Assembly (NCBI GenBank): GCA_951828515.1
Contig: OX639992.1
Location: forward strand, 434,001 to 498,000
Direction of reading: 5' to 3'
DNA from: an uncultured Poribacteria bacterium
GTDB taxonomy: Bacteria; Poribacteria; WGA-4E; WGA-3G
Length of the DNA stretch: 64,000 nt
Shown: one piece after another, positions 1-64,000 of the stretch
Position numbering within the stretch: position 1 is the first letter of the stretch
How the letters are laid out: every line of letters starts with the position of its first letter
Made by a program: the position numbers and the translations under genes
The notes under the pieces: model-generated
What the model was told of the DNA's origin: nothing
Database searches by the model: none
What the model saw: the letters and a program-made list of their open reading frames with translations, nothing else

Positions 1-722
1 TGGATATGTCCCTCATCAACGCCGTTGCTCGTTTCCAAGAAAAGGAGATCTCCGACAGCAAGTGGTGAACAGGTGGCAAGATTATGCGGAAAAACATCCA
101 ACTCATCCATCATGTCGTAGCTCCAGATGATGTCTGCATCAATCTCACTTGTTTCTGTTTCCTCGGTAAAGGGACCGTCATTTTCACCATCAAGGAAAGC
201 TTCAGTATCAACACAGACGACTTCACACCGGTTGGAGATGTAGTAGAGTCGGTCGCCTTCAATAAACGGCGTGGAGCAGATGCCCTGTAGGGGCCAGTCG
301 TTAACACGCCCTGAAGTCAACTTGGTATGTGTTGCTTGCCAGAGAAATTTGCCATCGGACTCGTTAAACGCCATGATGACCCCGCGGTCGCCGGTCAGTT
401 TGGGATTGTAAAGTGCTTTGTTGTTTGTGCCGACAAAGACTTTGCCACCGATGACAAGCGGTCCCGCATAACTTTGGGAACCGAGTTCCGCTGTCCATTT
501 AATATTCTCGCCGGTTTCCAGATCCCAACTCCCCGGGATATTCATTTCATCGGATATCATGTTCCGACTCAACGTGCCGCCCCACAAGGCAATCTCTTTT
601 TCCGCTGAAGTAACGGATACCATAAAAGTGAGTAGCAGGGCAAGGTTTGCGATGTAGATACATCGGGATTTCCAACTTTCTAATTTACCTTGCGGAGTTA
701 TAAAGCGGGTTAAATGTCTCAT
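1..722 (-). CDS. PQQ-like beta-propeller secreted protein (3' end outside window)
   Basis: The reverse strand is open from an ATG at 722 to the window edge, giving 240 residues without a stop, so the C-terminus is missing. A basic N-terminus of about 20 residues is followed by a hydrophobic segment ending VSVTSA, which reads as a signal peptide. Repeats such as GVIMAFNESDGKFLWQ, CEVVCVDTEAF and GDRLYYIS are blades of a PQQ/pyrrolo-quinoline-like beta-propeller. The start is backed by AGGAAGG 3 bases upstream. It lies downstream of the lipoprotein and propeller genes at 945-3184 and is probably part of the same transcription unit. Codons 9 to 16 lie in a dispersed repeat (681-695), so the N-terminus may have been rebuilt by a repeat. 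Binding of true PQQ is not implied; many such propellers are structural. Confidence 0.8.
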   Translation of the reverse strand, partial: MRHLTRFITPQGKLESWKSRCIYIANLALLLTFMVSVTSAEKEIALWGGTLSRNMISDEMNIPGSWDLETGENIKWTAELGSQSYAGPLVIGGKVFVGTNNKALYNPKLTGDRGVIMAFNESDGKFLWQATHTKLTSGRVNDWPLQGICSTPFIEGDRLYYISNRCEVVCVDTEAFLDGENDGPFTEETETSEIDADIIWSYDMMDELDVFPHNLATCSPLAVGDLLFLETSNGVDEGHI

Positions 723-820
723 ATACCTTCCTATAGAGTTCGGGGAAATGCGCAAGCAAAAACCCCTCCATTCGTTACGGGCTACGGGCTTTATACGATG
801 TCAAGAACCTACTCGTAATG

Positions 821-846
821 AAATTATGCCTTAAGTGGCATAATTT
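821..846. repeat. perfect 10-bp inverted repeat with 6-base loop
   Basis: AAATTATGCC at 821-830 and GGCATAATTT at 837-846 form a perfect stem. It sits in the 222-base space between two co-directional genes. There is no clear T-run on the minus strand, so an operator or processing hairpin is as likely as a terminator. The rest of 723-944 contains a segment (753-792) similar to 27883-27921. Confidence 0.6.
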
Positions 847-944
847 GTCTTTGCTTTAGATTTGGAGAGCAGGGCAAAAACCCGATAGTTAAAAAATTCT
901 GTTTCGTTGTAGTCTGTATATTCGCGCGTGGTGTCGATTAAAGA

Positions 945-1868
945 TTACCACACTTTTAGGTTGTCATAATAGATTTCAGTTGCGGAGTAGCCGTAGATAC
1001 CGGGGCTTCCCTCGCGATTTGGAAGTGGGTCTTCGGCAGTAATCGTCCATTCTTCGGGTTCAGGTTCAGCAGTTCGCCAGACCTTTCCTCGAATTATTGC
1101 TTTACCCTCCATAACCTCTACTGTCATTTTCATTGTATACCAGACATCCGTCTGCCAAGCGAAGTCGATTGTCTTCGCCATGCGTAAATCGGATGCCCAT
1201 GAACGGATCTGCAAGCGTTGGTGTCTGCCCTGCATATCCAATGTGTAGCGGTTGGCAATTAAGCCCATGTCTGGTAGTCTGCGTTTATTTTTGGTTCCCA
1301 TCAAGTCGATTTGAATCTGATAGTCTTTCATTGTTGAGGGACCGAGATAGACGTTGGACCGGTTTAAGCCGCGTTGGACAGGCGTTTTTATTAAGACTTT
1401 ACCGCCATCCTTTTCACGGACAAAGAATTTGCCGGTCGCACCGATCCAGTGCGTGGGTATTTTTTCGAGTTCAATTGTTTCAAAGTCCTCTGTCCATGGG
1501 AGTGATGGAATTACGCGGACACGCGCCGTCGCTTCCATATCGCCGGATTGAGCGGTCACCGTGCCTGCATGCGCTCCTGCGCTTTTATCGGGTGTAAATG
1601 TGCCATCTTCAAATGCTCCAGTTAAGCCGGTGGATGCCCATTCTATAGCCCCGATTGCACGCGTCTGTTTTCCATCTGCATCGAAAGCGATGACGCTCAA
1701 CGCAACGGGATCGCCTGATGTGAGTGTTTCTGCGGGGGTAAGCAGCAGCGAAACAGCAGGCGCGGTTGACATTTCCATCGGCTCTGGTGCCATCTCTTTA
1801 CTGGCACAACCGGCAGCGAGGATGCACACCATCAGGATAACGTAAAGTGGGATAAAATTTTTCATCAA
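945..1868 (-). CDS. lipoprotein with Ig-like and concanavalin-like domains
   Basis: 307 residues. The N-terminus has a lipoprotein signal peptide with lipobox LAAGC (Cys21), so it should be anchored in a membrane facing the periplasm or outside. Residues about 35-120 look like a bacterial Ig-like domain (a run of alternating strands with the SGDPVALSVIAFDADGK type motif). Residues about 125-307 resemble the jelly-roll domain often found behind PQQ propellers, ending in EIYYDNLKVW. Its ATG overlaps the stop of the upstream propeller gene by four bases (ATGA at 1865-1868), so the two are translationally coupled. A role beside the propeller in binding an extracellular substrate is inference. Confidence 0.75.
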   Translation of the reverse strand: MMKNFIPLYVILMVCILAAGCASKEMAPEPMEMSTAPAVSLLLTPAETLTSGDPVALSVIAFDADGKQTRAIGAIEWASTGLTGAFEDGTFTPDKSAGAHAGTVTAQSGDMEATARVRVIPSLPWTEDFETIELEKIPTHWIGATGKFFVREKDGGKVLIKTPVQRGLNRSNVYLGPSTMKDYQIQIDLMGTKNKRRLPDMGLIANRYTLDMQGRHQRLQIRSWASDLRMAKTIDFAWQTDVWYTMKMTVEVMEGKAIIRGKVWRTAEPEPEEWTITAEDPLPNREGSPGIYGYSATEIYYDNLKVW

Positions 1869-3184
1869 TCGTTCCTCCCAATACAGTAGAGGTGTTCCTC
1901 TGTCGTGAAATAGACACGTCCGTCTGCAATCGCGGGTGAGCCGAAGATTTCGACGTAATGATCTTCCGCAGCTCGGCTTATCTCCTGAGCACTTAGCAGT
2001 TCACATCCATCCTCATTGGGTTGAAGGATCGCAAATACGCCGTTGACTTCCGCGACGTAGAGTTTACCATCCGCCCAGACAGGGGAACCTTTTCCGACTT
2101 TGCCGATGTTGTGTTCCCAGTAGACTTCACCGGTGTCAGCATTGACAGCGTGAATATTCGCGGAGTTATCTACAACATAAAGGTGTCCGGCGTGAATTGT
2201 AGGGGACGCGTATCCAATGTTAACCCCATCATATCGCCAGACTTCATGGGTTTGGGTAACATCTCCAGTACCGGTTGCGTCAATACAGACGACCCGTCCC
2301 ATCGTGGTAGTATCCATATTCTCTTCGCTATGCGTCGCATAGACTTTCGTGCCTGAAACGATGACGGACGTATTGATACCCCGCTGACTGAGTTTAAATC
2401 CCCAGACCCTCTCTCCGGTGTTCTGTTTCATTGCGTAGATACCGCCATCCGCATTGCCGCCGATGATGAGTTGCTGTCCGTTGATATTCACAACGACGGG
2501 TGTGGAGTAAGTCGTGTCTAAGGGTCTGCCGCCCGGTGTTGAAACCCAAATCAGTTCGCCAGTGTGTTTGTCGAAAGCAAAATAGCGGTGACGTGTAGCG
2601 ACTTGAGCACCCCATCCTGAGTTGAGATAACTAATCACGACGAGGTCGCCTGCGATAATAGGGGTGTGAACGCGTCCTCCATAACCGGATATCCGCCCAT
2701 ATTCTTCTGTGAGTGAACGCGACCAGAGGATGTCTCCATCTTTGTCGAAACAGAAGAAGAGCCCTTGGACCCCGTGTGCATAGATATTTCCGGTTTCGAG
2801 ATCGCCAGCGAGACTTGTCCATCCAACTCGATTGAAGGAGATCGTCGTATGAAAGACGTTGAATTGATAATTCCAGATGAGTTCGCCGGTTTCAGCATCG
2901 AAGCAGGCGATACGTTCCTGTTCAGTGATGTCTTTGCCGACACGCCCGATGACGTAGACTCTGTCGTTAAGGACGATCGGTGTAGAACGCCCTATAAATT
3001 CCGCTTGCCAGAGCAGGTTCTCACCTTCAGTCGACCAAGATGAGATGAGTCCTGTTTCGGCAGAGGTGCCGTCCTGATTTGGTCCCCGCCATGTTGGCCA
3101 ATCGCCAGCAATGGCGTGCATAGGAAGCGCAACCAAGGCAAAGCAAATAAGTAGTTGACAAAGACTTGATTTCCAATGGTGCAA
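1865..3184 (-). CDS. secreted PQQ-like beta-propeller protein
   Basis: 439 residues with a signal peptide ending PMHAIAG, then DWPTWRGPNQDG, a motif characteristic of PQQ-propeller proteins of planctomycetes and poribacteria. About seven repeats follow (for example CFDAETGELIWNYQ, AFDKHTGELIWVST, AVNADTGEVYWEHN), each a W-motif blade. The family resembles BamB and quinoprotein dehydrogenases in fold only; no calcium or PQQ catalytic signature is evident. It is the first gene of a three-gene operon with the lipoprotein and a second propeller. It is probably periplasmic or outer-surface; substrate unknown. Confidence 0.85.
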   Translation of the reverse strand: MHHWKSSLCQLLICFALVALPMHAIAGDWPTWRGPNQDGTSAETGLISSWSTEGENLLWQAEFIGRSTPIVLNDRVYVIGRVGKDITEQERIACFDAETGELIWNYQFNVFHTTISFNRVGWTSLAGDLETGNIYAHGVQGLFFCFDKDGDILWSRSLTEEYGRISGYGGRVHTPIIAGDLVVISYLNSGWGAQVATRHRYFAFDKHTGELIWVSTPGGRPLDTTYSTPVVVNINGQQLIIGGNADGGIYAMKQNTGERVWGFKLSQRGINTSVIVSGTKVYATHSEENMDTTTMGRVVCIDATGTGDVTQTHEVWRYDGVNIGYASPTIHAGHLYVVDNSANIHAVNADTGEVYWEHNIGKVGKGSPVWADGKLYVAEVNGVFAILQPNEDGCELLSAQEISRAAEDHYVEIFGSPAIADGRVYFTTEEHLYCIGRND

Positions 3185-3614
3185 ACTTCTGTTCCTCCCG
3201 TGTATTTTACGTGTGTCTGTAACCTTATTAAGACGCTGAAAAATGTCTTAATGTTTAACGTGGCGCGCCTGTTAGAACAGCTCATCGTACTGCACTTATA
3301 AATCTGACAGTGCGCCAGACGGTTTTGTTCTGTATATCTTTCAATATACCATTATACTACATTTGGTGTTTTTGAGAAATGTTTTAAATTGAGGAGTGAT
3401 TGTCAGCCAAATAGCCATCAGCAATGCGCGTCAGAATGCGTCCTTGAAGGCAGATAGCTTTAGTGTTTTGTAAGCGAGGTTTAAGAAATTAAAGGAAAGG
3501 ATGTGTGGTGTGATAGAGTAGGCAACAGGTTACATCAGGTGAAAAAAGGATTTTATCAGATGGTGATATACCCGCAAAGAAGGGATACTGTCCGATAGAA
3601 AAATTTAGGTTTTC
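3185..3614. other. intergenic region with a possible minus-strand promoter
   Basis: No coding frame is convincing here. On the minus strand TATAAT occurs at 3351-3356, about 165 bases before the propeller gene, but no good -35 box lies 16-18 bases upstream, so the promoter call is weak. The part from 3400 to 3614 shows nothing recognisable. Confidence 0.35.
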
Positions 3615-5729
3615 TCACTGGGATACAGTAATGGTTTGCCATGCGACTGCTGTGCGGCCGGCTATGTCAACGGTTGCGGCTCGGAGCCGGTAATTCCCAG
3701 GGCGTTCAAGACGAAAACGAATCTCTACCTCGGCTACCGATCCCGTTTGATTGATGCGAATTTCGGAGTGTTCTCTATTCAGGAAACGGTAATCTTCCTC
3801 CTCTGGACCGAACAATTCCCAGAGCACCCTCTCATTACTATAGATACTGTTTTCGTCTGCCCCCCGCGTGTAGTAAACGGCGGCAGAGCCTTTGGTTACA
3901 GTGGCACAGGCACGAACTTCGGGTGCGGTGTTGGTTTCCAGTATAGACATATCAACGGTTAAGTGTGGCAGAGTCCCTGTTGGACGGGTTGGTATCCTCG
4001 CGCCTTGGTGCAGAGACACCTCACCACCTTCATGGACTTCCACCTGACCGTCTTCCCGAATACGGACGACTTCTCGATAATCGGACAATTTGAGTGCTTC
4101 CAAATCCCAGATAAGATCAAACGCGACACCGAGTCGGATGGCTCTTTCAATCTCGGTAAAGAAGTTGTGCATTACGGTGCGGTATTTGATATTTTCTCTA
4201 TTGCGTCTCTCCAAATTGAGTTCCCCTACACCCCAAAGATTGCCTCTCCCCATCTCAACATGCCCGAGATTATAGCCGGGCGGTAGGAGAATAACCGTTT
4301 CTGCTGCTTTGCGTAACGCATCAAGATTCCTATAGGGATGGCTTTCAACGTGAGCACTCAGATTTCGTGAGAGTGCGAGGACTTCACTGTAAGGCACACA
4401 AGCAAGTTGGTGGTTGTCCCAGTAGTGGAAATGCCGTGCACCTAAGTCGTAAGCGTGTGTTTGCAACCAGAACGCATCTGCCCGGTGCACCTGTCCATAG
4501 ATACTCATACCCCACCCCTTATCGGTCTGTCTGGCGGCACCTCGTAGGAATCCATAGAGGATACTTGCAAGATTTTTCGGGTTGTCTATCGGGATCTGGC
4601 AACCGTACGTCATATTCATTTCAGGGAGCGTTCGCATCGTCCCAACTCTACCCGGTGGTTCAAAGACGATCGCAGCAGGAGATTCTGTGTTTCCCTCTGA
4701 GAGTTGATACGCTGCCGAACTGATAATGGTGTCCCACGTATATAGATTTTCCTGAAGAAACCGCATATCACCCACATCTATGTCCGGATGTGTCTCTAAA
4801 CCTTTGCACAACCGCGTAGGTCCGCCATCATATTTAGCGGTGTGGAAGTAGTCTTGAAATGCTTCAAATGCGAGTTGCGGGGTCACTGATTTCCGAAAGT
4901 CAGCGTCTGCTTCCAACTTGGGACGAAGCACATGGTCCCGTGTGCAAACAGCGGGTTCGTCCATAAAAAGAGCGGGACCGAGGTAGTTGCTTCGGTATAA
5001 ACACTCAGGATAGCCGAGTGTCGCCGCGTCAATCCCCCAATAAAAAACGTTGCGATTTTTAACCCATTCGACCTGTTCGGTATCAACGCGAACGCAGTTA
5101 ATCCCTGCTGCAATCATTTCATCATAATCGGCTTCGGTCAGCAGTTTAAGCTCGTAATCAGACATGTCGTAGCGGCGCGTCTCGTCCACTTGTTTCGTGT
5201 TGCTGGGTGGTCCGATGAGGGCATCGGGACGGAGCGAAAGGCGTTGTGTGTCAGGTGGCGCGACAGTGTCGCCTGAATCGGATATGTGTGCGAGTCGATA
5301 GGTATGTCCGAGGTATTTTACTGTTTGTGGGAAGAGATCGTTTTGCGCTTCTTTGTCCGCAGGTTTTGGAAAAAGATATTGCCATGCACCGAGCCCGGGA
5401 AGGACAGGTTTTCCAGTGAATTTATCTCGGAATTCCAAGGGAGGGTCGTCTCCGACCTGCAGGATATAGCGAGATGTGGTAGCACGGGCAACCTTTAAAT
5501 CTTCAGACGGAATACTTTCGCTGAGCAACCAAACCGCGAATTTATCACCGGATACTTTTGTTGCACGAAGACAGATCCACTGATACGGCACACCAGTTTT
5601 CTCGTCAATCGAACCGATTGCTACGGTCAACGTTTTTACAACGGCGTTCGGTAGAGATCCTTCACCTTCATGCTGGTAGGTCGCCATCTGCCCCGGTTCA
5701 CCGAGTGGATATACCTTGCGTGTTTGCAT
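3615..5729 (-). CDS. large glycosidase-like protein of unknown specificity
   Basis: 704 residues, no signal peptide. The middle part (about 190-480) contains segments such as YDEMIAAGINCVRVD and RNVFYWGID, followed by a Trp/His-rich stretch WGMSIYGQVHRADAF and HFHYWDNHQ, which read like a TIM-barrel glycoside hydrolase core. The last 110 residues look like a beta-sandwich (VEIRFRLERPGNYRLRA). I cannot place it in a GH family and cannot point to catalytic acids with confidence. GAGGT lies 7 bases before the ATG. It starts 9 bases downstream of the PhyH gene stop, so the two form an operon. Carbohydrate-related function is inference. Confidence 0.7.
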   Translation of the reverse strand: MQTRKVYPLGEPGQMATYQHEGEGSLPNAVVKTLTVAIGSIDEKTGVPYQWICLRATKVSGDKFAVWLLSESIPSEDLKVARATTSRYILQVGDDPPLEFRDKFTGKPVLPGLGAWQYLFPKPADKEAQNDLFPQTVKYLGHTYRLAHISDSGDTVAPPDTQRLSLRPDALIGPPSNTKQVDETRRYDMSDYELKLLTEADYDEMIAAGINCVRVDTEQVEWVKNRNVFYWGIDAATLGYPECLYRSNYLGPALFMDEPAVCTRDHVLRPKLEADADFRKSVTPQLAFEAFQDYFHTAKYDGGPTRLCKGLETHPDIDVGDMRFLQENLYTWDTIISSAAYQLSEGNTESPAAIVFEPPGRVGTMRTLPEMNMTYGCQIPIDNPKNLASILYGFLRGAARQTDKGWGMSIYGQVHRADAFWLQTHAYDLGARHFHYWDNHQLACVPYSEVLALSRNLSAHVESHPYRNLDALRKAAETVILLPPGYNLGHVEMGRGNLWGVGELNLERRNRENIKYRTVMHNFFTEIERAIRLGVAFDLIWDLEALKLSDYREVVRIREDGQVEVHEGGEVSLHQGARIPTRPTGTLPHLTVDMSILETNTAPEVRACATVTKGSAAVYYTRGADENSIYSNERVLWELFGPEEEDYRFLNREHSEIRINQTGSVAEVEIRFRLERPGNYRLRAATVDIAGRTAVAWQTITVSQ

Positions 5730-5738
5730 TGTAGTACC

Positions 5739-6524
5739 TCAACGTGCGTCTAATTCGCTTATGATGCGTTCTACCACCCGTTTTCGCTGCCCTTGAACTG
5801 CGGGCTGTTCTAATTCATAGACCTCATCCGGAATCAGGTGTTTATGGCTCTCAATGGGAAGGGAATTGTGTGATGCATTATCAATATAGCGGTTAAAAAT
5901 AGTGTATCGGGGATAGGATTCTGTCCAGCGTCTTCCACCGTGATAGAGTGCTTCTGTAAAGATGACACAATCTCCAGCGTTGACAGGGACGTTGATAACC
6001 GTAGGGGGTCCATCGTAGATTGAGAGGTCATCGGGCGGTTCAAAGTTGCGCTTATGGCTTCCGGGCAGACAGACGAACCCTGTTCCGAGTGGGACATCCA
6101 CCAAAGAGACCGCAGTGTTGAGGAAACCCGCACGAGGTCCTGAGGCGTCAACACTATAATCTTGACCGGCGGCGTGGAAATGAATATCATCAGAGGTTTT
6201 GTAATTCTTCGTCAAGGCGCAATCAACGAGGCATGGCGCACCTCGCGTGAGAGCGATAACCACTCTCAAAATCTCTTGGTTAAGCACAAGCCGTTGGAAG
6301 ACGGGATCGCCGTATTGGATGTGATTAATCCAATGTGCGATCGTCGGGGCATGATCACCGGTTCGGGAGGTAGAGGTGAGCGGCGGGGGCAGTTCATCTA
6401 AAGGCGTGTCGTGCCATTGGTTACCGAGTTGAATCATTCGCTCGATATCCTGGGGTGGCACGACTTTTGGGAGTATAACGAATCCGTGGTGATCAAAGAA
6501 CCATTTCTCGTGAGATGTTAGCAT
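5739..6524 (-). CDS. phytanoyl-CoA dioxygenase (PhyH) family oxygenase
   Basis: 261 residues from the ATG at 6524. The open frame continues 37 codons further upstream, but those fall in dispersed repeat DNA, and MLTSHEKWFFDHHGFVIL is the usual PhyH N-terminus. The family uses Fe(II) and 2-oxoglutarate on a double-stranded beta-helix. Likely metal ligands are in DIHFHAAGQD (around 114-122) and the distal His195 in EALYHGG; the 2-oxoglutarate Arg is in ESYPRYTIF. The start is preceded by a repeat-derived leader CCGCAAGGAACAATTAAAAA-T. It is transcribed with the glycosidase-like gene downstream. Substrate unknown; the family also hydroxylates sugars, amino acids and phosphonates. Confidence 0.85.
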   Translation of the reverse strand: MLTSHEKWFFDHHGFVILPKVVPPQDIERMIQLGNQWHDTPLDELPPPLTSTSRTGDHAPTIAHWINHIQYGDPVFQRLVLNQEILRVVIALTRGAPCLVDCALTKNYKTSDDIHFHAAGQDYSVDASGPRAGFLNTAVSLVDVPLGTGFVCLPGSHKRNFEPPDDLSIYDGPPTVINVPVNAGDCVIFTEALYHGGRRWTESYPRYTIFNRYIDNASHNSLPIESHKHLIPDEVYELEQPAVQGQRKRVVERIISELDAR

Positions 6525-6528
6525 ATTT

Positions 6529-6545
6529 TTAATTGTTCCTTGCGG
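6529..6545 (-). repeat. leader-type repeat supplying the ribosome-binding region of the PhyH gene
   Basis: On the minus strand CCGCAAGGAACAATTAAAAA ends 2 bases before the ATG at 6524. The same sequence with few changes precedes the start codons at 27806, 34136 and 40924. Confidence 0.6.
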
Positions 6546-6566
6546 ATTTTTAATCTTATACCATTT

Positions 6567-6690
6567 CTGAATGATGATTTCTCTTAAAAGAGTCCATCGT
6601 GTTTGATTATGCCCGGTGCGGTTAGGAAACCGCACCTACCGGATCTGGGTGGACGGTGAGGCTAATGCGATATAAACTATTAGAGATGGT
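6567..6690. repeat. dispersed 120-bp repeat containing a REP hairpin
   Basis: This stretch matches 11795-11860 plus 12611-12690, and so represents the uninterrupted form of a repeat that elsewhere carries a 750-bp insertion. Its centre is the palindrome GGTGCGGTTAGGAAACCGCAC (6615-6636) followed by CTAC. A third relative of the hairpin is at 62219. Confidence 0.7.
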
Positions 6691-6762
6691 ATTACCTTGC
6701 GGAGAAATAACGGACGTTTGGACTTTTAGGTGCGTTGCTTATATCTGAAGAAACACCCAAAG
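6691..6762. repeat. dispersed repeat shared with 27814-27885
   Basis: TACCTTGCGGAGAAATAACG followed about 25 bases later by TATATCTGAAGAAACACCC is found here and again at 27814-27882, where its other strand forms the leader of the Rieske gene. Confidence 0.6.
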
Positions 6763-6851
6763 AAGTTTTCGGGCACTCACAAGGGATACCCCTACAAGAT
6801 GTCTATATATTTCTAAAATTCGCTATAAATGATACCGGAATAAACACGAGA

Positions 6852-7694
6852 CTACCGTCCTGTCTTGAGAGTCGCCCAGACGATAGGGAGTTTCTCAGCG
6901 ACTTGAACAGACAATCCGATTTTCGACTCAAAATTTCGGGTCACTTCGTCTGCTGTGAGAGGTCGATCGTAAATGCGAACTTCATCAATGATTCCAGGGA
7001 AAAACCTCTCGACTTTGCCGCGATTGTTCGCTGCGCCGATATAAACCGGTTCCACAAACGGGATAAACGTGTCAAGATCTTTTACAGCACCCTCAATCAC
7101 TTCCTGCGATTCACCGTCCATATAAATGGCTACCTCAGACTTCCCCGCGTCTACAATTGCGAAGACAATATGGTGCCATTTGCCATCCGACAAGGCGAAC
7201 TCAATTTCAACGGCGATGGCGTTGCACCCTGCAGGTGATTTCTGACGGACGTAGTAGTGGACGATGTCCTCAGCAAGTGGGAAACCTGCCTTCGCACTCC
7301 GGTTGACATCGATTGCCCACGCCATATTGCATCCCTGATCAAGCACTTTGAAAAGGGTTGTCCAGTCCTTTTTAAAATCGGTTTTAACCCAGGCTTCAAA
7401 GGTAGATGCCCCGACCTGCTCTCCAAAATTGCCGAGGTTTGTTAAGTCGACATAATCATCTGAGCCATCAAATTCAAGTGCTTCTCCTACCTGTCCACCG
7501 ACTATTTTCGGAGCACCGACTATTTTCCCATCGTTTTCGCCCCAGACATCCTTGACTGTGCCTCCTGCAATATCCTGTCGGTCAAAGGTCCAATAACTCA
7601 CGAGCCCATCTGTCACTATGGTTCCTGTGTATCCATTGTGGGGAAGTGTGGCGATAAGCAACGCTGACATGAGGAAATAGGTTAGCCTTTTCAT
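6852..7694 (-). CDS. secreted LamG/concanavalin-like domain protein
   Basis: 280 residues from the ATG at 7694, chosen because GGGAGAAAGC lies just upstream and MKRLTYFLMSALLIATLP is a standard signal peptide; a longer frame to 7733 has no such support. Residues about 25-245 form a LamG jelly roll: DGLVSYWTFDRQ, VGEALEFDGSDDYVDL, FEAWVKTD, WHHIVFAIVD, IDEVRIYDRPL. Such domains bind glycans or are structural. The C-terminal tail ends LPIVWATLKTGR, like the end of the paralogue at 26454 (LALTWGGIKISR). A single transcription unit with its own promoter at 7797-7826. Confidence 0.85.
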   Translation of the reverse strand: MKRLTYFLMSALLIATLPHNGYTGTIVTDGLVSYWTFDRQDIAGGTVKDVWGENDGKIVGAPKIVGGQVGEALEFDGSDDYVDLTNLGNFGEQVGASTFEAWVKTDFKKDWTTLFKVLDQGCNMAWAIDVNRSAKAGFPLAEDIVHYYVRQKSPAGCNAIAVEIEFALSDGKWHHIVFAIVDAGKSEVAIYMDGESQEVIEGAVKDLDTFIPFVEPVYIGAANNRGKVERFFPGIIDEVRIYDRPLTADEVTRNFESKIGLSVQVAEKLPIVWATLKTGR

Positions 7695-7796
7695 AGTGCT
7701 TTCTCCCTTGTGGAAGCGGATGTATTTCCGCATCTATGGAAAATTTCTGGTGTGGTTTCGAGGCTTCCAAAATATGTTTTTAAAATCGGTGAGATA

Positions 7797-7826
7797 ATTA
7801 TAGCACCTCTGGCGATTTCCTACCAA
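7797..7826 (-). promoter_or_regulatory. promoter for the LamG gene
   Basis: On the minus strand TTGGTA, an 18-base spacer and TATAAT. The -10 box is 103 bases before the start codon. Confidence 0.55.
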
Positions 7827-7851
7827 CTTTATTCTGATGCTAAGTTCACGC

Positions 7852-7880
7852 TTGCAAGTAATGCCGAAAATTGGTAAAAT
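7852..7880 (+). promoter_or_regulatory. promoter for the ThDP enzyme gene
   Basis: TTGCAA, a 17-base spacer and TAAAAT, 70 bases before the ATG. The box and spacer closely resemble the sequence at 43368-43396 in front of a Gfo/Idh gene. Confidence 0.55.
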
Positions 7881-7949
7881 GGATTCACATCGTGTTGCAA
7901 ACCACGCCGACTTCTAATAGCAAGTTGCGAAAAGGGAGAAGACAGAACT

Positions 7950-9623
7950 ATGCCGAAAATGACAGGTGCTAAATTTATTGCTGAAACCGTCCACGGATAT
8001 GGGATTACTCACGTTTTTTTTATGCCGTATATCGGACCTCGGGCTTTAATGGAGATGGAAAGTCTTGGGATTAAGCGGGTTCAGACGCACGGCGAGAAAG
8101 CAGCGGCGTATATGGCTGACGCTTACGCTCGTGTGAACCGTAGTCCAAGTCTATGTATGGCACAATCGGTCGGAGCCGTGAACCTCGCTGCGGGGCTACA
8201 AGATGCTTATCTCGCTTGCTCACCGGTGGTTGCGATTACCGGCAAGGAAAACCAAATCAATCAACAACGGCATGCCTATCAAGAGGTGGATCACGTTAAT
8301 CCGTTTTCTGCTGTCACGAAATATAGCGCGTACGTCGCGACACCGGATCAGCTGCCTTTCTATCTACGTCAAGCCTTCCGTGCGGCGACGACAGGGACAC
8401 CGGGACCTGCCCACCTCGATTTTGAAGGCATCGCAGGAACCTCGGTTATCGATCGAGACGGCGAATTTGAGGTAATCATTGAAGAATCATTTACCCAATT
8501 ACCGCCGTTCCGACCGGAAGCAGAAGTAGAAAAGGTGGCAGAAGCCCTGAGCCTCCTCTCCGATGCGAAACGTCCGATCATTGTCGCAGGGGGTGGTGTA
8601 ACGGCTTCAGACGCACGCGCAGAACTTGTCGCATTGGCAGAGAAACTCTCTATTCCGGTCGCGACTTCTCTGAATGCAAAGGCGATGTTCCCCAGTGACC
8701 ATCCTCTGGCAGTCGGGACTCCGGGTTCCTATTCGCGAGCATGCGCCAACCAAGCGGTATGCGAGGCAGACCTCGTCTTCTTTATCGGAAGCCATACCGG
8801 TGGACAGGTAACCAACGGATACAAAATTCCGCCACAAGGCACGCCGGTTATACAACTCGACATTAACCCGGATGAACTCGGACGGAATTATCCAATCCAG
8901 TTAGGGATGCAGGGAGATGTGCGGAACACACTGCGCCGGATGCTTGACGCGTCAGAAGCTGCTGAGTCTCGGACTGAATGGGTTAGCCGCGTCCAAGAAT
9001 TAGTAAAAAATTGGAAAGACGATGTCAGCGAGAAGATGAACTCGGAACGGTTACCGATGCTACCGGAGCGGCTCTGTCGTGAACTGACAGACTATCTCCC
9101 GTCAGACGCAATCCTTGTATCCGATACAGGACATTCAGGGATTTGGACCGGTACGATGATCGATTTCAAACATCCCGATCAAAGTTTTATACGGTGTTCA
9201 GGCTCGCTGGGATGGGGACTTCCTGCGGCGATGGGTGCGAAGTGCGCGCAACCCGATAGACCCGTGGTCTGTTTCACAGGCGACGGCGGTATCTGGTATC
9301 ATATAGCAGAACTGGATACGGCGATGAAGTCCGGGATTAACGCCGTTATCGTTGTGAACAATAACCACTCACTGAATCAGGAGCAGGGTGGTGTTGAGTC
9401 GGTTTACGGTGGACGGACCTCCGGTTCTGATGAACTCTGGCTGTTCCCAGAGGCGGATTTCGCGAAGATGGCAGAATCGATGGGATGTCTTGGGATTACG
9501 GTCAATACACCGAGTGAACTCGCGGGCGCGCTGGATCAGGCACTCGATTCGGGGAGACCGGCGGTTGTGGATGTGAAAACACATGTGGAAGGGATTGCGC
9601 CACGGACGTGGATGCCTTCGTAA
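7950..9623 (+). CDS. thiamine-diphosphate-dependent enzyme, acetolactate synthase large-subunit type
   Basis: 557 residues with the three-domain order of the acetohydroxyacid synthase/benzoylformate decarboxylase superfamily. The ThDP-activating glutamate is Glu49 in THGEKAAAYMADAYAR. The central domain (about 190-330) has the IIVAGGGV motif, and the ThDP/Mg motif GDGG starts at 444 and runs to NNN at 470-472. AAAAGGGAGAAG precedes the ATG. No small regulatory subunit and no ilv genes are adjacent, so a biosynthetic AHAS role is doubtful; a decarboxylase or 2-keto-acid ligase in carbohydrate or organic acid catabolism fits the neighbourhood better. That is inference. Confidence 0.85.
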   Translation: MPKMTGAKFIAETVHGYGITHVFFMPYIGPRALMEMESLGIKRVQTHGEKAAAYMADAYARVNRSPSLCMAQSVGAVNLAAGLQDAYLACSPVVAITGKENQINQQRHAYQEVDHVNPFSAVTKYSAYVATPDQLPFYLRQAFRAATTGTPGPAHLDFEGIAGTSVIDRDGEFEVIIEESFTQLPPFRPEAEVEKVAEALSLLSDAKRPIIVAGGGVTASDARAELVALAEKLSIPVATSLNAKAMFPSDHPLAVGTPGSYSRACANQAVCEADLVFFIGSHTGGQVTNGYKIPPQGTPVIQLDINPDELGRNYPIQLGMQGDVRNTLRRMLDASEAAESRTEWVSRVQELVKNWKDDVSEKMNSERLPMLPERLCRELTDYLPSDAILVSDTGHSGIWTGTMIDFKHPDQSFIRCSGSLGWGLPAAMGAKCAQPDRPVVCFTGDGGIWYHIAELDTAMKSGINAVIVVNNNHSLNQEQGGVESVYGGRTSGSDELWLFPEADFAKMAESMGCLGITVNTPSELAGALDQALDSGRPAVVDVKTHVEGIAPRTWMPS

Positions 9624-9651
9624 CAGCAAATTGCGATGGTTGTGTTAGACC

Positions 9652-9695
9652 GGTGCGGTGTTTTTGATAGGGTGTTTTCCCCAGGAAACCGCACC
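9652..9695. repeat. REP-type hairpin with an inserted loop segment
   Basis: The arms GGTGCGGT and AACCGCACC are separated by a loop containing GTTTTTGATAGGGTGTTTTC. The same segment lies between different arms at 54658-54697 and 15750-15832. Confidence 0.55.
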
Positions 9696-9823
9696 TCCCA
9701 ATAAGTCGTTTCCATGTGGTCGTGCGAGGAAGATGGTTTCGATCTATTCCCAAATTGAAACTCCTCGCATAACCCACTTATCTCATAACAGTTCCGCAGA
9801 AATGTTAGTTAGGAGGTGGATAT

Positions 9824-10204
9824 GTGAATTGCCCCTTCTGCCCACCCAAAGTGAATGACAACGCGATTCTACTTGAGAACGACTTGAGTCTCTTTATCGA
9901 TCTCAAACAATCAATCCTGCAAGGCTCCGGGATCATCGTGCCAAAAGCGCATCGGCAATCAACGTTTGATCTTACCACAGAAGAAATTACTTCCACATTT
10001 TCACTTCTGACCGAGGTTAAAGCACTGCTTGACACCGAATACAACCCTCAAGGCTACAATCTGGGTTGGAACTGCGGTGCGGTAGCTGGACAAACAGTAT
10101 TCCACGCGCATTTGCATGTTATTCCGCGCTACGCGTCCGAACCTTATGCGGGTAAAGGGATTCGCTACTGGCTGAAACAGGAATCCAATCGACATAACAA
10201 CTGA
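9824..10204 (+). CDS. HIT-family nucleotide hydrolase/transferase
   Basis: 126 residues starting with GTG at 9824, chosen because AGGAGGTG lies 5 bases upstream; the ATG at 9822 is in another frame. The histidine triad is His94-Ala-His96-Leu-His98-Val-Ile, close to the usual HxHxHxx. The N-terminal CPFC motif is a common zinc site in this family, and GYNLGWNCGAVAGQTVFHAH is the conserved nucleotide-binding loop. Members hydrolyse adenosine polyphosphates or AMP derivatives such as AMP-lysine or Ap4A. Length is normal for the family. Downstream gene is on the other strand. Confidence 0.9.
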   Translation: MNCPFCPPKVNDNAILLENDLSLFIDLKQSILQGSGIIVPKAHRQSTFDLTTEEITSTFSLLTEVKALLDTEYNPQGYNLGWNCGAVAGQTVFHAHLHVIPRYASEPYAGKGIRYWLKQESNRHNN

Positions 10205-10250
10205 TGAGTCGTCATTGTTGATGGCCAGAATCTCGTTAGGTATTTTAAGG

Positions 10251-10460
10251 TTAAGGGCAGGTATCTTTAGTGAGCATGCGTCGCGCATGTGCTTTTCGTG
10301 TATATACTTTGCCGCCAACTAACTGACGATTCTTAAAGTCAGTAAACAAGTCGCTGTCGCCCTCGCGATAAGATACAAGCACTTTTACTCCTGATACTAT
10401 AGCCAAGGCAATAATATGCTCGTCGTTTGATGCTATCTCGTCTTTCAGTTCATTTAATCC
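10251..10460 (-). pseudogene. C-terminal remnant of a PIN-domain nuclease
   Basis: Reading the minus strand from 10460 gives 69 codons with NDEHIIALAIVSGVKVLVS and FTDFKNRQLVGGKVYT, the C-terminal half of a VapC-like PIN domain (conserved acidic DEH, then the strand and the DFKN segment). The frame is closed by TAA just upstream, has no ATG, GTG or TTG in the first part, and lacks the N-terminal half with the first catalytic Asp. It overlaps the last codons of the ATPase gene in the -1 frame. I read it as a truncated partner gene; translation from an unusual start or a frameshift from the ATPase cannot be excluded. Confidence 0.6.
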
Positions 10461-11761
10461 TTAAACCCCAGGAGTCGCTTAGATTCTTTCAAGAAAAATT
10501 CGCCGTAATGTGGTGGTACTCCAACCATATTGGCCATCTTATCAAAACTAATATTATGCACCTTGACGATATTTCCCTTTGGTTCAAAGTAGATCAACGA
10601 CACATCTTCGGGAAGGATATTGCCTCTTATAATGTCAATACGCGCGCGGTCGATCATATAGTCGCTGTGGGTTTCAACGATGAAGGACCGGTTACCGGTA
10701 TTTGCCAATTTCGTCAACAAAGAGGAGAGTTCCGCTTGTGCGCGTGGATGCAAGTGGACTTCAGGTTGCTGTAATAAGGAAAAACTCATCTCATGTCCTG
10801 AAACATTAGGACTTAAAACCTGAACCAAAATTGGTAGAATTTGACTGACACCGTAGCCGACATCAACGATATTTGCTTTAGGACCGCGCACTTTGACCTG
10901 TAGTTGGAATGGAGCCCCCAAGGAGCGTCCAAGGTTTCTTACGTCTATGTTCTCGAATAACCCAGAATTCCTGCCAAATTCGACTAATTGTGTTTTCAAT
11001 TCCTCCCAATTCTTTTTCTCAGTCGCTTCAACCCGCATTAAATACATAGGAACATCACTACCTTCCGGATCATCAAACTCCCTCGTCGGATCATAGGTTC
11101 GTTTAGGACGTGAGCGAATGGGAGATGTACTAAATACTGACAAGTTTTGAAAGATATCCCACGGGCTGCCTTCAAATTTTTTAATTTTTTCTCCAAAATA
11201 TTTTTTGAAAATTATTTCACCTTCAGATTCCACTCTGGAAGGAGGAAAAAAGAAGTAAACGGAATACTCGTTCAATCTATCAGCATCACAAGCTATTATA
11301 TATCGATTCTGTTCTTCATCAAAGGATTCTAAACGCATCGCCATGTCCATATTATCCTTAGTTCTGATAATGATTTCACCATCAGTAAATCCCATCACTA
11401 TTGAACTAACAGCAGGCTCAATTCCTTCCTTTTTTTCTACAAATTCAACCATCCATTCAATCTCTTCATTAGCATGTTTAGAAACAAATCCAAGCCTAAA
11501 AACTTTCTCTTTTTTTCGACTGTTTCTGACAATATCTTTAAAGGTTCCCATTGAATAAGGAAAGGTTCCCATTGTATAAGAGTGTGAATTAAAATTTACA
11601 CCTTTACCCTGAAAATAATTTGCTAACACATGGAAACTGGCGAGGGTTGTGGTTTTCCCCGTGCTGTTTTCGCCGACTAAAAAGGTCAGAGGACGAATTT
11701 CAAGCGTCTGGCGTTCACCAAAGCAGCGGACTTCTTCTATTGTGAATTGGGTGATACTCAT
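10454..11761 (-). CDS. AAA family ATPase (OLD/AAA_15-21 type)
   Basis: 435 residues. Walker A is GENSTGKT (30-37), the ABC-type Walker B region is LLQQPEVHLHP (329-339), followed by VETHSDYMIDR (362-372), all hallmarks of the SMC-like AAA_15/AAA_21 ATPases. The usual LIEEPE form is here LLQQPE, with the catalytic-position Glu334 retained. The middle (about 110-230) is Lys/Glu-rich and noticeably AT-rich in DNA, unlike the neighbours, which suggests transfer. These ATPases often pair with a nuclease gene in defence or toxin-like systems (for example PARIS, Septu); the partner here is a broken PIN gene at the 3' end. Function is inference from family and context. Confidence 0.85.
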   Translation of the reverse strand: MSITQFTIEEVRCFGERQTLEIRPLTFLVGENSTGKTTTLASFHVLANYFQGKGVNFNSHSYTMGTFPYSMGTFKDIVRNSRKKEKVFRLGFVSKHANEEIEWMVEFVEKKEGIEPAVSSIVMGFTDGEIIIRTKDNMDMAMRLESFDEEQNRYIIACDADRLNEYSVYFFFPPSRVESEGEIIFKKYFGEKIKKFEGSPWDIFQNLSVFSTSPIRSRPKRTYDPTREFDDPEGSDVPMYLMRVEATEKKNWEELKTQLVEFGRNSGLFENIDVRNLGRSLGAPFQLQVKVRGPKANIVDVGYGVSQILPILVQVLSPNVSGHEMSFSLLQQPEVHLHPRAQAELSSLLTKLANTGNRSFIVETHSDYMIDRARIDIIRGNILPEDVSLIYFEPKGNIVKVHNISFDKMANMVGVPPHYGEFFLKESKRLLGFKD

Positions 11762-11860
11762 GTTGTCATCTCCGCAATGTTATACCAATTCTAATTGATG
11801 ATTTCTCTTAAAAGAGTCTACCGTCTTTGGTTATGCCCGGTGCGGTTAGGAAACCGCACC

Positions 11861-12610
11861 ATAGGTGTCAATTTAGGGATATTTTACAGCCCTTGGTCGT
11901 CGTCTCGTAGGCTGGGTAGAACGGATGCCACCAAACCCCGTAGGGGTGCTATTGCTTCGCAGTGAGAATAGAAAGCGGCGTATGCCAGCAACCGCACCCC
12001 GTATGAAGTTTAAGAATTTAATCGGGTAATTTCTGAACGGTTTATCAATAGGACAACGACAAGCAGGAAGGTTCGTAGTCGTGCGATTCATCGCACGTCG
12101 TGTGGTCCAAGATTACCCAATTTATTTGTTAATCCTCATTAGGAGTGCTATGTCTATAGAAAACGCATCAAGAAGACTCCATCATCTTGTAAATCCTTGA
12201 ATCCTGTAAATCCTGATTCATACGATGAACACCTACATGTCTCCATAACCAAGTCATCTTTTTCTAAAATTGGCCCCTATGGCTTCAAAACCCACCCCGC
12301 CGCTGACGAGGTTTCTCACCTCGCCTCTTGAGTCTCGTAGGTTGGGTAGAACGGATGCCACCAAACCCGTAAATATCATAGAAAGCGAAGGTCGGTCCAT
12401 ACACGCCCCATTGATCAGAAACCGAGAGAAACCCAACGCTTTCGGCGTCAAGTGCCGGGACCTCTGCGGGTATGACGTTGGGTTTCGCTGGGGTATTGAG
12501 TGGGTATGCCGGCATGTCGTATTTCAGGCGTATTTGGCACCCCTACGTCTTCTTTTTGCGTTCCGCTCTACCCAACCTACGGGACCCGAAACCGCTAAAT
12601 TGACACCTAT
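11861..12610. mobile_element. 750-bp non-autonomous element with 16-bp terminal inverted repeats
   Basis: ATAGGTGTCAATTTAG at 11861-11876 is matched exactly in inverse at 12595-12610. The element interrupts a dispersed repeat whose intact copy is at 6567-6690. The 22-bp REP palindrome stands on both sides (11839-11860 and 12611-12632, one mismatch), like a long target duplication. Inside are no transposase and no believable gene, but further nested repeats (11904-11937, 12336-12582) and a reversed copy of the TATAGACATAGCAC repeat at about 12148-12163. A degenerate left end (TAAGTGTCAATTTAAG) recurs at 23011. Confidence 0.65.
12336..12582. repeat. nested inverted-repeat module, copy 1
   Basis: CGTAGGTTGGGTAGAACGG at 12336-12354 pairs with its near-inverse at 12563-12582. 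Inside lie AGAAACCCAAC (12426) and GTTGGGTTTC (12477), an inner inverted pair. The copy at 23039-23283 has the same architecture. A lone left arm sits at 11904-11937. A frame across this module (12270-12671, plus strand) is not a gene. Confidence 0.6.
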
Positions 12611-12905
12611 GGTGCGGTTAGGAAACCCCACCTACCGGATCTGGGTGGACGGTGAGGCTAATGCGATATAAACTTTTAGAGATGGTATTATTCTTTAATT
12701 TTGGGATATATTGATTTGCGACTGTCTCAATATGTGCTGTCCATTGTCGTAACATACCCAATGGAAAATATCAAGAGAAACCACATCATTCCCCAGAGCC
12801 ATTCAGGTCCAGCAGTGGTGGCAGGGCTTCGCTTCTATTGAAATGTAAACTTATTTTTAGAATTCACCATAAATGGTTCTGATATCCTTCAAGGTTCCCA
12901 TGGAC

Positions 12906-13415
12906 TCAGGAAAAGAAAAAAAGTAAAACAGTGGTTCCCAAAACCATCAAGTCAAGCATGCCTGCAACCCAAATTTTCTTCCACCCCTGTCTCCCGATTT
13001 TCTGCTTTAAAAAGAACAAGCGTCCGATCAACCAGAGAGAATAGAGCTGAAGTGGGGCAAAAAATAAGCCGAGTAGCGCAGCATGCAATGCACGATTCAC
13101 CGTCGTCTCACTGATTGATAAAGGTATTTCCACCGGATCTCCTTCAATCTTCGCAGCATCGGGGGACCCGCCTTCTGCGTCAGGCACCGCAACCGCTCGT
13201 TCTCGTCCTTTAAGAAGGGGGATGGCGCGTTCAGCATCGGTTTCAGCGACTTGCAATTTAATACCGCCTAACGCGTTGCTCAGGTGCCACGCGACACCGA
13301 CGGTAAATTCGTCTGCGAGGAAACTGGACACGTCGTTGGTTTCAAGTAGCCCCTTCGCCAGGTGCGCTTCAAAAGGCATGTCAAAAGTCGCCAATGTGAC
13401 TAATTTTTCAGCCAT
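12906..13415 (-). CDS. DUF2007-like protein with two C-terminal membrane segments
   Basis: 169 residues from the ATG at 13415, preferred over a start at 13472 because GGAGGT stands upstream and MAEKLVTLATFDMPFEAHLAKGLL is the typical opening of DUF2007 (putative signal-transducing, PII-like ferredoxin fold). Residues 1-70 are the domain; 70-95 a charged linker; about 105-130 and 145-169 are two hydrophobic helices, so the domain would be membrane-anchored with the N-terminus probably cytosolic. Nothing nearby identifies a signal. The 5' spacer (12691-12905 lies 3' of it) shows no further gene. Confidence 0.7.
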   Translation of the reverse strand: MAEKLVTLATFDMPFEAHLAKGLLETNDVSSFLADEFTVGVAWHLSNALGGIKLQVAETDAERAIPLLKGRERAVAVPDAEGGSPDAAKIEGDPVEIPLSISETTVNRALHAALLGLFFAPLQLYSLWLIGRLFFLKQKIGRQGWKKIWVAGMLDLMVLGTTVLLFFFS

Positions 13416-13519
13416 CACTCTACCTCCAAGTATATTGCCTAACTGGTGATCCTTGTTAGTAAATTCTACCATAAATTTCGCTATAATACTACTTTAACGC
13501 AAGTTGCCATCAGAGCCAT

Positions 13520-13945
13520 TCAATTGTCGGTTTTTTGAGCATTTTCGCGAAAGACTTCCATGCCAGCGGAACCGTCTGCGACCCGTCGAATCTGATTTTC
13601 AAAACCGGGCGGCGAGAGGGTCCATGTAATCCAGAGCGGTTCATCGCCTGTATTGACAAATCGGTGCTCAACATTCGGTGGGAGATAGATGACGGTACCG
13701 GGTTTCAGATCAGCAACTTCATCACCGACAAACGCTTTGCCTTGTCCACCATAGACGAAAATGATCTCTTCGGCTTCGCTGTGGGAATGGATAGGAATTT
13801 CACTGTGCGGATCAATTTCTTCCAACCCCATGGAGAAGTGTTGCGTATTAACGGTATTCGGTTCGACGAGCGTGTACAATGTGCGTGGAGCCTCGCCTTC
13901 AATTCGGACGACTTCGGCGTCCTCTTTGTGATAGATATGTTTCAT
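13520..13945 (-). CDS. cupin-domain protein with a repeat-derived 3' end
   Basis: 141 residues from the ATG at 13945 (GAGGAG 5 bases upstream). A single cupin_2 barrel: motif 1 is HSEIPIHSHSEAEEIIFVYGG with metal ligands His, His and Glu, motif 2 is LPPNVEHRFVNTGDEP with the fourth His. Such proteins are metal-dependent dioxygenases, isomerases or sugar/ligand binders. The last residues, about ENAQKTDN and the stop, are encoded inside a dispersed MITE-like sequence (13511-13551, same as 26324-26366), so the original C-terminus may have been replaced. The gene follows no clear operon. Confidence 0.8.
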   Translation of the reverse strand: MKHIYHKEDAEVVRIEGEAPRTLYTLVEPNTVNTQHFSMGLEEIDPHSEIPIHSHSEAEEIIFVYGGQGKAFVGDEVADLKPGTVIYLPPNVEHRFVNTGDEPLWITWTLSPPGFENQIRRVADGSAGMEVFRENAQKTDN

Positions 13946-13963
13946 TTTTCTCCTCGTGGTATG

Positions 13964-14143
13964 GCGCAAACTAATAGTTTACGCTACAAGCCCCTGTTAC
14001 GGCACATCGCGCAAACTAATAGTTTATGCTACAAGCCCCTGTTACGGCACATCGCGCAAACTAATAGTTTATGCTACAAGCCCCTGTTACGGCACATCGC
14101 GCAAACTAATAGTTTACGCTACAAGCCCCTGTTACGGCACACG
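13964..14143. repeat. four tandem 45-bp units, each with a hairpin followed by GCTACAAG
   Basis: Units start at 13964, 14009, 14054 and 14099 and differ by one or two bases. Each has AAACTAATAGTTT (perfect 6-bp stem, one-base loop), then TATGCTACAAG. Similar hairpin-CTACAA units stand at 41180-41203 and near 58265. The multiple of three creates false open frames across the array. Confidence 0.85.
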
Positions 14144-14178
14144 GAGTGTGCCTACTACTTTTAATCGAATTCACGTAT

Positions 14179-15570
14179 TTAGGCAAACCAGTAGGAATAT
14201 AGGCTTGCGTTTTTGATTTGAAATCGGAGCCGGACCTCTTTTCCTTTGAGTGCTTCCAGTGAATGCTTAAATTTAACCCCTGTATCTAATTGATTCCCGA
14301 CGATCTGATCAGAGACGTAATTCTCTAAGACTTCGCCTGTATCATCGGTGACCGAGACGATAACATAGCCTTGACTTGCATCGACGTTAAGGTGTAATTC
14401 GCCACCATTGACTCTCAACGGTTTTGTTAGCATGTACCCTTCGGTTTCATCTGCATCAAGTGAGACGAACCCGTCACGTCTCAAGGTCGCCAAGCCGAGC
14501 ATAGATGTGTGCTTGCGCTCGACCTGCTTGAATTTCCTGCCGGTGTGTGGTCCGTTCACACCACCGTAATAGAAATAGATTTGATCGTCGCGTGTGACGA
14601 AATTCTGGGTGACTCTCACCATCCCGTCTTCCCAACTGCCCGTCTGTCCAAGCGAGAGAAATGTTTGACGATCCAAGACGCGTTGCCAGTGGACACCATC
14701 ACGACTCATCGCGAGTGATGTGTCAATCGTGCCATCAACGCCCTCGCGATAGACCCAGATCATACCGAGATAGATGCCCTCATAAATGTTGATGGGCATA
14801 CCGTAAATCTGTGTGCCCTCCTCATCAACCTCGTCGCATTCAAACACACGTTTCGGCTCGCTGAAATGAATTGCGTCGGGACTCTCAGCGCGAGCGGTTT
14901 TGCGTCCACCCGCCCCGAATCGTCCAAACACAACGTATTTCTGTATTTTGGGATCCCACACCAAGGACTGGGTGGTATCGCTATCAAGCGGGATGACGGG
15001 ATTGGTTTCGCAGTTCGTCCAGTGAACGCCGTCTGGTGAAAACGACATCCACATACCGTCTCCGTCACCGCGACCCCAGATCGTCCTTCCCTCGTGTTGA
15101 ATGAAAGTATCGATCCCACCGTGTTCCCAATAAAAGCCTTTGTAACGACGTGCGGGATCTGTTTCGTGTTCGTCGTAGATGACAGCCATGCCTTCACAGT
15201 TTGTGCGTCCGACATCAATCAGATTATTGGCGGTGCTTCCTTCAAAATCGACTTGGTTTAGGATCGGTTTCTCCCAATGCACGCCATCGGTTGAGGTGGC
15301 ATAGCCAAGGAGTGTTATATTGCCGAGGGCGTTCCGTTGACGGATTTTCACCATGCCATCGACGTAAGGTCCTGTGAGATACCACATTTTGAAGATCGAA
15401 TTCTCTGGATCGTAGAGGACTGTGCCGTAGAGGGATGCGACGCTCTCCCACGGATTCTCACCGCGCAGAACCGGGTTATCGGGATGCCGTTGGGGTTGGT
15501 GCATCCGGCGGTAAAGCCTCTCGATTCGGGTAACGTGATGGAGGTCGAGAAAAAGATAGCGATGTTCCAT
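14179..15570 (-). CDS. GH43/GH32-like five-bladed propeller protein
   Basis: 463 residues from the ATG at 15570 (AAGGAG upstream; the TTG at 15588 is less likely). Repeating elements YATSTDGVHWEKP, MWMSFSPDGVHWTNCE, ESPDAIHFSEPKRVFE and LAMSRDGVHWQRV are the SxDGxxW blades of GH43/GH32/DUF-type propellers. The C-terminal 100 residues are a beta-sandwich ending RLRFQIKNASLYSYWFA, shared with the paralogue at 21317. No signal peptide, so it would act in the cytoplasm unless exported otherwise. Probable acids are not assignable by eye. Promoter at 15610-15638. It probably acts on a sugar oligomer, by inference from fold and the GH32 neighbour. Confidence 0.75.
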   Translation of the reverse strand: MEHRYLFLDLHHVTRIERLYRRMHQPQRHPDNPVLRGENPWESVASLYGTVLYDPENSIFKMWYLTGPYVDGMVKIRQRNALGNITLLGYATSTDGVHWEKPILNQVDFEGSTANNLIDVGRTNCEGMAVIYDEHETDPARRYKGFYWEHGGIDTFIQHEGRTIWGRGDGDGMWMSFSPDGVHWTNCETNPVIPLDSDTTQSLVWDPKIQKYVVFGRFGAGGRKTARAESPDAIHFSEPKRVFECDEVDEEGTQIYGMPINIYEGIYLGMIWVYREGVDGTIDTSLAMSRDGVHWQRVLDRQTFLSLGQTGSWEDGMVRVTQNFVTRDDQIYFYYGGVNGPHTGRKFKQVERKHTSMLGLATLRRDGFVSLDADETEGYMLTKPLRVNGGELHLNVDASQGYVIVSVTDDTGEVLENYVSDQIVGNQLDTGVKFKHSLEALKGKEVRLRFQIKNASLYSYWFA

Positions 15571-15609
15571 GTGGAGGCTCCTTAGCAATTTAGCGTCGTT
15601 TGCGGGGAT

Positions 15610-15638
15610 ATGTTATCATAGATGTGAAGGTAAGTCAA
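15610..15638 (-). promoter_or_regulatory. promoter for the propeller gene at 14179-15570
   Basis: Minus strand TTGACT, 17-base spacer, TAACAT, about 40 bases before the start codon. Confidence 0.5.
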
Positions 15639-15657
15639 TTACAACGGATGTATTCCA

Positions 15658-15898
15658 CAGACCATTCAGTTTTCGATTTTTTGTTGGTTTTAGAGAAATA
15701 TTCGCGACCGGGAGGTCGCTCCTACAAGAATAGCGGTCAGCAGTCAGAAGCGAGGGGTTTTTGATAGGGGTTTTTGATAGGGGTTTTTGATAGGGCGTTT
15801 CCCTTTCCTCAATTTCCCCAAGAAACCTCGCCAGCGTAAAATGGTTAGTAAGCGTCGGGATTCGGAGATCCCTCCTACAGAAGAACTGAATGGTTCTG
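15658..15898. repeat. MITE-like element with hairpins and a 13-bp tandem repeat inside
   Basis: CAGACCATTCAGTTTTC at the left and AACTGAATGGTTCTG at the right are inverse of one another. Inside: hairpin GCGACCGGGAGGTCGCTCCTAC (15704-15725) given here in two parts GCGACCGGGAGGTCGC + TCCTAC, three copies of TTTTTGATAGGGG (from 15758, 15771, 15784), and GGGATTCGGAGATCCC + TCCTAC (15857-15878). No gene. The related element at 26324-26447 has the same ends. Confidence 0.6.
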
Positions 15899-15907
15899 TC
15901 CGTTGAG

Positions 15908-17044
15908 TTACAGCATGTGCAGGTCTTTAAATAGCGCCAACTGCTGGTGGTAATCTTTCGGTAGTGAACGAATTTCTTGATAGCCCTGAAAGAAAATCGT
16001 CTGTTCATCCTCGCTGAGATGGCGTGAAACGGTCAGAATATCTGAGATATAATAACCGAACCCGAACTGGATGACATCAATTGGACACGGGTGTCCGTCT
16101 GAGATAATGATATTGTGTGGTGCCATATCCGAGTGAATCAGCCCAAAAACGTCTCGTCCTTCGCCCTGTTCGATGGCAAACTGTGAGAAGCGCGAAGGAA
16201 GCGAGGAAAGTTTTGCAAATGCCTCCGTCGAAGCGTTCATATCAGTTTCAAGCGCGGTCTCAACTTTCGAGGTAACCCAATCCATGTCGTACCGAGGACG
16301 GGTGAACCAGTTCGGTAGTTCCAAGGTCTCCGATACATGGTGCATGCGCCCCACCATGGTCCCAAGACCCCGAATCAGTTCTGGCGTTTTCTCTGCGGTG
16401 GGGAGTGTGTTAAGCGTTTCACCAAGAATCCAATCGTATACAGTCGCATAGCGCGAGGGTAGGTCGTTTGGGGAAACACATTGAACCATTTCCCCATCAC
16501 GTCCCGGCACAGGCGATAGGGTTTTGACGCGCTCCTTGTCCCAAAGTGCCTGTAACCAATAGATTTCAGACCGTATTTTATGAATGGAGGTTCCAGCCCG
16601 ATGGAGCCTCAGCGTGAACCGAGCATCCTCAGTATCTAAGAAAAACAGCATATTTGCAACATCAAATCCAGCACCACTGATTCGGAACGAAACATCATTC
16701 AATTCAAATGACATAACAGCGGCTTTCGCATAATGCCAATCGGTGGCAAGGTATTGTAATGCATTTCTGCTATAAACTATCAAAATGCCGTTGTCACACG
16801 CATATCGCGTTGATTCGGATATAAAGGTGCGTTGTTCATCATCAAGTGAATCTAAGAAACCGAGGATACTGGGATCAATATGTGGGTGCGGGTCAGAAAT
16901 TGCTTCAAGCCAGTATTGTCTACATTTGTCATGGCAATTGATTCGGTAGACGGGTAGGGATGGATCGCGGTACCACTCAGGAGAATTTTCGATAGCGTAT
17001 TCAACTTGGGTCTGACAAAATGGGCACGACATTTTCACTGCCAT
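15908..17044 (-). CDS. zinc-finger protein fused to an aminoglycoside-phosphotransferase-type kinase
   Basis: 378 residues. The N-terminus has CPFC (Cys7, Cys10) and CHDKC (Cys37, His38, Cys41), a likely treble-clef zinc site. The C-terminal half is an APH/choline-kinase fold: Brenner motif HSDMAPHN (His304, Asp306, Asn311) and the metal Asp323 in PIDVIQFGFG, where the usual DFD/DFG is changed. ATP-dependent phosphorylation of a small molecule is the expected activity. GAAGGA precedes the ATG. The gene stands 12 bases downstream of the MFS transporter gene stop, so both are co-transcribed; import followed by phosphorylation of one compound is plausible but inferred. Confidence 0.8.
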   Translation of the reverse strand: MAVKMSCPFCQTQVEYAIENSPEWYRDPSLPVYRINCHDKCRQYWLEAISDPHPHIDPSILGFLDSLDDEQRTFISESTRYACDNGILIVYSRNALQYLATDWHYAKAAVMSFELNDVSFRISGAGFDVANMLFFLDTEDARFTLRLHRAGTSIHKIRSEIYWLQALWDKERVKTLSPVPGRDGEMVQCVSPNDLPSRYATVYDWILGETLNTLPTAEKTPELIRGLGTMVGRMHHVSETLELPNWFTRPRYDMDWVTSKVETALETDMNASTEAFAKLSSLPSRFSQFAIEQGEGRDVFGLIHSDMAPHNIIISDGHPCPIDVIQFGFGYYISDILTVSRHLSEDEQTIFFQGYQEIRSLPKDYHQQLALFKDLHML

Positions 17045-17056
17045 GATGGTGTTCCT

Positions 17057-18334
17057 TCAAGTCCGTTGGTTGAATCGGGGTTCAGCCAATCGGAAGGTTA
17101 GCAAAAACCCTAACAACACGAGGACACCACACCCGATAAATACGGGTTCAAAGGCGAATTGCTCGATTAACGTTCCGACCAAAGGAGAAACGAACAACGG
17201 AATCGCTTGGAAAAGACTCATCACACCGAGATACTGCGGATGCTTTTCCTGTGGTGCAATCTCAAGGGTGTAGTTTGTGACGATGCGAGCAGACACCGGT
17301 GTAAACCCGATAAGGGCGAAGATAATCCAGTAAAACTGTACCCCGGAAGGCATTCGACTGATAACGACTGCCAGTAAGGGTGTAAACGCGCTTATTAATA
17401 TCAGCAACCGCAGCACAAATCGGTTCCCTGATCGGTCCGCGATGTTGCCCATGATACCGGCACCTACAGCATTGGAGGCATTTTGTGCCACTATCAATGT
17501 AACAAAACCAGAAGAGGCGAGTCCTAATGTCCGCTTACCGAAAACTGCATAGTGTGGAAAAAGGGGCCAGATGGAGTAAAACAACAGGATAACGATTGCA
17601 AATCGCCGAAAATTTCTGTCATACCGCAACGATAGGAGAGCATCCCCAAGAAATCTGAAAAAAGGAGCCGTGCCTTCTGGAGACCGAGAAGGGAGTTCCT
17701 TAAACCCGAAACTGATAAAAGCGGCGATAGTGAAGGCGACACCCGTTGCCCCAAAGATCACTGCATAGTGCGAGGGACTCCCCGAAAGCCAACGCGGCAT
17801 AAGGTAAACGGCGAGTCCGATCGAAAGTGAACAACCAATGACGTTGGAATAGGCGAGGAGTCTGCCCCGTTTTTCGGGACTGATGAGTTTCCCTTGCAAC
17901 GTTCCGTTAGCCAGATGATTGCAACCGACCATGAGCCAGTGCACGGTACATAGCACAAGAAAAACAGCAATTATGACGTTTGCGGACCAACTTGTTACAC
18001 CTAATATCAGGGATAACACACACCACGGAACAGTAAAACCGAATCCTGTAAGAATAAAGAATCCTTGTTTTTTGGGCATCCTCGCGACGCGTTGTGCGAC
18101 GAGAAACTGGGGTAGGCTCTGCCCGATCCGTAGAATGAGCGGTAGCAATCCTCGGATAGTTCCGGATGAGGTATAAACATCAATAAACGCTGGAATGACA
18201 ACAGACTCGGATTTGAACATCCATCCGAGACGCATCAAAATCTGGTTCAGAGCGAATACAACCAAATTGCGTTTTTCGGACGGATAGGATTCTTCCAAAC
18301 GGACGTTCGTCTGCGCTGATGTGCTTTTATCCAT
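17057..18334 (-). CDS. major facilitator superfamily transporter
   Basis: 425 residues with about 12 hydrophobic segments, beginning after a 20-residue hydrophilic N-terminus with LVVFALNQILMRLGWMF. The loop after the second segment (about 84-91: RVARMPKK) matches the charged loop 2-3 of MFS proteins, and the second half repeats it (GNIADRSGNRFVLRLL). Inner-membrane secondary transport is the expected role; the substrate cannot be told. It is followed by the zinc-finger kinase gene after 12 bases and preceded by an aldo/keto reductase 56 bases away, all on the same strand. Confidence 0.85.
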   Translation of the reverse strand: MDKSTSAQTNVRLEESYPSEKRNLVVFALNQILMRLGWMFKSESVVIPAFIDVYTSSGTIRGLLPLILRIGQSLPQFLVAQRVARMPKKQGFFILTGFGFTVPWCVLSLILGVTSWSANVIIAVFLVLCTVHWLMVGCNHLANGTLQGKLISPEKRGRLLAYSNVIGCSLSIGLAVYLMPRWLSGSPSHYAVIFGATGVAFTIAAFISFGFKELPSRSPEGTAPFFRFLGDALLSLRYDRNFRRFAIVILLFYSIWPLFPHYAVFGKRTLGLASSGFVTLIVAQNASNAVGAGIMGNIADRSGNRFVLRLLILISAFTPLLAVVISRMPSGVQFYWIIFALIGFTPVSARIVTNYTLEIAPQEKHPQYLGVMSLFQAIPLFVSPLVGTLIEQFAFEPVFIGCGVLVLLGFLLTFRLAEPRFNQRT

Positions 18335-18390
18335 TGAAAGTCCTATCCGTTGTTACCAAGTTCACTCGTTCACTCATTTCAGTATCGGCG

Positions 18391-19200
18391 TTAAGGTGTC
18401 AGGGCACCTTCTGCGAGCCGCTGCGCTCCGTATTTTTCCATATCTATTCGCGCCTCTGACGCTAAGGTCTCTTGCTCGGAGAGTGCTTCTGCGATCCGAT
18501 GAAATCGATCGATGTCTCTCAATCCCATAATCGTGAGATTTACACTCTTATGGCTGAGTACGTAGCGATAGAATTGCTCCGGAGATGGTGCGTCTGAATC
18601 TCCAAAAAGTCTGTCATTACGAGAGGCATTCATAATGACGACACCCGTATTGTGTTTATCAGCAGCGAGGAAAACCGTATCCTCTGGTGTCTTCATTGCA
18701 CAATTATACCAACAGAGGACGGTATCGAAAAATCCGGTGTCAACGGCGTGTTGTATCTGAACCCAATCGTGTCCGGTAACACCGATAAAGCGGATAAGCC
18801 CTTCATCTCGTGCCTTTTGCGCCATCTCCAGTGCTCCGCCGGGTGCTAACGCTTGCTCGCGCTCCTCTTGCGTGTTCAGATGATGGAGTTGATAGATATC
18901 AATGTAATCAACGCCAAGCAGCCGTAACGACGTTTCAAGTTCTGTCCGTGCGCCTTTTGCGTCGCGCTGAGCGGTTTTCGTTGCAAGAATCAGCCGATCG
19001 CGTTGCCCTTTTATGGCGGTTCCAACGACTTTTTCATCCTCGCCATCTCTGTATGCGCGTGCCGTATCCATATAATTGACACCGGCATCAATTGCCTTGC
19101 GGTAACCGTCAGCGGATTCGCAATACGCCCCCCCGATACCGAGACGAGTAACTGTCAACCCCGTGCGACCTAAGACTGTTTTCGGAATCTCATAAGCCAT
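18391..19200 (-). CDS. aldo/keto reductase
   Basis: 269 residues from the ATG at 19200, preceded by GAGGTG; an upstream extension to 19236 has no support. The AKR catalytic tetrad is complete: Asp45 (NYMDTARAY), Tyr50, Lys75 (LILATKTAQ) and His106 (IYQLHHL). The segment LTIMGLRDIDRFHRIAEAL near the end matches the part that normally binds the NADPH phosphate. NADPH-dependent reduction of an aldehyde or sugar is expected. It is the first gene of the run 19200 to 15908 with the MFS transporter and kinase. Confidence 0.9.
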   Translation of the reverse strand: MAYEIPKTVLGRTGLTVTRLGIGGAYCESADGYRKAIDAGVNYMDTARAYRDGEDEKVVGTAIKGQRDRLILATKTAQRDAKGARTELETSLRLLGVDYIDIYQLHHLNTQEEREQALAPGGALEMAQKARDEGLIRFIGVTGHDWVQIQHAVDTGFFDTVLCWYNCAMKTPEDTVFLAADKHNTGVVIMNASRNDRLFGDSDAPSPEQFYRYVLSHKSVNLTIMGLRDIDRFHRIAEALSEQETLASEARIDMEKYGAQRLAEGALTP

Positions 19201-19612
19201 GATGTTCACCTCAAAAAGTGTCGATTCGCCTTTCATTCAACAAATCTCATAACGTGCGTTCGATAATAAAAATGCACTTATAGATGTAGATTCGGTTGCG
19301 CACATGTGAAACCCAACATCATATCTAAAAGGCGGACCTTTGCTCCAGAGGAGTAATATGTCTATAGCAGAGCTCAATGCTTCCGCTCCAGCGGACCGGT
19401 ATGTCATCGCACGACACATAGCACTCCTCTGGAGTGCAAGAATGTGAACATCCCGTTTCTATAGACATAGCACTCCTCTGGAGTGCCGGAGACACCTATC
19501 ACCAAATCTGTGATAGACATGATGTATCGTGTCGGGTTCCTCCAAATCCTTAAATTGAACTCACGTTTATAGCAAGAGTATATGTTATTTCGATGTAAAA
19601 GTCAACCTTCTC
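19201..19612. repeat. 412-bp gene-free region with three copies of the TATAGACATAGCAC repeat
   Basis: Copies are at about 19341-19367 (inverted), 19422-19437 and 19457-19486. The best reads TTTCTATAGACATAGCACTC followed by CTCTGGAGTGC, where GCACTCC-TCT-GGAGTGC is a hairpin. Other copies are at 22858, 22911, 27281 and 27330. No coding sequence seen. Confidence 0.6.
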
Positions 19613-21133
19613 TCAAAATGCGGGTGCCATCTCCCACGCCTGAACGGATCGGAAACGTGCCTGTCCACCTCGACTCATCAATCTCACGCCAATGCTATCG
19701 GTTCGTGCCGGATAGACCCGCTGTGTAATGCACTGCCTACCGTTGGCGAACACCTCAACTACGGACTTATCGACATAGATGCGGAGCTGAAGTGTTTCGC
19801 TACCCTTCAACGCGAACGGGGCGCGCTGGGCATCAACAAACTGTTCCGACTCCGGCAATCTCGCAGTGCCACCGGCGTCTCTGTAATGTGGATACCGGAT
19901 GGCTTCGTTCAAGGTGGAACGACTCACCTCGATTTTCAATGTTCTCTCCGCCGGAACATATAGAATCCCGGTTTGTTCGGCTTGATCGGGTGAACAGAGT
20001 ACTTGTACGCCGACTTCGGTTGCATCGCCGTGGTCAATTTCGACATCCAATTCAAGGCAGTTCCCTTGGATATCCTCTAAGTTCAACGCATCAGCGTTCA
20101 GAGCAATATTTTCACGTACTTTCGGGTTCATCCGCAGGCATTCCAACTCCGGCACTGGCTCAATCTGCAAACTCCCGTCGGTTGCGAGGGAAAGGATACG
20201 CGGTAGTGTCATCACTCCTGACCAACCGGAGGCACGTTCCTGTTCGACACCGCGAATTTCGCGAATCCAATCGAAAAAGATGCGGCGACCTTGTGCGTCT
20301 AATAGCGAGCGCGCTCCACCGAGCAGTCCACCCTCCCAACTCATCCGTCCATAACTTTCGACATAATATCGCTCGTTTTCAAATCTGCCGAGATAATACT
20401 GTGTGCCTTGCCAATGGCTACAAAACAGTAGCATGTGCTTATCGCCCAACGGATAAAAATCGGGAACCGCACAGTCCTCTTCGGCGTCTGTCCATTCGCG
20501 CCGCGATTGATAAAAGGAGCGCACAAATTCCCACTCTACAAGATCGGACGACTTAAACAGCGCAGTTCCGTCCCCAATCTGCCCGGGGATCGTGTTTCCG
20601 ATGAGGGCGTAATATGTATCGCCTTCCAACCAGGCACACGGGTCAAACACAATATACTCACCGTGTCCTTTCTCACCGGGTGCGGGGACGGGAATCACTG
20701 GGTTGGCTGGATGCTTGTCCCACGTGATGAGCAGATCATCATCACTCGTTGCGATACACGTTCCGTCGGGGACTCCATGATAGATAAATGTAGGAATACC
20801 CTCTCGACTCACAAGTGCCCCACCGCTAAAGCAGCCGTTTCGGTCAGGTCCGTCAAGGTCGGGCGTTAAAGCGATCGGGTGATGCACCCAATGCACAAGA
20901 TCCACACTCGATGCGTGTCCCCATTGCATCCATTTCCAATATCCACCTTCGGGATTGTGTTGATAGAAGATATGGTACCGTCCTTTCCAAAAGATGGAAC
21001 CGTTGATGTCGTTCATCCATCCGAACGGCGGTGTGAAGTGGTAGCGGGGTCGGTAAGGGTCGTCCGTATACATCCGATCAAGCACACGTGTCGCGTGGAC
21101 AAGTGCCTCTGTCTTTTCAATGGCTGTGTTCAT
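19613..21133 (-). CDS. glycoside hydrolase family 32 enzyme (invertase/levanase type)
   Basis: 506 residues, no signal peptide. The GH32 opening PRYHFTPPFGWMNDINGSIF carries the nucleophile Asp42; the canonical WMNDPNG has Ile for Pro. The FDP motif (Asp164) stands for RDP, and the acid/base motif usually EC is EEDCAVPDFYPLGD (Glu218-Asp220-Cys221 with two extra residues). The last 150 residues are the GH32 C-terminal beta-sandwich (LRIYVDKSVVEVFANGRQCI). Expected to hydrolyse beta-fructosides such as sucrose or levan inside the cell. Altered motifs leave exact activity open. It stands between two GH43-like propeller genes. No strong Shine-Dalgarno site. Confidence 0.88.
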   Translation of the reverse strand: MNTAIEKTEALVHATRVLDRMYTDDPYRPRYHFTPPFGWMNDINGSIFWKGRYHIFYQHNPEGGYWKWMQWGHASSVDLVHWVHHPIALTPDLDGPDRNGCFSGGALVSREGIPTFIYHGVPDGTCIATSDDDLLITWDKHPANPVIPVPAPGEKGHGEYIVFDPCAWLEGDTYYALIGNTIPGQIGDGTALFKSSDLVEWEFVRSFYQSRREWTDAEEDCAVPDFYPLGDKHMLLFCSHWQGTQYYLGRFENERYYVESYGRMSWEGGLLGGARSLLDAQGRRIFFDWIREIRGVEQERASGWSGVMTLPRILSLATDGSLQIEPVPELECLRMNPKVRENIALNADALNLEDIQGNCLELDVEIDHGDATEVGVQVLCSPDQAEQTGILYVPAERTLKIEVSRSTLNEAIRYPHYRDAGGTARLPESEQFVDAQRAPFALKGSETLQLRIYVDKSVVEVFANGRQCITQRVYPARTDSIGVRLMSRGGQARFRSVQAWEMAPAF

Positions 21134-21177
21134 GGTTTTGTTGTCCCGTATGTAGTTGTCTGTGTGGGTAATATATG

Positions 21178-21201
21178 GGCAGGCACAAGACCTGCCCCTA
21201 C
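21178..21201 (+). repeat. REP hairpin GGGCAGG-CACAAGA-CCTGCCC followed by CTAC
   Basis: Identical to 44945-44969. A partner in the opposite orientation with another stem, GTAG + GGGCAACC...GGTTGCCC, is at 21271-21295, so the two form an inverted pair between the GH32 and propeller genes. Confidence 0.7.
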
Positions 21202-21270
21202 AATGTCTTTTTTACGATAAAATCACCGAAATATTTATTGAAACTTTATCAACCGCACCTGTAAAAATCT

Positions 21271-21295
21271 GTAGGGGCAACCCTTGTGGTTGCCC
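21271..21295 (-). repeat. REP hairpin in reverse orientation
   Basis: GTAG at 21271-21274 is followed by GGGCAACCCTTGTGGTTGCC and C. Same foot as the hairpin at 21178 with a different stem. Confidence 0.65.
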
Positions 21296-21316
21296 GCAAA
21301 TATCTATGGTCCCAAA

Positions 21317-22813
21317 TCAGTCGGTGAACCAGAAGGCATAAATTTCTGCCTCGAGTAGAGAAAAGCGGAGGCGCACGGTTCTGCCGCGAAGTTCAGTGAG
21401 GTCAGTTTTCTCCTTCCAGCGGATCGGTTCGTCAATACTATCGACCATCGCTGGGATACTTTCGTCGAAGGTGTACCCTGGGAGCGGGTGTCCATCATCA
21501 GCATTGAGAACTTCTACCTTAACCCTGCCACGCCATGAATCCACGTTCACACGCAGTTCGCTATCTTCTACCACGAGAGGCTTGGTCAACACCGAACCCC
21601 ATTCAATACCACCTTTGAGCGACACAAACCCATCGACGCGAAGCTTTGCGAGCGACATGGCGAGATTATCGAGGTATTTCCTGTTCATTATGTCCACGAG
21701 CGGCTGGCTGCGATGCCGAGCACCGAGATAGTAGAACCACAGTTCATTGTTGCGTCTGAGCGGACCGTTAACGACTGAGATCTGTCCTGTATCGTAAGCA
21801 CTGCCATCCCCGACAGGCGATAATTCGATAAATGGTGTGCGATTCCCGACCCGCTCCCACTGCCGTAAATCTCGACTCGAAGATAGTTCTACCGACTTGC
21901 GACTGTCCACATTTTCGTAGAGCGGTGGATGCTTTCCCGTCCAGTGGTGCATCACCGGTAACCCCAGATACAATCCTTCGTAGCGAAATACTGGGAAATT
22001 GTAAACATCGGTGCGCCATTCCTCAGGGCGGTTATAAATCGGGGTGAGATAATCGGGGTCCTCAATGAATTTTCGTATCCGTTCTTCCCCGTTCTCCTGA
22101 TCGATCTGGTCGGCATGAAAAATGAGTTCTAACTCGCTCCAGTTTTCAAAGTCCTCGCTGGTACTCAAACAGAAGCTGCGTCCGTAAGGCGACCTGCCAT
22201 CGGGGCCGCCGTGTTTAACAGTAGCGATAAATAGTCCCCTCTCTTCGTCATACCCGAAGTGTGCCTCGTCTGAGCTTGGAACAAGTGGCACATCAAGGTA
22301 CGTCCAATGGAGACAGTCTGCGGAGATTGCTGGTGTCAGTCCGCCCCCTTTTCCCCATCCCATTCCTTTGTAGCGACGTTGTTCATTTGGATCATGGGGG
22401 TCGTAGATCGGTCCCAGTGGGACTCCTGTAGGTAAGATGTTGTTCTCTGTGCCAATTGCGGTTCCGCGCCATGTGAGGGCATCGTAATCGTGAAGCCCCA
22501 AAGCCGGCTTCTCCCAGTTCACACCGTCTTCCGAGGTTGCATAGCAGATAAAACTTTGACCGCCAATCGACGCACCGGTCACGTCAAGCTTGACCTCTGG
22601 GTTGTCTCCCTCTGAACTGGCGTAATAGAGCGTTTTGAAAACCGCTTCATTCGGGACCCACGCAGGGGTTGTCCACATCATGATACCGCAGTTCTCCCAA
22701 CGATGTTCAGCCCGAAGCACGACGTTCTTTTCAAATTTTTGTAGTGGGTGTAGTTTCTGGACGAGATTGTCGATCTCCTCAACAACATGGTTATCGATGA
22801 ATAGGGATTTCAT
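21317..22813 (-). CDS. GH43/GH32-like propeller protein, paralogue of 14179-15570
   Basis: 498 residues from the ATG at 22813 (GAGGA just upstream). The open frame runs 91 codons further to 23086, but that part is repeat DNA and reads RRGAMSIE twice, so I exclude it. Blades: CYATSEDGVNWEKP, DCLHWTYLDVP, CLSTSEDFENWSEL and ELSSSRDLRQWERV. The C-terminal beta-sandwich ends RLRFSLLEAEIYAFWF, like the paralogue's end. No signal peptide. Probably a glycan-processing enzyme or glycan-binding propeller. The three genes 14179, 19613 and 21317 are on the same strand and could serve related substrates. Confidence 0.78.
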   Translation of the reverse strand: MKSLFIDNHVVEEIDNLVQKLHPLQKFEKNVVLRAEHRWENCGIMMWTTPAWVPNEAVFKTLYYASSEGDNPEVKLDVTGASIGGQSFICYATSEDGVNWEKPALGLHDYDALTWRGTAIGTENNILPTGVPLGPIYDPHDPNEQRRYKGMGWGKGGGLTPAISADCLHWTYLDVPLVPSSDEAHFGYDEERGLFIATVKHGGPDGRSPYGRSFCLSTSEDFENWSELELIFHADQIDQENGEERIRKFIEDPDYLTPIYNRPEEWRTDVYNFPVFRYEGLYLGLPVMHHWTGKHPPLYENVDSRKSVELSSSRDLRQWERVGNRTPFIELSPVGDGSAYDTGQISVVNGPLRRNNELWFYYLGARHRSQPLVDIMNRKYLDNLAMSLAKLRVDGFVSLKGGIEWGSVLTKPLVVEDSELRVNVDSWRGRVKVEVLNADDGHPLPGYTFDESIPAMVDSIDEPIRWKEKTDLTELRGRTVRLRFSLLEAEIYAFWFTD

Positions 22814-22857
22814 GTGGGATCCTCGTGTCAGATGGCATTGATTATAGTAACCCAATT

Positions 22858-22938
22858 CTATAGACATAGCACCCCTACGGGGTGCGGTGGACTTGAATAT
22901 GTCGCTTTCTATAGACATAGCACCCCTACGGGGTGGGA
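22858..22938. repeat. two copies of the TATAGACATAGCAC repeat
   Basis: TTCTATAGACATAGCACCCC followed by TACGGGGTGC at 22858-22884 and again from 22909 to 22937. The hairpin GCACCCC-TAC-GGGGTGC differs from the 19-kb and 27-kb copies in stem sequence while the CTATAGACATA lead is kept. They sit in the leader of the propeller gene. Confidence 0.7.
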
Positions 22939-23010
22939 AATTGCCTGAAACCCGTTCTTGAAATGTTATAAACCTCTTAGTAGCAACTTGGGTTATAGTA
23001 AAGTAACCCA

Positions 23011-23283
23011 TAAGTGTCAATTTAAGAAAGGAATACGCCGTAGGTTGGGTTGAACGATACTGAAAAGTGTAATGCCAACACCCCAAACACGCTTCAAACG
23101 TGATGCCCCTTGTCCGTCATCAAGAACGCAGTGAAACCCAACTTTATACAGCGACATTTCAAGAAACCACACAGGAAAAGTGTTGGGTTTCACTCGGGAT
23201 ATCTCTGGTGAAGGATGTATGAAGCAACATTGCTTTTCTTTGAGTTGAAGCGTTTTGGCTGCGTCCGTTCAACCCAACCTACG
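23011..23283. repeat. nested inverted-repeat module, copy 2
   Basis: CGTAGGTTGGGTTGAACG at 23039-23056 is inverse to CGTTCAACCCAACCTACG at 23266-23283. Inner pair GTGAAACCCAAC (23131) and GTTGGGTTTCAC (23183). A left end like that of the 750-bp element (TAAGTGTCAATTTAAG, 23011) precedes it. The whole gap 22814-23307 holds no gene. Confidence 0.6.
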
Positions 23284-23307
23284 TGCTGGAAACATGAACA
23301 CCTCTGG

Positions 23308-24309
23308 CTATATCCATCCGTCTTCAACCATCAATGTCAATGGCGATTCCATCTCCTCAAGGGGTAGATGAATCCGCCGCCGTTTCCGAGACGATTCATA
23401 AATCGCCATGAGCAGTTCGTGGGTTGCGTAGCCCTGATGACCACTCGATCGATGCTCCCGTCCTTCTTCAATAGCCTCAATCATGTCTCGCACGGGGTTA
23501 CTTTCTGACGGAAGTTCGGGTGTCACCCAATCCCCACCTGATCCTGAAGTGCGGTAACGAATAGAGGGTCCCCCGGGAGCCGCCAACTCGATTTCGCCTT
23601 CCGTTCCATAGCAGTAGATGTGATGATAACCGGGGGCGGTGTCGCTCCCCGATTCGATGATCGCCCGAACGTTGTCCTCAAACTTGAAGTAACCGATCGA
23701 GAAATCCTCGGAGTGCAGGTCGTATTTGGTCGGTGTGCCGATACGTTCAATCTGACCGATCACCCAATTTACGGAACGGTCCCCATAGACATATCGCATA
23801 AGGTCAACAGTGTGTGTGGCATTGTCCTTCAAGTCGCCTCCGCCACAGACCCCGTGAATCCGGAACAGGTCGCCGATAACACCATCGACAATCATCTGTC
23901 TTGCGGCTTGGTAGGGTGCGCTAAACCGTACTTGATGGTCGATTGCCAATTTCACGCCGTGTTGTGAACAGGTTTCAAGCATCTCCCGCGCCTGTCCGAG
24001 ATTCTCTGCCATCGGCTTTTCAGACAGGATCCCTTTCACGCCGAGTTTCGCGACCTCAATTGCTACTGGTGCGTGCAGTTTCGGGCGGGTGCAAACGGAA
24101 ACCAGATCAATATCTTCCGTTTCAAGCATCTCAATGTAATCGGTATACTGCCCTTTGATGCCGTACTGTTCGCCATACACTTTCAGTCGTTCCGAGTCAA
24201 TATCGGAGATGGCGGTCAGAGAAACCCTCGGTTCATTCACATACCATCCGGCGTGCATGTGAGAAATCCCACCACACCCAACTATTGCAACGTTGTAGGT
24301 TTTGAGCAT
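23308..24309 (-). CDS. Gfo/Idh/MocA-family oxidoreductase
   Basis: 333 residues. N-terminal Rossmann fold with VAIVGCGGISHMHA, then the family motif LSEKPMAEN and the C-terminal alpha/beta domain with HTVDLMRYVYGD. These are NAD(P)-dependent sugar or inositol dehydrogenases/reductases acting in the cytoplasm. AGAGGGG precedes the ATG. The start overlaps the stop of the HAD gene by one base (TAATG), so both are in one operon (HAD first). Substrate unknown. Confidence 0.9.
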   Translation of the reverse strand: MLKTYNVAIVGCGGISHMHAGWYVNEPRVSLTAISDIDSERLKVYGEQYGIKGQYTDYIEMLETEDIDLVSVCTRPKLHAPVAIEVAKLGVKGILSEKPMAENLGQAREMLETCSQHGVKLAIDHQVRFSAPYQAARQMIVDGVIGDLFRIHGVCGGGDLKDNATHTVDLMRYVYGDRSVNWVIGQIERIGTPTKYDLHSEDFSIGYFKFEDNVRAIIESGSDTAPGYHHIYCYGTEGEIELAAPGGPSIRYRTSGSGGDWVTPELPSESNPVRDMIEAIEEGREHRSSGHQGYATHELLMAIYESSRKRRRIHLPLEEMESPLTLMVEDGWI

Positions 24310-25061
24310 TATGAACCCCTCTTATTTCTTTTTTCTATTTCGTGCCCTAAACAGGACGAAACATCATGTAGATTTGAGATCGAGTAGTCTGGTTGCTCTT
24401 CTACTATCTTTGGCGTCAACGCATCTGATTTCCGGTCGATGAGCACGCTTGTCATGCCTGCCCGGTTGGCACCAACGATGTCATTTTCAACGGAATCGCC
24501 AACGAACAGCGCCTCTTGAAATAAAGCACTGGCACGTTCACAAGCGACTTTGAAGATTTCAATATTTGGTTTTCTGACACCGATTTCACCGGAGATTGTC
24601 AGCGATTGAATGCGTTCGTTGAGTCCAAGGTGTCGGACTTTAGAAAATTGGCTGTCGGTGTGTTCATCGTGCGCGCCGTTTGTAATGATACCGACATGGT
24701 ATGCGTGGAGTTCCTCAAGGATCGTGACATCGTCGTAAAGACGTAAATTCATGAGGTAGCGTGAACTCAAAAAGTCGTTTAGCGTTTCTGTAATTTTACC
24801 TACGGGTAAATCTAATTCTCTGAATAGACTATAGAAACGCGAGTCTCTCACGTCTGCCATAGAACACTTCCCGGCGTCGAGTTGCTGAAAGAGTTCCTGA
24901 TGAACCGTTGACCATGCCTCTGTCAGCGTCTCTTCCGAAATATTTGGATAATGTTTTCGGAAAAGCTGAAATGTTTCTCCTTGCGCGATGCTCCAAGCAG
25001 TATCGGAATCGCAGAGTGTGTTATCAAGATCAAAGAAGACTGCCTTAATCATTTTTCCCAT
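24309..25061 (-). CDS. HAD-superfamily phosphatase
   Basis: About 250 residues from the ATG at 25061. A start at 25052 (MIKAVFFDLDNTL) or a TTG at 25067 is also possible. Motif I DLDNTLCDSD with nucleophile and acid Asp, motif II IITNG, motif III Lys in ISGEIGVRKPN, motif IV FVGDSVENDIVGA. An alpha-helical cap sits between motifs I and II, as in the YjjG/phosphoglycolate-type group. It should dephosphorylate a small sugar or nucleotide phosphate. Coupled to the dehydrogenase downstream. Confidence 0.88.
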   Translation of the reverse strand: MGKMIKAVFFDLDNTLCDSDTAWSIAQGETFQLFRKHYPNISEETLTEAWSTVHQELFQQLDAGKCSMADVRDSRFYSLFRELDLPVGKITETLNDFLSSRYLMNLRLYDDVTILEELHAYHVGIITNGAHDEHTDSQFSKVRHLGLNERIQSLTISGEIGVRKPNIEIFKVACERASALFQEALFVGDSVENDIVGANRAGMTSVLIDRKSDALTPKIVEEQPDYSISNLHDVSSCLGHEIEKRNKRGS

Positions 25062-25081
25062 GTTCAAAGGAACACCCCTTC

Positions 25082-25492
25082 CTACCTAAATACCCAGAAT
25101 ATGTAAACCAACCCAAGCACCGCCCAAATGCCTGCAACTATTTTTATCACACGGCTTGTCCATCCTGCTTTTGTGAAGTGAAAAGCAATATGATTGAATA
25201 GTAACATCAATGCAACCACCAGATTGACATTGAGGTAGTCGTTAGAACCAAAATTTCTCCATCTGAGAAGTTGAAATACATTGAAGGCAGCCAGACAAAG
25301 AATAATCGCGAGCATGCCGTATTTCCAGAAATAGTTTAGCCTAAACTTCCGGACATCTCCCGTTTCCACCGATGCCGCTTCTAAAGTTTTCGGTAGATCG
25401 GGATTATTTTCTCGAAGTGCTTGTTGGCGTTCTTTTACATATTTAATTTTCGCTGCAAGTTGCTGTTTTTCAGCGTCGGTTAACTGCTTCAT
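25082..25492 (-). CDS. small membrane protein of unknown function
   Basis: 136 residues. The first 45 are charged and helical (KQQLAAKIKYVKERQQALRE), likely cytosolic coiled coil; three hydrophobic stretches follow (about 54-78, 84-106, 114-135: YGMLAIILCLAAFNVFQLL, LNVNLVVALMLLFNHIAFHF, VIKIVAGIWAVLGLVYIFWVF). Not recognised. It precedes the HAD gene by 20 bases on the same strand and may be co-transcribed. Shine-Dalgarno weak. Confidence 0.65.
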   Translation of the reverse strand: MKQLTDAEKQQLAAKIKYVKERQQALRENNPDLPKTLEAASVETGDVRKFRLNYFWKYGMLAIILCLAAFNVFQLLRWRNFGSNDYLNVNLVVALMLLFNHIAFHFTKAGWTSRVIKIVAGIWAVLGLVYIFWVFR

Positions 25493-25626
25493 GAAAAATT
25501 ACTCTCTTTTGTTGATTTAACAGGACTTACACAAATTGAATAGAGAAAGATATATTTTGCCGAAAATGCTCGCTGTGAGAGTATCCTGTTTTATTTAACC
25601 CCCTAAATCCCCTTATCAGGGGGACT

Positions 25627-26136
25627 TTAAGGGAGAACGCGTCCATCCGATTTAAGGGGCATCACAAAAGCCAAACATTTTTCATCACGTTCCATGGGTT
25701 CTATGGCAAATCCCATAGAGAGTTTGAGATGGTGGTTTTCAGGATGATTTTCACCGCTGACGGATCGCACTTGGTAACAGTCAAACAACTTCGCTTGTTT
25801 GATGGTATATTCTTGAAGTGCTCTGCCGATGCCTTGCCGTCGGTATCCGTCTTTGACACCAAACGCGAGGATTTTCGCCTCTTGCAGTGTTTTACCGTTT
25901 ATCTGGATAGACGGGTGATCACGGTCGTGGGGACCTATGTCCCACACCACAAACATGAGGAATCCGACGATTGTCCTATCCTGCTTCGCCGCCAGAAAAT
26001 AGCGTGAAAACTGCTCAAAATACGGGTTAAACGCCCAGCCTTCTTGGTTTAATTCCTTGACAAGCGTGACAAATTCCTGCCAATCTGAGTGGTGGGGTGT
26101 GAGTTCTTCAATGGTAAAGCATTGTCGTTTGTTCAT
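25627..26136 (-). CDS. GNAT-family acetyltransferase
   Basis: 169 residues. The acetyl-CoA binding motif is GVKDGYRRQGIGRALQEYTIK (Q/RxxGxG/A: RRQGIGRA, about 113-120), followed by VRSVSGENHPENHHLKLSMGF, the typical C-terminal strand and helix with Asn. Expected to transfer acetyl from acetyl-CoA to an amine. Single gene; the space to the membrane protein gene (25493-25626) carries a degenerate AGGACTTACACAA end at 25529. Confidence 0.82.
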   Translation of the reverse strand: MNKRQCFTIEELTPHHSDWQEFVTLVKELNQEGWAFNPYFEQFSRYFLAAKQDRTIVGFLMFVVWDIGPHDRDHPSIQINGKTLQEAKILAFGVKDGYRRQGIGRALQEYTIKQAKLFDCYQVRSVSGENHPENHHLKLSMGFAIEPMERDEKCLAFVMPLKSDGRVLP

Positions 26137-26453
26137 TATGTGTCTCGTTCTCTCAGAGAGGCGAGGTTAGAAACCTCGCCAGCGGGAGAAAACAAGAAAA
26201 AGTGCCTGAAAACCTTGTTGAAATGTCCAAAATTTGTGAGCAGCATTTCTACAGAGATTCCACCCCTACGGGGTTGAAGAAATAACAAAAACTTTACACA
26301 CCCACACCCAAGTAACCCCCTACCAGAGCCATTCAGTTTTCGGTTTTTTGAGCATTTTCGCGGAAGAATCGCGAGCTGGAGCTCGCTCCTACAGGGAAGG
26401 GTCCCTCAAGCAGAAAATCGAAATTCTTGGAGAATTGAATGCCTCTGAACCCT
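26137..26453. repeat. gene-free region with a 124-bp MITE-like element and other repeats
   Basis: The element spans 26324-26447: left end CAGAGCCATTCAGTTTTC, right end AGAATTGAATGCCTCTG (inverse, 14 of 17 matches). Inside is the hairpin GCGAGCTGGAGCTCGC + TCCTAC (26371-26392). Upstream lie GCGAGGTTAGAAACCTCGCC (26161) and a CCACCCCTACGGGGTTG hairpin (26257). The left half also forms the end of the cupin gene at 13511. Confidence 0.6.
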
Positions 26454-27224
26454 CTACCGTGAAATTTTTATTCCTCCCCAGGTGAGTGCCAATTTCTGGG
26501 TCGGATCGACAGCAAGTCCTTCCGCCTCGAGATTGTTTTCAATTTCGTCTTGGCTGAGACCGCGATTGTAGAGACGAAGTTCGTCAAGAATGCCGTGGTA
26601 GGGAAGTCCGTCCGATTTTCTGGCGCCCATCCAAAAGTTCTCTCCGTTATGTTTGAGGACACCCTCGAATTTTTTCTCATTATCCACTTCACCATTGACA
26701 TAAATAATGGCTACAGAACCGTCGTAAACGCCAGCGACGTGATGCCATTTCCCTACATCGGGCTGACCGACACTGTGAAAGGGCCATGTTTCTAAGGCAC
26801 CGTTCCAGAGATTAAAATCAACCCGAGTTTGGTCTGACCACGCAATCACATAAGAATTATTTCCTGATCTTGATATACCTGCGAAAATTGCCCAACCGGG
26901 TTTCTCAGGTTTTATCCACACCTCCAATGTAATCTGATCGCCAATGTCGGTTAAACTCTTATCTGCTCCACAATCCACGTGCCCACCACTAAACTTGAGT
27001 GCTTCACCCACTTTACCGTCAACGACCTCAACATTCCCATCCATGGTTCCATCGTTTGCACCGACACTGTCTTTAACTGTTTTCCCTGCGACTGTATCCT
27101 TATTGAACGACCAGTAACTCACCAATCCATCGGTAATCGCTTGACGCGCGTGTGCTATGCTTGCAGCCATTAAAACAGTCGCTGTAATGGCTATAACTAA
27201 TATTTGTCTCAGAGTCCTGTTCAT
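26454..27224 (-). CDS. secreted LamG domain protein, paralogue of 6852-7694
   Basis: 256 residues with a signal peptide ending ASIAHA. LamG motifs in order: DGLVSYWSFNKD, VDGKVGEALKFSGGHVDCG, ITLEVWIKPEKPGWA, KWHHVAGVYDGSVAIIYVNG, GILDELRLYNRGLS. The C-terminal tail LALTWGGIKISR is the same type as in the 6852 gene, so both belong to a secreted family and probably share sorting or partner. A glycan- or surface-binding role is inferred. Confidence 0.85.
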   Translation of the reverse strand: MNRTLRQILVIAITATVLMAASIAHARQAITDGLVSYWSFNKDTVAGKTVKDSVGANDGTMDGNVEVVDGKVGEALKFSGGHVDCGADKSLTDIGDQITLEVWIKPEKPGWAIFAGISRSGNNSYVIAWSDQTRVDFNLWNGALETWPFHSVGQPDVGKWHHVAGVYDGSVAIIYVNGEVDNEKKFEGVLKHNGENFWMGARKSDGLPYHGILDELRLYNRGLSQDEIENNLEAEGLAVDPTQKLALTWGGIKISR

Positions 27225-27280
27225 GATCTGATCCTCCTATTTCGGCATATTGCGTGCATTTCGGCAAGATTAAGTCACCT

Positions 27281-27363
27281 TTTTATAGACATAGCACTCC
27301 GCTGGAGTGCGTGCATTTCAACACTTGGAACTCTATAGACATACTACTCCGCTGGAGTAGGAA
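27281..27363. repeat. two copies of the TATAGACATAGCAC repeat upstream of the LamG gene
   Basis: TATAGACATAGCACTCC with GCTGGAGTGC at 27284-27310 and CTATAGACATACTACTCC with GCTGGAGTAG at 27332-27361. The second shows compensating changes in both arms (GCAC/GTGC to CTAC/GTAG), which supports selection on or formation through the hairpin. Confidence 0.65.
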
Positions 27364-27428
27364 AATCGACTGACACCTCCCCTTGAACATAGAATACTCG
27401 TTAGGTAGCAACTTGGGGTTCAATTAAC

Positions 27429-27806
27429 TTAGCCATCGTATTCGACGACGACATCATCACCGTCAATCTTGACGGGATACGTCGCTACACGTAACGTTTC
27501 ATCGACGAGGCACTGCCCCGTGGCAATATCAAATGTCCACTGATGCCACGGACACCGTAGCACTTCGCCTAAACCATCGACAGAGAGCATTATTCCGTGG
27601 ATTGAAGGCGGGGCATCGGCGGCGAACCTACCGGTGAGTTCGCCTGTGCAGAGCGGTCCCCGCTTGTGCGGACAGATGTTACGGACGGCGTAAAAGGTGC
27701 CATCAACATTAAAGACCCCGATGCCTGCTTTGCCACGGAAGGGTACGATGATTTTGCGGTTCCCGGGTGGAATTTCGGATACTTTTCCAACAACAACACG
27801 TGCCAT
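27429..27806 (-). CDS. Rieske-type 2Fe-2S protein
   Basis: 125 residues, complete single Rieske domain. Cluster ligands: Cys45-Pro-His47 in NICPHKRGPLC and Cys85-Pro-Trp-His88 in RCPWHQWTFD. The spacing between the two halves is about 37 residues, longer than in most stand-alone Rieske ferredoxins. It has no signal peptide or membrane helix, so it is a soluble electron carrier that could serve an oxygenase. Its start follows a repeat-derived leader. Genes for an amidohydrolase and a PhyH oxygenase follow upstream on the same strand, though PhyH enzymes do not need a ferredoxin. Confidence 0.88.
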   Translation of the reverse strand: MARVVVGKVSEIPPGNRKIIVPFRGKAGIGVFNVDGTFYAVRNICPHKRGPLCTGELTGRFAADAPPSIHGIMLSVDGLGEVLRCPWHQWTFDIATGQCLVDETLRVATYPVKIDGDDVVVEYDG

Positions 27807-27885
27807 TTTTTAATTTTACCTTGCGGAGAAATAACGGATGTTCTGTCTCAGGTGTGCTTTCTTATATCTGAAGAAACACCCAAGC
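27807..27885 (-). repeat. leader-type repeat in front of the Rieske gene
   Basis: Minus strand CCGCAAGGTAAAATTAAAAA runs straight into the ATG at 27806. The unit extends outward to share TTATTTCTCCGCAAGGTAA and the TATATCTGAAGAAACACCC stretch with 6691-6762. A degenerate relative (TAATTTTCCCTCGCGG) lies at 27996-28011. Confidence 0.65.
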
Positions 27886-28011
27886 AAAAACCCCTCCATT
27901 TCATTACGGGCTACCCGTTTTGAGCGTATCCTAAGAGCAACACTTGCTTAGAGGAAAACCTATTCACCGAATGCCAATCGACAACCGCCATATTTTAATT
28001 TTCCCTCGCGG

Positions 28012-29208
28012 CTAATTTGCTGTTGGATTCTGGGATCCGTTGGTTTTTTCCACATCCAATCGAAGGATATCAAGGGCGTTTTCGGCGAAGATACGACGGT
28101 GTAAATCTTCTGGAAGCTTGGGGAAAACTGTTACCGGATCGTTCCAATCGAAATGTGGGAAGTCTGAGCAGAATATCAGCGTTTCATCGGCGTGTAGCAT
28201 TTCCAACATCTGGTACATCTGTTCCGGTTTTTCAGGTTCGTGCATCGGTTGCGACCCGATGCGGATGTGTTCACGGAAATACTCACTCGGTAGCCGCTTC
28301 AGCCAGGGTGTCTGGTCGCGCAGTGCTTTCCAGTCGGTATCCAAATGCCACATCACCGGCACCGCCCACATCTGTTGTGCTTCAATGAGTGCGAACTTGA
28401 GGTTGGGAAACTTCTCAAAGACCCCTTCACAAATTAGAGATGTCGCGTGCGAACTGGCGACATAAGGTCTGCTCATCCGGGATTCCATGTAGTAGGTGGG
28501 ATGCCCGACCGGGGTTGGCGTGTTTCGGGTTGCCCCGCCGCCACCGCCGATGTGCGATATGACAGGCAATCCGTGCACCTGACACGCTTCCCAGATGGGA
28601 TGATAGAAGCGGTTACCAAACGGACGACTTGTTCCCATCGGCACCATAACAGCAGCAGTGTCCTTCCGGTCTGCGAGCCTGTTAATTTCTTCCACAGCTT
28701 GGGGGGGATCGGAGGGTGAGACGAGGATAGCGTTGACAACGCGTTCGTCTCGATCAAGCCAATGCTCGATTGTCCAATCGTTAAAGGCGCGGCAGAGCGC
28801 AGCTGCCCAATCCGGGTCAGGTAGCCCAGAATACCCGTAGAATGGTGGCGGTCCAGTCAGCAGACCGACATCAATATTCCAGACATCGAGGTGCTCATCT
28901 TGGAGGAACTCTAATGTAAAGTTAAAATCTCTGGGGTCCCCGCCGGAGTTTTTCGGTGTCGATTCGATGGCTTCTTCGACTCTGCCTTTGAGGTCCACAC
29001 GGTTGCTCCGAATCGGGATGTTGGGATACCCGCCGAGATGTAACCCTTGGTCGAGCAGATGCTCTTGATAGAATTTTGACAGGTAAGGCAGCAGTTGCGT
29101 AGGGTGGCGAAAATTGTGGTGCACATCACAATCGACGATAGCGATCCCGTCTTTCGGTTTCGCCGTCCAACCGGGTGCGGTGACAGGGGTTGATCCAATC
29201 TGACGCAT
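28012..29208 (-). CDS. amidohydrolase-family protein (COG2159/PF04909 type)
   Basis: 398 residues from the ATG at 29208 (AAAGGAGG upstream). N-terminal metal motif DCDVHHNF replaces the common DxHxH; later come SHIGGGGG with the third histidine, and FCSDFPHFDW with the metal Asp. This family includes aminocarboxymuconate-semialdehyde decarboxylase and other non-hydrolytic decarboxylases of aromatic pathways, as well as hydrolases. It sits in a co-directional run with the Rieske, PhyH and aminotransferase genes, so a catabolic role is plausible; substrate unknown. Confidence 0.85.
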   Translation of the reverse strand: MRQIGSTPVTAPGWTAKPKDGIAIVDCDVHHNFRHPTQLLPYLSKFYQEHLLDQGLHLGGYPNIPIRSNRVDLKGRVEEAIESTPKNSGGDPRDFNFTLEFLQDEHLDVWNIDVGLLTGPPPFYGYSGLPDPDWAAALCRAFNDWTIEHWLDRDERVVNAILVSPSDPPQAVEEINRLADRKDTAAVMVPMGTSRPFGNRFYHPIWEACQVHGLPVISHIGGGGGATRNTPTPVGHPTYYMESRMSRPYVASSHATSLICEGVFEKFPNLKFALIEAQQMWAVPVMWHLDTDWKALRDQTPWLKRLPSEYFREHIRIGSQPMHEPEKPEQMYQMLEMLHADETLIFCSDFPHFDWNDPVTVFPKLPEDLHRRIFAENALDILRLDVEKTNGSQNPTAN

Positions 29209-29340
29209 GTGAACGCCTCCTTTATTAGCCGTCAGCAATCAGCCGTTGGCGATCAGTAAGAATAACTGTCGGTTTTCAGTTAAGAGGTTTTCGTCTAATA
29301 ACACCCTCTTGCCCGACAACAGACAACCGAGAACTATTAA

Positions 29341-30228
29341 CTAATGACGGTAGGTTTCACCGATTAAGTTATTGGCGGCGCGAACGGGACGGAAAAGTGT
29401 CTGCCGTTTAGCAGGCATTTCGGCTAACAATTTCGGGTGCGGATCCCAATCGTGCCACTTGCTATTGACTGTATTGTAGCAACTGAAAATAGCAAGCCTG
29501 TCGTTTTCCTCGTTCGTCCACGTGTGCGTACTATGTGTTAACGCCTCTGTGAAAAAGAGGAGCGAACCAGCAGGGCACTCATACGTATCCCAAATGAGTG
29601 AGTCCTGACTTTGTATTGTGTCGGGTGCTGTGTAGACGGCTTTATGACTCGCCGTAATAAACAGGGTGCCTCCGTGTCGATATTTGACAGGATTCAGCTC
29701 CCAGACGATGCGAGTTAACCCACTATAGCCTCTGCCGGGAATACAACGATAAAGGTGCGAATCACCGGGAAAACGGAGCATCCCGTTTCCGTTGTGGGGT
29801 CCAAAGTTTCCATCACCTACCGTTCGGTAAAACAAACTACACGACTCCATGCGGAAGCCATAGCATTCTTGGCTCGACAACGCTGGATGTGCGAGAAATT
29901 CATTGAGAAATCCGATGACATTCGGATGGTCGGCGAGACGCTGCATGGGACCACCGAGCGGAGAACGTTCATGCTCTGGAATCGACTCCGGTTCGTGGCG
30001 GAGTTTATACCCGAACTCTTGCATCTCCGCGAGTTCATCACCTGATAATACACCCGGCACTAAAAGCCATCCGCGCATGTCAAAGAGATATTTCTGTTCT
30101 TGCGTCGGTGCGACAACAGGTGTCCCTTCGGAGGTCGTTTCCGTGAGTTGTGCGTTATCAATGTCGAGTGCCGTCCCAAGATTCTTATCAACAATAAAGG
30201 GTTTGGTGTGATCGGTAACTTGTGCCAT
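29341..30228 (-). CDS. phytanoyl-CoA dioxygenase (PhyH) family oxygenase
   Basis: 295 residues from the ATG at 30228, eight bases behind AAAGGATG; an ATG at 30237 overlaps that site and is less likely. The fold is shown by QKYLFDMRGWLLVPGVLS at the N-terminus, FGPHNGNGMLRFP in the metal region, and ALTHSTHTW with DRLAIFSCYN for the distal His and 2-oxoglutarate Arg. The usual HxD is HNG here, so one ligand is uncertain. It probably hydroxylates a small polar metabolite. Spacers on both sides carry degenerate CAGTCAGCAG-type repeats. Confidence 0.85.
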   Translation of the reverse strand: MAQVTDHTKPFIVDKNLGTALDIDNAQLTETTSEGTPVVAPTQEQKYLFDMRGWLLVPGVLSGDELAEMQEFGYKLRHEPESIPEHERSPLGGPMQRLADHPNVIGFLNEFLAHPALSSQECYGFRMESCSLFYRTVGDGNFGPHNGNGMLRFPGDSHLYRCIPGRGYSGLTRIVWELNPVKYRHGGTLFITASHKAVYTAPDTIQSQDSLIWDTYECPAGSLLFFTEALTHSTHTWTNEENDRLAIFSCYNTVNSKWHDWDPHPKLLAEMPAKRQTLFRPVRAANNLIGETYRH

Positions 30229-30366
30229 AATTGACATCCTTTGTATTGGCTATCGGCTGTCAGGTCGGATTTTTTCAAAAAAAATCCTTTCAGCAGTCAG
30301 TAAAGAGGTTCTCGTTTAAGAATATCCTCTTCTCCTTTCCGGCTGCCGACTACTGACTGCTGATTG

Positions 30367-31572
30367 CTATGCGACTTTGGCGCGTTTGAGGGCATTTTCA
30401 GAGACGCTAAGCGTCTTCGCGACATCTTCATCAGTGTGCGACATAGACATGAACCAGATATGTCCTTCAGGCAGATATAAACCACCATCTAAGGTCGCCT
30501 CGTAGAAGGTTTTCTTGAACCGTTGTTGGCGTTCGTCATCACTGTCGGTACTCAAGCCGAAATAGGGCATGGGTCCGATGCCACCGATGCGGGCATTCTC
30601 AATACCGAGACGTGCCGTCATCTCTCTGTAGCCATCCAGCAACTTTTGTCCCTGCTTCCACATAAAGGCGACTCCGTCCTTCGCTTCGAGTTCCTCGATT
30701 GTGGCGATTGCGGCGGCGACGAGCGATACTTCTCCGTGGAAGGTTGCGGCTACCCAGACATCGCCAACGTCATCCATTATCTCTTCTTTCCCGACAACGA
30801 TAGCCGTGGCGAACCCATTCGCGAGTGCTTTTCCGAAAACGGACATGTCGGGGGTGACCCCGAAGTATTCCTGAGCACCGCCCAAAGAATAGCGGAACCC
30901 CGTTTTGACTTCATCGAAAATCATCAACGCACCGTTTGCATTGACGAGTGCCTTTGCCTCTTCGAGATAACTGTCTTTGGGAAGATCCTGTCCAGAAGGT
31001 TCCATAATCAGACACGCGATCTCGTCAGGGTGTGCTTTAAAGAGGTCGGCAAGCCCTTCGAGATCGTTGAAATCGACGCTGAGTGTGGCGGCAGCAGCAC
31101 TTGATAGATGTCCGCGGGCGTGGCTACACCAATCGTGCCAACCATGATAACCGGATCGAATCACCTTTTCTCTACCGGTGTATGCGCGAGCGAACTTAAT
31201 CGCGCCGGTTGTTGCGTCCGATCCGCCAACAAAGTAGGCGACCCTATCCGCCGACGGGATAATCTGAACCAGCTTTTCGGCGAGTTCTACCTCAAGTGTA
31301 TGTCCAAAATTATAAACATTCCCGCGTTCAACGAGATATTTCGTGACCGTATCAATCACAGTCGGATAGGCGTGCCCAAGGATCATGGGTCCGTATCCCA
31401 TCAGATAATCGATATAATCGTTTCCATCGGCATCCCAAAAATGTGCGCCCTTCGCGCCTGCAATCATAACAGGTCTCGGTGGCTGGCTCTGTTTATGGGG
31501 TTGCCCGCCGCCGACCAACGCGGCTTTGGCGCGCTTCTGCCATGCGAGTGATTTTTCAAAACTTCGTCCCAT
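30367..31572 (-). CDS. class-III PLP aminotransferase/aminomutase
   Basis: 401 residues, fold type I. Glutamate-1-semialdehyde aminomutase-like features: GAHFWDADGNDYIDYLMGYGPMILGHA near the start, MIFDEVKTGFR with the PLP-ring Asp, and the PLP lysine in VFGKALANGF. It lacks the strong hemL context, and the neighbouring genes are oxygenases, so it may be a catabolic omega-aminotransferase or a pathway aminomutase. GGAGGT stands 8 bases before the ATG. Confidence 0.85.
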   Translation of the reverse strand: MGRSFEKSLAWQKRAKAALVGGGQPHKQSQPPRPVMIAGAKGAHFWDADGNDYIDYLMGYGPMILGHAYPTVIDTVTKYLVERGNVYNFGHTLEVELAEKLVQIIPSADRVAYFVGGSDATTGAIKFARAYTGREKVIRSGYHGWHDWCSHARGHLSSAAAATLSVDFNDLEGLADLFKAHPDEIACLIMEPSGQDLPKDSYLEEAKALVNANGALMIFDEVKTGFRYSLGGAQEYFGVTPDMSVFGKALANGFATAIVVGKEEIMDDVGDVWVAATFHGEVSLVAAAIATIEELEAKDGVAFMWKQGQKLLDGYREMTARLGIENARIGGIGPMPYFGLSTDSDDERQQRFKKTFYEATLDGGLYLPEGHIWFMSMSHTDEDVAKTLSVSENALKRAKVA

Positions 31573-31927
31573 CCTGAAACCTCCAATTTTCGTATATAGG
31601 CAGTCAGCTGTCAGTTATCGACTCTCAGTCAGAGAGCCTTATGGCAGTTACACACATTTTATATTACCGAAGGCTGATGGCTAATACACTGCCCTTAACT
31701 ACTATACTTGAACCGCTGGCGAGGTATTTTGCTTGGGTATTTCCTCAATTCCCATCACCAGCAAATATACGGGATTTATGTAAGCCCTATTTCAATTATT
31801 TTAGCATAATTTTGGATTTGGTAGGAGAATTTCTTGAAAATTGTAAAATTTTATGAGATAATACCGTAACTTAAAGTTTTGTAGGTAGGGTCTATATCGA
31901 GTCTCGTAAAAGAAAAAGGGGCAAAAA
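31573..31927. other. divergent intergenic region
   Basis: Between the aminotransferase (minus) and PhyH-HEAT (plus) genes. It carries a degenerate CAGTCAG repeat at 31600-31640 and the promoter at 31834-31862. No gene seen. Confidence 0.4.
31834..31862 (+). promoter_or_regulatory. promoter for the PhyH-HEAT gene
   Basis: TTGAAA, 17-base spacer, GATAAT, 65 bases before the ATG at 31928. Confidence 0.5.
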
Positions 31928-33301
31928 ATGGCAGCACACCTCTTGACAGATGCGCAGATGCGGTATTTCATCGTGAACGGTTATGTGGCAGTCACCACCA
32001 CGTTGCCTGCGCAATTCCATGATGCAATTTACGAAAAGACGGTAACGGTTTTTGACAAGGAAGGCAATCCGGGCAATAATCTGGTGCCACGGATCCCAGA
32101 GATTCAGCAAATTCTTGACGATCCAAACGTCAGCGGTGCTCTGACAAGTTTGCTTGGCGCGGGCTACTACAAGCAGCCACACCGCCATCCGCACTACAAT
32201 CCTCCGGGTAGTAAAGGGCAAGGGATGCACCAAGATGGTGGGAAACGCTGGTCCCATCATACCCGCAGGCTTCTGGTTTTCTATTACCCGCAAGATACAC
32301 CTATCGAACTCGGTCCGACAGGTGTGGTCCCGACAAGCCACTATTATAGCACACGTGAAGGCGCAGAGATCTCGCCGGAACAACCGATCGTTGGGAAAGC
32401 AGGAACGGTCGCTTTCGCAAACTACGATCTGTGGCACCGTGCGATGCCTAATAGTAGCGAGAAGAAACGCTACATGATGAAGTTCCTCTATGCTCGAATG
32501 TCAGAACCACAGGAACCCACCTGGGCGAACAAGGAAACAGAGTGGGCAAACGGTACACCTATGGGACGTGTCGAACACCAGGAGATGTTCCGACACCTTT
32601 GGGACTGGCATCGTGGCGTGGAAAATAGCGACGCGCACGGGACATCGAACGGAGCATCATTGTCCGGTTTAATCAGTTCACTTAACAGTACATCGGAATC
32701 GACGGGATTGCAGGCGGCTTATGAAATGCCTCGATTTGGCGAGAAGGCAGTGCTTGCCCTGGTGCAGTGCTTGCGAGATGAATCGGAGATGACGTGCCGA
32801 AATGCTTGTTACGCCCTCAACGCCGTCGGAAGCCCTGCCGTTGATGCTTTGCAGGCGGCGTTGAAAGACTCCTGTGAACATGTACGTGATAACGCGGCGG
32901 AAGCACTCGGCGACTTGGGAAATAAGGCAGAATCCGCGGTACCTGCGTTGGTGGAAACGTTAGCAGATGCTTCAGGTTCTGTGCGTTCACACACGATAGA
33001 GGCGTTAGGAACAACAAGCCAATCGAGTTCACTCGCCGTTCCGGGTCTTGTGAAGGCATTAGAGGATCCGCACGACGGTGCCCGGCGAAGTGCGGTATTC
33101 GCTTTGGCGCGGATTGGTCAGAACGCGACTGAGGCAGTCGAGGGTTTACAAAATGTGCTGTTTGATGAGAATCGCTACATCCGCGGCGATGCTGTACATG
33201 CGCTGTATCGTATCGGCACACCGGCGGCAAAGGCAGTGTTGCTACATTACCTTGAGACGACCCGTTGGTGTCCTCTCACCTCAAAAGAGAGTACGTTTTA
33301 A
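31928..33301 (+). CDS. PhyH oxygenase fused to HEAT repeats
   Basis: 457 residues. Residues about 1-200 are a PhyH Fe(II)/2-oxoglutarate oxygenase: metal ligands His101 and Asp103 in GMHQDGG, distal His170 in NYDLWHRAMP, and Arg at 181 in KKRYMMKF. Residues about 255-450 are five or six HEAT/PBS-lyase repeats (LVQCLRDESEMTCRNACYAL, LQAALKDSCEHVRDNAAEAL, LVETLADASGSVRSHTIEAL and so on) that normally bind proteins. Such a fusion suggests a protein or scaffold-bound substrate, by inference. AAAAAGGGGC precedes the ATG. Transcribed alone from its own promoter. Confidence 0.85.
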   Translation: MAAHLLTDAQMRYFIVNGYVAVTTTLPAQFHDAIYEKTVTVFDKEGNPGNNLVPRIPEIQQILDDPNVSGALTSLLGAGYYKQPHRHPHYNPPGSKGQGMHQDGGKRWSHHTRRLLVFYYPQDTPIELGPTGVVPTSHYYSTREGAEISPEQPIVGKAGTVAFANYDLWHRAMPNSSEKKRYMMKFLYARMSEPQEPTWANKETEWANGTPMGRVEHQEMFRHLWDWHRGVENSDAHGTSNGASLSGLISSLNSTSESTGLQAAYEMPRFGEKAVLALVQCLRDESEMTCRNACYALNAVGSPAVDALQAALKDSCEHVRDNAAEALGDLGNKAESAVPALVETLADASGSVRSHTIEALGTTSQSSSLAVPGLVKALEDPHDGARRSAVFALARIGQNATEAVEGLQNVLFDENRYIRGDAVHALYRIGTPAAKAVLLHYLETTRWCPLTSKESTF

Positions 33302-33327
33302 GTGAAGGAGATTGCTACATAGAACAG

Positions 33328-33385
33328 GCGAGGTTGGGAAACCTCGCCAGCGATAAGCGAGGTTGGGAAACCTCGCCAGCGATAA
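33328..33385. repeat. two tandem 29-bp hairpin units
   Basis: Each unit is GCGAGGTTGGGAAACCTCGC followed by CAGCGATAA. The hairpin GGCGAGGTTnnGAAACCTCGCC recurs at 26161 (single) and, with a longer loop, at 54658. Its foot is CAGCG, not CTAC. It lies between two genes converging on it, where it may act as a terminator-like structure. Confidence 0.7.
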
Positions 33386-33419
33386 GTGTAAAATAGGATT
33401 CAAGAACGCGAGGCAACGT

Positions 33420-34136
33420 CTACGTAAAGAATTCCTCGTTATGAGGTCGGACATCGACTTCAAATGTCCATGCGCTTCGTTCCTGCTGGACTAAAGCCCA
33501 ATAGGTGTCGGCAATCGCATCGGGTTCAAGAAGTGGTTCATTCTCCGAGAGTTTATAGCGTTGCCGCACACCCGGTGTATCAATAACGCCGTCAACGATA
33601 ACATGCGCGACATGGATACCATGAGGACCGACTTCGCGAGCGAGTGCGGATGCTAAGCCTCGCGTTGCATACTTCGCACTGCTGAACGCCAACGCACCTG
33701 CTCTGCCACGGATAGCAGAGGTCGCACCTGTAAAGAGAATACTCCCGCCACCTTTTTTGAGCATTCCCGGAACGACCTGTTTTGAACAGAGGAACCCACC
33801 GAGCGTGCAGACGCGCCACGCCGCCTCAAACGCTTCGGGTGTGAGATCTGCGAAACTTCCCCAAGCTGCGTTTGCGGCATGATTCACTAAGATATCGGGA
33901 TCACCGAGTTCTTCTCGAATACGAGCGAAACTCTCTGATACCTGCTCAGCGTCAGCAATATCCGTGGGGATAGGAATGGCTGTGCGTCCGGATTTTCCCA
34001 ATCTCGTGGATAGATTTTTAATGTAGGCGGATGAGCGAGACAATAGTGCTACATTACATCCTTCGTTTACAAATTTACGGGCGAGTGCAGCCCCTAAACC
34101 GGGACCCACACCTGCAATGACTGCTATTTTTTCCAT
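33420..34136 (-). CDS. short-chain dehydrogenase/reductase with altered active site
   Basis: 238 residues. Cofactor motif AGVGPGLG (9-15 region) and NHAANAAWG correspond to TGxxxGxG and NNAG. The catalytic YxxxK is FSSAK (Phe151-Lys155): the proton-donating Tyr is replaced by Phe, although a Tyr follows at 156. The Ser is probably in TGATSAIRG. The protein may be a catalytically weak or non-redox SDR; alternatively Tyr156 takes over. The start is preceded by the leader repeat CCGCAAGGAAAAATTAAAGT, and upstream of it lies the 114-bp array. Confidence 0.8.
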   Translation of the reverse strand: MEKIAVIAGVGPGLGAALARKFVNEGCNVALLSRSSAYIKNLSTRLGKSGRTAIPIPTDIADAEQVSESFARIREELGDPDILVNHAANAAWGSFADLTPEAFEAAWRVCTLGGFLCSKQVVPGMLKKGGGSILFTGATSAIRGRAGALAFSSAKYATRGLASALAREVGPHGIHVAHVIVDGVIDTPGVRQRYKLSENEPLLEPDAIADTYWALVQQERSAWTFEVDVRPHNEEFFT

Positions 34137-34141
34137 ACTTT

Positions 34142-34830
34142 AATTTTTCCTTGCGGTTCGGTCAAGTGGATTAGTACGTTAGGTGTTTCTTTGCGTATAT
34201 CCGCCTGCGCCGATGTTGCAGGCTATGGGCTTGGATATAACGAAGTCCTTACTTCAATTTTTCCTTGCGGTTCGGTCAAGTGGATTCGTGCGTTAGGTGT
34301 TTCTTGGCGTATATCCGCCTGCGCCGATGTTGCAGGCTATGGGCTTGGATATAACGAAGTCCTTACTTCAATTTTTCCTTGCGGTTCGGTCAAGTGGATT
34401 CGTGCGTTAGGTGTTTCTTGGCGTATATCCGCCTGCGCCGATGTTGCAGGCTATGGGCTTGGATATAACGAAGTCCTTACTTCAATTTTTCCTTGCGGTT
34501 CGGTCAAGTGGATTCGTGCGTTAGGTGTTTCTTGGCGTATATCCGCCTGCGCCGATGTTGCAGGCTATGGGCTTGGATATAACGAAGTCCTTACTTCAAT
34601 TTTTCCTTGCGGTTCGGTCAAGTGGATTCGTGCGTTAGGTGTTTCTTGGCGTATATCCGCCTGCGCCGATGTTGCAGGCTATGGACTTGGATATAACGAA
34701 GTCCTTACTTCAATTTTTCCTTGCGGTTCGGTCAAGTGGATTCGTGCGTTAGGTGTTTCTTGGCGTATATCCGCCTGCGCCGATGTTGCAGGCTATGGAC
34801 TTGGATATAACGAAGTCCTTTTATCCAAGT
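34142..34830. repeat. six tandem 114-bp units upstream of the SDR gene
   Basis: The marker TTGCGG occurs at 34151, 34265, 34379, 34493, 34607 and 34721, exactly 114 apart. On the minus strand each unit ends with CCGCAAGGAAAAATTGAAG, the same leader type that immediately precedes the SDR start codon. Each unit also has the hairpin GCCTGCGCCGATGTTGCAGGC in shortened form GCCTGC/GCAGGC inside TATATCC/GGATATA arms. Units are almost identical (single changes such as ATGGGC/ATGGAC). The entire gap 34137-34846 is this array; the plus-strand open frame through it is an artefact of 114 being a multiple of three. Confidence 0.9.
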
Positions 34831-34846
34831 TTCCTCCTACAGAAGA

Positions 34847-36058
34847 TTATTCGTGTCTGAGAGCATCAATTGGATGAAGTTTCGCGGCTTTCCATGCGGG
34901 ATAGGCACCAAAAAAGATCCCTACCAACGCGCTGACAACAAAGGACAATATTCCGTACACCGGCGAGACAACGGTCCGCCATCCCCAAAGCGAAGGCACT
35001 ATTTCCGCACCGGCTATGCCGACCCCAATCCCAATAATCCCGCCAACGAGTGCCAACGACGTGGATTCAACAAGGAACTGAGCGAGGATATCAGAACGCT
35101 GTGCGCCAACGGCTTTCCGGAGTCCGATCTCTTTCGTCCGCTCGGTCACAGAGACGAGCATAATGTTCATAATACCGATGCCGCCAACAAGCAATGATAC
35201 CACGGCAATCCCTAAAATCATATTAGTGAAGGTTTGGCTCGACTCTTCCAAGGTCTCCATGAATTCTGCTTGGTTCCGAACGTGAAAGTCAAGTTCCTTA
35301 TTTGGTGCGATTTTGTGTTGCCTCCGAAGCAGTTCGGTTACCTCGGTTTCTGCGGACTCAAGGAGTTTGTCATCATTCGCCTGTATACTGATACTTGCGA
35401 GATAGTCCTCCCCGAAAACGCGTTTCATAGCGGTCGAATAGGGGATGAAAACCTGATCATCCGGGTTTCGCCATCCGCTGGCGCCCTTCTCCTTCATAAC
35501 CCCTAAGACGCGAAAACCCACATTCTTAATCTTAACGGTTTCGCCGACCGCTTCTGCCGTCTCAAAAAGGTTATCAACAACGGTTTTGCCGAGGACACAT
35601 ACACGTTCGCGGTATCGGATTTCACTGTCTGTAAAAAATCGCCCCTTTTCGACGGTAAAATTCGCGGTAACAAGGTACTCCGGGGATGTCCCGACGATGG
35701 TTGTGTTTACATTTTTATTTCGATACTTCACCTGTGCGCGGCTGCTCACCTCAGGAGTGACATAGCCAAAATTCTGTCCGCGCTCTTGTAACGCCTCCAT
35801 GTCTGCAACCGTGAGGCTTTTCCGGGCATCGGCAGAGCCGCGCCCTCGAGATCTACTTTGCCCTGGACGAACGGCGAGAATGTTCGCACCGAGTGTCTGA
35901 ATTCGTTCGGTGATGTCGGCTTTTGCACCTTCGCCAATTGAGGTCGTGGTTATAATTGCGCCGACACCGATGATCACCCCTAACATGGTCAACATAGATC
36001 GGAGTTTATTTGCCATTAAGGCACTCAATGCGTTTGTAAGACTTTCCAAAATACTCAT
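34847..36058 (-). CDS. MacB/FtsX-type ABC transporter permease
   Basis: 403 residues from the ATG at 36058 (GGGAGGAAACCC just upstream). One N-terminal transmembrane helix (LTMLGVIIGVGAIITTTSIG), a large periplasmic MacB core domain (about 45-265), then three C-terminal helices with the FtsX signature GGIGIMNIMLVSVTERTKEIGLRKAVGA in overlapping parts and KAAKLHPIDALRHE at the end. It should act as the inner-membrane permease of a tripartite MacA-MacB type system, with the adaptor encoded 77 bases upstream. No ATP-binding gene is next to it. Confidence 0.9.
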   Translation of the reverse strand: MSILESLTNALSALMANKLRSMLTMLGVIIGVGAIITTTSIGEGAKADITERIQTLGANILAVRPGQSRSRGRGSADARKSLTVADMEALQERGQNFGYVTPEVSSRAQVKYRNKNVNTTIVGTSPEYLVTANFTVEKGRFFTDSEIRYRERVCVLGKTVVDNLFETAEAVGETVKIKNVGFRVLGVMKEKGASGWRNPDDQVFIPYSTAMKRVFGEDYLASISIQANDDKLLESAETEVTELLRRQHKIAPNKELDFHVRNQAEFMETLEESSQTFTNMILGIAVVSLLVGGIGIMNIMLVSVTERTKEIGLRKAVGAQRSDILAQFLVESTSLALVGGIIGIGVGIAGAEIVPSLWGWRTVVSPVYGILSFVVSALVGIFFGAYPAWKAAKLHPIDALRHE

Positions 36059-36096
36059 AGGGTTTCCTCCCTGTACCATTCAACTAAAAATGTGTC

Positions 36097-36118
36097 GGGA
36101 ATCGGAGTTTCCTTCTAC
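36097..36118 (+). repeat. REP hairpin between adaptor and permease genes
   Basis: GGGAATCGGAGTTTCC + TTCTAC, one of five members of this class (others at 15857, 43275, 48224, 52021). Confidence 0.6.
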
Positions 36119-36135
36119 AAGCCGACTGATAGTGG

Positions 36136-38208
36136 CTATCGTCCTCTGCCGCCACCGCCAGTCATTCGACGCATTGTGGACGCTGGGTTCTGCATCATGC
36201 GTCGCCGCCAATCAGCGTTACCGCCACCGCCACCGCCACCGCCACCGCCACCGATTGCGACGATATCACCCTCAGTAAGCCCTGAGATGATTTCGATCTT
36301 GTCGAAACTGCTGACCCCTGTTACGATCGGTTGCGGACGTCCGGGTTGCCCGTCTTCACCAACCATCCTGACCATTTTCCTGCCGCGCATATCAAGGACT
36401 GCTTCCGCAGGAAGGGTAAGAATGTCCATTCTGTTGACAGCGGAGATCTGGACACCGGCGTTCATGCCGGGTTTGAGGAACGGTATCTTTGCCTCCTCTG
36501 TCTCCGCGGCTTCGGGTTGCGTTGGTGCTTCAGCGATAGGTGTGTCCTCAAAAAACCCACCGAAAAGCCCACCAAAACTATCATCTCCCGTCTCCTCTTC
36601 CTTCGCAACAGGTTGCTCCTGTGTCGGTTGCGCGGGTGTTTCTTGGGTAGTCGGTCTTGATCTTTCACCGGCACCGCCGCCTTCTGCCTGACGCTGCTGA
36701 CGCATTGCTCGGAAACGTTCGCGCTGTTCTTCGGTCATATTTGCCATGTCGGGACGGGTACCGCCGCCTTGCCATCTTCCGGCACCAGCCCTCATCCCTT
36801 GCTGTGTTGCTGAAGCTTCCACATTTTTCAATTCAGAGGTTACCTCAAAGGTTGTCACGTTCTGAATGGACACTCCTTGCGGCGCGATTTTCAAAACTTC
36901 CCCCTGAAACGGCGTATCGGGATAGGCTTCAACTGTGATGGTCACAGGTTGTCCTATCTCCACCTTACCGATGTCGGTTTCATCAACCTCTGTTACGACA
37001 TAAACAGTATCAAGATCTGCCATGGTGACGAGCGTCTGTCCTTCTTCTGAGGCGAGTGAAGAGAGGCGCGAAGTAATCACCTGTCCTTCTTCGACGAGTT
37101 TTTCGAGGATCGTTCCAGAGATGGGTGCCTTGATGATCGTATCATCGTATTCAATTTGACGGAGTTCCAGCTGCGTTTCACTGCGTGTGACCGATGAGCG
37201 TGCGGTCTCCAGATCACGTTGTTTACGCTCAATCTGTTTCTGGTTTGCCTGTGCGAGTTTCAAAGATTCTTCGGCTTGGACAATTCGCTGCTGCTGCAGC
37301 TCAATATCCATGTCTCGCGTGGCTTCAGCGTCCACTCTTTCCTCGGCGACCTCAAGATTGAATTCCGCCTTTCTAATATCGGCTTGTCCCAATTCGAGTT
37401 CAGCTTCAGTGGCAGGTCTCTCAACCAGTTTCAGGTTTTCTTCAGCAGATCGATGCCGCGCCTGCGCCGATTTAAGTTGCGCCTGTGAAGATTCCAATGA
37501 CGCTTGTGAAATGAGTTCCTTTTCGTAAAGTTTCTGGTTCCTCTCATGCTCTGCTTTTACCAATTCTAAGTTAGCACTCTCCTGCTCCAAGGAGGATTTT
37601 GCGCGCTGCTTATTTTCTTCTCGCACTTCATCAGAGGTTAGCAGTTTATACCGAATCTTGGAGATGTTAAGGTTGTTTTTGGCGTCCATTATACCGCGGG
37701 CATTCGCTATCTTTTCAAGACGAATCTCCTCCTTCAATTGGATGAGCCGTTGTTTGGCTTCAGCAAGAGACTCCTCCGACTGACGGATCTGGATTGCCGA
37801 CTGCTCCTTCTGGAGTTCAAAATCAATTTCTGCTTGTTGCAAACGCGCTTGCGCGGATCTCAGATCTGCCTGCGCTTGCTCTAAACTAATTTGGACGTAA
37901 GTGGTTTCGATGACAGCGATGATCTCATCCTTCTCAACGTAATCGCCGGCGTCAACCCTGAGTTCCAAAATTTTTCCACTGGCTTTGGAACTGACTTTGA
38001 CAATATTCAAGGGCTTGATGGTCCCAGTTGCGTCAATTGTCACCTCAATGTCACCGCGTTCAACCGCTGCAGTTTTTACTTCAGGCGTTTCAGCATTATT
38101 ATTTCCATCTGAGTTTGTAAAGACGATGCGTCCCACGGCAACAGCGGCTACCACCAATACCACCGCCCCGACAATCGCAATAATTTTCCATTTTCCTAAT
38201 CCTAACAT
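36136..38208 (-). CDS. periplasmic adaptor (membrane fusion) protein with an unusual insertion
   Basis: 690 residues, about 250 longer than ordinary MacA/HlyD adaptors. One N-terminal membrane anchor (WKIIAIVGAVVLVVAAVAVG), lipoyl half-motif GDIEVTIDATGTIKPLNIVKVSS, a very long coiled coil (about 95-370, with alternating charged heptads), second lipoyl half and beta-barrel (APISGTILEKLVEEGQV). A low-complexity insert (about 470-590, rich in Gly, Arg, Gln, Glu and Pro) splits the beta-barrel region, and the C-terminus carries 11 glycines in a row followed by Arg/Met-rich sequence. The DNA for the glycines is a CCACCG microsatellite at 36220-36251. Upstream gene of the permease. Confidence 0.85.
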   Translation of the reverse strand: MLGLGKWKIIAIVGAVVLVVAAVAVGRIVFTNSDGNNNAETPEVKTAAVERGDIEVTIDATGTIKPLNIVKVSSKASGKILELRVDAGDYVEKDEIIAVIETTYVQISLEQAQADLRSAQARLQQAEIDFELQKEQSAIQIRQSEESLAEAKQRLIQLKEEIRLEKIANARGIMDAKNNLNISKIRYKLLTSDEVREENKQRAKSSLEQESANLELVKAEHERNQKLYEKELISQASLESSQAQLKSAQARHRSAEENLKLVERPATEAELELGQADIRKAEFNLEVAEERVDAEATRDMDIELQQQRIVQAEESLKLAQANQKQIERKQRDLETARSSVTRSETQLELRQIEYDDTIIKAPISGTILEKLVEEGQVITSRLSSLASEEGQTLVTMADLDTVYVVTEVDETDIGKVEIGQPVTITVEAYPDTPFQGEVLKIAPQGVSIQNVTTFEVTSELKNVEASATQQGMRAGAGRWQGGGTRPDMANMTEEQRERFRAMRQQRQAEGGGAGERSRPTTQETPAQPTQEQPVAKEEETGDDSFGGLFGGFFEDTPIAEAPTQPEAAETEEAKIPFLKPGMNAGVQISAVNRMDILTLPAEAVLDMRGRKMVRMVGEDGQPGRPQPIVTGVSSFDKIEIISGLTEGDIVAIGGGGGGGGGGGNADWRRRMMQNPASTMRRMTGGGGRGR

Positions 38209-38341
38209 GGAGACTTCCTCCTGACCTTAATCAGCGTGAAAAGGTATAATATGTCCTTCCGTGGCACTCTCGTTCGCTAAGAAGTGTTTAAGTTAGTCAG
38301 ATCCGCACGAGAAAGGTTCGGCTTTTTGGTGCATTTGACTT

Positions 38342-39355
38342 CTACAGTCGTGGCATATCGACTGCACTGTCTCGCCGTTCATGCATGTTCTTTTCCATCG
38401 CTTCGGGGTACCGATCTGGCAGATGTGAAATCTCATTGAGCTTTTGGAGCGCCTCCCCTTCAAGTCGCCATCCAGCTGCACCGAGGTTATCGCGCAAATG
38501 TCCTGTGTGCCTTGCACCTACAATCACGGAAGTCATTGCTCGCTGTTCAAGGACCCACCGCAGTGCGACCTGCGCGGGACTATGTCCAAGTTCCTCAGAA
38601 ACTTCAAGGAGTGCGTGTAATATTTCATCGGCATTTTCTGCGAAATAGCGTTCCGGGTATGCCCACCCTTCAGCGGATCGCGTTCCGCCTTGTGTGCGTT
38701 CGCCTGGCTTGTATTTACCAGAGAGGAACCCACCCGCTAACGGACTCCATACGACGACCCCAAGTCCTTTGAGGTCGCAGAGCGGCACAATCTCCTGCTC
38801 TATGTCCCGGACGACGAGACTGTATTGCGGTTGATAGCATGCAAAGCGTGCCCAATTATTGGTATCGCTGAGCCATAACGCTTCGGACAACCGCCACGCT
38901 TGGTAGTTGCTACACGCCGTATAGCGAACCTTCCCCTGCCGGACGAGATCGTCCAGTGCTTGAAGCATCTCCTCTAACGGTGTTTGTGTGTCAACGTGGT
39001 GTATATAATAGATGTCCACATAGTCCATCTGAAGACGTTTGAGGCTATCGTCAATCGCCTGCATGATATGCACGCGAGACATCCCGGAATCGTTGGGACC
39101 GGTACCCATCGGGTTGGAAAACTTCGTCGCGACGACCGCATCGCGCCGCCTACCCTTGAGTGCTTTGCCGAGAAGTATTTCGGATTCGCCATCGGCATAA
39201 GAATTTGCTGTATCAAAAAAGTTGACACCGGCATCCAGAGCGAGATCCACCATGCGGTTTGTTTCCGCCTCGTCGGCTCCATGCCCAAAGGTCATCGTCC
39301 CTAAACAGATTTCGGATACCTTAATTCCGCTTTTTCCCAATCGTCTATATTCCAC
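38342..39355 (-). CDS. aldo/keto reductase
   Basis: 337 residues starting with GTG at 39355, seven bases behind GGAGGG. The tetrad Asp48 (NFFDTANSY), Tyr53, Lys78 (VVATKFS) and His119 (IYYIHHVD) is complete. Same subgroup as the gene at 61109 (YghZ/Kv-beta-like AKR). Reduces an aldehyde or ketone sugar with NADPH. Next gene upstream (GNAT) stands 17 bases away on the same strand. Confidence 0.9.
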   Translation of the reverse strand: MEYRRLGKSGIKVSEICLGTMTFGHGADEAETNRMVDLALDAGVNFFDTANSYADGESEILLGKALKGRRRDAVVATKFSNPMGTGPNDSGMSRVHIMQAIDDSLKRLQMDYVDIYYIHHVDTQTPLEEMLQALDDLVRQGKVRYTACSNYQAWRLSEALWLSDTNNWARFACYQPQYSLVVRDIEQEIVPLCDLKGLGVVVWSPLAGGFLSGKYKPGERTQGGTRSAEGWAYPERYFAENADEILHALLEVSEELGHSPAQVALRWVLEQRAMTSVIVGARHTGHLRDNLGAAGWRLEGEALQKLNEISHLPDRYPEAMEKNMHERRDSAVDMPRL

Positions 39356-39372
39356 GTTTTCCCTCCGTATAG

Positions 39373-39849
39373 TTAGATACTACCTTCTTGAAGAATCAGA
39401 TACCTTTCACCGGAATCGCCCGTCCTTGCTTCATGTTTCCAATCAACGAAACCCAAACTTTCATAGAGTCGCGCGGCAGCTTCATTTTTCCTATCATGGC
39501 TCGTTGCAATTCGCTCGACTTCTGGATGTAATTTCAATCTGCGTATCACTTCAATCATAGCGGCTCTGCCATATCCTCTCTTTTGAAACTTTTCGTCTAT
39601 CATCAAGCGTAAGATGAAGCCGCGGGCATTGCTAATACCATACATTACGAATCCTACCATAGATGGATTCGCTCGGTAATGGGCATCTGCGTCATAAATG
39701 CCGAAAGGATGATAGATTGGACTGACAGCCGCCTGGGCAAGGGAGTATATATTGGGGGCAACAAATTCCTTTTGATGATTAGCCACCTTTAGGGAAACAC
39801 ACTCATCAAGAGTCTCCGGCGTAATGCGCATGAGGGATACTTTCGCCAT
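39373..39849 (-). CDS. GNAT-family acetyltransferase
   Basis: 158 residues. Acetyl-CoA motif IDEKFQKRGYGRAAMIEVI (KRGYGRA), followed by AASHD-like IATSHDRKNEAAARLYESLGF, both diagnostic of GNAT. Resembles SpeG/diamine-type acetyltransferases (EFVAPNIYSLAQA near the start). AAAGGAGG precedes the ATG. Lies in a run with the AKR and Gfo/Idh genes. Confidence 0.88.
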   Translation of the reverse strand: MAKVSLMRITPETLDECVSLKVANHQKEFVAPNIYSLAQAAVSPIYHPFGIYDADAHYRANPSMVGFVMYGISNARGFILRLMIDEKFQKRGYGRAAMIEVIRRLKLHPEVERIATSHDRKNEAAARLYESLGFVDWKHEARTGDSGERYLILQEGSI

Positions 39850-39880
39850 TTAGCCTCCTTTTTTACGACTTTAGCTTTTA

Positions 39881-40924
39881 CTAAACAGCAACAGGCTCGC
39901 CTTCAGAACGGAGTCCCGCTTCGTAGACCTTCATCACTTCCAGCGCAAACTCAAGCGATCCCTGTTTTGCTGGCTTGCCTTCCAGAATGCAGTCACAAAA
40001 ATATCGCATCTCTTGGTAGAAACCTTGTATGAAAAGCCCTTTGTTTTCGAGGGTACCGAGACTGTATTGGGGTTCCCAGACGATGGCACCACTGTCAAAA
40101 CCTTCAGGGACATAACTGGTGCTACCGCTGTAATTGAAGGACATGCCGCGTTGCAATAAAACCTGTGTGCTGTTCCGAATTTCGGCGTGGCATCCGTCAC
40201 CAAAAAATTGATAAAGTTCAGAAGGCTGTCCATGTCTCGCACCATCAGCAAGATGAAAATTTCCGAGTGCCCCACTTTCGTATTCCATGATACACACGCC
40301 ACCGCCCCGTTGTCCTCGGCGGACAGTCACAGCTGAAACCTTTCCACCCACTGCTACAAACAGAGACAGCGGATGGCAACCGTTTTGGAGCCAATTCGTA
40401 TGCTCTCTCTCACGTAACACACGCTTCCCATCTTCCGCAATCGTCATCGGATAGACTCCCAAAATGCTTCGTAAGGGACCGTACTCATCGGTTGCGAAGA
40501 TTTCGATAATCTTCTGTGTCGCAGGCATGAACGCTTTTTTGAAACCGACAACGACGACGCGATCTTTCCGGTGCCGGATCATCTCTGAGACTTCGGCGGC
40601 AAACATTCCGGGCGGCTTTTCCATCCAGACATGCATACCGGCGTCTAACGCTTCACAGGCCAATTCGGGGTGAAGACGTGGCGGTGCACAGAGAAAGATT
40701 GCGTCCAGTTCTTCGTTACGAAACATCTCCGCCATACTCGGATAACACGCCTGCACACCGTATTGTTCGGCAGTGACACGGGCGCGATCAATATCAAGAT
40801 CACACAATGCTTTAAGCCGAATCGGGAGAAATGTCAACGTCGGTAGGACATTGCGATAGCCGTGTGAACCGACCCCGACGACAGCGACGTTCAGTCTTTT
40901 CTCAAATTCTCTCTGATAACTCAT
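39881..40924 (-). CDS. Gfo/Idh/MocA-family oxidoreductase
   Basis: 347 residues. Rossmann motif [14 protein letters not shown] (GxGxxG form GVGSHG), the EKP motif [13 protein letters not shown] and the C-terminal domain with [21 protein letters not shown](P)-dependent oxidation of a sugar is expected. The start codon at 40924 follows the leader repeat CCGCAAGGTAAAATTAAAAG, and a second unit of the same repeat lies 112 bases upstream (41041). Confidence 0.9.
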
Positions 40925-41140
40925 CTTTTAATTTTACCTTGCGGTTCGGTCAGGCGAACTGGGGAGTTGATGTTCTTCCCGTAGACACGCTTTCCACTTC
41001 GTTACAAGCTACGAACTTAGAACTAATTTTCTCTGATCCTTTAATTTACCTTGCGGTTCGGTCAGGCGAACTGGGGAGTTGATGTTCTTCCCGTAGACAC
41101 GCTTTCCACTTCGTTACAAGCTGCGTCCTTGTGGCTAATT
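40925..41140 (-). repeat. leader-type repeat, two tandem units of about 112 bp
   Basis: TTGCGG stands at 40939 and 41051. Each unit, read on the minus strand, ends CCGCAAGGTAAA(A)TTAAA. The first runs into the ATG of the Gfo/Idh gene. The inner part (GGCGAACTGGGGAGTTGATG) differs from the 34-kb units. Confidence 0.75.
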
Positions 41141-41179
41141 TTACGCTACAATTTCTGTGTAGTTTGTACCACTGTAGGA

Positions 41180-41203
41180 CGCAGACTAACAGTCTACGCT
41201 ACA
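41180..41203 (+). repeat. REP hairpin CGCAGACTAACAGTCTACG + CTAC
   Basis: Relative of the 45-bp units at 13964 with other stem bases (AGACT/AGTCT instead of AAACTA/TAGTTT). Confidence 0.55.
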
Positions 41204-41242
41204 ATAGAGACGTTCAAGTACTTATGGACTTCACTATAATAT

Positions 41243-41630
41243 GACTTACGCAAGGCGCAATGAATTGCGCTACTACGAACCGGATCGCCTTTGAGAAAAT
41301 CATGTGTTTACAATACGCAAGACGCAATGAATTGCGCTACTACGAACCGGATCGCCTTCGAGAAATCATGTGTTTACAATACGCAAGACGCAATGAATTG
41401 CGCTACTACGAACCGGATCGCCTTCGAGAAATCATGTGTTTACAATACGCAAGACGCAATGAATTGCGCTACTACGAACCGGATCGCCTTCGAGAAATCA
41501 TGTGTTTACAATACGCAAGACGCAATGAATTGCGCTACTACGAACCGGATCGCCTTCGAGAAATCATGTGTTTACAAAAGGTTTAAGTTTGTAGTAAGGT
41601 GATTTATCGCTTGTTTGTGTAAGTCCTATA
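41243..41630. repeat. element with GACTTACGCA ends enclosing five tandem 66-bp REP units
   Basis: Left end GACTTACGCA at 41243, right end GTGTAAGTCC at about 41617-41626 (inverse, one change). Inside, GCAATGAATTGC starts at 41257, 41324, 41390, 41456 and 41522; the first interval is 67, the rest 66. Each unit has hairpin CGCAAT-GA-ATTGCG followed directly by CTAC. Open frames across the array are artefacts. The ends match those of the element at 58178-58298. 41631-41645 is another TAATTTACTTTGCGG copy. Confidence 0.8.
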
Positions 41631-41659
41631 TAATTTACTTTGCGGTTAAGGCACAGGGG

Positions 41660-43138
41660 TTACGGAAGCACGTCGTTAAGGAACGCATCCATGTCGTCTT
41701 TCATCTTGTGCAATTCCGCTTGGTCAATATACATCATGTGTCCCGCCTGATAGTAAGCCATCGTGATGTTATCCTGCAAAGATTCATCAAGCCCCAAATG
41801 GCTGAAGGTATACTCTGATGCGAGAAATGGTGTCGCTAAGTCGTAATAACCGTTCGCAACAAAAACTTTCAGGGCAGGATTCATGGTCATCGCCGCGCGG
41901 AGTGTATCGGCAACGTTGACGTATTCGTTCTGATGGTCGCTATAATCCCACGGATGAACACGTCGGCTCAAGATTTCATAAGGGAGATCGGACGCAAATT
42001 CCAGTTCATCTCGGACATAGGCGTTGAGAGCGGCGGTATACGCGCCTTGCACGACAGCGGAACTCGGATCGTATTCGTAAGTTTCACCCGCTGAATCGCG
42101 GTCAATTCCCTTGTATCGGCTATCAAAACGCCCAATCGTGCGTTTTTCGTCTCGGAGCAGTTCCTTACAGAATCGTGCGATATTAATCCGTATGTCCGTC
42201 CGCTCAAGGTATTCCGGTGTAAGTCCAGTATACTTTGCGAGTTGTTGAACGATGTTCGCACGCTGATCTGCAGTTATGCCACTTCCCTGCATCAAAGCGA
42301 CGGTGTAATCACCCGTTGCGAAGGCTCTCACCTCGTCAATGAACGCTTCAAATTCGGTATCAATTTCGCTTAGTTTGTCATGATAACGTGCTGTCGCTGC
42401 GTATGTAGGTAGATAGAGAATATAGGGAAGATCGTTGCCAGGTGCGAATCGGATCGTCTGGAAGTTAAGCACCACCGAAACGAGCATAATGGCGTTGAGA
42501 TATGTGCCATGCCGTCCCTGAAGATACCCTGCGAGTCCGCTAGCTCGTGTCGTTCCATAACTTTCACCGATCAGGAGTTTGGGCGATCCCCAACGTTTGT
42601 AGCGTCCCAAATAGAGAAGAATAAAATCGCCAACCGATTCAATATCCCTCTTGAAGCCGTGGAACTGTTTCGCTTCTTCACCGGGTACCGCTCTGCTGAA
42701 CCCAGTGCTGACGGGATCGATGAAAACGAGATCCGTTTTGTCTAAAATAGAACATTCGTTATCGGTCAATTGATACGGCGGGTGTGGCAATTCTCCATCT
42801 TCATCGGGTTTGACACATCGCGGTCCCAGGACTCCCAGATGTAACCAGACGGATGAAGATCCGGGACCGCCGTTGAAGGAGAACGTTATGGGACGTTTAG
42901 ATGTATCTTCCACATCGTCTCGCGTATAGGCAATAAAGAAAACGGAGGCTTTCGGCTTTTCGCCTTCCTTATCGATCTCCTCTTTCAGGACGAGCGTCCC
43001 TGCTGTGGCAGTGTAACGGATATCCTCGCCGTTAATGGTAACGCTGTGATGCGTAACCGAGAGTTTATCTTCAGGTATATCGGGATTTTTCTCTTCGTTT
43101 TTCGTTTCTTCAGATTCTTTTTTTTCTTCTTGGCTCAT
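41660..43138 (-). CDS. S10 serine carboxypeptidase-like protein
   Basis: 492 residues, no evident signal peptide; the first 25 are very acidic/lysine-rich. Alpha/beta hydrolase with oxyanion loop FNGGPGSSS (88-96), nucleophile Ser193 in GESYGTTRA, Asp433 in ANGYYDLATPF and His467 in QAGHMMYID, i.e. the complete S10 triad. It would cleave C-terminal residues or amide/ester bonds of small substrates. Bacterial S10 members are usually periplasmic, so the missing export signal is odd. AAAGGAGCG precedes the ATG. Confidence 0.88.
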   Translation of the reverse strand: MSQEEKKESEETKNEEKNPDIPEDKLSVTHHSVTINGEDIRYTATAGTLVLKEEIDKEGEKPKASVFFIAYTRDDVEDTSKRPITFSFNGGPGSSSVWLHLGVLGPRCVKPDEDGELPHPPYQLTDNECSILDKTDLVFIDPVSTGFSRAVPGEEAKQFHGFKRDIESVGDFILLYLGRYKRWGSPKLLIGESYGTTRASGLAGYLQGRHGTYLNAIMLVSVVLNFQTIRFAPGNDLPYILYLPTYAATARYHDKLSEIDTEFEAFIDEVRAFATGDYTVALMQGSGITADQRANIVQQLAKYTGLTPEYLERTDIRINIARFCKELLRDEKRTIGRFDSRYKGIDRDSAGETYEYDPSSAVVQGAYTAALNAYVRDELEFASDLPYEILSRRVHPWDYSDHQNEYVNVADTLRAAMTMNPALKVFVANGYYDLATPFLASEYTFSHLGLDESLQDNITMAYYQAGHMMYIDQAELHKMKDDMDAFLNDVLP

Positions 43139-43274
43139 ATTGCGCTCCTTTCAGCTTCTGATTGGTAAGACGTGGATACGTTGTTTTCCTGAACGCATTG
43201 TAGCATATTTCGCAGAAAGAGGGGTTACAAAAATGTTGGTGAGTGTGTAAATATTTTGTGAGGAAAACAGCATC

Positions 43275-43296
43275 GGGATTCGGAGATCCCTCCTAC
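43275..43296 (+). repeat. REP hairpin GGGATTCGGAGATCCC + TCCTAC
   Basis: Same class as 15857-15878 (identical in the stem). Lies in the space between two divergent genes. Confidence 0.6.
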
Positions 43297-43367
43297 AAGA
43301 CATAAATGCATACATCATGATACGCAAAGAATTTGACATAATCGCGCCTTCAACAGCAAGTTTTGGC

Positions 43368-43396
43368 TTGCAAGCTACGCCAAAAACTGCTAAACT
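43368..43396 (+). promoter_or_regulatory. promoter for the Gfo/Idh gene
   Basis: TTGCAA, 17-base spacer, TAAACT, 20 bases before the start. Arms AGTTTTGGC and GCCAAAAACT flank the -35 box, a possible operator. Strongly like 7852-7880. Confidence 0.5.
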
Positions 43397-43416
43397 CTAC
43401 ACAAAGGAGATACACA

Positions 43417-44472
43417 ATGAAGAAACCGATTCGCTTAGGGCTGATTGGCTGTGGCGGAATTGTGCAAATTACGCATGCCCGTGCCTATCGCGCCCTCACA
43501 GACACAGTTCAGGTAACCGCCCTCGCAGATGTCGTCCCCGAAAACCTGCAAAAAGTTGGCGATCTGTTCAACGTGCCCACAGAAAACCGATACACAGACT
43601 ATCGCGAGATGTTGGAACACGCGGCAATTGATGTCGTGACGATTGCCACACCACACTCACTTCACGCCGAACAGGTTACCGAAGCCGCAAACGCTGGTGT
43701 TGCGGTTATCTCCGAAAAACCGATGGCAACAACGCTGGAAGAGGCGGACACAATTATGGAGGCAGTTCGTCGCAACGGTGTTCCTTACACGGTGGTGCAT
43801 AACTATATTTTCACAGCAGGGATGCGAGCGGCAATGACGGAACTGGACGCACTCGGCGAATCGCATTTCGGACGGAGCATTGGGATGGGATTGAAACCTG
43901 CAGACTTCTCGGCGGACCACCCAACCCCGGCGTTCGCGTGGCGCGCCAGTAAAGCGAAAGGCGGTGGCTGTATCATCGACACGAGTTACCATGAAATCTA
44001 CTCTGTCTGTACGCTGATGCGATCCCCGGTGCGTTATGTTGAGGCACGGGTGCAAACGCTACGACTCGACATTGACGTTGACGACATCGCGATGTTACTC
44101 TGCGAACATGAAAACGGGGGTATCACCACTGTCTCTGGTGCCTGGTGTGTGCCGGGCACAGATTCCGGTTGGTGTGAGATGCATGCCGAAAATGGGTCTC
44201 TACGCGTCCAACATCGTCACAACGTGGCAAACGCGCTTCGTCGCTTCACAAGGGCAGACGGATGGCAGCAGTTGGATCTTACCGGGTTTGACGAAGCGGA
44301 GCAGCAGGATGCCAGTGGACATGTCCGATACTTCACGGAGACCTTCAACGCACTCGCAGCGGACACAGTGTTACCAGTGCCTGCAGAGAAGGCGTATCAC
44401 AACCTCGCAATTATCGAAGCCGCGCGTAAAGCGACAACGGAACGTCGTGCTATTGAGATACAATCGCCGTAG
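43417..44472 (+). CDS. Gfo/Idh/MocA-family oxidoreductase
   Basis: 351 residues from the ATG at 43417 (AAAGGAG 8 bases upstream); the in-frame ATG at 43363 lies inside the promoter and is excluded. Rossmann motif LGLIGCGGIVQITHA, SEKPMATTL, and the central GGGCIIDTSYHEIYSVC, where the typical catalytic His is present. NAD(P)-dependent sugar dehydrogenase/reductase. Followed 30 bases later by a small secreted protein gene, probably in one unit. Confidence 0.9.
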   Translation: MKKPIRLGLIGCGGIVQITHARAYRALTDTVQVTALADVVPENLQKVGDLFNVPTENRYTDYREMLEHAAIDVVTIATPHSLHAEQVTEAANAGVAVISEKPMATTLEEADTIMEAVRRNGVPYTVVHNYIFTAGMRAAMTELDALGESHFGRSIGMGLKPADFSADHPTPAFAWRASKAKGGGCIIDTSYHEIYSVCTLMRSPVRYVEARVQTLRLDIDVDDIAMLLCEHENGGITTVSGAWCVPGTDSGWCEMHAENGSLRVQHRHNVANALRRFTRADGWQQLDLTGFDEAEQQDASGHVRYFTETFNALAADTVLPVPAEKAYHNLAIIEAARKATTERRAIEIQSP

Positions 44473-44502
44473 AGATACTTGACCTTTTCAAAGGGAGCAG
44501 AG

Positions 44503-44937
44503 ATGAAAAGAAATCTGTTATTTCACGCCTTGGTCGCCTTGATTTTAGGATTCAGTTTAAACGTCTCGATGCACTGCTTCGCACAGCAGAACACAATAAT
44601 TTTTGCCGCCAAAGCGGATGCAGAATTTGATGCCGAAGAGGATATAAATACAACAGTGTGGCTTGCTGCTGGGGGGATTTTAGGAGTGGTGGGGAATCTT
44701 CCGCTTGGTGTTGTTGCTATGGGTGGTGCTTATATCTACCAGCCTATTCCGTCTGCTGAGCGCCTTCTCGGCAAACCAGCGGACTATGTTAGTATCTATA
44801 CCGATGCCTATAAAGCGCGAGCGCGAAGGCTACAACTGGAGGCTGCTGGGAAAGGGGCACTCGGCGGGTCGGCGGCGTTCTGTTTATTAGGGATGGTGCT
44901 GAATATAAAACCGTGGGCAGACTGGGTTTTCTGGTAG
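44503..44937 (+). CDS. small exported or membrane protein of unknown function
   Basis: 144 residues from the ATG at 44503 (AAGGGAG upstream). N-terminal signal-like stretch LLFHALVALILGFSLNVSMH ending CFAQ. Two more hydrophobic parts (about 50-75 VWLAAGGILGVVGNLPLGVV and 118-136 GALGGSAAFCLLGMVLNI) flank a soluble stretch with IYTDAYKARARRLQLEAAG. Similar glycine-rich two-helix proteins are common as DUFs in poribacteria, but I do not recognise it. Confidence 0.6.
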   Translation: MKRNLLFHALVALILGFSLNVSMHCFAQQNTIIFAAKADAEFDAEEDINTTVWLAAGGILGVVGNLPLGVVAMGGAYIYQPIPSAERLLGKPADYVSIYTDAYKARARRLQLEAAGKGALGGSAAFCLLGMVLNIKPWADWVFW

Positions 44938-44944
44938 CACAGTG

Positions 44945-44969
44945 GGGCAGGCACAAGACCTGCCCCTAC
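44945..44969 (+). repeat. REP hairpin, same as 21178
   Basis: GGGCAGGCACAAGACCTGCC + CCTAC, between two converging genes. Confidence 0.7.
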
Positions 44970-44983
44970 GGGTGTTGCAGGTA

Positions 44984-46105
44984 TTATCCAAGCAAGAGGT
45001 GTCGCAAGGCGTTTGCGATAATATCCTCTTCTCCATGGTTAAGAGTGTAGGCATTAATCACAATGGTTTCTTTGCCGTGCGTGTTCACCTTGATACGCGG
45101 GGTGCCAGCATCCAATTCGTGTACGACCTGTGCTGCATCTTTGCCGCTAATAGCGGTATCAAAGGTAACATGTAGATTTGACAGGGTATGGCTTCTCTCT
45201 TGGTGGTGGACTTCGCACGAGACACCGTCGAGATTCTCAAGCCCCTCCGCAAGGACAGCATATCTCCCATTCTGTTCCTTTGATCGCACCTTATGGTTCG
45301 TTGATAACCAGATATCAATAGCAGTCACCAATCCGATAATCTCCTGCCGGTCTACTTTCATGCCACGTCCAACGGGTCTCGGTCCGATGAACCCGTGCCT
45401 ACGCACGACTTCAATGAGGTCCTTTCTACCACAAATGAACCCAGTAGAGTGAGGGGCATTGAAATACTTGCCACCGAAACAGACAAGGTCAGCGCATTGG
45501 GCATTCCGCCGGAAATAATCGAGCGGATAGATTTGGGCGGCTGCATCAGCGATCACCGGGAGATTGTGCGAGTGGGCGATCTCAATCGCATCTGCTAACG
45601 ACACCCCTTTTTCATGTTCGGCTTGAATCAGATATGCAACCGCCGCCGTGTTTTCCCCGATAGCAGATTCTAACGTCTCAGTTGTGCAACCGTCGTCATC
45701 GCCTACGTAAATAAGTTTACTCCCAGGAATCGTAAACGCTCGGTCGTAGGTGTAGTGTTGCATTCTCTGAAAAACGATTTCGTCCTTGAGTCCAGTGGTA
45801 TCTGGAAGTTGCGCACATTTGTCAGGGTCGTTCCCTGTCATGACCGCGGCTGATGCCAAAACGAGTGCGGTATAACATCCAGCAGTGACATACGCGTCTT
45901 CAACCCCCAACTGTTCAGCGATGAATTGTCCCGACTTTTCGAGCAATTCCTCCATTTCGACGTAACTTTCATCGGCTTGGCGCATTGCGTCTCGGACGGT
46001 TGCCGAAGGTGTGGATCCGCCTCGAACGGTCTGGTTGCCGGTCGCATTAATGACGGGTCGCGCGCCGAGTTTTTTGTAGATATTTCCCCAACCTGTATTC
46101 GCCAT
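44984..46105 (-). CDS. SelA/DgaE-like PLP-dependent enzyme
   Basis: 373 residues from the ATG at 46105 (GTAAGGAGG upstream). Fold type I PLP enzyme: ARPVINATGNQTVRGGS at the start, PLP-ring Asp187 in VIADAAAQ, Schiff-base Lys213 in CFGGKYFNAP. This is the L-seryl-tRNA(Sec) selenium transferase/D-glucosaminate-6-phosphate ammonia-lyase superfamily; with no selenium genes nearby a catabolic ammonia-lyase or aminotransferase for amino sugars is likelier, by inference. Confidence 0.82.
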   Translation of the reverse strand: MANTGWGNIYKKLGARPVINATGNQTVRGGSTPSATVRDAMRQADESYVEMEELLEKSGQFIAEQLGVEDAYVTAGCYTALVLASAAVMTGNDPDKCAQLPDTTGLKDEIVFQRMQHYTYDRAFTIPGSKLIYVGDDDGCTTETLESAIGENTAAVAYLIQAEHEKGVSLADAIEIAHSHNLPVIADAAAQIYPLDYFRRNAQCADLVCFGGKYFNAPHSTGFICGRKDLIEVVRRHGFIGPRPVGRGMKVDRQEIIGLVTAIDIWLSTNHKVRSKEQNGRYAVLAEGLENLDGVSCEVHHQERSHTLSNLHVTFDTAISGKDAAQVVHELDAGTPRIKVNTHGKETIVINAYTLNHGEEDIIANALRHLLLG

Positions 46106-46234
46106 GAGATACCTCCTTACATAGGGTTTCTCCATAACTCGAATGAGAAAGCGTTAACGGTTTCGGATATAAATCTAAACTTACTCTAATAGGAAACGCA
46201 GGATTTGTCAATAAAGTTTCTTTTGTGACCAGAC

Positions 46235-47185
46235 TTAGAGGATCGTCAATTCATCTTCTTCGCCACTTTCTTCGAGAACCGTCGTCAATTCCGAGGCGAC
46301 TGCGCCAAACGCTTCGGATTGTGGGGACTCTGGATGTCCAGCGACAATCGGCACACCGAGGTCGCCAGCAGTGCAGACTTCGGCATCAAGTGGGATTTGC
46401 CCCAAGAACGCAACACTGAAGCGTTCACTGGTGTTTTTACCGCCATCGGCTCTAAAGATTTCTGTCTTCTCGTTGCAGTGCGGACAGAGGAAGTAGCTCA
46501 TGTTTTCAATGATACCGAGGATAGGGACACCGAGACGTTCAAACATGGCAACGCCACGTCGGACATCGGCAAGGGCAACATCCTGTGGGGTCGTAACAAT
46601 GAGCGCACCGGTGAGCGGCAGTGCCTGCGTTAAAGAGAGCGCGACATCACCTGTCCCCGGGGGGAGATCAATGATCAGATAATCGAGTTCACCCCAGTCT
46701 ACGTCCCCGAGAAGTTGGCGGATAGCCCCGTGTAACATCGGTCCCCGCCAGATCATCGCCTGTTCTTCCGGGACCATAAACCCAATCGACATGAGTTTAA
46801 TGTCGTGCCGAACGAGCGGAAGAATCTTGCGTTCCGGACTGGTTTTAGGCTGTTCCTGAATACCCATCATCGTTGGGATACTGGGACCGTAGGCATCCGC
46901 ATCCAGCAAACCGACTGTTGCTCCGGCATTCGCCAAGGAGATCGCGAGATTGGTAGCGACAGTGGATTTTCCTACGCCGCCCTTTCCACTGGCGACCGCG
47001 ATTTTATACTTGATATTCGGCAGTGTTATATTCTGCTGCTGTTGCGGCTGTGGTGGTGTCGGTTGTCGGGGTTGCCGTCCAGAAATCTCTGAACCTGTAA
47101 TTACCTTTAGGTCGGGGTGCGCTTTCGTTGCAGCGTCTGAGGATGGGTCTGGCTGTTTTTTCTCGCCTTTTTTTAGAAATCTCAT
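46235..47185 (-). CDS. apbC: Mrp/NBP35-family iron-sulfur carrier ATPase
   Basis: 316 residues. Deviant Walker A GKGGVGKST (67-75), MRP signature ADAYGPSIPTMMG (about 95-107), IIDLPPGTGD, and the Fe-S cluster CPHC (Cys234, Cys237). The N-terminal MIP18 domain of many Mrp proteins is absent and replaced by a 55-residue Pro/Gln-rich tail. Role: assembly or transfer of Fe-S clusters as a dimer in the cytoplasm, fitting the Rieske and other metal enzymes nearby. AGGAGAAC precedes the ATG. Confidence 0.88.
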   Translation of the reverse strand: MRFLKKGEKKQPDPSSDAATKAHPDLKVITGSEISGRQPRQPTPPQPQQQQNITLPNIKYKIAVASGKGGVGKSTVATNLAISLANAGATVGLLDADAYGPSIPTMMGIQEQPKTSPERKILPLVRHDIKLMSIGFMVPEEQAMIWRGPMLHGAIRQLLGDVDWGELDYLIIDLPPGTGDVALSLTQALPLTGALIVTTPQDVALADVRRGVAMFERLGVPILGIIENMSYFLCPHCNEKTEIFRADGGKNTSERFSVAFLGQIPLDAEVCTAGDLGVPIVAGHPESPQSEAFGAVASELTTVLEESGEEDELTIL

Positions 47186-47215
47186 TCCGTTCTCCTATAG
47201 TTATGTTTATTTGCG

Positions 47216-47243
47216 TATTTAGAAAGTGTCGGGTCAATGTCAA
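47216..47243 (-). promoter_or_regulatory. promoter for the Mrp-type ATPase gene
   Basis: Minus strand TTGACA, 16-base spacer, TAAATA, about 30 bases before the start. Confidence 0.55.
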
Positions 47244-47277
47244 TATTGCTTTGTGTGACGGTATACTACAAAATAGT

Positions 47278-47307
47278 TTAACATTTTTTCCAACAATTTT
47301 GTATAAT
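47278..47307 (+). promoter_or_regulatory. promoter for the ThuA gene
   Basis: TTAACA, 18-base spacer, TATAAT, 121 bases before the ATG at 47429. The region between the two promoters is about 35 bases. Confidence 0.5.
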
Positions 47308-47428
47308 ACGTATACGAAAAAGCGCGTGATCCGATAAAGTTCCAGAATTTAACTCGGAAATCGGAGAATCACTGATTTAATCAATCCCACACGATCTCGC
47401 GTCCCACAATATTACAAAGGAGTTTTTG

Positions 47429-48094
47429 ATGAACATTCTGATGTTACGCCATTCCGCTGGCTTTGAGCACACGTATTTACCCGATGCGGAAGTCGCACTG
47501 AAGCAGATTGGTGCCGCAAACGGTTGGCACGTCACCACAACGCACCGATGCGATCGGATTACCGCTGAAAACCTCGAAAACCAGGATATTCTCGCATTCG
47601 CGACGACAGGTAACCTCCCGTTTGACGACGCTCAAAAAGAGGCACTGTTGAGTTTCGTACGGAACGGCAAAGCATTCTTTGGCATTCACAATGCAACAGA
47701 TACCTGCTATGACTGGCCCGAATACGGAGAGATGCTCGGTGGCTATTTCGCCGGACATCCATGGCACGAAGAAGTGAACGTGATCGTGGAAGACGGGAGC
47801 CATCCAGCAACGCGTATGTTGGGCAACAGTTTCAAAGTCGTCGATGAAATCTACACATTTAAAGATTGGGATCGCTCCAAAACACGGGTCCTGATGCGCT
47901 TGGACAACGATTCCATTGATCTCTCTCGCGGTAACCGTGAGGACCACGATTATGCACTTGGCTGGTGCCATACCTACGGAAAAGGGCGCGTGATGTATAC
48001 GGCACTGGGACACCCGGATGCCCTTTGGGGCGAAGAATGGTTCCACGAACACATCATAGGATGTCTCAAATGGGCGGGCGGATTGGAAGATTAG
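47429..48094 (+). CDS. ThuA-like domain protein
   Basis: 221 residues from the ATG at 47429 (AAAGGAG 6 bases before). ThuA/glutamine amidotransferase-like fold without the nucleophile Cys: LMLRHSAGFEHTYLPDAE, FFGIHNATDTCYDWPEYGEMLGG (given in part), and YGKGRVMYTALGHPDALW. The family is linked to trehalose or other disaccharide use (thuA/thuB, where ThuB is a Gfo/Idh protein), in keeping with the Gfo/Idh genes on both sides. Biochemical role of the domain is not settled. Confidence 0.88.
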   Translation: MNILMLRHSAGFEHTYLPDAEVALKQIGAANGWHVTTTHRCDRITAENLENQDILAFATTGNLPFDDAQKEALLSFVRNGKAFFGIHNATDTCYDWPEYGEMLGGYFAGHPWHEEVNVIVEDGSHPATRMLGNSFKVVDEIYTFKDWDRSKTRVLMRLDNDSIDLSRGNREDHDYALGWCHTYGKGRVMYTALGHPDALWGEEWFHEHIIGCLKWAGGLED

Positions 48095-48223
48095 TTGCTA
48101 TCCAATCTACATTGGCTGTCGGAAACCGTCACCCATCGGTCATCAGCAAAGAAAGTTTAGAAGTGTTCTAAAGTTGGAAAATCCCTAACCTCAAACTTTG
48201 TGCACATCTAAACTTTCAAAGTC

Positions 48224-48245
48224 GGGAATCGGAGTTCGCTCCTAC
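48224..48245 (+). repeat. REP hairpin GGGAATCGGAGTTCGC + TCCTAC
   Basis: Class B member with one stem mismatch. The 48095-48331 space holds no gene. Confidence 0.55.
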
Positions 48246-48331
48246 GGAATAACTGTCAGTTTGATTCGTGAGCACAGCACGCCTCTACAATCCGAATTAA
48301 ATCCTTAAATCTCATGCCCCTCAATTTTCGG

Positions 48332-49333
48332 TTAACTCGATATAACGCCTGTGGCTCGTAAAAGTGTTTCCTGTACCAACAGTTCATGCGATACCGGACG
48401 ATCAGGCGACTGTGTTCCTGTGATAGTCGCTAAAAACGCGTCGAGTTCGAGTTCGTAGGTGCGTTGGCGGCTCTCGCCATCTATTTCAACAACCTGCTCA
48501 CCCTGTGAATATCCGTCCTTCGCTTCCTCTAAACAGAGTCGAATCTTTAACCCCGGCTCAAAGGGTTCAACGATGATAGCACTCCCTTTGGTACCGTAGA
48601 CTTCAAAGCGACGCGCAACCGGTCTCGGTTCCAAAGCTGAAATCGAGATAAATGCTACCGCTTTCTCAAATTCATAGACAGTTAGGGTATTATCTTTGAA
48701 AGGCTCGACTGAATCGGCATCGTTTCGGAGGAAAGAGGTTACCTTTTCCGGTCGTCCGAGAAGCCAGAGCACTTGATCGAGTACATGTCCACCCAAATCA
48801 AAAAAGATACCACCGATGTGCTGACTGATGCGCGTGCGCGCTTCGTGAGAAATATTGGTTGACATGTGTGCGCGAACGGAAAAAACATCACCTAAGAATC
48901 CAGATTTCACCCACTCAGCAACCTGTCTAAAGGCAGAGTGATACCGCAACATATAGCCCATCTGTACGTGTAGGGATTTTTCTTGGGCGGTATTGATGAC
49001 GCGCTGCCATTGCTGCCAGTTTTCACCAGCGGGTTTGTCGTACCAAACGTGTTTGCCAGCGTTTACAATCTGCTCCGTCTGATCCAAACTCTCGGCGTTG
49101 TTACCTTCAGAAGCAATTGCCACGATTGTATCATCGCCCAACATTTCTGCGGCATCCGCGAACCAGTGCACATCAGCAAATGCGCCTTCACCATTTTGAA
49201 GTTTCTCGCGTTGTTGTGCGTCCGGTTCAAATACACCTGCGACTTCAACGTCAGGATTGATGAGCATTGCCTGCAACTTCCCGCGTGCGTGTCCGTGTTT
49301 GGTTCCGTACTGTGCCATCCGTATTTTCGCCAT
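48332..49333 (-). CDS. Gfo/Idh/MocA-family oxidoreductase with atypical cofactor loop
   Basis: 333 residues, GGAG 8 bases before the ATG. Instead of GxGxxG the first turn is AQYGTKHGHARG, as known in a subgroup of poribacterial dehydrogenases. KPAGENW in YDKPAGENW replaces EKP. FFDLGGHVLDQVLWLLG carries the central His. Expected NAD(P)-dependent sugar oxidation; cofactor preference may differ. Promoter at 49380-49407. Confidence 0.85.
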   Translation of the reverse strand: MAKIRMAQYGTKHGHARGKLQAMLINPDVEVAGVFEPDAQQREKLQNGEGAFADVHWFADAAEMLGDDTIVAIASEGNNAESLDQTEQIVNAGKHVWYDKPAGENWQQWQRVINTAQEKSLHVQMGYMLRYHSAFRQVAEWVKSGFLGDVFSVRAHMSTNISHEARTRISQHIGGIFFDLGGHVLDQVLWLLGRPEKVTSFLRNDADSVEPFKDNTLTVYEFEKAVAFISISALEPRPVARRFEVYGTKGSAIIVEPFEPGLKIRLCLEEAKDGYSQGEQVVEIDGESRQRTYELELDAFLATITGTQSPDRPVSHELLVQETLLRATGVISS

Positions 49334-49379
49334 AGTTCATCTCCAAGATCTGAAATTTGCAACGTAGTGCTATCTGGCT

Positions 49380-49407
49380 ATTATACGAACATGGGATCGA
49401 ATGTCAA
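49380..49407 (-). promoter_or_regulatory. promoter for the Gfo/Idh gene at 48332-49333
   Basis: Minus strand TTGACA, 16-base spacer, TATAAT, 47 bases before the ATG. The best consensus promoter in the window. Confidence 0.65.
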
Positions 49408-49732
49408 GGAATATTTATGGAGTGGCGGTCAGCGGCCAGCAGTCAGCAATCAGCGGTCAGTAGGATAACCTATAGGTCAGGGGCATTTATTTATTTTTAC
49501 ACGATTTATTCTGGCTTACAAAGCTCTATCACATTCTATTTGACCAAAACGTTAACTCATGTCAACGAAAATTAAAACAGGAATGGAAAACTGAATGACT
49601 CTGCATTTGTATTAGGCATTGGTTGATTTTTCTTAAGCAATATGCTTCAATATTGTTTGTTAGATGTAGAGTTTACTATTACCACATCATTATTTTATGT
49701 AAAATTTTTCACGTCTTATTTCTGAGGGAACT
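49408..49732. other. AT-rich gene-free region upstream of the TonB receptor
   Basis: Starts with a degenerate CAGCAGTCAGCAATCAGCGG run (49428-49460), then AT-rich DNA without a gene. AAACTGAATGACTCTGC (49588) is a lone end of the CAGAGCCATTCAG element family. Confidence 0.4.
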
Positions 49733-51967
49733 ATGAATTATAATATACGATTTTGTGCTTTGGCTGTCTTGGTGATACTGTCTATATCTCTAACAGTCGC
49801 TGCCGATGAGGAAGCCAAAGAGATTGTTAAAATGGAAGAGGTTGTGGTTACGGCTCGTAAGCGCGAACAACGATCTTTTGAGGTGCCACTCTCTGTTTCA
49901 AGCATTCAGGGTGAAAGATTCAACACGCTACGTTCGTCGGGTATGGATGTCCGTTTCTTGTCGAACCGCACCCCCAGTCTACAGATGGAATCATCATTTG
50001 GACGTATCTTTCCGCGCTTTTATATCCGAGGTCTTGGCAATACGGATTTTGACCTCAATGCCTCACAGCCAGTTTCAGTCCTCTACGACGGAGTTGTGCT
50101 CGAGAATGCCTTGTTGAAAGGATTTCCTGCCTTTGATTTAGATCGTGTTGAGGTGCTACGCGGACCACAGGGTACGCTGTTTGGACGCAATACGCCTGCG
50201 GGCATCGTGAAGTTTGAATCGGCGCGTCCGACACAGACGTTAGAAGGATACGGGCAGTTAAGTTATGGACGGTTCAACAGCAGTAATTTTGAGGGAGCCG
50301 TGTCGGGTCCGCTTGTTCCGTCTGTACTTTCCGCTCGGCTTTCACTACTTACACAGTGGCGGGACGACTGGATAGATAACGAACATACGGACGCAGAAGG
50401 TGCCTTCGGTGGACATCGGGACTTGGCTGGACGCTTACAATTGCTGTGGACACCTATGCCGGAACTGGAAGCATGGCTCAAGTTCCACGCCCGCGATCTC
50501 GATGGCACTGCGCGCCTGTTCCGCGCCAATATTTTGACCCAGGGAGCGGAAGGCTTGGTGTCGGATTTCGCCCGCGACCGGATCGCTCACGATGGACGCA
50601 ACGAACAGACTTTGAGCACACGCGGAATAGCAGCTGAAGTCCGTTATGATATTGGGGACTTCCAACTGGTTTCGCTGACGGGTGCGGAACAACTCACCAA
50701 TTTCTCACGCGGAGACATTGATGGCGGGTACGGCGCTGTATTCAGTCCACCGAGTGGTCCCGGTGAGATCCCGTTCCCTTCTGAGACCGCATCTGGTATC
50801 CCCACACTTCGCCAGTTTAGCCAAGAAATCCGTTTGATGAGTCCAGACGAGCGTCGTCTCACCTATCAGTTCGGGTTGTACTATTTCTATGAGTTCGTAG
50901 AGATGGAGGATTTCAACTACAACACTTTGGCTGATGGGACTCTGGACGGAATGGTCCGCCAAGAACAAGAGGCTACAGCCCGCGCAGCATTTGCGGCACT
51001 GACCTTCCAATGCCTTGACGATTTGGAATTGGGTGCTGGCATCCGACTGTCTGACGATGCGAAGAACTACACAGCATGGCGCGAAACAGCACCCGCTGTT
51101 ACAGGGGCAGGACCTCTCGGTCCCATCCACCAGAATCCTCAGGATACGGTGTGGAGCGGGGATCTGAGTTTGCGCTATCAAGCGGCACCCGGTGTCCAGA
51201 CGTATTTGCGTGCGGCGCGAGGATTTCGTGCGCCCAGTATTCAAGGACGCTTACTGTTCGGAGATGTGGTCACAATGGCGGATACGGAAACCATCTTTTC
51301 TTTTGAAGGGGGTACGAAGTTACGTTTATGGGAACAACGGTTGCACCTGAATCTGGCGGCGTTCCAATACTTCATGCAAGACCAGCAACTGACGGCGGTA
51401 GGTGGAGAAGCTAATTTCAATCGGTTGGTGAATGCCGACAGCACCATCGGACGGGGTATTGAGGCAGAATTGACGTTCTTACCAACCACAACGCTGGAGA
51501 TCGCAGCAGGACTTAGTTACAATCAAACACGCATTGACGACCCGAATTTGGCGATACAAGGTTGTGGTGCTCCGTGTACAGTTCTGGATCCGCAGGCTAC
51601 TGCGCCAGGGACTTTTTCTATCAATAACAACAGTTTGCCACAGGCTCCGGGTTGGATTGCAGATATCTCCGTGCGCTACATGCTTCCACTTCCCGGAGGG
51701 GCGCGTCTGGTTGCATCCACGGACTGGGCATATCGCAGTCGAGTGCGGTTCTTTCTCTATGAATCGGTGGAATTTACGGACGCTTGGCTCTTGGACGGTG
51801 GTATCCGACTTGCTTATCTATTTCCAAATGCCGATATAGAGGTGGCACTTATAGGACGCAATATCCTTAATGATACGTCTCCGACCGGTGGTATTGACTT
51901 TAATAATCTGACGGGCTATGTCAATGAACCGCGATTCTGGAGCATGGAATTGGTGCGACGTTTTTGA
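49733..51967 (+). CDS. TonB-dependent outer-membrane receptor
   Basis: 744 residues, signal peptide ending LTVAA, then TonB-box-like KMEEVVVTARKREQ. Plug domain (about 45-160) with VLRGPQGTLFGRNTPAGIVKF is complete; the rest is a 22-strand barrel with typical YLRAARGFRAPSIQGR, and the C-terminal residue is Phe (ELVRRF), as in outer-membrane proteins. It would import siderophore- or oligosaccharide-size ligands with energy from TonB-ExbBD; those genes are not in the window. GAGGGAAC precedes the ATG. Standing alone in AT-rich flanks with closest-looking relatives in Proteobacteria, it may have been acquired. Confidence 0.9.
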   Translation: MNYNIRFCALAVLVILSISLTVAADEEAKEIVKMEEVVVTARKREQRSFEVPLSVSSIQGERFNTLRSSGMDVRFLSNRTPSLQMESSFGRIFPRFYIRGLGNTDFDLNASQPVSVLYDGVVLENALLKGFPAFDLDRVEVLRGPQGTLFGRNTPAGIVKFESARPTQTLEGYGQLSYGRFNSSNFEGAVSGPLVPSVLSARLSLLTQWRDDWIDNEHTDAEGAFGGHRDLAGRLQLLWTPMPELEAWLKFHARDLDGTARLFRANILTQGAEGLVSDFARDRIAHDGRNEQTLSTRGIAAEVRYDIGDFQLVSLTGAEQLTNFSRGDIDGGYGAVFSPPSGPGEIPFPSETASGIPTLRQFSQEIRLMSPDERRLTYQFGLYYFYEFVEMEDFNYNTLADGTLDGMVRQEQEATARAAFAALTFQCLDDLELGAGIRLSDDAKNYTAWRETAPAVTGAGPLGPIHQNPQDTVWSGDLSLRYQAAPGVQTYLRAARGFRAPSIQGRLLFGDVVTMADTETIFSFEGGTKLRLWEQRLHLNLAAFQYFMQDQQLTAVGGEANFNRLVNADSTIGRGIEAELTFLPTTTLEIAAGLSYNQTRIDDPNLAIQGCGAPCTVLDPQATAPGTFSINNNSLPQAPGWIADISVRYMLPLPGGARLVASTDWAYRSRVRFFLYESVEFTDAWLLDGGIRLAYLFPNADIEVALIGRNILNDTSPTGGIDFNNLTGYVNEPRFWSMELVRRF

Positions 51968-52020
51968 ACCATACCCGACTTCAGTAAGTAGATTGGGTTT
52001 CAGGTTATAGAAAGAGAGTC

Positions 52021-52042
52021 GGGAATCGGAGTTCCCTCCTAC
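52021..52042 (+). repeat. REP hairpin GGGAATCGGAGTTCCC + TCCTAC
   Basis: Perfect 5-bp and near-perfect 7-bp stem. Class B reference copy, in the space behind the receptor gene. Confidence 0.65.
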
Positions 52043-52079
52043 AGAAGAACTAAATCCCCTTACTTCTCCCATGCAAAAT

Positions 52080-52108
52080 TTGACAAAAAAGCACACCCCT
52101 CTTAGAAT
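52080..52108 (+). promoter_or_regulatory. promoter for the isomerase-like operon
   Basis: TTGACA, 17-base spacer, TAGAAT, 30 bases before the ATG at 52138. Confidence 0.6.
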
Positions 52109-52137
52109 AGAGAAAAAAAATGAAAGTAGGACAGAGA

Positions 52138-52947
52138 ATGAAAATTGCAATATGCAACGAGATGTTTGAAAACTGGAAAATCGAAGATGTTTTTACCTAT
52201 ACCGCTGAACTCGGTTACGAGGCGGTTGAGATCGCACCGTTCACTTTAGCAGATTCGGTTTTAGACATCAGCGAGACCGAACGGACACGTATCCGCAAGG
52301 CGGCAGAAAGCGCGAAGATAGAGATTGCAGGACTTCATTGGCTACTCGTCTCGCCCCCTGGACTCTATATTAACCACCCGGACGCAGATACTCGGAAAGA
52401 AACGCGGGACTATTTCCTCGCGCTGATTAACCTATGTGCCGATTTAGACGGCAAAGTGATGGTGATCGGTTCACCGCAACAACGAAATGTGATGGAACCG
52501 CTCTCGTTTGAAGAAGCTTGGGAATACGCGCGGGCGACTTTTTCAGAGGGTGCTGAACTGGCAGGCGAAAGAGATGTGATGTTATGCATGGAACCGTTGT
52601 CGAGCGATCAGACGAACTTCATCACGAACCCCGATAAAGCAGTCGAGATGGTGAACGCCGTCAATCACCCGAATTTCCAGATGATCTTGGATGTGTGTAG
52701 CACTGCAAAAGAGGGGTTGGATATGCCAACACAGATCCGTAACCATGCACCCCACGTCGCACATTTCCATTCTAACGACGACAACGGCTATCTACCCGGT
52801 TCTGGCAATGTAGATTACCCACCGATCATCGAAGCGTTAAAAGAGATTAATTATAGCGGCTACGTTTCGACAGAGGTTTTCGACTTCAACCCGGATCCAC
52901 AGACAATCGCGAAACGGAGTATCGAGTTTGTGAAGTCGCTGCTGTAG
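52138..52947 (+). CDS. sugar phosphate isomerase/epimerase-like TIM barrel
   Basis: 269 residues from the ATG at 52138 (AGGACAGAG upstream); an ATG at 52120 is possible. AP-endonuclease-2/xylose-isomerase-like barrel: ICNEMFENWKIEDVF, EIAPFTLADS, CMEPLSSDQTNFI (metal Glu), MILDVCSTAKEG (Asp), HVAHFHSNDDNGYLPGSG (His/Asp), YSGYVSTEVFDFNPDP (Glu). The four metal ligands are therefore present, so it is probably active as an epimerase/isomerase of a sugar or inositol derivative. The next gene starts 9 bases after its stop. Confidence 0.88.
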   Translation: MKIAICNEMFENWKIEDVFTYTAELGYEAVEIAPFTLADSVLDISETERTRIRKAAESAKIEIAGLHWLLVSPPGLYINHPDADTRKETRDYFLALINLCADLDGKVMVIGSPQQRNVMEPLSFEEAWEYARATFSEGAELAGERDVMLCMEPLSSDQTNFITNPDKAVEMVNAVNHPNFQMILDVCSTAKEGLDMPTQIRNHAPHVAHFHSNDDNGYLPGSGNVDYPPIIEALKEINYSGYVSTEVFDFNPDPQTIAKRSIEFVKSLL

Positions 52948-52956
52948 GAGAGATTG

Positions 52957-54522
52957 ATGAACAACGTTATCCATGAATGCTACGAGGCATATCATACGCT
53001 CAGGAACGAAATGGGACGCTGGCTGAAACAGAGCATGTTGCTCGATCCGCCAGGTCCAAACGACGGCGGCGAAGACGAGGCGAACTACGCGCTGGCATGG
53101 TTCCCACACTATTTAATCACGGGTGATGCGACCGTCCTACAACACTTTGATACACTGAAGGCGGCACTGCTCGGTTGGGTGAAACGGGACTGTGTCCACG
53201 GATACGAACCGAAAGCGGAAGCACATCACGGACCGGAACCGTTTCTCCTTTTCTTGCCTCGCTATATCGGTCTAATGCCAGAGGATACAGAAGCGACTAC
53301 GCTCCTGACGGATGCGGCGGAACATATCGGGAACTGGGTGCCAGAGATTCCGCCTTGGTATGACTATGACCGCGATACATTTATCGGGTACAACATCGGC
53401 AGCCGAGATGTGGCGAACGATGAAAATAACGCGTATGAAATGGCGGAACATTTCCGATTCATCCATATCGCGATTGCGGCGTATCGTGTAACAAGTGAGG
53501 AACGTTATCTGACGTGGGCACTGCGGTATGGCAGAAAGCGCGCCGAACGGCTTATTGAGGCACCGGACCCGATGCCGTTGCTGTGGACGCTCGACGGAGA
53601 AGGGTTCGACGAAGCTACCATCAACGAGAAGAATTTACAGCGACTCGTGGCAAGCACACACCACATCCCAGGTGACCCGCTCGCTGGTATTGAGGTTTTG
53701 TTGGCTTCTGGTACGATCTACGCATTGGGGGACCTCTATCTGCTATCTGGAGAAGAGATTTTCAAGACGGCGGCAAAGCGGATTGTAGAGCCGTTAGTGA
53801 CATCGTTGAGCGATCCGTTTAATGATCCCGCGGCGGCGGCACTCAGTTACTACCGCTGGACTTTTGGGGATACTGAATTCGACGAGGATATCCGTGCTGG
53901 GTTAGCGGGACTTCCTGACGAACCCCCAGAACTACTGGCATTGATTTTCCCACAAGAGGTACGCCGTCGGGAACCCGGTGTAGGGAAACGGGCGGATATG
54001 GCATACTGGGGTGAATGGTCAGACGATGGATCTGTGAAACCTATTCAGGAACCTTCAACTGCCACCTTCACGCTTGCGTATCAAGTAACAGGTGAAATCG
54101 GTTATGCCCTGCGAGCGTTACGAAGTGCGGCGACGCGTTTACATATTGCGAGACGTGTGTTGCGGGGTGGAAGAGAACACGCCGATATGGGCGGTGCGGT
54201 GTGCTCGGTTGCAGCGGGACATGGACGGAATTGGGGACAAGGTGCGGTCACAGCATGCTATGGTCCTTTGCTTCTCGGCACGCGTGAAGTCCAAAGTGAA
54301 GTCGCACAACTTCTGGAGGTTCGGCACGGGGACAGCCACAGCCATCCAGAGACGCTTCTCTCTTTGGTGCGCCCTATTCTCGGAACGGAAAAGCGTGCAG
54401 AAGTCGTCTTTTACAATGGCGGTGACACGTCGCTTACATTTTCATGGCGATTGCGAACCGGTGAAACGTCAGTATGGGATACAATAACACTCGGGGCAGG
54501 AGAAACGAAATTCATTATATAG
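52957..54522 (+). CDS. (alpha/alpha)-barrel-like protein of unknown function
   Basis: 521 residues from the ATG at 52957; the Shine-Dalgarno TAGGAG overlaps the stop of the isomerase gene, so translation is coupled. Helical throughout with a pattern HEYLTxDxxxLxxxxxLxxAL and repeated helix pairs such as FRFIHIAIAAYRVTSEERYL, ALSYYRWTFGDTEFDED. YALAWFPHYLITGDATVL and DVANDENNAYEMAEHFR resemble six-hairpin glycosidases, and the last 60 residues form a beta-strand end. Not assigned to a family by me; action on the sugar handled by its neighbour is inference. Confidence 0.65.
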   Translation: MNNVIHECYEAYHTLRNEMGRWLKQSMLLDPPGPNDGGEDEANYALAWFPHYLITGDATVLQHFDTLKAALLGWVKRDCVHGYEPKAEAHHGPEPFLLFLPRYIGLMPEDTEATTLLTDAAEHIGNWVPEIPPWYDYDRDTFIGYNIGSRDVANDENNAYEMAEHFRFIHIAIAAYRVTSEERYLTWALRYGRKRAERLIEAPDPMPLLWTLDGEGFDEATINEKNLQRLVASTHHIPGDPLAGIEVLLASGTIYALGDLYLLSGEEIFKTAAKRIVEPLVTSLSDPFNDPAAAALSYYRWTFGDTEFDEDIRAGLAGLPDEPPELLALIFPQEVRRREPGVGKRADMAYWGEWSDDGSVKPIQEPSTATFTLAYQVTGEIGYALRALRSAATRLHIARRVLRGGREHADMGGAVCSVAAGHGRNWGQGAVTACYGPLLLGTREVQSEVAQLLEVRHGDSHSHPETLLSLVRPILGTEKRAEVVFYNGGDTSLTFSWRLRTGETSVWDTITLGAGETKFII

Positions 54523-54893
54523 ATTTCCGAATTGCCATCACGAGTGGAAGTAAACACAATCTTTGCTGTTGATGGTGCTCTGGCAAAAACGGAACTAACC
54601 TGTATTTCGCCCAATATTATAGTAAAACCCATAATTAAGTTTACACTCTGTAATGCGGCGAGGTTAGGGGGAAACGCCCTATCAAAAACACCTCGCCAGC
54701 AATGTGGGTTTTGTGTTTTCAAGAGCGTGCAAGTATTTTCGGGCTTTACTATAATGCCAAGAGACAGAAAAGAAAACAGAATCGGGATCGCATCGAAATC
54801 TTCCTAACAATTGTAGTGGACGTGGAAAGTTATCTTTATATTTACTGAGTTCGATATAAGACTACGAGACTTGTATGTATCACGTTATATCGC
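54523..54893. repeat. gene-free region with a hairpin carrying an inserted loop segment
   Basis: At 54658-54697 arms GGCGAGGT and ACCTCGCC enclose AGGGGGAAACGCCCTATCAA and AAAC, the inverse of the GTTTTTGATAGGGCGTTTCC segment at 15783 and, slightly changed, 9660. Otherwise nothing recognisable. Confidence 0.55.
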
Positions 54894-55700
54894 TTAATTC
54901 CCAAAATTTTGAACAATAAGCGTCAAATCAAGAATATTAACGGTGCCATCGGCATTTACATCAGCCTTCGGATCTGTCTGCCCAAAGTGAGAAGCTACAA
55001 AGACGAGGTCCAAGATATTCACAGTGCCATCGGCATTCACGTCATAAGGACTCTCGGTCGCGAGCAGATTTGAACTGACTAACTCAAAGACAATATCCTG
55101 ATCGGTTTCAAATTTAACAGGTCCGTGATCTGGTGCGAGCCACTGGTAGGAGGTAGAGCGACTCACTCCTAATGCAGCAGTAGACCTCGTGCGCACTCGA
55201 ATCTTTAAACAGTTTTCAAACGTTCCCGCCGGCGTGACGACATCCTCAACAGCGACAACTTTGTTTACACTGGAGACCGTAAGGGCACCTACTATATTGG
55301 CTTCTGTTTCTCCTTGTGTTTCCCACACCTCACCGAGTTGAAGCGTCGGCGGAAAAAATACGGCGGGTGGTGAAAATACCATACGTGCCACTCCGAAAAC
55401 GTCCCCAAGTTCGGCAACGATTCTGTGGAGTTTCATACCTCCCTCCTCTACCTGAAAGAGGAAAGTGCTCGTTCTGACAGTGCTTGTGCCTAATACCTCT
55501 GTCGTGATTTCAAGGATGCGGACCTGTTCGCCGTTGAAAGATTCATCAGCCGCCGCAATTGTGTAAGTGGTACGTTCCGCACCATCTGTGCTTTCCAAAA
55601 CCCACGTATTCCCGATAGTAGCAGGATAATAATTCTGAGCACTCGTTATGTTGGTGAAAACACAGAACAGCACAATAAGCAGGACGGTATTTCTGATCAT
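54894..55700 (-). CDS. secreted protein with C-terminal dockerin-like repeats
   Basis: 268 residues from the ATG at 55700 (AAGGGAAATCAA before it); a longer frame to 55811 runs through the neighbouring terminator and is rejected. Signal peptide ends NITSA. Residues about 20-190 are a beta-rich domain beginning QNYYPATIGNTWVLES, shared with the two following genes. The C-terminus has two DVNADGTVNILDL repeats, the calcium-binding dockerin type-I F-hand pair, about 22 residues each. Dockerins bind cohesins, so it may attach to a surface scaffold; no cohesin seen here. Confidence 0.85.
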   Translation of the reverse strand: MIRNTVLLIVLFCVFTNITSAQNYYPATIGNTWVLESTDGAERTTYTIAAADESFNGEQVRILEITTEVLGTSTVRTSTFLFQVEEGGMKLHRIVAELGDVFGVARMVFSPPAVFFPPTLQLGEVWETQGETEANIVGALTVSSVNKVVAVEDVVTPAGTFENCLKIRVRTRSTAALGVSRSTSYQWLAPDHGPVKFETDQDIVFELVSSNLLATESPYDVNADGTVNILDLVFVASHFGQTDPKADVNADGTVNILDLTLIVQNFGN

Positions 55701-55763
55701 TTGATTTCCCTTCGTCGAAGTTGATGCGGTTACAATTATACCACTAAAATAGTAAGGTATGCG

Positions 55764-55798
55764 AAAAAAAACGCCTCGATGCGGAGACCAAGGCGTTT
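55764..55798 (-). terminator. rho-independent terminator
   Basis: Minus strand AAACGCCT, 14-base loop, AGGCGTTT, then a T-run. Directly behind the gene 55823-57802 and before the next gene's start. Confidence 0.85.
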
Positions 55799-55822
55799 GA
55801 GTGAGTTGCATTGCTGTGTCGC

Positions 55823-57802
55823 CTACTTAAGGATAACCATCCGTCGGGTCGCAGCAAAATCTGATGTCTGTAGCGTATAGAAGTAGATACCACTCGCTAC
55901 ACGTTCGCCTACAGCGTTCTTACCATCCCAGTACGCAGCACTCGACGGTGTCATATACGAACCTGTCGGTTGCCAGCCCAGATCCAACGAACGAACCAAG
56001 CGACCCGATACATTATAGATATCGATCTTCACTTCCGTCGCTTTGCTCAACTGATACGGAATCCACGTTTCAGGATTGAACGGATTCGGGAAGTTCTGCG
56101 CCAAGAGCGTGTCTTGTGGCTGAATGTCTCCTACGTTCAGTTGCAGACTCAGGAATGCGTTGCGAATGTCACTCGTCGTGACTGTGCGTTGGAACGGACC
56201 GGAGACGATTCTACCGTTTTCATCATACAGCGCGACTTTGAGTCTATCGCCTGCCTCAACAACGCTCTTACGGTTCAGATCTGCCCAAACAGCAGAGGAA
56301 CGTTTCGCAGTGCTTGTGAGATTCTCCGTAGCAACAATACCTGTGCGGAGGTTTTCTGCGAGGAGGGTATATGCTGTGCCAGTTTCCATACCATGAATGT
56401 CACTGGTAACGATAAACGCCCATGCGCTGTCATAGGTAGCGAGTGCGGGAGCGGCGGGTGCGGCATCAGCGGCATCAGCGGCTGCGTCATCTCCACCAGC
56501 ATCAGCGGCATCATCAGCGGGTGCCTCTTCCTCAGCGGCTGGTTCTTCAGCAACTTCCTCAGCAGGTGCCTCTTCCTCAGCGGCTGGTTCTTCAGCAACT
56601 TCCTCAGCAGGTGCCTCTTCCTCAGCAACCTCCTCTGGGGCAGGTTCCTCAACAGGTACCTTTTCGGGTTCAGGTTGTTCGGGTTGATTATCCCATGCAT
56701 CACCTGTGAATTTCACCATGCCGCCAGCAGGGGTATTCACGATATAACCTTTGTCCCCTGTAACGTCAAAGCCATCACCTTCATCCGCAACCGTGTAGCC
56801 GATAAAACGCTGCATCGTTGCATCGAGTTGAATGACAGCTGTTGCGTCCAGCATTTCTGCCAAGGATTTGGCTGTGTAGGGTGCTGCTGGCATCAGCGGA
56901 ATAGAAATCATGTTCAATCCGGGTTCAAGCGTTAAATCAAATGCAGGACCCTCCACGACGGGCTCCGGCATCGGTTCTTCTGGGGCTGGTTCCTCAGGAG
57001 TTTCCTCAGTAGAGAGTGTTTCTTCAACGACTGGAACTTCTTCAGCAGATGGTACTTCCTCAGTAGCTGGAGTTTCTTCAACGGCTGGAGTTTCTTCAGC
57101 GATTGGAGGCTCTTCAGCAGGTGCGTCCTCAACAGCGGGTGCATCAACAAGATTGTAACTTTCCAAGTCAAAAACAATTTCGTTTGTGTCCTGGAATTTG
57201 ACGGGACCAACATCGGGGGCAAGCCATAGGAACTCATTCTCACGTACAACTGTAAGTGCCGTGACGGCTCTTCGATTAGTCTCCACCTTAACACAATCTT
57301 TGAATACGCCGAGCGGGGTTTCAACATCCTCGATTGCAACAACCTCTAAAGTGCTGGTAGTGGTCGCTGCTCCCACCAGTTTCAGTACTGTTTCCGTCAC
57401 AATCTCCCACGTATATCCTAAGGGTAGCGCGGCGGGGAAATTAGTAACCGGTGTATCATAAGTTGCCTCGGCGATGCCAAATGCCCCGCGGTCAAAGGCA
57501 ACTTGATGGAGTAGAATCTCACCATCTTCACCAACACTTATCCAAGACTTATCAAACGCAACTACGTCGGTTCCGACTGTCTCCTTGATGAGATTAAAGA
57601 GGATAAGTTCCTCACCGTCAACAGTTTCGGGTCCCTCAAAGGTATAGGTGCGTCGCTCCGCGCCATCGGCACTCAAGAGAACCCACGTACTGCCGACCAC
57701 CGCCGGGAAATAATTTTGCGCTATTGCTGTAGGTGTGAAACTACAGACGAGGCTTAATACAAGGAGTGGTGTCAGCCAAAACATAAATTTGGTAGTTTTC
57801 AT
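55823..57802 (-). CDS. secreted protein with acidic repeats and FlgD-like C-terminal sorting domain
   Basis: 659 residues, signal peptide ending PTAIA. The first 200 residues are the QNYYPAVVGSTWVLLSADG domain shared with the genes on both sides. Then come two acidic, Pro/Glu/Ala-rich tracts (about 222-290 and 385-450; the second has the unit EEVAEEPAAEEEAPA, 45 bp in DNA at 56521-56625), a domain of about 90 residues (TYDSAWAFIVTSDIHGM), and a C-terminal FlgD-Ig/type-A sorting domain (QNFPNPFNPETWIPYQLS, ending RRMVILK) as used by type-IX secretion and related export. Likely surface exposed and glycan- or cell-related. Confidence 0.85.
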   Translation of the reverse strand: MKTTKFMFWLTPLLVLSLVCSFTPTAIAQNYFPAVVGSTWVLLSADGAERRTYTFEGPETVDGEELILFNLIKETVGTDVVAFDKSWISVGEDGEILLHQVAFDRGAFGIAEATYDTPVTNFPAALPLGYTWEIVTETVLKLVGAATTTSTLEVVAIEDVETPLGVFKDCVKVETNRRAVTALTVVRENEFLWLAPDVGPVKFQDTNEIVFDLESYNLVDAPAVEDAPAEEPPIAEETPAVEETPATEEVPSAEEVPVVEETLSTEETPEEPAPEEPMPEPVVEGPAFDLTLEPGLNMISIPLMPAAPYTAKSLAEMLDATAVIQLDATMQRFIGYTVADEGDGFDVTGDKGYIVNTPAGGMVKFTGDAWDNQPEQPEPEKVPVEEPAPEEVAEEEAPAEEVAEEPAAEEEAPAEEVAEEPAAEEEAPADDAADAGGDDAAADAADAAPAAPALATYDSAWAFIVTSDIHGMETGTAYTLLAENLRTGIVATENLTSTAKRSSAVWADLNRKSVVEAGDRLKVALYDENGRIVSGPFQRTVTTSDIRNAFLSLQLNVGDIQPQDTLLAQNFPNPFNPETWIPYQLSKATEVKIDIYNVSGRLVRSLDLGWQPTGSYMTPSSAAYWDGKNAVGERVASGIYFYTLQTSDFAATRRMVILK

Positions 57803-57846
57803 ACTTTAAATCTCCTCTTTGAAAAAGATATAGACACGAATAATAC

Positions 57847-58065
57847 TTACAAAAGGTAACATTGTTTTTGCGAAACGCTTATGAGAAAAGGTGAAAACAC
57901 AAGTGGATCATCAAAGCGCGAGTCCGCTGTGTTAGAACGCTTTCGCCATCCCTCTGGTGACATGTCACCCTGGTCTGAGACGTATTGATACCCAAACCAC
58001 ATTCCGATCGCCATCACCAGAACGACAATGATAACAACAACTAATGCCACTTTCCAACTGACCAT
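57847..58065 (-). CDS. possible small single-span membrane protein
   Basis: 72 residues from the ATG at 58065: MVSWKVALVVVIIVVLVMAI is one strong transmembrane helix followed by a polar tail with two Cys-poor segments. A longer frame from TTG at 58101 has no ribosome site, and the site for 58065 is weak (GGAAAAAATCTGC). Position before the dockerin gene cluster may mean co-regulation. Not recognised; it may be chance. Confidence 0.35.
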   Translation of the reverse strand: MVSWKVALVVVIIVVLVMAIGMWFGYQYVSDQGDMSPEGWRKRSNTADSRFDDPLVFSPFLISVSQKQCYLL

Positions 58066-58177
58066 GCAGATTTTTTCCAAACTTTGTGTAATAATGCTCA
58101 AATACTATCAGATTCATCAAAGGTTTTCAACAAAAAATATTAGATTAGGACACACATTACAGGATTTCTCAAGGTTC

Positions 58178-58298
58178 AGGACTTACGCAACTTTGAGCAT
58201 CGCCGGCGCCCTGAAAGAGAGAACGTATAAAAAACGCAGACGGTTTCTTGACACACCCTAACAGGTTATGCTACAAAAGAACAACGTGCGTAAGTCCT
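58178..58298. mobile_element. 121-bp MITE-like element
   Basis: AGGACTTACGCA at 58178-58189 is matched exactly in inverse at 58287-58298. The interior includes CTAACAGGTTATGCTACAA. Ends of this kind flank the 66-bp array at 41243-41626, and single ends are at 25524 (AGGACTTACACAA) and 62143. It has no gene. Confidence 0.6.
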
Positions 58299-58302
58299 AA
58301 AG

Positions 58303-59307
58303 TTAATTACTCAAATTCTGTGCGATAAGCACCAAATCCAGAATGTTAACAGTGCCATCGCCGGTGACATCTGCGTCAGAATCGGATTCTCCGAAGCGAG
58401 AAGCCACGAAAGTGAGGTCCAAGATATTCACAACGCCATCTTCATTTATATCGTAAGGCATCGGTTCAGGCATAACATCTTCCTCAACAGGCTGTTCAGG
58501 CACAATATCCTCCTCCGCAGGAGGTTCGGGTGTCGTAACATCTTCCTCAGCAGGCGATTCAGGCACAGGGTCTTCCTCAGAAGCGGGTTCAGGTGTAACA
58601 TCTTCCTCTGTTGTATCAGGTTCTGTAGGCACGGTTAGCAGATTGGAACTTACCAAACCAAAGATCAAATCATCGTTGTTGTCAAACTGGACGGGCCCTA
58701 TATCTGGGGCGAACCATTGGTGCGTATTCGACTCGTAATTTAAGAATCCACCGGCAGTGAAATGCACATTTAACTGCACCTTGGCGCAGTTTTGGAATGT
58801 CCCAGCTGGGGTAATCACATCCTCAAATCCAACAACTTTAAAATTAGTGACACTTCTCCCAGATGTGGCGAGTCCGATTTCCAGTTTCGCTTCTACATCC
58901 ACTGCTATCTCCCATTCATCGCCCAGTTCCAACTGTAAAGGGAAAAAAGTAACAGGTGTTGGAAAATCCGCAGTCACGATAGCAGAAATAATTTTGAATT
59001 CCAAGATAGTGCTATGGAGTTTAATGGCTTCGTCCCCGACAGTCAGAAAATACCTGTCGGTGTCACTGTCTCCAGTGCTGAGTTCCTCGGTCCTAATTTT
59101 CAGAAGGATACGCTCTTCACCGTCAATAATTTCGGGTCCCTCAAGCGTATAGGTGCTCTGCTCCTCACCATCTACACTTTCCAAAACCCACGTATTCCCG
59201 ATGTCTGCGGGATAATAATTCTGTGCTGTTGCAGTCAATACGAAAGCCGCGGTGAAACTCAAAAGTAGGATGGGGTTGATGATATAGGAAGACGCTATCT
59301 TTTTCAT
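58303..59307 (-). CDS. secreted protein with C-terminal dockerin-like repeats
   Basis: 334 residues from the ATG at 59307 (AAAGGA 10 bases before); the frame is open to a TTG at 59325. Signal peptide ends VLTATA. Domain QNYYPADIGNTWVLESVDG to about residue 200 is the same as in the two neighbouring genes. A linker of Pro/Glu repeats (PAEEDVTTPEPPAEEDI) follows, and two dockerin repeats end the protein (DINEDGVVNILDL and DVTGDGTVNILDL). Calcium ligands at Asp, Asn/Gly and Asp positions are preserved. Probably attached to a scaffold or surface. Confidence 0.85.
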   Translation of the reverse strand: MKKIASSYIINPILLLSFTAAFVLTATAQNYYPADIGNTWVLESVDGEEQSTYTLEGPEIIDGEERILLKIRTEELSTGDSDTDRYFLTVGDEAIKLHSTILEFKIISAIVTADFPTPVTFFPLQLELGDEWEIAVDVEAKLEIGLATSGRSVTNFKVVGFEDVITPAGTFQNCAKVQLNVHFTAGGFLNYESNTHQWFAPDIGPVQFDNNDDLIFGLVSSNLLTVPTEPDTTEEDVTPEPASEEDPVPESPAEEDVTTPEPPAEEDIVPEQPVEEDVMPEPMPYDINEDGVVNILDLTFVASRFGESDSDADVTGDGTVNILDLVLIAQNLSN

Positions 59308-59321
59308 GATTTTTGTTCCTT

Positions 59322-60095
59322 TCAATTAACGGAGTTTTCAAGTTTCAGTTGCGTGCGTACGGCTTGCCGCACTTCTTCACACATACCGACAGCATGTTGT
59401 GTATCGTCGGGCGTTGCTGAGCCGCCAGGGTAGCGGGGGTCTACTGCGTATTCTGTAATTATCCTAAAATCAGGTTGCCAAGGGGACCATTCGGGCAGCG
59501 TTGGTAGAATCAACGCCAATAGGTCTTCGAGATTGTGTGTCCTTGGAACAGGCATGTTCGCTTCCTGGAGCCACGCCTTGAGGTATTTTTCGATACACTG
59601 TTGTACATGGAAACAGATAGAATTATGGCCTGGATTCGGTGACCGCCGAAGCCATTTTGCTGCATTATAATCTTCTTCAGCCTTCTCTATCCATTCCAAC
59701 GTCAATGGGTTCATGCAGTCTTCCTCGTGTTTGATGGGGTTCGGCATCGTGCTGGCGGGGTGTTCTCTGCTGTAATGGATGTCGGATCCATGAAGGCGTT
59801 TCCCTTTTTCGGTAATCTCTCGGAGAAACCAATCGTTATACGAGACGCGATAAGCGATCTCTTCGGGTGAACGGACTAAGAGATCCAGACCGAAATGGTA
59901 TGGGATGCGTTGCCGTATCTCTATCGCTTTGTTGCGAAACTCGGATTTGGGAATATCCATGACGACGAGCAGATCTACATCCGAGTCTTCGGTGGGGGTG
60001 CCGTAGGCATAAGAACCGAAGAGAATGACTTGTAGTGGTGCGAATTCGCGCACGATGTCGTTCGTTATGGCTTGAATCTCTTTCTGAGTAACCAT
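59322..60095 (-). CDS. single-chain MNT nucleotidyltransferase-HEPN protein
   Basis: 257 residues. N-terminal MNT domain: GSYAYGTPTEDSDVDLLV (Gly27-Ser28, Asp39, Asp41) and Asp71 give the complete nucleotidyltransferase site. The C-terminal HEPN domain (about 130-250) has AEEDYNAAKWLRRSPNPGHNSICFHVQQCIEKYLKAWL (shown only in pieces elsewhere) and PVPRTHNLEDLL with an Rx1H at 185-187. In most genomes these are two genes forming a toxin-antitoxin pair with AMPylation of HEPN; here they are one frame. Met128 has GAGGAA 6 bases upstream, so HEPN could also be made separately. GTAAGGAGG precedes the first ATG. Confidence 0.85.
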   Translation of the reverse strand: MVTQKEIQAITNDIVREFAPLQVILFGSYAYGTPTEDSDVDLLVVMDIPKSEFRNKAIEIRQRIPYHFGLDLLVRSPEEIAYRVSYNDWFLREITEKGKRLHGSDIHYSREHPASTMPNPIKHEEDCMNPLTLEWIEKAEEDYNAAKWLRRSPNPGHNSICFHVQQCIEKYLKAWLQEANMPVPRTHNLEDLLALILPTLPEWSPWQPDFRIITEYAVDPRYPGGSATPDDTQHAVGMCEEVRQAVRTQLKLENSVN

Positions 60096-60147
60096 GCTCG
60101 CCTCCTTACTTTATTAAGGCACCACCTAACCACCTAACACCATCCTG

Positions 60148-60176
60148 TTGACTTTTTGCAAGCTTCGTGTGATAAT
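60148..60176 (+). promoter_or_regulatory. promoter for the SDR gene at 60277
   Basis: TTGACT, 17-base spacer, GATAAT, 101 bases before the ATG. Confidence 0.55.
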
Positions 60177-60276
60177 AAGAGTATATTACTATATTTATTG
60201 CGATTTTGCAAGAAGGAAAAGAGCGCAGTGTCAACTTGACTGCGTGCCACAAAAAACAGCAAAAGGAGAAACATAC

Positions 60277-61008
60277 ATGCGTTTAGAAGGACAGGTTGCG
60301 ATTGTTACAGGTGGTGGTGGAGGTATTGGGAAAGCAACGTGTCTCGCGTTCGCTAAAGAAGGTGCGGATATTGTAATCCCTGAAGTGAATATAGCGAATG
60401 CGGAAGCGGCTTCAGCAGAAATAACTGCGATCGGCAGGCAATGTCGGGTGATTGAAACGGATGTAGCGGATGGCGATTCTGTGCGCAAGATGGTTCAGGA
60501 AACACTCGACACGTTCGGACGGATCGATATTTTAGTCAATAATGCTGGCATTTTTAGTTACACGCGTATCGATGCATGCACGGAATCGGAATGGGATCGG
60601 ATGATGGCGGTGAACCTCAAGGGTCCGTTCCTCTGTTCACAAGCAGTAATGGAGACGATGAAAACACAACGCTCCGGACGGATCATCAACCTCGGTTCGC
60701 TGGCGGGACAGGTCGGAGGCTTGGTTGCTTCTGCTCCGTACTCCGCTTCAAAAGCGGGTGTCATGTGCCTGACGAAATCGTTGGCGCGTGTGCTCGGAGA
60801 GTACGGAATTACGGTAAACTCCATCGCCCCCGGAGTAGCGGCAACGGAGATGGCGAAAAACCATCCCGATATGACAGATCAGATTCCGTTAGGACGCGTC
60901 GCTGATGCCTCAGAAATTGCGAGTGCTATCCTCTTCCTTGCTTCGGAAGAGGGGCAGTATGTGACGGGTGCGACACTTGATGTCAATGGTGGGATACGGA
61001 TGGCTTAA
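60277..61008 (+). CDS. short-chain dehydrogenase/reductase (FabG-like)
   Basis: 243 residues from the ATG at 60277 (AAAAGGAG 7 bases upstream). Cofactor motif TGGGGGIG (11-18), NNAG (88-91), Ser141, and catalytic YSASK (Tyr155, Lys159), plus the PG motif SIAPGVAATEM. A complete classical SDR of 3-oxoacyl-ACP reductase type, more likely a sugar or polyol dehydrogenase in this context. Followed 100 bases later by an AKR gene on the same strand. Confidence 0.9.
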   Translation: MRLEGQVAIVTGGGGGIGKATCLAFAKEGADIVIPEVNIANAEAASAEITAIGRQCRVIETDVADGDSVRKMVQETLDTFGRIDILVNNAGIFSYTRIDACTESEWDRMMAVNLKGPFLCSQAVMETMKTQRSGRIINLGSLAGQVGGLVASAPYSASKAGVMCLTKSLARVLGEYGITVNSIAPGVAATEMAKNHPDMTDQIPLGRVADASEIASAILFLASEEGQYVTGATLDVNGGIRMA

Positions 61009-61108
61009 GTAGTTTTAACCATCAACTCGTGCTTTGCTGTCTTGTATCGGAGTCGAGTAGATGGTTAAAGTTTTCAGTTATCAGTTTTCAGTTAAGAAGG
61101 AGAAAAAT

Positions 61109-62110
61109 ATGGAATATAGAACACTCGGACGAGCAGGCGTGAAGGTTTCGCCGCTCTGTCTCGGTACAATGATGTTCGGTGGACCGACAAATGAAAAGGA
61201 TTCAATTCGGATTATCCACAAGGCACTGGATGCGGGCATTAATTTTATGGACACCGCGAACGTCTATAATGATGGTGAATCGGAGCGGATTATTGGGAAG
61301 GCGGTACGCGAAGATAGAGAAAAATGGGTCATTGCCACGAAAGTCCACGGCAATATGGGAGATGATGTGAATGCAGCAGGTTCACACCGATTCCATATCA
61401 TGTCGGCGGTAGAAGCGAGCCTGAAACGCCTCGATACAGATCACATTGATGTCTATTACTTGCACCGTTGGGATGCCTCCACGCGAATTGAGGAATCGTT
61501 ACGGACTTTGGACGATTGTGTAAGACAAGGAAAGGTGCGCTACATCGCCTGTTCCAACTTTCAGGCGTGGCGTATTTGCGAAGCACTTTGGACAAGCGAA
61601 AAACAGGGGCTGGAAGAGTTCGTGTGTGTCCAACCGCTTTATAACATTGTGAACCGAGATCCTGAGGTAGAGTTGCTGCCGTTCTGTGAGAAATATGGCG
61701 TGGGGGTTGTGCCGTATAGCCCGTTGGCGCGAGGCGTGTTGGCTGGTAAGTATTTGTCCGGCAAAAAGCCACCTACGGGTTCACGAGCAGCACGTAAGGA
61801 TAGACGAATTTTGCAGACGGAACTCCGCGAGGAAAGTTACGAAGTCGCGCAAAAACTCAAACCGCTGGCGGATGCGCACGGTAAAACACTGACGCAATTT
61901 TCTTTGGCGTGGGTGCTGGCAAATCCGACAATTAGCTCTACTATCATCGGACCGCGCACAATGAAACAATTAGAGGATAACTTGGGGTGTTTAGATTGCA
62001 CGCTAACGGAAGCCGACGAGGCAACTATCAACGAGCTTGTTCCACCCGGAGAACATACGGGCAAAGGATATAACGATCCTGCGTATCCGGTATTGGGACG
62101 GTTCAGATAA
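61109..62110 (+). CDS. aldo/keto reductase
   Basis: 333 residues from the ATG at 61109 (AAGGAG 7 bases upstream). Asp48, Tyr53, Lys78 and His119 form the complete tetrad; ISSTIIGPRTMKQLEDNL near the end binds the NADPH phosphate. Closely like the gene at 38342. Reduces an aldehyde or sugar. The space before it has degenerate TTTTCAGTTATCAGTT repeats. Confidence 0.9.
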   Translation: MEYRTLGRAGVKVSPLCLGTMMFGGPTNEKDSIRIIHKALDAGINFMDTANVYNDGESERIIGKAVREDREKWVIATKVHGNMGDDVNAAGSHRFHIMSAVEASLKRLDTDHIDVYYLHRWDASTRIEESLRTLDDCVRQGKVRYIACSNFQAWRICEALWTSEKQGLEEFVCVQPLYNIVNRDPEVELLPFCEKYGVGVVPYSPLARGVLAGKYLSGKKPPTGSRAARKDRRILQTELREESYEVAQKLKPLADAHGKTLTQFSLAWVLANPTISSTIIGPRTMKQLEDNLGCLDCTLTEADEATINELVPPGEHTGKGYNDPAYPVLGRFR

Positions 62111-62185
62111 GTGTAAAGCGCGTGGCGGTGGAATTGTTCGTAGGACTTGTGTAATTTTAGCGGATGGTGCGGTTAGATGAAGATT

Positions 62186-62306
62186 AAGAATTTAATCGGA
62201 TAGTTTTTACCGATACCCGGTGCGGTTAGGAAACCGCACCTACCGGGCCTGGGGGAACATAGAATTACCCAAAAACCCTCATGAAACCGCACCTACCGGG
62301 TTCAGA
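62186..62306. repeat. REP hairpin region behind the aldo/keto reductase gene
   Basis: GGTGCGGTTAGGAAACCGCA + CCTAC at 62219-62244, a second partial copy at 62283-62297, and AAGAATTTAATCGG, which occurs in the 750-bp element at 12012. No gene in 62111-62355. Confidence 0.6.
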
Positions 62307-62355
62307 GCGCGAACTTCGGCTGGTTTCCCAGCGAGTCCCTCCATAAGGGATTTGC

Positions 62356-63231
62356 TCACCTGAGCCACGATAAGATTCTGGAAAAGGCACGAGAATGCTC
62401 TTTGACGAGGAAGAAATTTCTTTTGGGTGAATCAGAAAGCTTCTTACATCGCCGGATAGAATATTTCTTGATTTCATAAAGTTGATACCCTAAATCTGCA
62501 ACGTAATTTTCTATCTCTCCGAACATGGTCTGATTTGTTTCCCCAACATCTTTCAACTCCGCCATTAAGAGAGGTGCGTGCGTTTTTAAGCAGTGCTCAC
62601 CACCACGTAGCACCTCTAATTGATACCCCTCTACATCAATCTTGATGAAATCCGGAACTGGAAGTTCCTGGGTGAGATTGTCAATCGTATCAAGCGTTAC
62701 ACGTTCCGATGCCGCTCGTCCGTTGGGATACTTTAAGGAAGCAGTGCCTTCGGCAAGTCCCGCCTCGGCGTAGTAGAGATGCCGTTGTTCTACCGTGTCA
62801 CCAAGCCCTTTATTGACAACAGTAACATTCGTGAACCGATTCAGAGAGACATTCTCATGAAGGTAGCCACAGGTACGTAAAGCAGGTTCAAATGCGACGA
62901 CAGTACCAGCATCTTCAACCCGTGAGGCGAGGAGACACGTATAAAACCCGATGTTCGCCCCGATGTCCCAACAGACATCTCCCGGCTGAATAATCTTCAG
63001 GAGTTTGGTAACGACATGCCTCTCATCATGCGTCCCGTAAAAATAGAGATACTGGTGCTCAGGATTCGTGAGATTGACTTTCAGTCGGAAACCGTATTTG
63101 CTCTCAAAGACAGCAATAGGGTCATCCGGTGTAATCAAATCCCTTGTTAACTTTAACAGCAAACGTTTCCCGTCAGTGATTGGACACCATCGGAGGTAGT
63201 TACGGACAAGATAGTTGAGAGGCAGGTTCAT
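62356..63231 (-). CDS. FkbM-family methyltransferase
   Basis: 291 residues. SAM motif I WDIGANIGFYTCLLASRV, acidic GTVVAFEPAL, and the FkbM-specific IKIDVEGYQLEVLRGGE near residue 215. These enzymes O-methylate sugars or polyketides, often on surface glycans. The start ATG overlaps the stop of the PhyH gene by four bases (ATGA, 63228-63231), so both are translated together, methylation and hydroxylation of the same product being plausible. Confidence 0.9.
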   Translation of the reverse strand: MNLPLNYLVRNYLRWCPITDGKRLLLKLTRDLITPDDPIAVFESKYGFRLKVNLTNPEHQYLYFYGTHDERHVVTKLLKIIQPGDVCWDIGANIGFYTCLLASRVEDAGTVVAFEPALRTCGYLHENVSLNRFTNVTVVNKGLGDTVEQRHLYYAEAGLAEGTASLKYPNGRAASERVTLDTIDNLTQELPVPDFIKIDVEGYQLEVLRGGEHCLKTHAPLLMAELKDVGETNQTMFGEIENYVADLGYQLYEIKKYSIRRCKKLSDSPKRNFFLVKEHSRAFSRILSWLR

Positions 63232-64000
63232 CCCCAGGCCTCAAGTCCTAACAACTTTTTGCCGAGTTCGGTCAGATACGCGGTATCGCCGGATTCATGC
63301 TCTTTTTCTTCACGTTCGCCACTAAAACCCGCCATCCGCTCTTTCCATGCGTTGATACGGCGTTCGCGTGCTTCCGGATTCGCTTCTCCTGACGGGGACA
63401 TAGTGATGTATTGTGCAACACGTGGCGCATCACCCGTGTTGATACCGGCACTATGAGGCAACGCACTGTGCCAAATAACGAGATCACCGGCTTTTCCGGG
63501 CACAGGCACTGCGCCGAGTGCCACTAAATCTTGTTGCCTCGGGTCAGCATCCGACGGAAGACTCTTTATCCACTCCTCAATCCTATTGTGGAACCCAGGC
63601 ACACATGTAAATGCCCCTTGATTGGCAGCAGTATCGGTAAGATAAAGCACACCTTGGACGTGGAACCGGAAAGGAAGGTCTACAGACGCATCCCAATGGA
63701 GACCTAAGTTTGTCCGTTCAAATTTTCCAGAAAGGTTGGGTGGACTCATGCTGGCACGGTCGAAACTCACCCAAAGTTTCTCATTATCCCAAATCTCGGT
63801 GAAAGCTTGATGCACGCGCGGATATTGACGAGTTGCCCATAGAGCCGGGTGCTGATAGATTTCGACCATGATGCCTTTACGAGGCGGGTCGGGATACCAA
63901 GTGTCTGGATCGTTGGCATCCATCTCAAGGAAATCCCAGACGGCTTGTGCCACATTCTGTATTAATTCTGGGGGTGCGGCATTGCGGATAACGACATAAC
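63228..64000 (-). CDS. PhyH-family oxygenase (5' end outside window)
   Basis: The frame is open from the window edge to the stop at 63228, about 257 residues; the part before the GTG at 63953 reads YVVIRNAAPPELIQN, the usual PhyH N-terminus, so the true start lies beyond the window. Metal ligands His and Asp in LHWDASVD, distal His in ALPHSAG, 2-oxoglutarate Arg in APRVAQYITM. A conserved GVLYLTDTAANQGAFTCVPGFH strand pair follows (in parts). Upstream gene of FkbM methyltransferase with overlapping stop/start. Confidence 0.88.
   Translation of the reverse strand, partial: YVVIRNAAPPELIQNVAQAVWDFLEMDANDPDTWYPDPPRKGIMVEIYQHPALWATRQYPRVHQAFTEIWDNEKLWVSFDRASMSPPNLSGKFERTNLGLHWDASVDLPFRFHVQGVLYLTDTAANQGAFTCVPGFHNRIEEWIKSLPSDADPRQQDLVALGAVPVPGKAGDLVIWHSALPHSAGINTGDAPRVAQYITMSPSGEANPEARERRINAWKERMAGFSGEREEKEHESGDTAYLTELGKKLLGLEAWG

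Follow-up and report, generated by a model that had tools for sequence, protein, structure and literature searches.

A 752-bp non-autonomous element with a 20-bp target duplication in a REP palindrome of a Poribacteria genome, and its probable IS4-family transposase

Introduction

In the genome of a sponge-associated member of the Poribacteria, a short element without a transposase of its own separates two copies of a REP palindrome. What moved this element, and why does almost the whole palindrome stand on both of its sides? The locus lies in a 64,000-nt stretch of DNA (the window, positions 434001-498000 of a 5.85-Mb single-contig genome). The length of a target duplication is treated as nearly diagnostic of a family of DDE transposases, since it reads out the spacing of the two active sites on the target DNA.

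Results

An earlier note on this DNA described a 750-bp element with perfect 16-bp ends. The ends are indeed exact inverses of each other, but the inserted segment extends from 11860 to 12611 (752 bp) and its ends comprise 17 bp (CATAGGTGTCAATTTAG; Table 1). The element interrupts a repeat of ~130 bp, of which an uninterrupted paralogue is found at 6555-6702. Once the element and one duplicate are removed, the flanks align to this paralogue and are identical to it over ~60 bp around the junction, which bears out the earlier claim of a precise insertion into a REP. Elements of this kind also lie in several other copies of the host repeat (143183, 152107/152553, 323829 and 3199221/3199923). Across the genome the host repeat has about 45 matches, full or partial; it possesses imperfect inverse ends (ATACCATTTCT / AGAGATGGTAT) with the REP in the middle. 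Judging from its sequence, it may itself be a MITE, in which case the insertion would be nested.

Table 1. Coordinates of the element, its target and related features in the window.
Feature	Position	Strand	Remarks
Non-autonomous element (MITE), 752 bp	11860..12611	none	Perfect inverse ends; near-identical full copies and partial or related copies in the genome
Left terminal inverted repeat, CATAGGTGTCAATTTAG	11860..11876	+	Terminal C invariant (46/46); both ends of the IS have these 17 bp
Right terminal inverted repeat	12595..12611	-	Exact inverse of the left end
Target duplication, left copy, GTGCGGTTAGGAAACCGCAC	11840..11859	+	Within the REP at 11839-11860
Target duplication, right copy, GTGCGGTTAGGAAACCCCAC	12612..12631	+	One mismatch relative to the left copy
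Interrupted ~130-bp host repeat, left half	11780..11859	+	91% identity to 6556-6636
Interrupted ~130-bp host repeat, right half	12611..12690	+	Opens with the second target copy; 98% identity to the corresponding part of 6555-6702
Empty paralogous site	6555..6702	+	One REP, at 6615-6636
Further unoccupied REP palindrome, GGTGCGGTTAGGAAACCGCACC	62219..62240	+	
Degenerate left end of a related element, CATAAGTGTCAATTTAAG	23009..23026	+	

Four whole-length copies of the 752-bp element are present in the genome and they are 99-100% identical. The element is short, bounded by inverted ends shared with an insertion sequence (IS, described below), flanked by a 20-bp target duplication and devoid of a transposase, which are the features of a MITE. 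It contains no ORF related to the transposase of the IS, and sequence comparison found its interior unrelated to the IS beyond the shared ends. A hidden transposase fragment was also considered and rejected, with matches at chance level only. The interior gives the impression of a patchwork of other short repeats. Repeats of the GTAGGTTGGGTAGAACGGA type, some of them inverted, occur in it at 11902-11938, 12332-12368 and 12562-12585, and again at 23035-23300 within the degenerate relative at 23009, whose right end was not seen. The predicted RNA fold of the MITE scores better than shuffled sequences (z = -4.9), and its long inverted ends and internal repeats account for at least part of this score. 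A structured RNA was rejected, with no match in Rfam.

The earlier note had proposed a genome search for the termini and for a transposase with the same ends, and both were found. With at most one mismatch allowed, the 5.85-Mb genome contains 54 occurrences of the 16-mer ATAGGTGTCAATTTAG (27 per strand; 0 in the reversed control). These counts and the 99-100% identity of the four copies exclude a chance origin of the ends. Paired ends delimit many other filled copies, from 259 to 1,467 bp long (distance measured between the 16-bp ends), most of which carry REP duplications on their flanks. One of these elements is an autonomous IS at 1282163-1283631 (1,469 bp including the terminal bases), whose 17-bp ends are identical to those of the MITE. 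This IS codes for a single ORF of 461 aa with no frameshift, as expected in the IS4 family. No other intact transposase of this kind is present in the genome, where a further copy survives as a remnant of 106 aa. The named relatives with a matching transposase belong to Candidatus Poribacteria.

The 461-aa transposase matches PF01609 (DDE_Tnp_1; E = 3.5e-23) and scores 189.6 bits against the NCBIfam model IS4_1 (NF033592; cut-off of 115), which its relatives pass likewise. The catalytic residues D141, D213 and E346 are invariant in the alignment and fall within the D(60-110)D(100-150)E spacing of the family. The Y(2)R(3)E(6)K signature is incomplete: R342, E346 and K353 are present and V339 occupies the position of the Y, a residue that some members of the clade do have, namely the relatives in Chlorohelix and Methylobacter. 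The AlphaFold model (mean pLDDT of 79.9) finds its best solved matches among Tn5 transposases (E = 5.9e-9; TM of about 0.5), and the predicted structure has an RNase H-like DDE fold that lies nearest to that of Tn5 transposase. The IS does not belong to the IS1202 family, since its ends read CATAGG rather than TGT and both profile and fold are those of IS4/Tn5 rather than TnsB-like.

The 22-bp duplication matching exactly one REP that the earlier note had read in the window did not hold. The boundary is ambiguous at any single REP because the ends of the element and the edges of the REP both show C/G at the junction. Six genomes supplied 46 paired elements for comparison. In all 46, a C precedes ATAGG and a G follows CCTAT, whereas the partner bases in the target are G in only 39 cases and C in only 36. 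When both bases are assigned to the element, 24 mismatches between target copies are counted instead of 41. The terminal C/G being invariant while the target partners vary, the element is CATAGG...CCTATG and the duplication measures 19 bp (17 pairs) or 20 bp (29 pairs), outside the one-turn range of the IS4 family (7-13 bp). In the window, the flanking G and C that give an apparent 22 bp derive half from the terminal C/G of the element and half from the edge of the REP, and the duplication is of 20 bp (11840-11859 and 12612-12631). Within this genome the duplications follow the length of the REP: 19 bp at 21-nt REPs and 20 bp at 22-nt REPs. In one set of pairs, about 15 of 51 present no clear duplication and probably represent recombined or wrongly paired ends.

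Duplications of 19-20 bp are also found at non-palindromic sites (e.g., GGTACCACTACAGAAATAC, GTTTTAATGCTGGGTACCC and GTGCGTATTGCCAGAGTACC), and the target duplication of the IS itself, GTGCAACTTTTCGACCCCC, is not a REP. According to the earlier note, copies lacking REP duplications would refute its reading. A minority of copies are of this kind, but their non-REP duplications are just as long, and the case for transposition is the stronger for it. Targets with as few as 1/9 to 3/10 mirror pairs in the inner palindrome still yield 19-20 bp. Constraint in non-REP targets is confined to the outer 3-4 bases (G in 96%, then T/G, then G/T and a weak C) and mirror pairing at the inner stem positions is near chance. 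Since non-palindromic targets show the same length, the duplication length is a property of the enzyme and not of the REP. From their sequence, REPs appear to be favoured through their edges, GGTGC...GCACC, which fit the target preference of the enzyme. Alternatively, the transposase could read an extruded REP cruciform or hairpin and cut at its foot, the palindrome then setting the length. The cut sites do coincide with the palindrome edges and, within REPs, the length follows that of the palindrome (19 vs 20 bp), but the weakly paired targets that keep 19-20 bp and the chance-level inner stems of non-REP targets do not support this explanation, which we consider improbable.

The sole intact transposase sits in an IS with the same ends, and the 752-bp copy is thus taken as a MITE moved in trans. 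The earlier note, which found no transposase inside the element, had reasoned that an enzyme must act in trans, and the IS4-family transposase very probably plays this role, considering the shared ends, duplication length and targets. A second enzyme would be needed if the IS transposase moved only the IS and the MITEs depended on another transposase with the same ends, lost or unrecognised. The interior of the MITE is not derived from the IS and the ends of some subfamilies read ...TTTAA instead of ...TTTAG, as such a division of labour might predict; yet IS and MITEs are alike in ends, duplication length and target preference, and a single transposase with these ends was found in the genome, which makes this scenario quite unlikely.

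The distribution of occupied and empty sites was compared across related genomes. At the orthologous locus of the IS, three relatives (G047, G012 and G001) lack the IS and present a single copy of the target. In the genome G017, five REPs are each occupied by one of five near-identical copies of the IS. The duplications are exact in four of them, and in two of these four both sides carry a private base change. Such private changes, common to both target copies of single insertions, are seen in GTGCAGTTTCCTAACCGCAC and GTGTGGTTTCTAACCGCAC. Arrays of the form element-REP-element-REP-element were found in G017 (C1:651359-653701; three elements including a full IS, with single REPs between them) and in the genome of the window (G000:323886-324781). 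The earlier note had attributed the long duplication to REP-directed insertion or recombination; an element exchanged in between REPs at its own ends, with two pre-existing REPs passing for a duplication, would suit the predominance of REP-flanked copies and the few arrays with mismatched REPs on their two sides (323908 and G017:652175), but the equally long duplications of non-REP sequences, the private base changes and the single-copy empty sites of the IS leave recombination with hardly any likelihood. The non-REP duplications and these empty sites also rule out the REP as a part of the mobile unit.

We further examined the duplications of other relatives. Short duplications were measured in three Bacteroidota elements (9 bp), ISPa13 (10 bp) and IS421 (11 bp). 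Long ones are found in a Chlorohelix plasmid element (20 bp, exact; one insertion), a Herpetosiphon plasmid element (about 18-20 bp; one insertion) and the gammaproteobacterium G134 (19 and 21 bp; three copies), where the 21-bp target, GGGCACACGCTTTTTGTGCCC, is palindromic. In the maximum-likelihood tree of the transposases, the long-duplication elements all fall on one side of a branch, with a support of 100/99 when Methylobacter is included and of 95/97 when more sequences are added. Long duplications (about 18-21 bp) on this one branch span Poribacteria, Chloroflexota and Pseudomonadota. A single change of duplication length is the simplest reading of this tree, taken as unrooted. Several short-duplication relatives also lie in symmetric palindromes (L117 ~1877-3439, L122 ~1716-3312, L123 ~1750-3338 and L166 ~568-1906), whose centre is the duplicated stretch of 9 or 11 bp, e.g., GGTTC[GTGAGACAC]GAACC. 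The choice of symmetric targets may be older than the shift in duplication length.

Some relatives depart from this pattern. Two elements of the Poribacteria genome G037 (L109 and L110; transposase 45% identical) possess clear CATAGGCGTC/CATAGGCATC ends and no recognisable target duplication in either copy. In the elements of Methylobacter and G082, the flanking target copies are inverted instead of direct, which a stagger of two helical turns leaves unexplained. Inverted flanks of 18-23 bp (e.g., GGGGTTCCTGTCGTCACCCC / GGGGTGACGACAGGAACCCC) were observed at L170 ~1458-2908 (G082), L111 ~1822-3288, L121 ~73-1541 and L127 ~1819-3508. One idea is that recombination between facing inverted ends flips a target copy lying between two neighbouring elements and that one of these elements is then lost.

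Discussion

Our results make it very likely that the MITE of the window was moved by an IS4-family transposase with a stagger of about 20 bp, double the usual length, which prefers REPs for their edges and leaves its target copied intact. The transposase would pair two CATAGGTGTC... ends and join their 3' ends to both target strands at two points 19-20 bp apart, or roughly two helical turns. Gap repair would then duplicate the intervening 19-20 bp, as in the cut-and-paste reaction of a Tn5-like dimer. Each half of the complex would prefer an inward-facing GGTGC-like edge, and the abundant REP palindromes, GGTGC(GGTT-loop-AACC)GCACC, would be the main hot spots. The duplication would take in the whole REP except its outermost base pair. 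Because nearly the whole palindrome is covered, each insertion would leave two intact, usable REPs and permit further insertions alongside, a prediction that the element-REP arrays fit. Tn5-like cut-and-paste with a 19-20-bp stagger accounts for every regular case; we infer both the two-turn stagger in a dimeric Tn5-like complex and the role of target preservation in producing tandem arrays.

We read this system as a two-turn, target-preserving variant of IS4 transposition. More broadly, it is probable that a deep clade of the IS4 family, spanning at least three phyla, shifted its spacing by one turn (from about 9-10 to 19-20 bp) and that palindromic recognition makes insertion target-preserving, such that the transposon multiplies its own targets. 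The step would amount to about one turn of B-DNA, with the attack points staying on a similar face of the helix. A two-turn clade inside the IS4 family, beside one-turn relatives with similar ends, offers a natural comparison for what sets the spacing. An IS that copies its whole target also changes how REPs and insertions are expected to spread: REPs multiply and arrays are permitted, as in these genomes. If this is true, the adjacent insertions to which a REP family gives rise have no limit.

The open-access literature yielded no published 20-bp duplication in the IS4 family, of which ISfinder records may hold some, and no report of this element in Poribacteria. MIC231 and other MITEs of the IS4 family are likewise non-autonomous and have their ends in common with an IS4-family IS, but they differ from the MITE described here in ends, host, cargo and duplication length.

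The subgroups of the IS4 family duplicate 7-13 bp, about one helical turn, and the IS701, ISH3 and IS1634 families 4-6 bp; IS1549 and IS1634 are the only ones reported with variable long repeats (De Palmenaer et al. 2008, PMC2266710). The IS described here resembles the IS4Sa, IS231 and ISH8 subgroups in its DDE_Tnp_1 domain scoring above the IS4_1 cut-off, its D(71)D(132)E and R(3)E(6)K motifs, its 5'-CAT ends and its size of 1.47 kb, and its targets present inverted G/C edges as do those of IS231; it differs from these subgroups in duplicating 19-20 bp instead of 7-13 bp and in the replacement of the Y of YREK by V (PMC2266710). Lacking both the complete YREK signature and a one-turn duplication, it is best called a variant clade, inside the IS4 family or beside it, and not a standard member. 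IS1549 and IS1634 (IS1634 family) also combine IS4-related transposases with long duplications, but theirs vary from 8 to 514 bp whereas the length here is fixed at 19-20 bp (cited in PMC2266710). The IS1202 group offers a parallel in that one subgroup has unusually long duplications (16-28 bp) when other members have 3-5 bp; however, its transposase is TnsB-like, its ends are TGT and the long-duplication subgroup has no known target (PMC10132070). Finally, ISRm22 (IS4Sa subgroup of the IS4 family) and ISPsy8 share the preference for REP palindromes, but their insertions fall within the palindrome, in most cases on the axis of symmetry, and make repeats of 3 or 6 bp, so that the REP is broken (Tobes and Pareja 2006, PMC1525189). 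Here, in contrast, insertion takes place at the edges of the REP, which is duplicated whole.

Follow-up and report, generated by a model that had tools for sequence, protein, structure and literature searches.

A family of PhyH-HEAT fusion proteins with a near-invariant architecture in Poribacteria and Latescibacterota

Members of the PhyH family such as PHYH, PHYHD1, EctD and SnoK are built on the DSBH fold and carry an HxD...H...R set of residues, and the solved members listed are without a HEAT arm. Repeats of the HEAT_PBS type occur in CpcE/CpcF, NblB and alphaRep, which are without an oxygenase domain and in which the number of repeats is variable or designed. An oxygenase built with HEAT-like repeats is known in deoxyhypusine hydroxylase, where the repeats themselves bind the di-iron centre. 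Poribacteria, dominant among sponge symbionts, possess PhyH oxygenases in unusually large numbers. Kamke et al. 2014 described this expansion, with >1.9% of genes carrying the domain (PMC3909097); in the available text of that paper the functions of these oxygenases are mostly unknown, and its main text has no occurrence of HEAT and does not describe a fusion. In the open-access literature searched, there was no description of a PhyH with HEAT repeats in Poribacteria or Latescibacteria.

The gene analysed here lies in a window of 64,000 nucleotides, i.e., the whole stretch of DNA under study, from an uncultured bacterium of the same phylum, and its product falls in the same Pfam family as the expansion (PMC3909097, in its available text). 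It has the DSBH fold and the HxD...H...R set in common with the PhyH family, and adds to them a HEAT arm, an HRHxHxN strand and an RWCxxT tail. The closest solved folds of its catalytic part are those of the fungal and bacterial enzymes FtmOx1, SptF, GriE, KanJ, OkaE and PrhA, which show 12-20% identity and are without a HEAT arm, and its HEAT part has sequence and structure matches to CpcE/CpcF, NblB and alphaRep. In contrast to deoxyhypusine hydroxylase, the fusion has its putative iron ligands in a DSBH domain of its own and not in the HEAT repeats. The fusions are a conserved family within a known enzyme family, and are apparently undescribed in the literature searched. The gene is laid out as follows.

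31928..33301, + strand: PhyH-HEAT fusion gene, 457 aa plus stop (ORF reading, Pfam, relatives)
31928..32617, + strand: PhyH (DSBH) catalytic domain, residues 1-230 (Pfam, model, stand-alone homologues)
32180..32200, + strand: signature strand H85-R-H-x-H89-x-N91 of the PhyH subfamily (conservation; absent from 15 other PhyH domains)
32228..32236, + strand: HxD iron motif H101-Q-D103 (invariant in alignments)
32435..32437, + strand: putative distal iron ligand H170 (invariant in alignments)
32468..32470, + strand: putative 2-oxoglutarate-binding Arg, R181 (invariant in alignments)
32618..32659, + strand: variable linker, residues 231-244 (entropy 2.82; 237-240 with pLDDT under 50)
32660..33262, + strand: HEAT solenoid, six repeats, residues 245-445 (PF13646 110.4 bits; alphaRep Z up to 21.3)
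33263..33298, + strand: invariant C-terminal tail RWCPLTSKESTF, 12 residues (conservation and tail searches)

The fusion ORF runs for 457 codons from an ATG start with zero internal stops, and in a six-frame search of the whole genome this same frame, 463 codons long, held both the PhyH and the HEAT_2 matches. An earlier note on this DNA had described a PhyH oxygenase with H101, D103, H170 and R181 in place, followed by about 200 residues of HEAT repeats, and knew of no characterised example. HMM searches found each domain in the one protein and above its Pfam cut-off: PhyH (PF05721) scored 35.5 bits against a cut-off of 22 over residues 58-181 (profile 61-211), and passing this gathering threshold places the protein in the PhyH family, while HEAT_2 (PF13646) scored 110.4 bits against 27.7 in three stretches, with HEAT_EZ, HEAT and HEAT_PBS also matching. 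The PF13646 score and the solenoid fold both identify HEAT repeats, and six of them, by a visual count from sequence and model helices, occupy residues about 245-445. TIGR04436 SpoChoClust_3 (putative 2OG-Fe(II) oxygenase) reached 13.4 to 16.4 bits against a cut-off of 200, and a signal peptide was not evident by eye. The PhyH domain was thus present as described, but Pfam scores only its C-terminal two thirds; as modelled, and as judged from stand-alone homologues of 271-273 aa at loci of a Latescibacterota class, whose end aligns with the PhyH end of the fusion, the domain is complete at about 230 residues. Literature searches likewise turned up no described PhyH-HEAT protein.

The four catalytic residues were found at the positions that had been named, and are among 13 columns invariant in a 38-row alignment that includes stand-alone Verrucomicrobia-type PhyHs only 24-25% identical. 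They were also invariant in 28 fusion representatives under 80% identity (29 representatives had been drawn from 81 distinct sequences, with L066 dropped beforehand for its ambiguous end). An HxD...H facial triad with a 2OG Arg is one of the marks of the PhyH family. From this conservation, the fusion is probably a catalytically active Fe(II)/2-oxoglutarate oxygenase of that family, in which H101, D103 and H170 would hold iron and R181 the co-substrate.

A first structure model had a pLDDT of 73, and HEAT structures crowded the results of its fold search; with the wider 38-row alignment, the 457-residue model reached a pLDDT of 89.6 and a pTM of 0.89. The only stretches listed with pLDDT <50 were 237-240 and 446-457, so that the tail is predicted to be disordered in the monomer. 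Two such domains with an uncertain mutual placement would usually give a much lower pTM, and a single mode of packing of the HEAT arm on the PhyH domain is therefore probable. The PhyH part superimposed on FtmOx1 with Z 16.8 and rmsd 2.8 over 187 aligned residues, which identifies the DSBH fold, and further fold matches were GriE, OkaE, PrhA and AndA, and also SptF, KanJ and SnoK. The HEAT part matched alphaRep (Z 21.3, rmsd 1.9, 142 aligned) and also lay near designed armadillos. A single-sequence PDB search with the fusion gave HEAT matches only, and the PhyH relatives needed a profile; this profile, widened by five distant PhyHs, returned PHYHD1 (3.7e-18) and PHYH (6.6e-18) first, and also SnoK, SyrB2 and EctD. 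Matches of a stand-alone homologue to PARP1 (E 0.08) were taken as noise. To judge by their PDB names, the solved structures related to the PhyH part are mostly small-molecule enzymes, and a fold match to such oxygenases does not identify the substrate.

By their conserved sequence, the fusions belong to a distinct PhyH subfamily, in which the active-site strand reads HR[H/Y]xHxN where Q...K is more usual; residues 85-91 of the window protein are HRHPHYN. Among 26 diverged representatives, all under 80% identity and chosen after L086, L106 and the stand-alone copy of L065 had been dropped, H85, R86 and H89 were present in 26/26 and N91 in 25/26, and HR[H/Y]xHxN is kept in 5/5 fusions of the source genome. 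Conversely, H85, R86 and H89 occurred together in 0/15 of the other PhyH domain rows of the source genome aligned over the strand; nine of these 15 have a lysine at the place of N91, as do most solved relatives in profile alignments. Since residues 85, 87, 89 and 91 alternate along the strand, they should face one common side, and by analogy with PHYHD1 and PHYH this side would be the pocket. A pocket so lined with His and Arg would take a small polar, probably anionic substrate.

HEAT arm and tail together comprise 214 residues in 20 of the 26 representatives (range 213 to 232). Repeat arrays usually change length with ease, and so the constant length suggests a defined geometry. The linker (residues 231-244) had the highest entropy of all segments among the representatives, at 2.82, and the mean entropy was 1.03 for the tail against 1.17 for the DSBH catalytic core. 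R446, W447, C448 and T451 of the tail (RWCxxT) were found in 26/26, a count that holds for members having the HEAT end, L086 and L106 being without the tail. The HEAT part has a negative net charge in 25/26 representatives, so that nucleic acid is not its obvious ligand, and an AlkD-like arm that binds nucleic acid was set aside on this ground.

The tail was also followed by pattern searches. In the source genome, 4 of 13 RWCxxT matches lie in a long frame, 12 codons ahead of its stop, and 4/4 of these are fusions. A search of eight genomes gave 32 matches, two without a locus being left out; the 31 tail-pattern frames comprised 19 long fusions, two short frames with a HEAT end only and ten that matched nothing. 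Since 19/19 long ORFs ending in RWCxxT plus six residues were PhyH-HEAT fusions, the tail, as judged by this pattern, travels with the PhyH-HEAT enzyme and with nothing else in the genomes examined. The two short frames, at L153 and L161, hold only the HEAT end and the tail and are probably broken fusion copies. To go by the sequences, not every member requires the tail, since a Latescibacterota branch (L063, L064, L065, L068, L106, L107 and L108) ends before it and L086, the fifth fusion of the source genome and a 657-aa paralogue, has RWF and a different end. With the near-fixed HEAT length, the invariant tail and an ending that only fusions had among the long ORFs examined, HEAT and tail appear to be integral to a single enzyme.

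A match to the fusion at E<=1e-10 was found in 57/60 relatives. At E<=1e-30, matches were present in 76/82 genomes of the Poribacteria phylum (at least 70% complete) and in 46/47 genomes of one Latescibacterota class, often in several copies, and at 1e-60 in 45/64 genomes of the Latescibacterota phylum, with 0/17 outside that class; these numbers count genomes by the presence of a match at the E-value given, without each match having been read as a full fusion. The six Poribacteria misses make up the whole sample from five families (f6 to f10). Phages gave zero matches to the fusion (tblastn, 1e-5). Identity between the two phyla reaches 59% over the whole length, and in a midpoint-rooted tree of the 29 representatives the Poribacteria and Latescibacterota copies interleave, with five label changes, at least four of them forced. 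The family would therefore be either old, with duplication before the split, or moved between the phyla by transfer. Some Latescibacterota-like members are titled Gemmatimonadetes in GenBank, and one (L063, G084) is of the same class as the Latescibacteria genome G086; at L063:150-16413, in a MAG titled Gemmatimonadetes and placed in the Latescibacterota class, three subfamily members lie within 17 kb, two with HEAT and one stand-alone.

The source genome (5.85 Mb, single contig) had 141 PhyH matches at E<=0.001, in agreement with the expansion as given in the available text of PMC3909097, and five of the 141 are PhyH-HEAT fusions. Some long frames in this genome hold two PhyH matches. The fusion family is found in uncultured, mostly sponge-associated bacteria of two phyla, with several paralogues per genome.

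Fusions in the source genome: the window gene; a tandem pair near 3.93 Mb; one at 5.21 Mb; one at 2.52 Mb

Two neighbours of the window gene were conserved at Poribacteria loci.

30367..31572, − strand: class-III aminotransferase, divergent neighbour (Pfam; 23/26 Poribacteria loci)
29341..30237, − strand: second PhyH protein, beside the aminotransferase (Pfam; 21/26 loci)

The 3/26 loci of the gene's own family from which the aminotransferase is absent all end at contig edges. Neither gene was found at the 14 loci from other families (0/14), where the neighbours differ, and an operon explanation was rejected, since the pair accompanies the fusion only in the gene's own family. An SDR lies near the fusion in both family-f2 loci (of the 14), in the same direction, and is convergent in the window. 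At the one Latescibacterota locus scanned, the neighbours were an SSF (sodium) symporter, a 2-hydroxyacid dehydrogenase, HpcH/HpaI aldolases and another PhyH; these catabolic-looking neighbours lean weakly to small-molecule metabolism.

We propose, as a tentative reading with somewhat less than an even chance of being right, a PhyH oxygenase that acts on a small polar substrate and in which the HEAT arm and its tail serve as a cap or docking arm built into the enzyme. Iron would be held by H101, D103 and H170 and 2OG by R181, the His/Arg-lined pocket would admit the small polar, probably anionic substrate, and the arm, packed on the PhyH domain in one defined way, would with its tail close the active site, either in cis or within a dimer. 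Alternatively, arm and tail would dock on one conserved partner, and oxidation would take place only inside that assembly. Paralogues would differ in substrate. The catalytic set, the fixed order PhyH-HEAT-tail, the near-constant HEAT length, RWCxxT and the two-phylum spread count for the oxygenase reading; the predicted disorder of the tail in the monomer (pLDDT under 50) counts against a cap in cis, and the tail-less branch, L086 and the gene neighbours that differ between families also count against the proposal. Given the near-invariant architecture across two phyla, one structure and one substrate would calibrate the whole branch, and would show if a HEAT arm can serve a 2OG oxygenase as one of its working parts.

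The earlier note had suggested a protein-hydroxylating or scaffold-bound oxygenase, and nothing specific that we found backs either. If a specific protein binds to the HEAT arm and has one of its side chains offered to the PhyH active site, this would suit the closest HEAT/ARM solenoids, which are protein binders (alphaReps, designed armadillos), the invariant exposed tail, which could be a docking motif, and the want of a fixed metabolic operon. However, alphaReps are engineered binders and so their matches are silent on the native ligand, the recognised solved PhyH relatives are mostly small-molecule enzymes, and no partner gene is conserved beside the fusion or kept beyond the family; we regard a protein hydroxylase as unlikely, though deserving some weight. 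As for the premise of the earlier note that HEAT scaffolds bind proteins, HEAT repeats need not do so: CpcE matches the HEAT part of the fusion by sequence, and CpcE-type HEAT proteins handle a bilin. A protein substrate may still fit.

In a metabolon scaffold, the PhyH would be ordinary and the HEAT arm would only tether it, to another enzyme or to itself, with no catalytic role. HEAT arms are common as tethers, and the variable linker (entropy 2.82) and the predicted disorder of the conserved tail are consistent with one. The near-constant HEAT length and the high pTM argue against it, HEAT-less close homologues (L063, L065, L068) make a tether dispensable for that fold, and the tail was not seen on other long proteins in eight genomes; a tether is rather improbable, and the near-fixed arm with its invariant tail speaks for an integral enzyme part over a generic scaffold. 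We give a similarly low chance to an arrangement in trans, in which the active site of one chain is completed by the tail of another, or by a client protein docked on the arm; the enzyme would then modify a macromolecule or be active solely in one specific assembly. In such a reading, the three conserved histidines of the substrate strand might also form a second metal site with the invariant cysteine of the tail.

A nucleoside or nucleic-acid demethylase of the PHYHD1 kind, for 2'-O-methyl nucleosides, is very unlikely. The PhyH profile has PHYHD1 as its best match in the PDB, and in the available text of PMC12709175 a Poribacteria PHYH-like enzyme complements on 2'-O-methylcytidine, but five distant PhyHs had been added to the profile, the HEAT arm is acidic, and the HRHxHxN strand appears to stand where PHYHD1 has a glutamine and a lysine. 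The ribose-contacting residues of PHYHD1 are given there as K102, H105, Q139 and W277 (PMC12709175), and the strand expected to hold the glutamine differs in the profile alignment, with the numbering matched by eye. A catalytically dead PhyH kept as a structural module could be likened to RESC14, a PhyH-fold subunit of a trypanosome RNA-editing complex that is not known to be non-catalytic and that the profile matched only at E 0.26, and is highly improbable against four catalytic residues invariant in 28/28 representatives. A chance ORF, frameshift or assembly artefact is next to impossible and was ruled out by conservation, with stop-free full-length relatives in dozens of independent assemblies and matches in 57 of the 60 relatives, which also disposes of the single-genome frameshift that the earlier note had raised.

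The second PhyH protein (29341-30237, − strand) has H-N-G at 148-150 where HxD might be expected, unchanged in 22/22 sequences including that of the window. HxG is known from halogenases; after alignment to the nearest PDB entry, 4xcb, H-N-G is at most a candidate for the metal site. At L059:3399-7871 (+) and L061:4195-7872 (+), in two related genomes, an ORF of 1,226-1,490 codons lies between the aminotransferase and the fusion gene, and that of L059 is full of WD40 repeats. Beside the fusion gene, positions 34132-34820 of the window hold six copies of a 114-bp unit, 98% alike, which read as an open frame and are possibly a non-coding minisatellite; further tandem arrays lie at 41247-41577 (66 bp x 5) and 13964-14141 (45 bp x 4).
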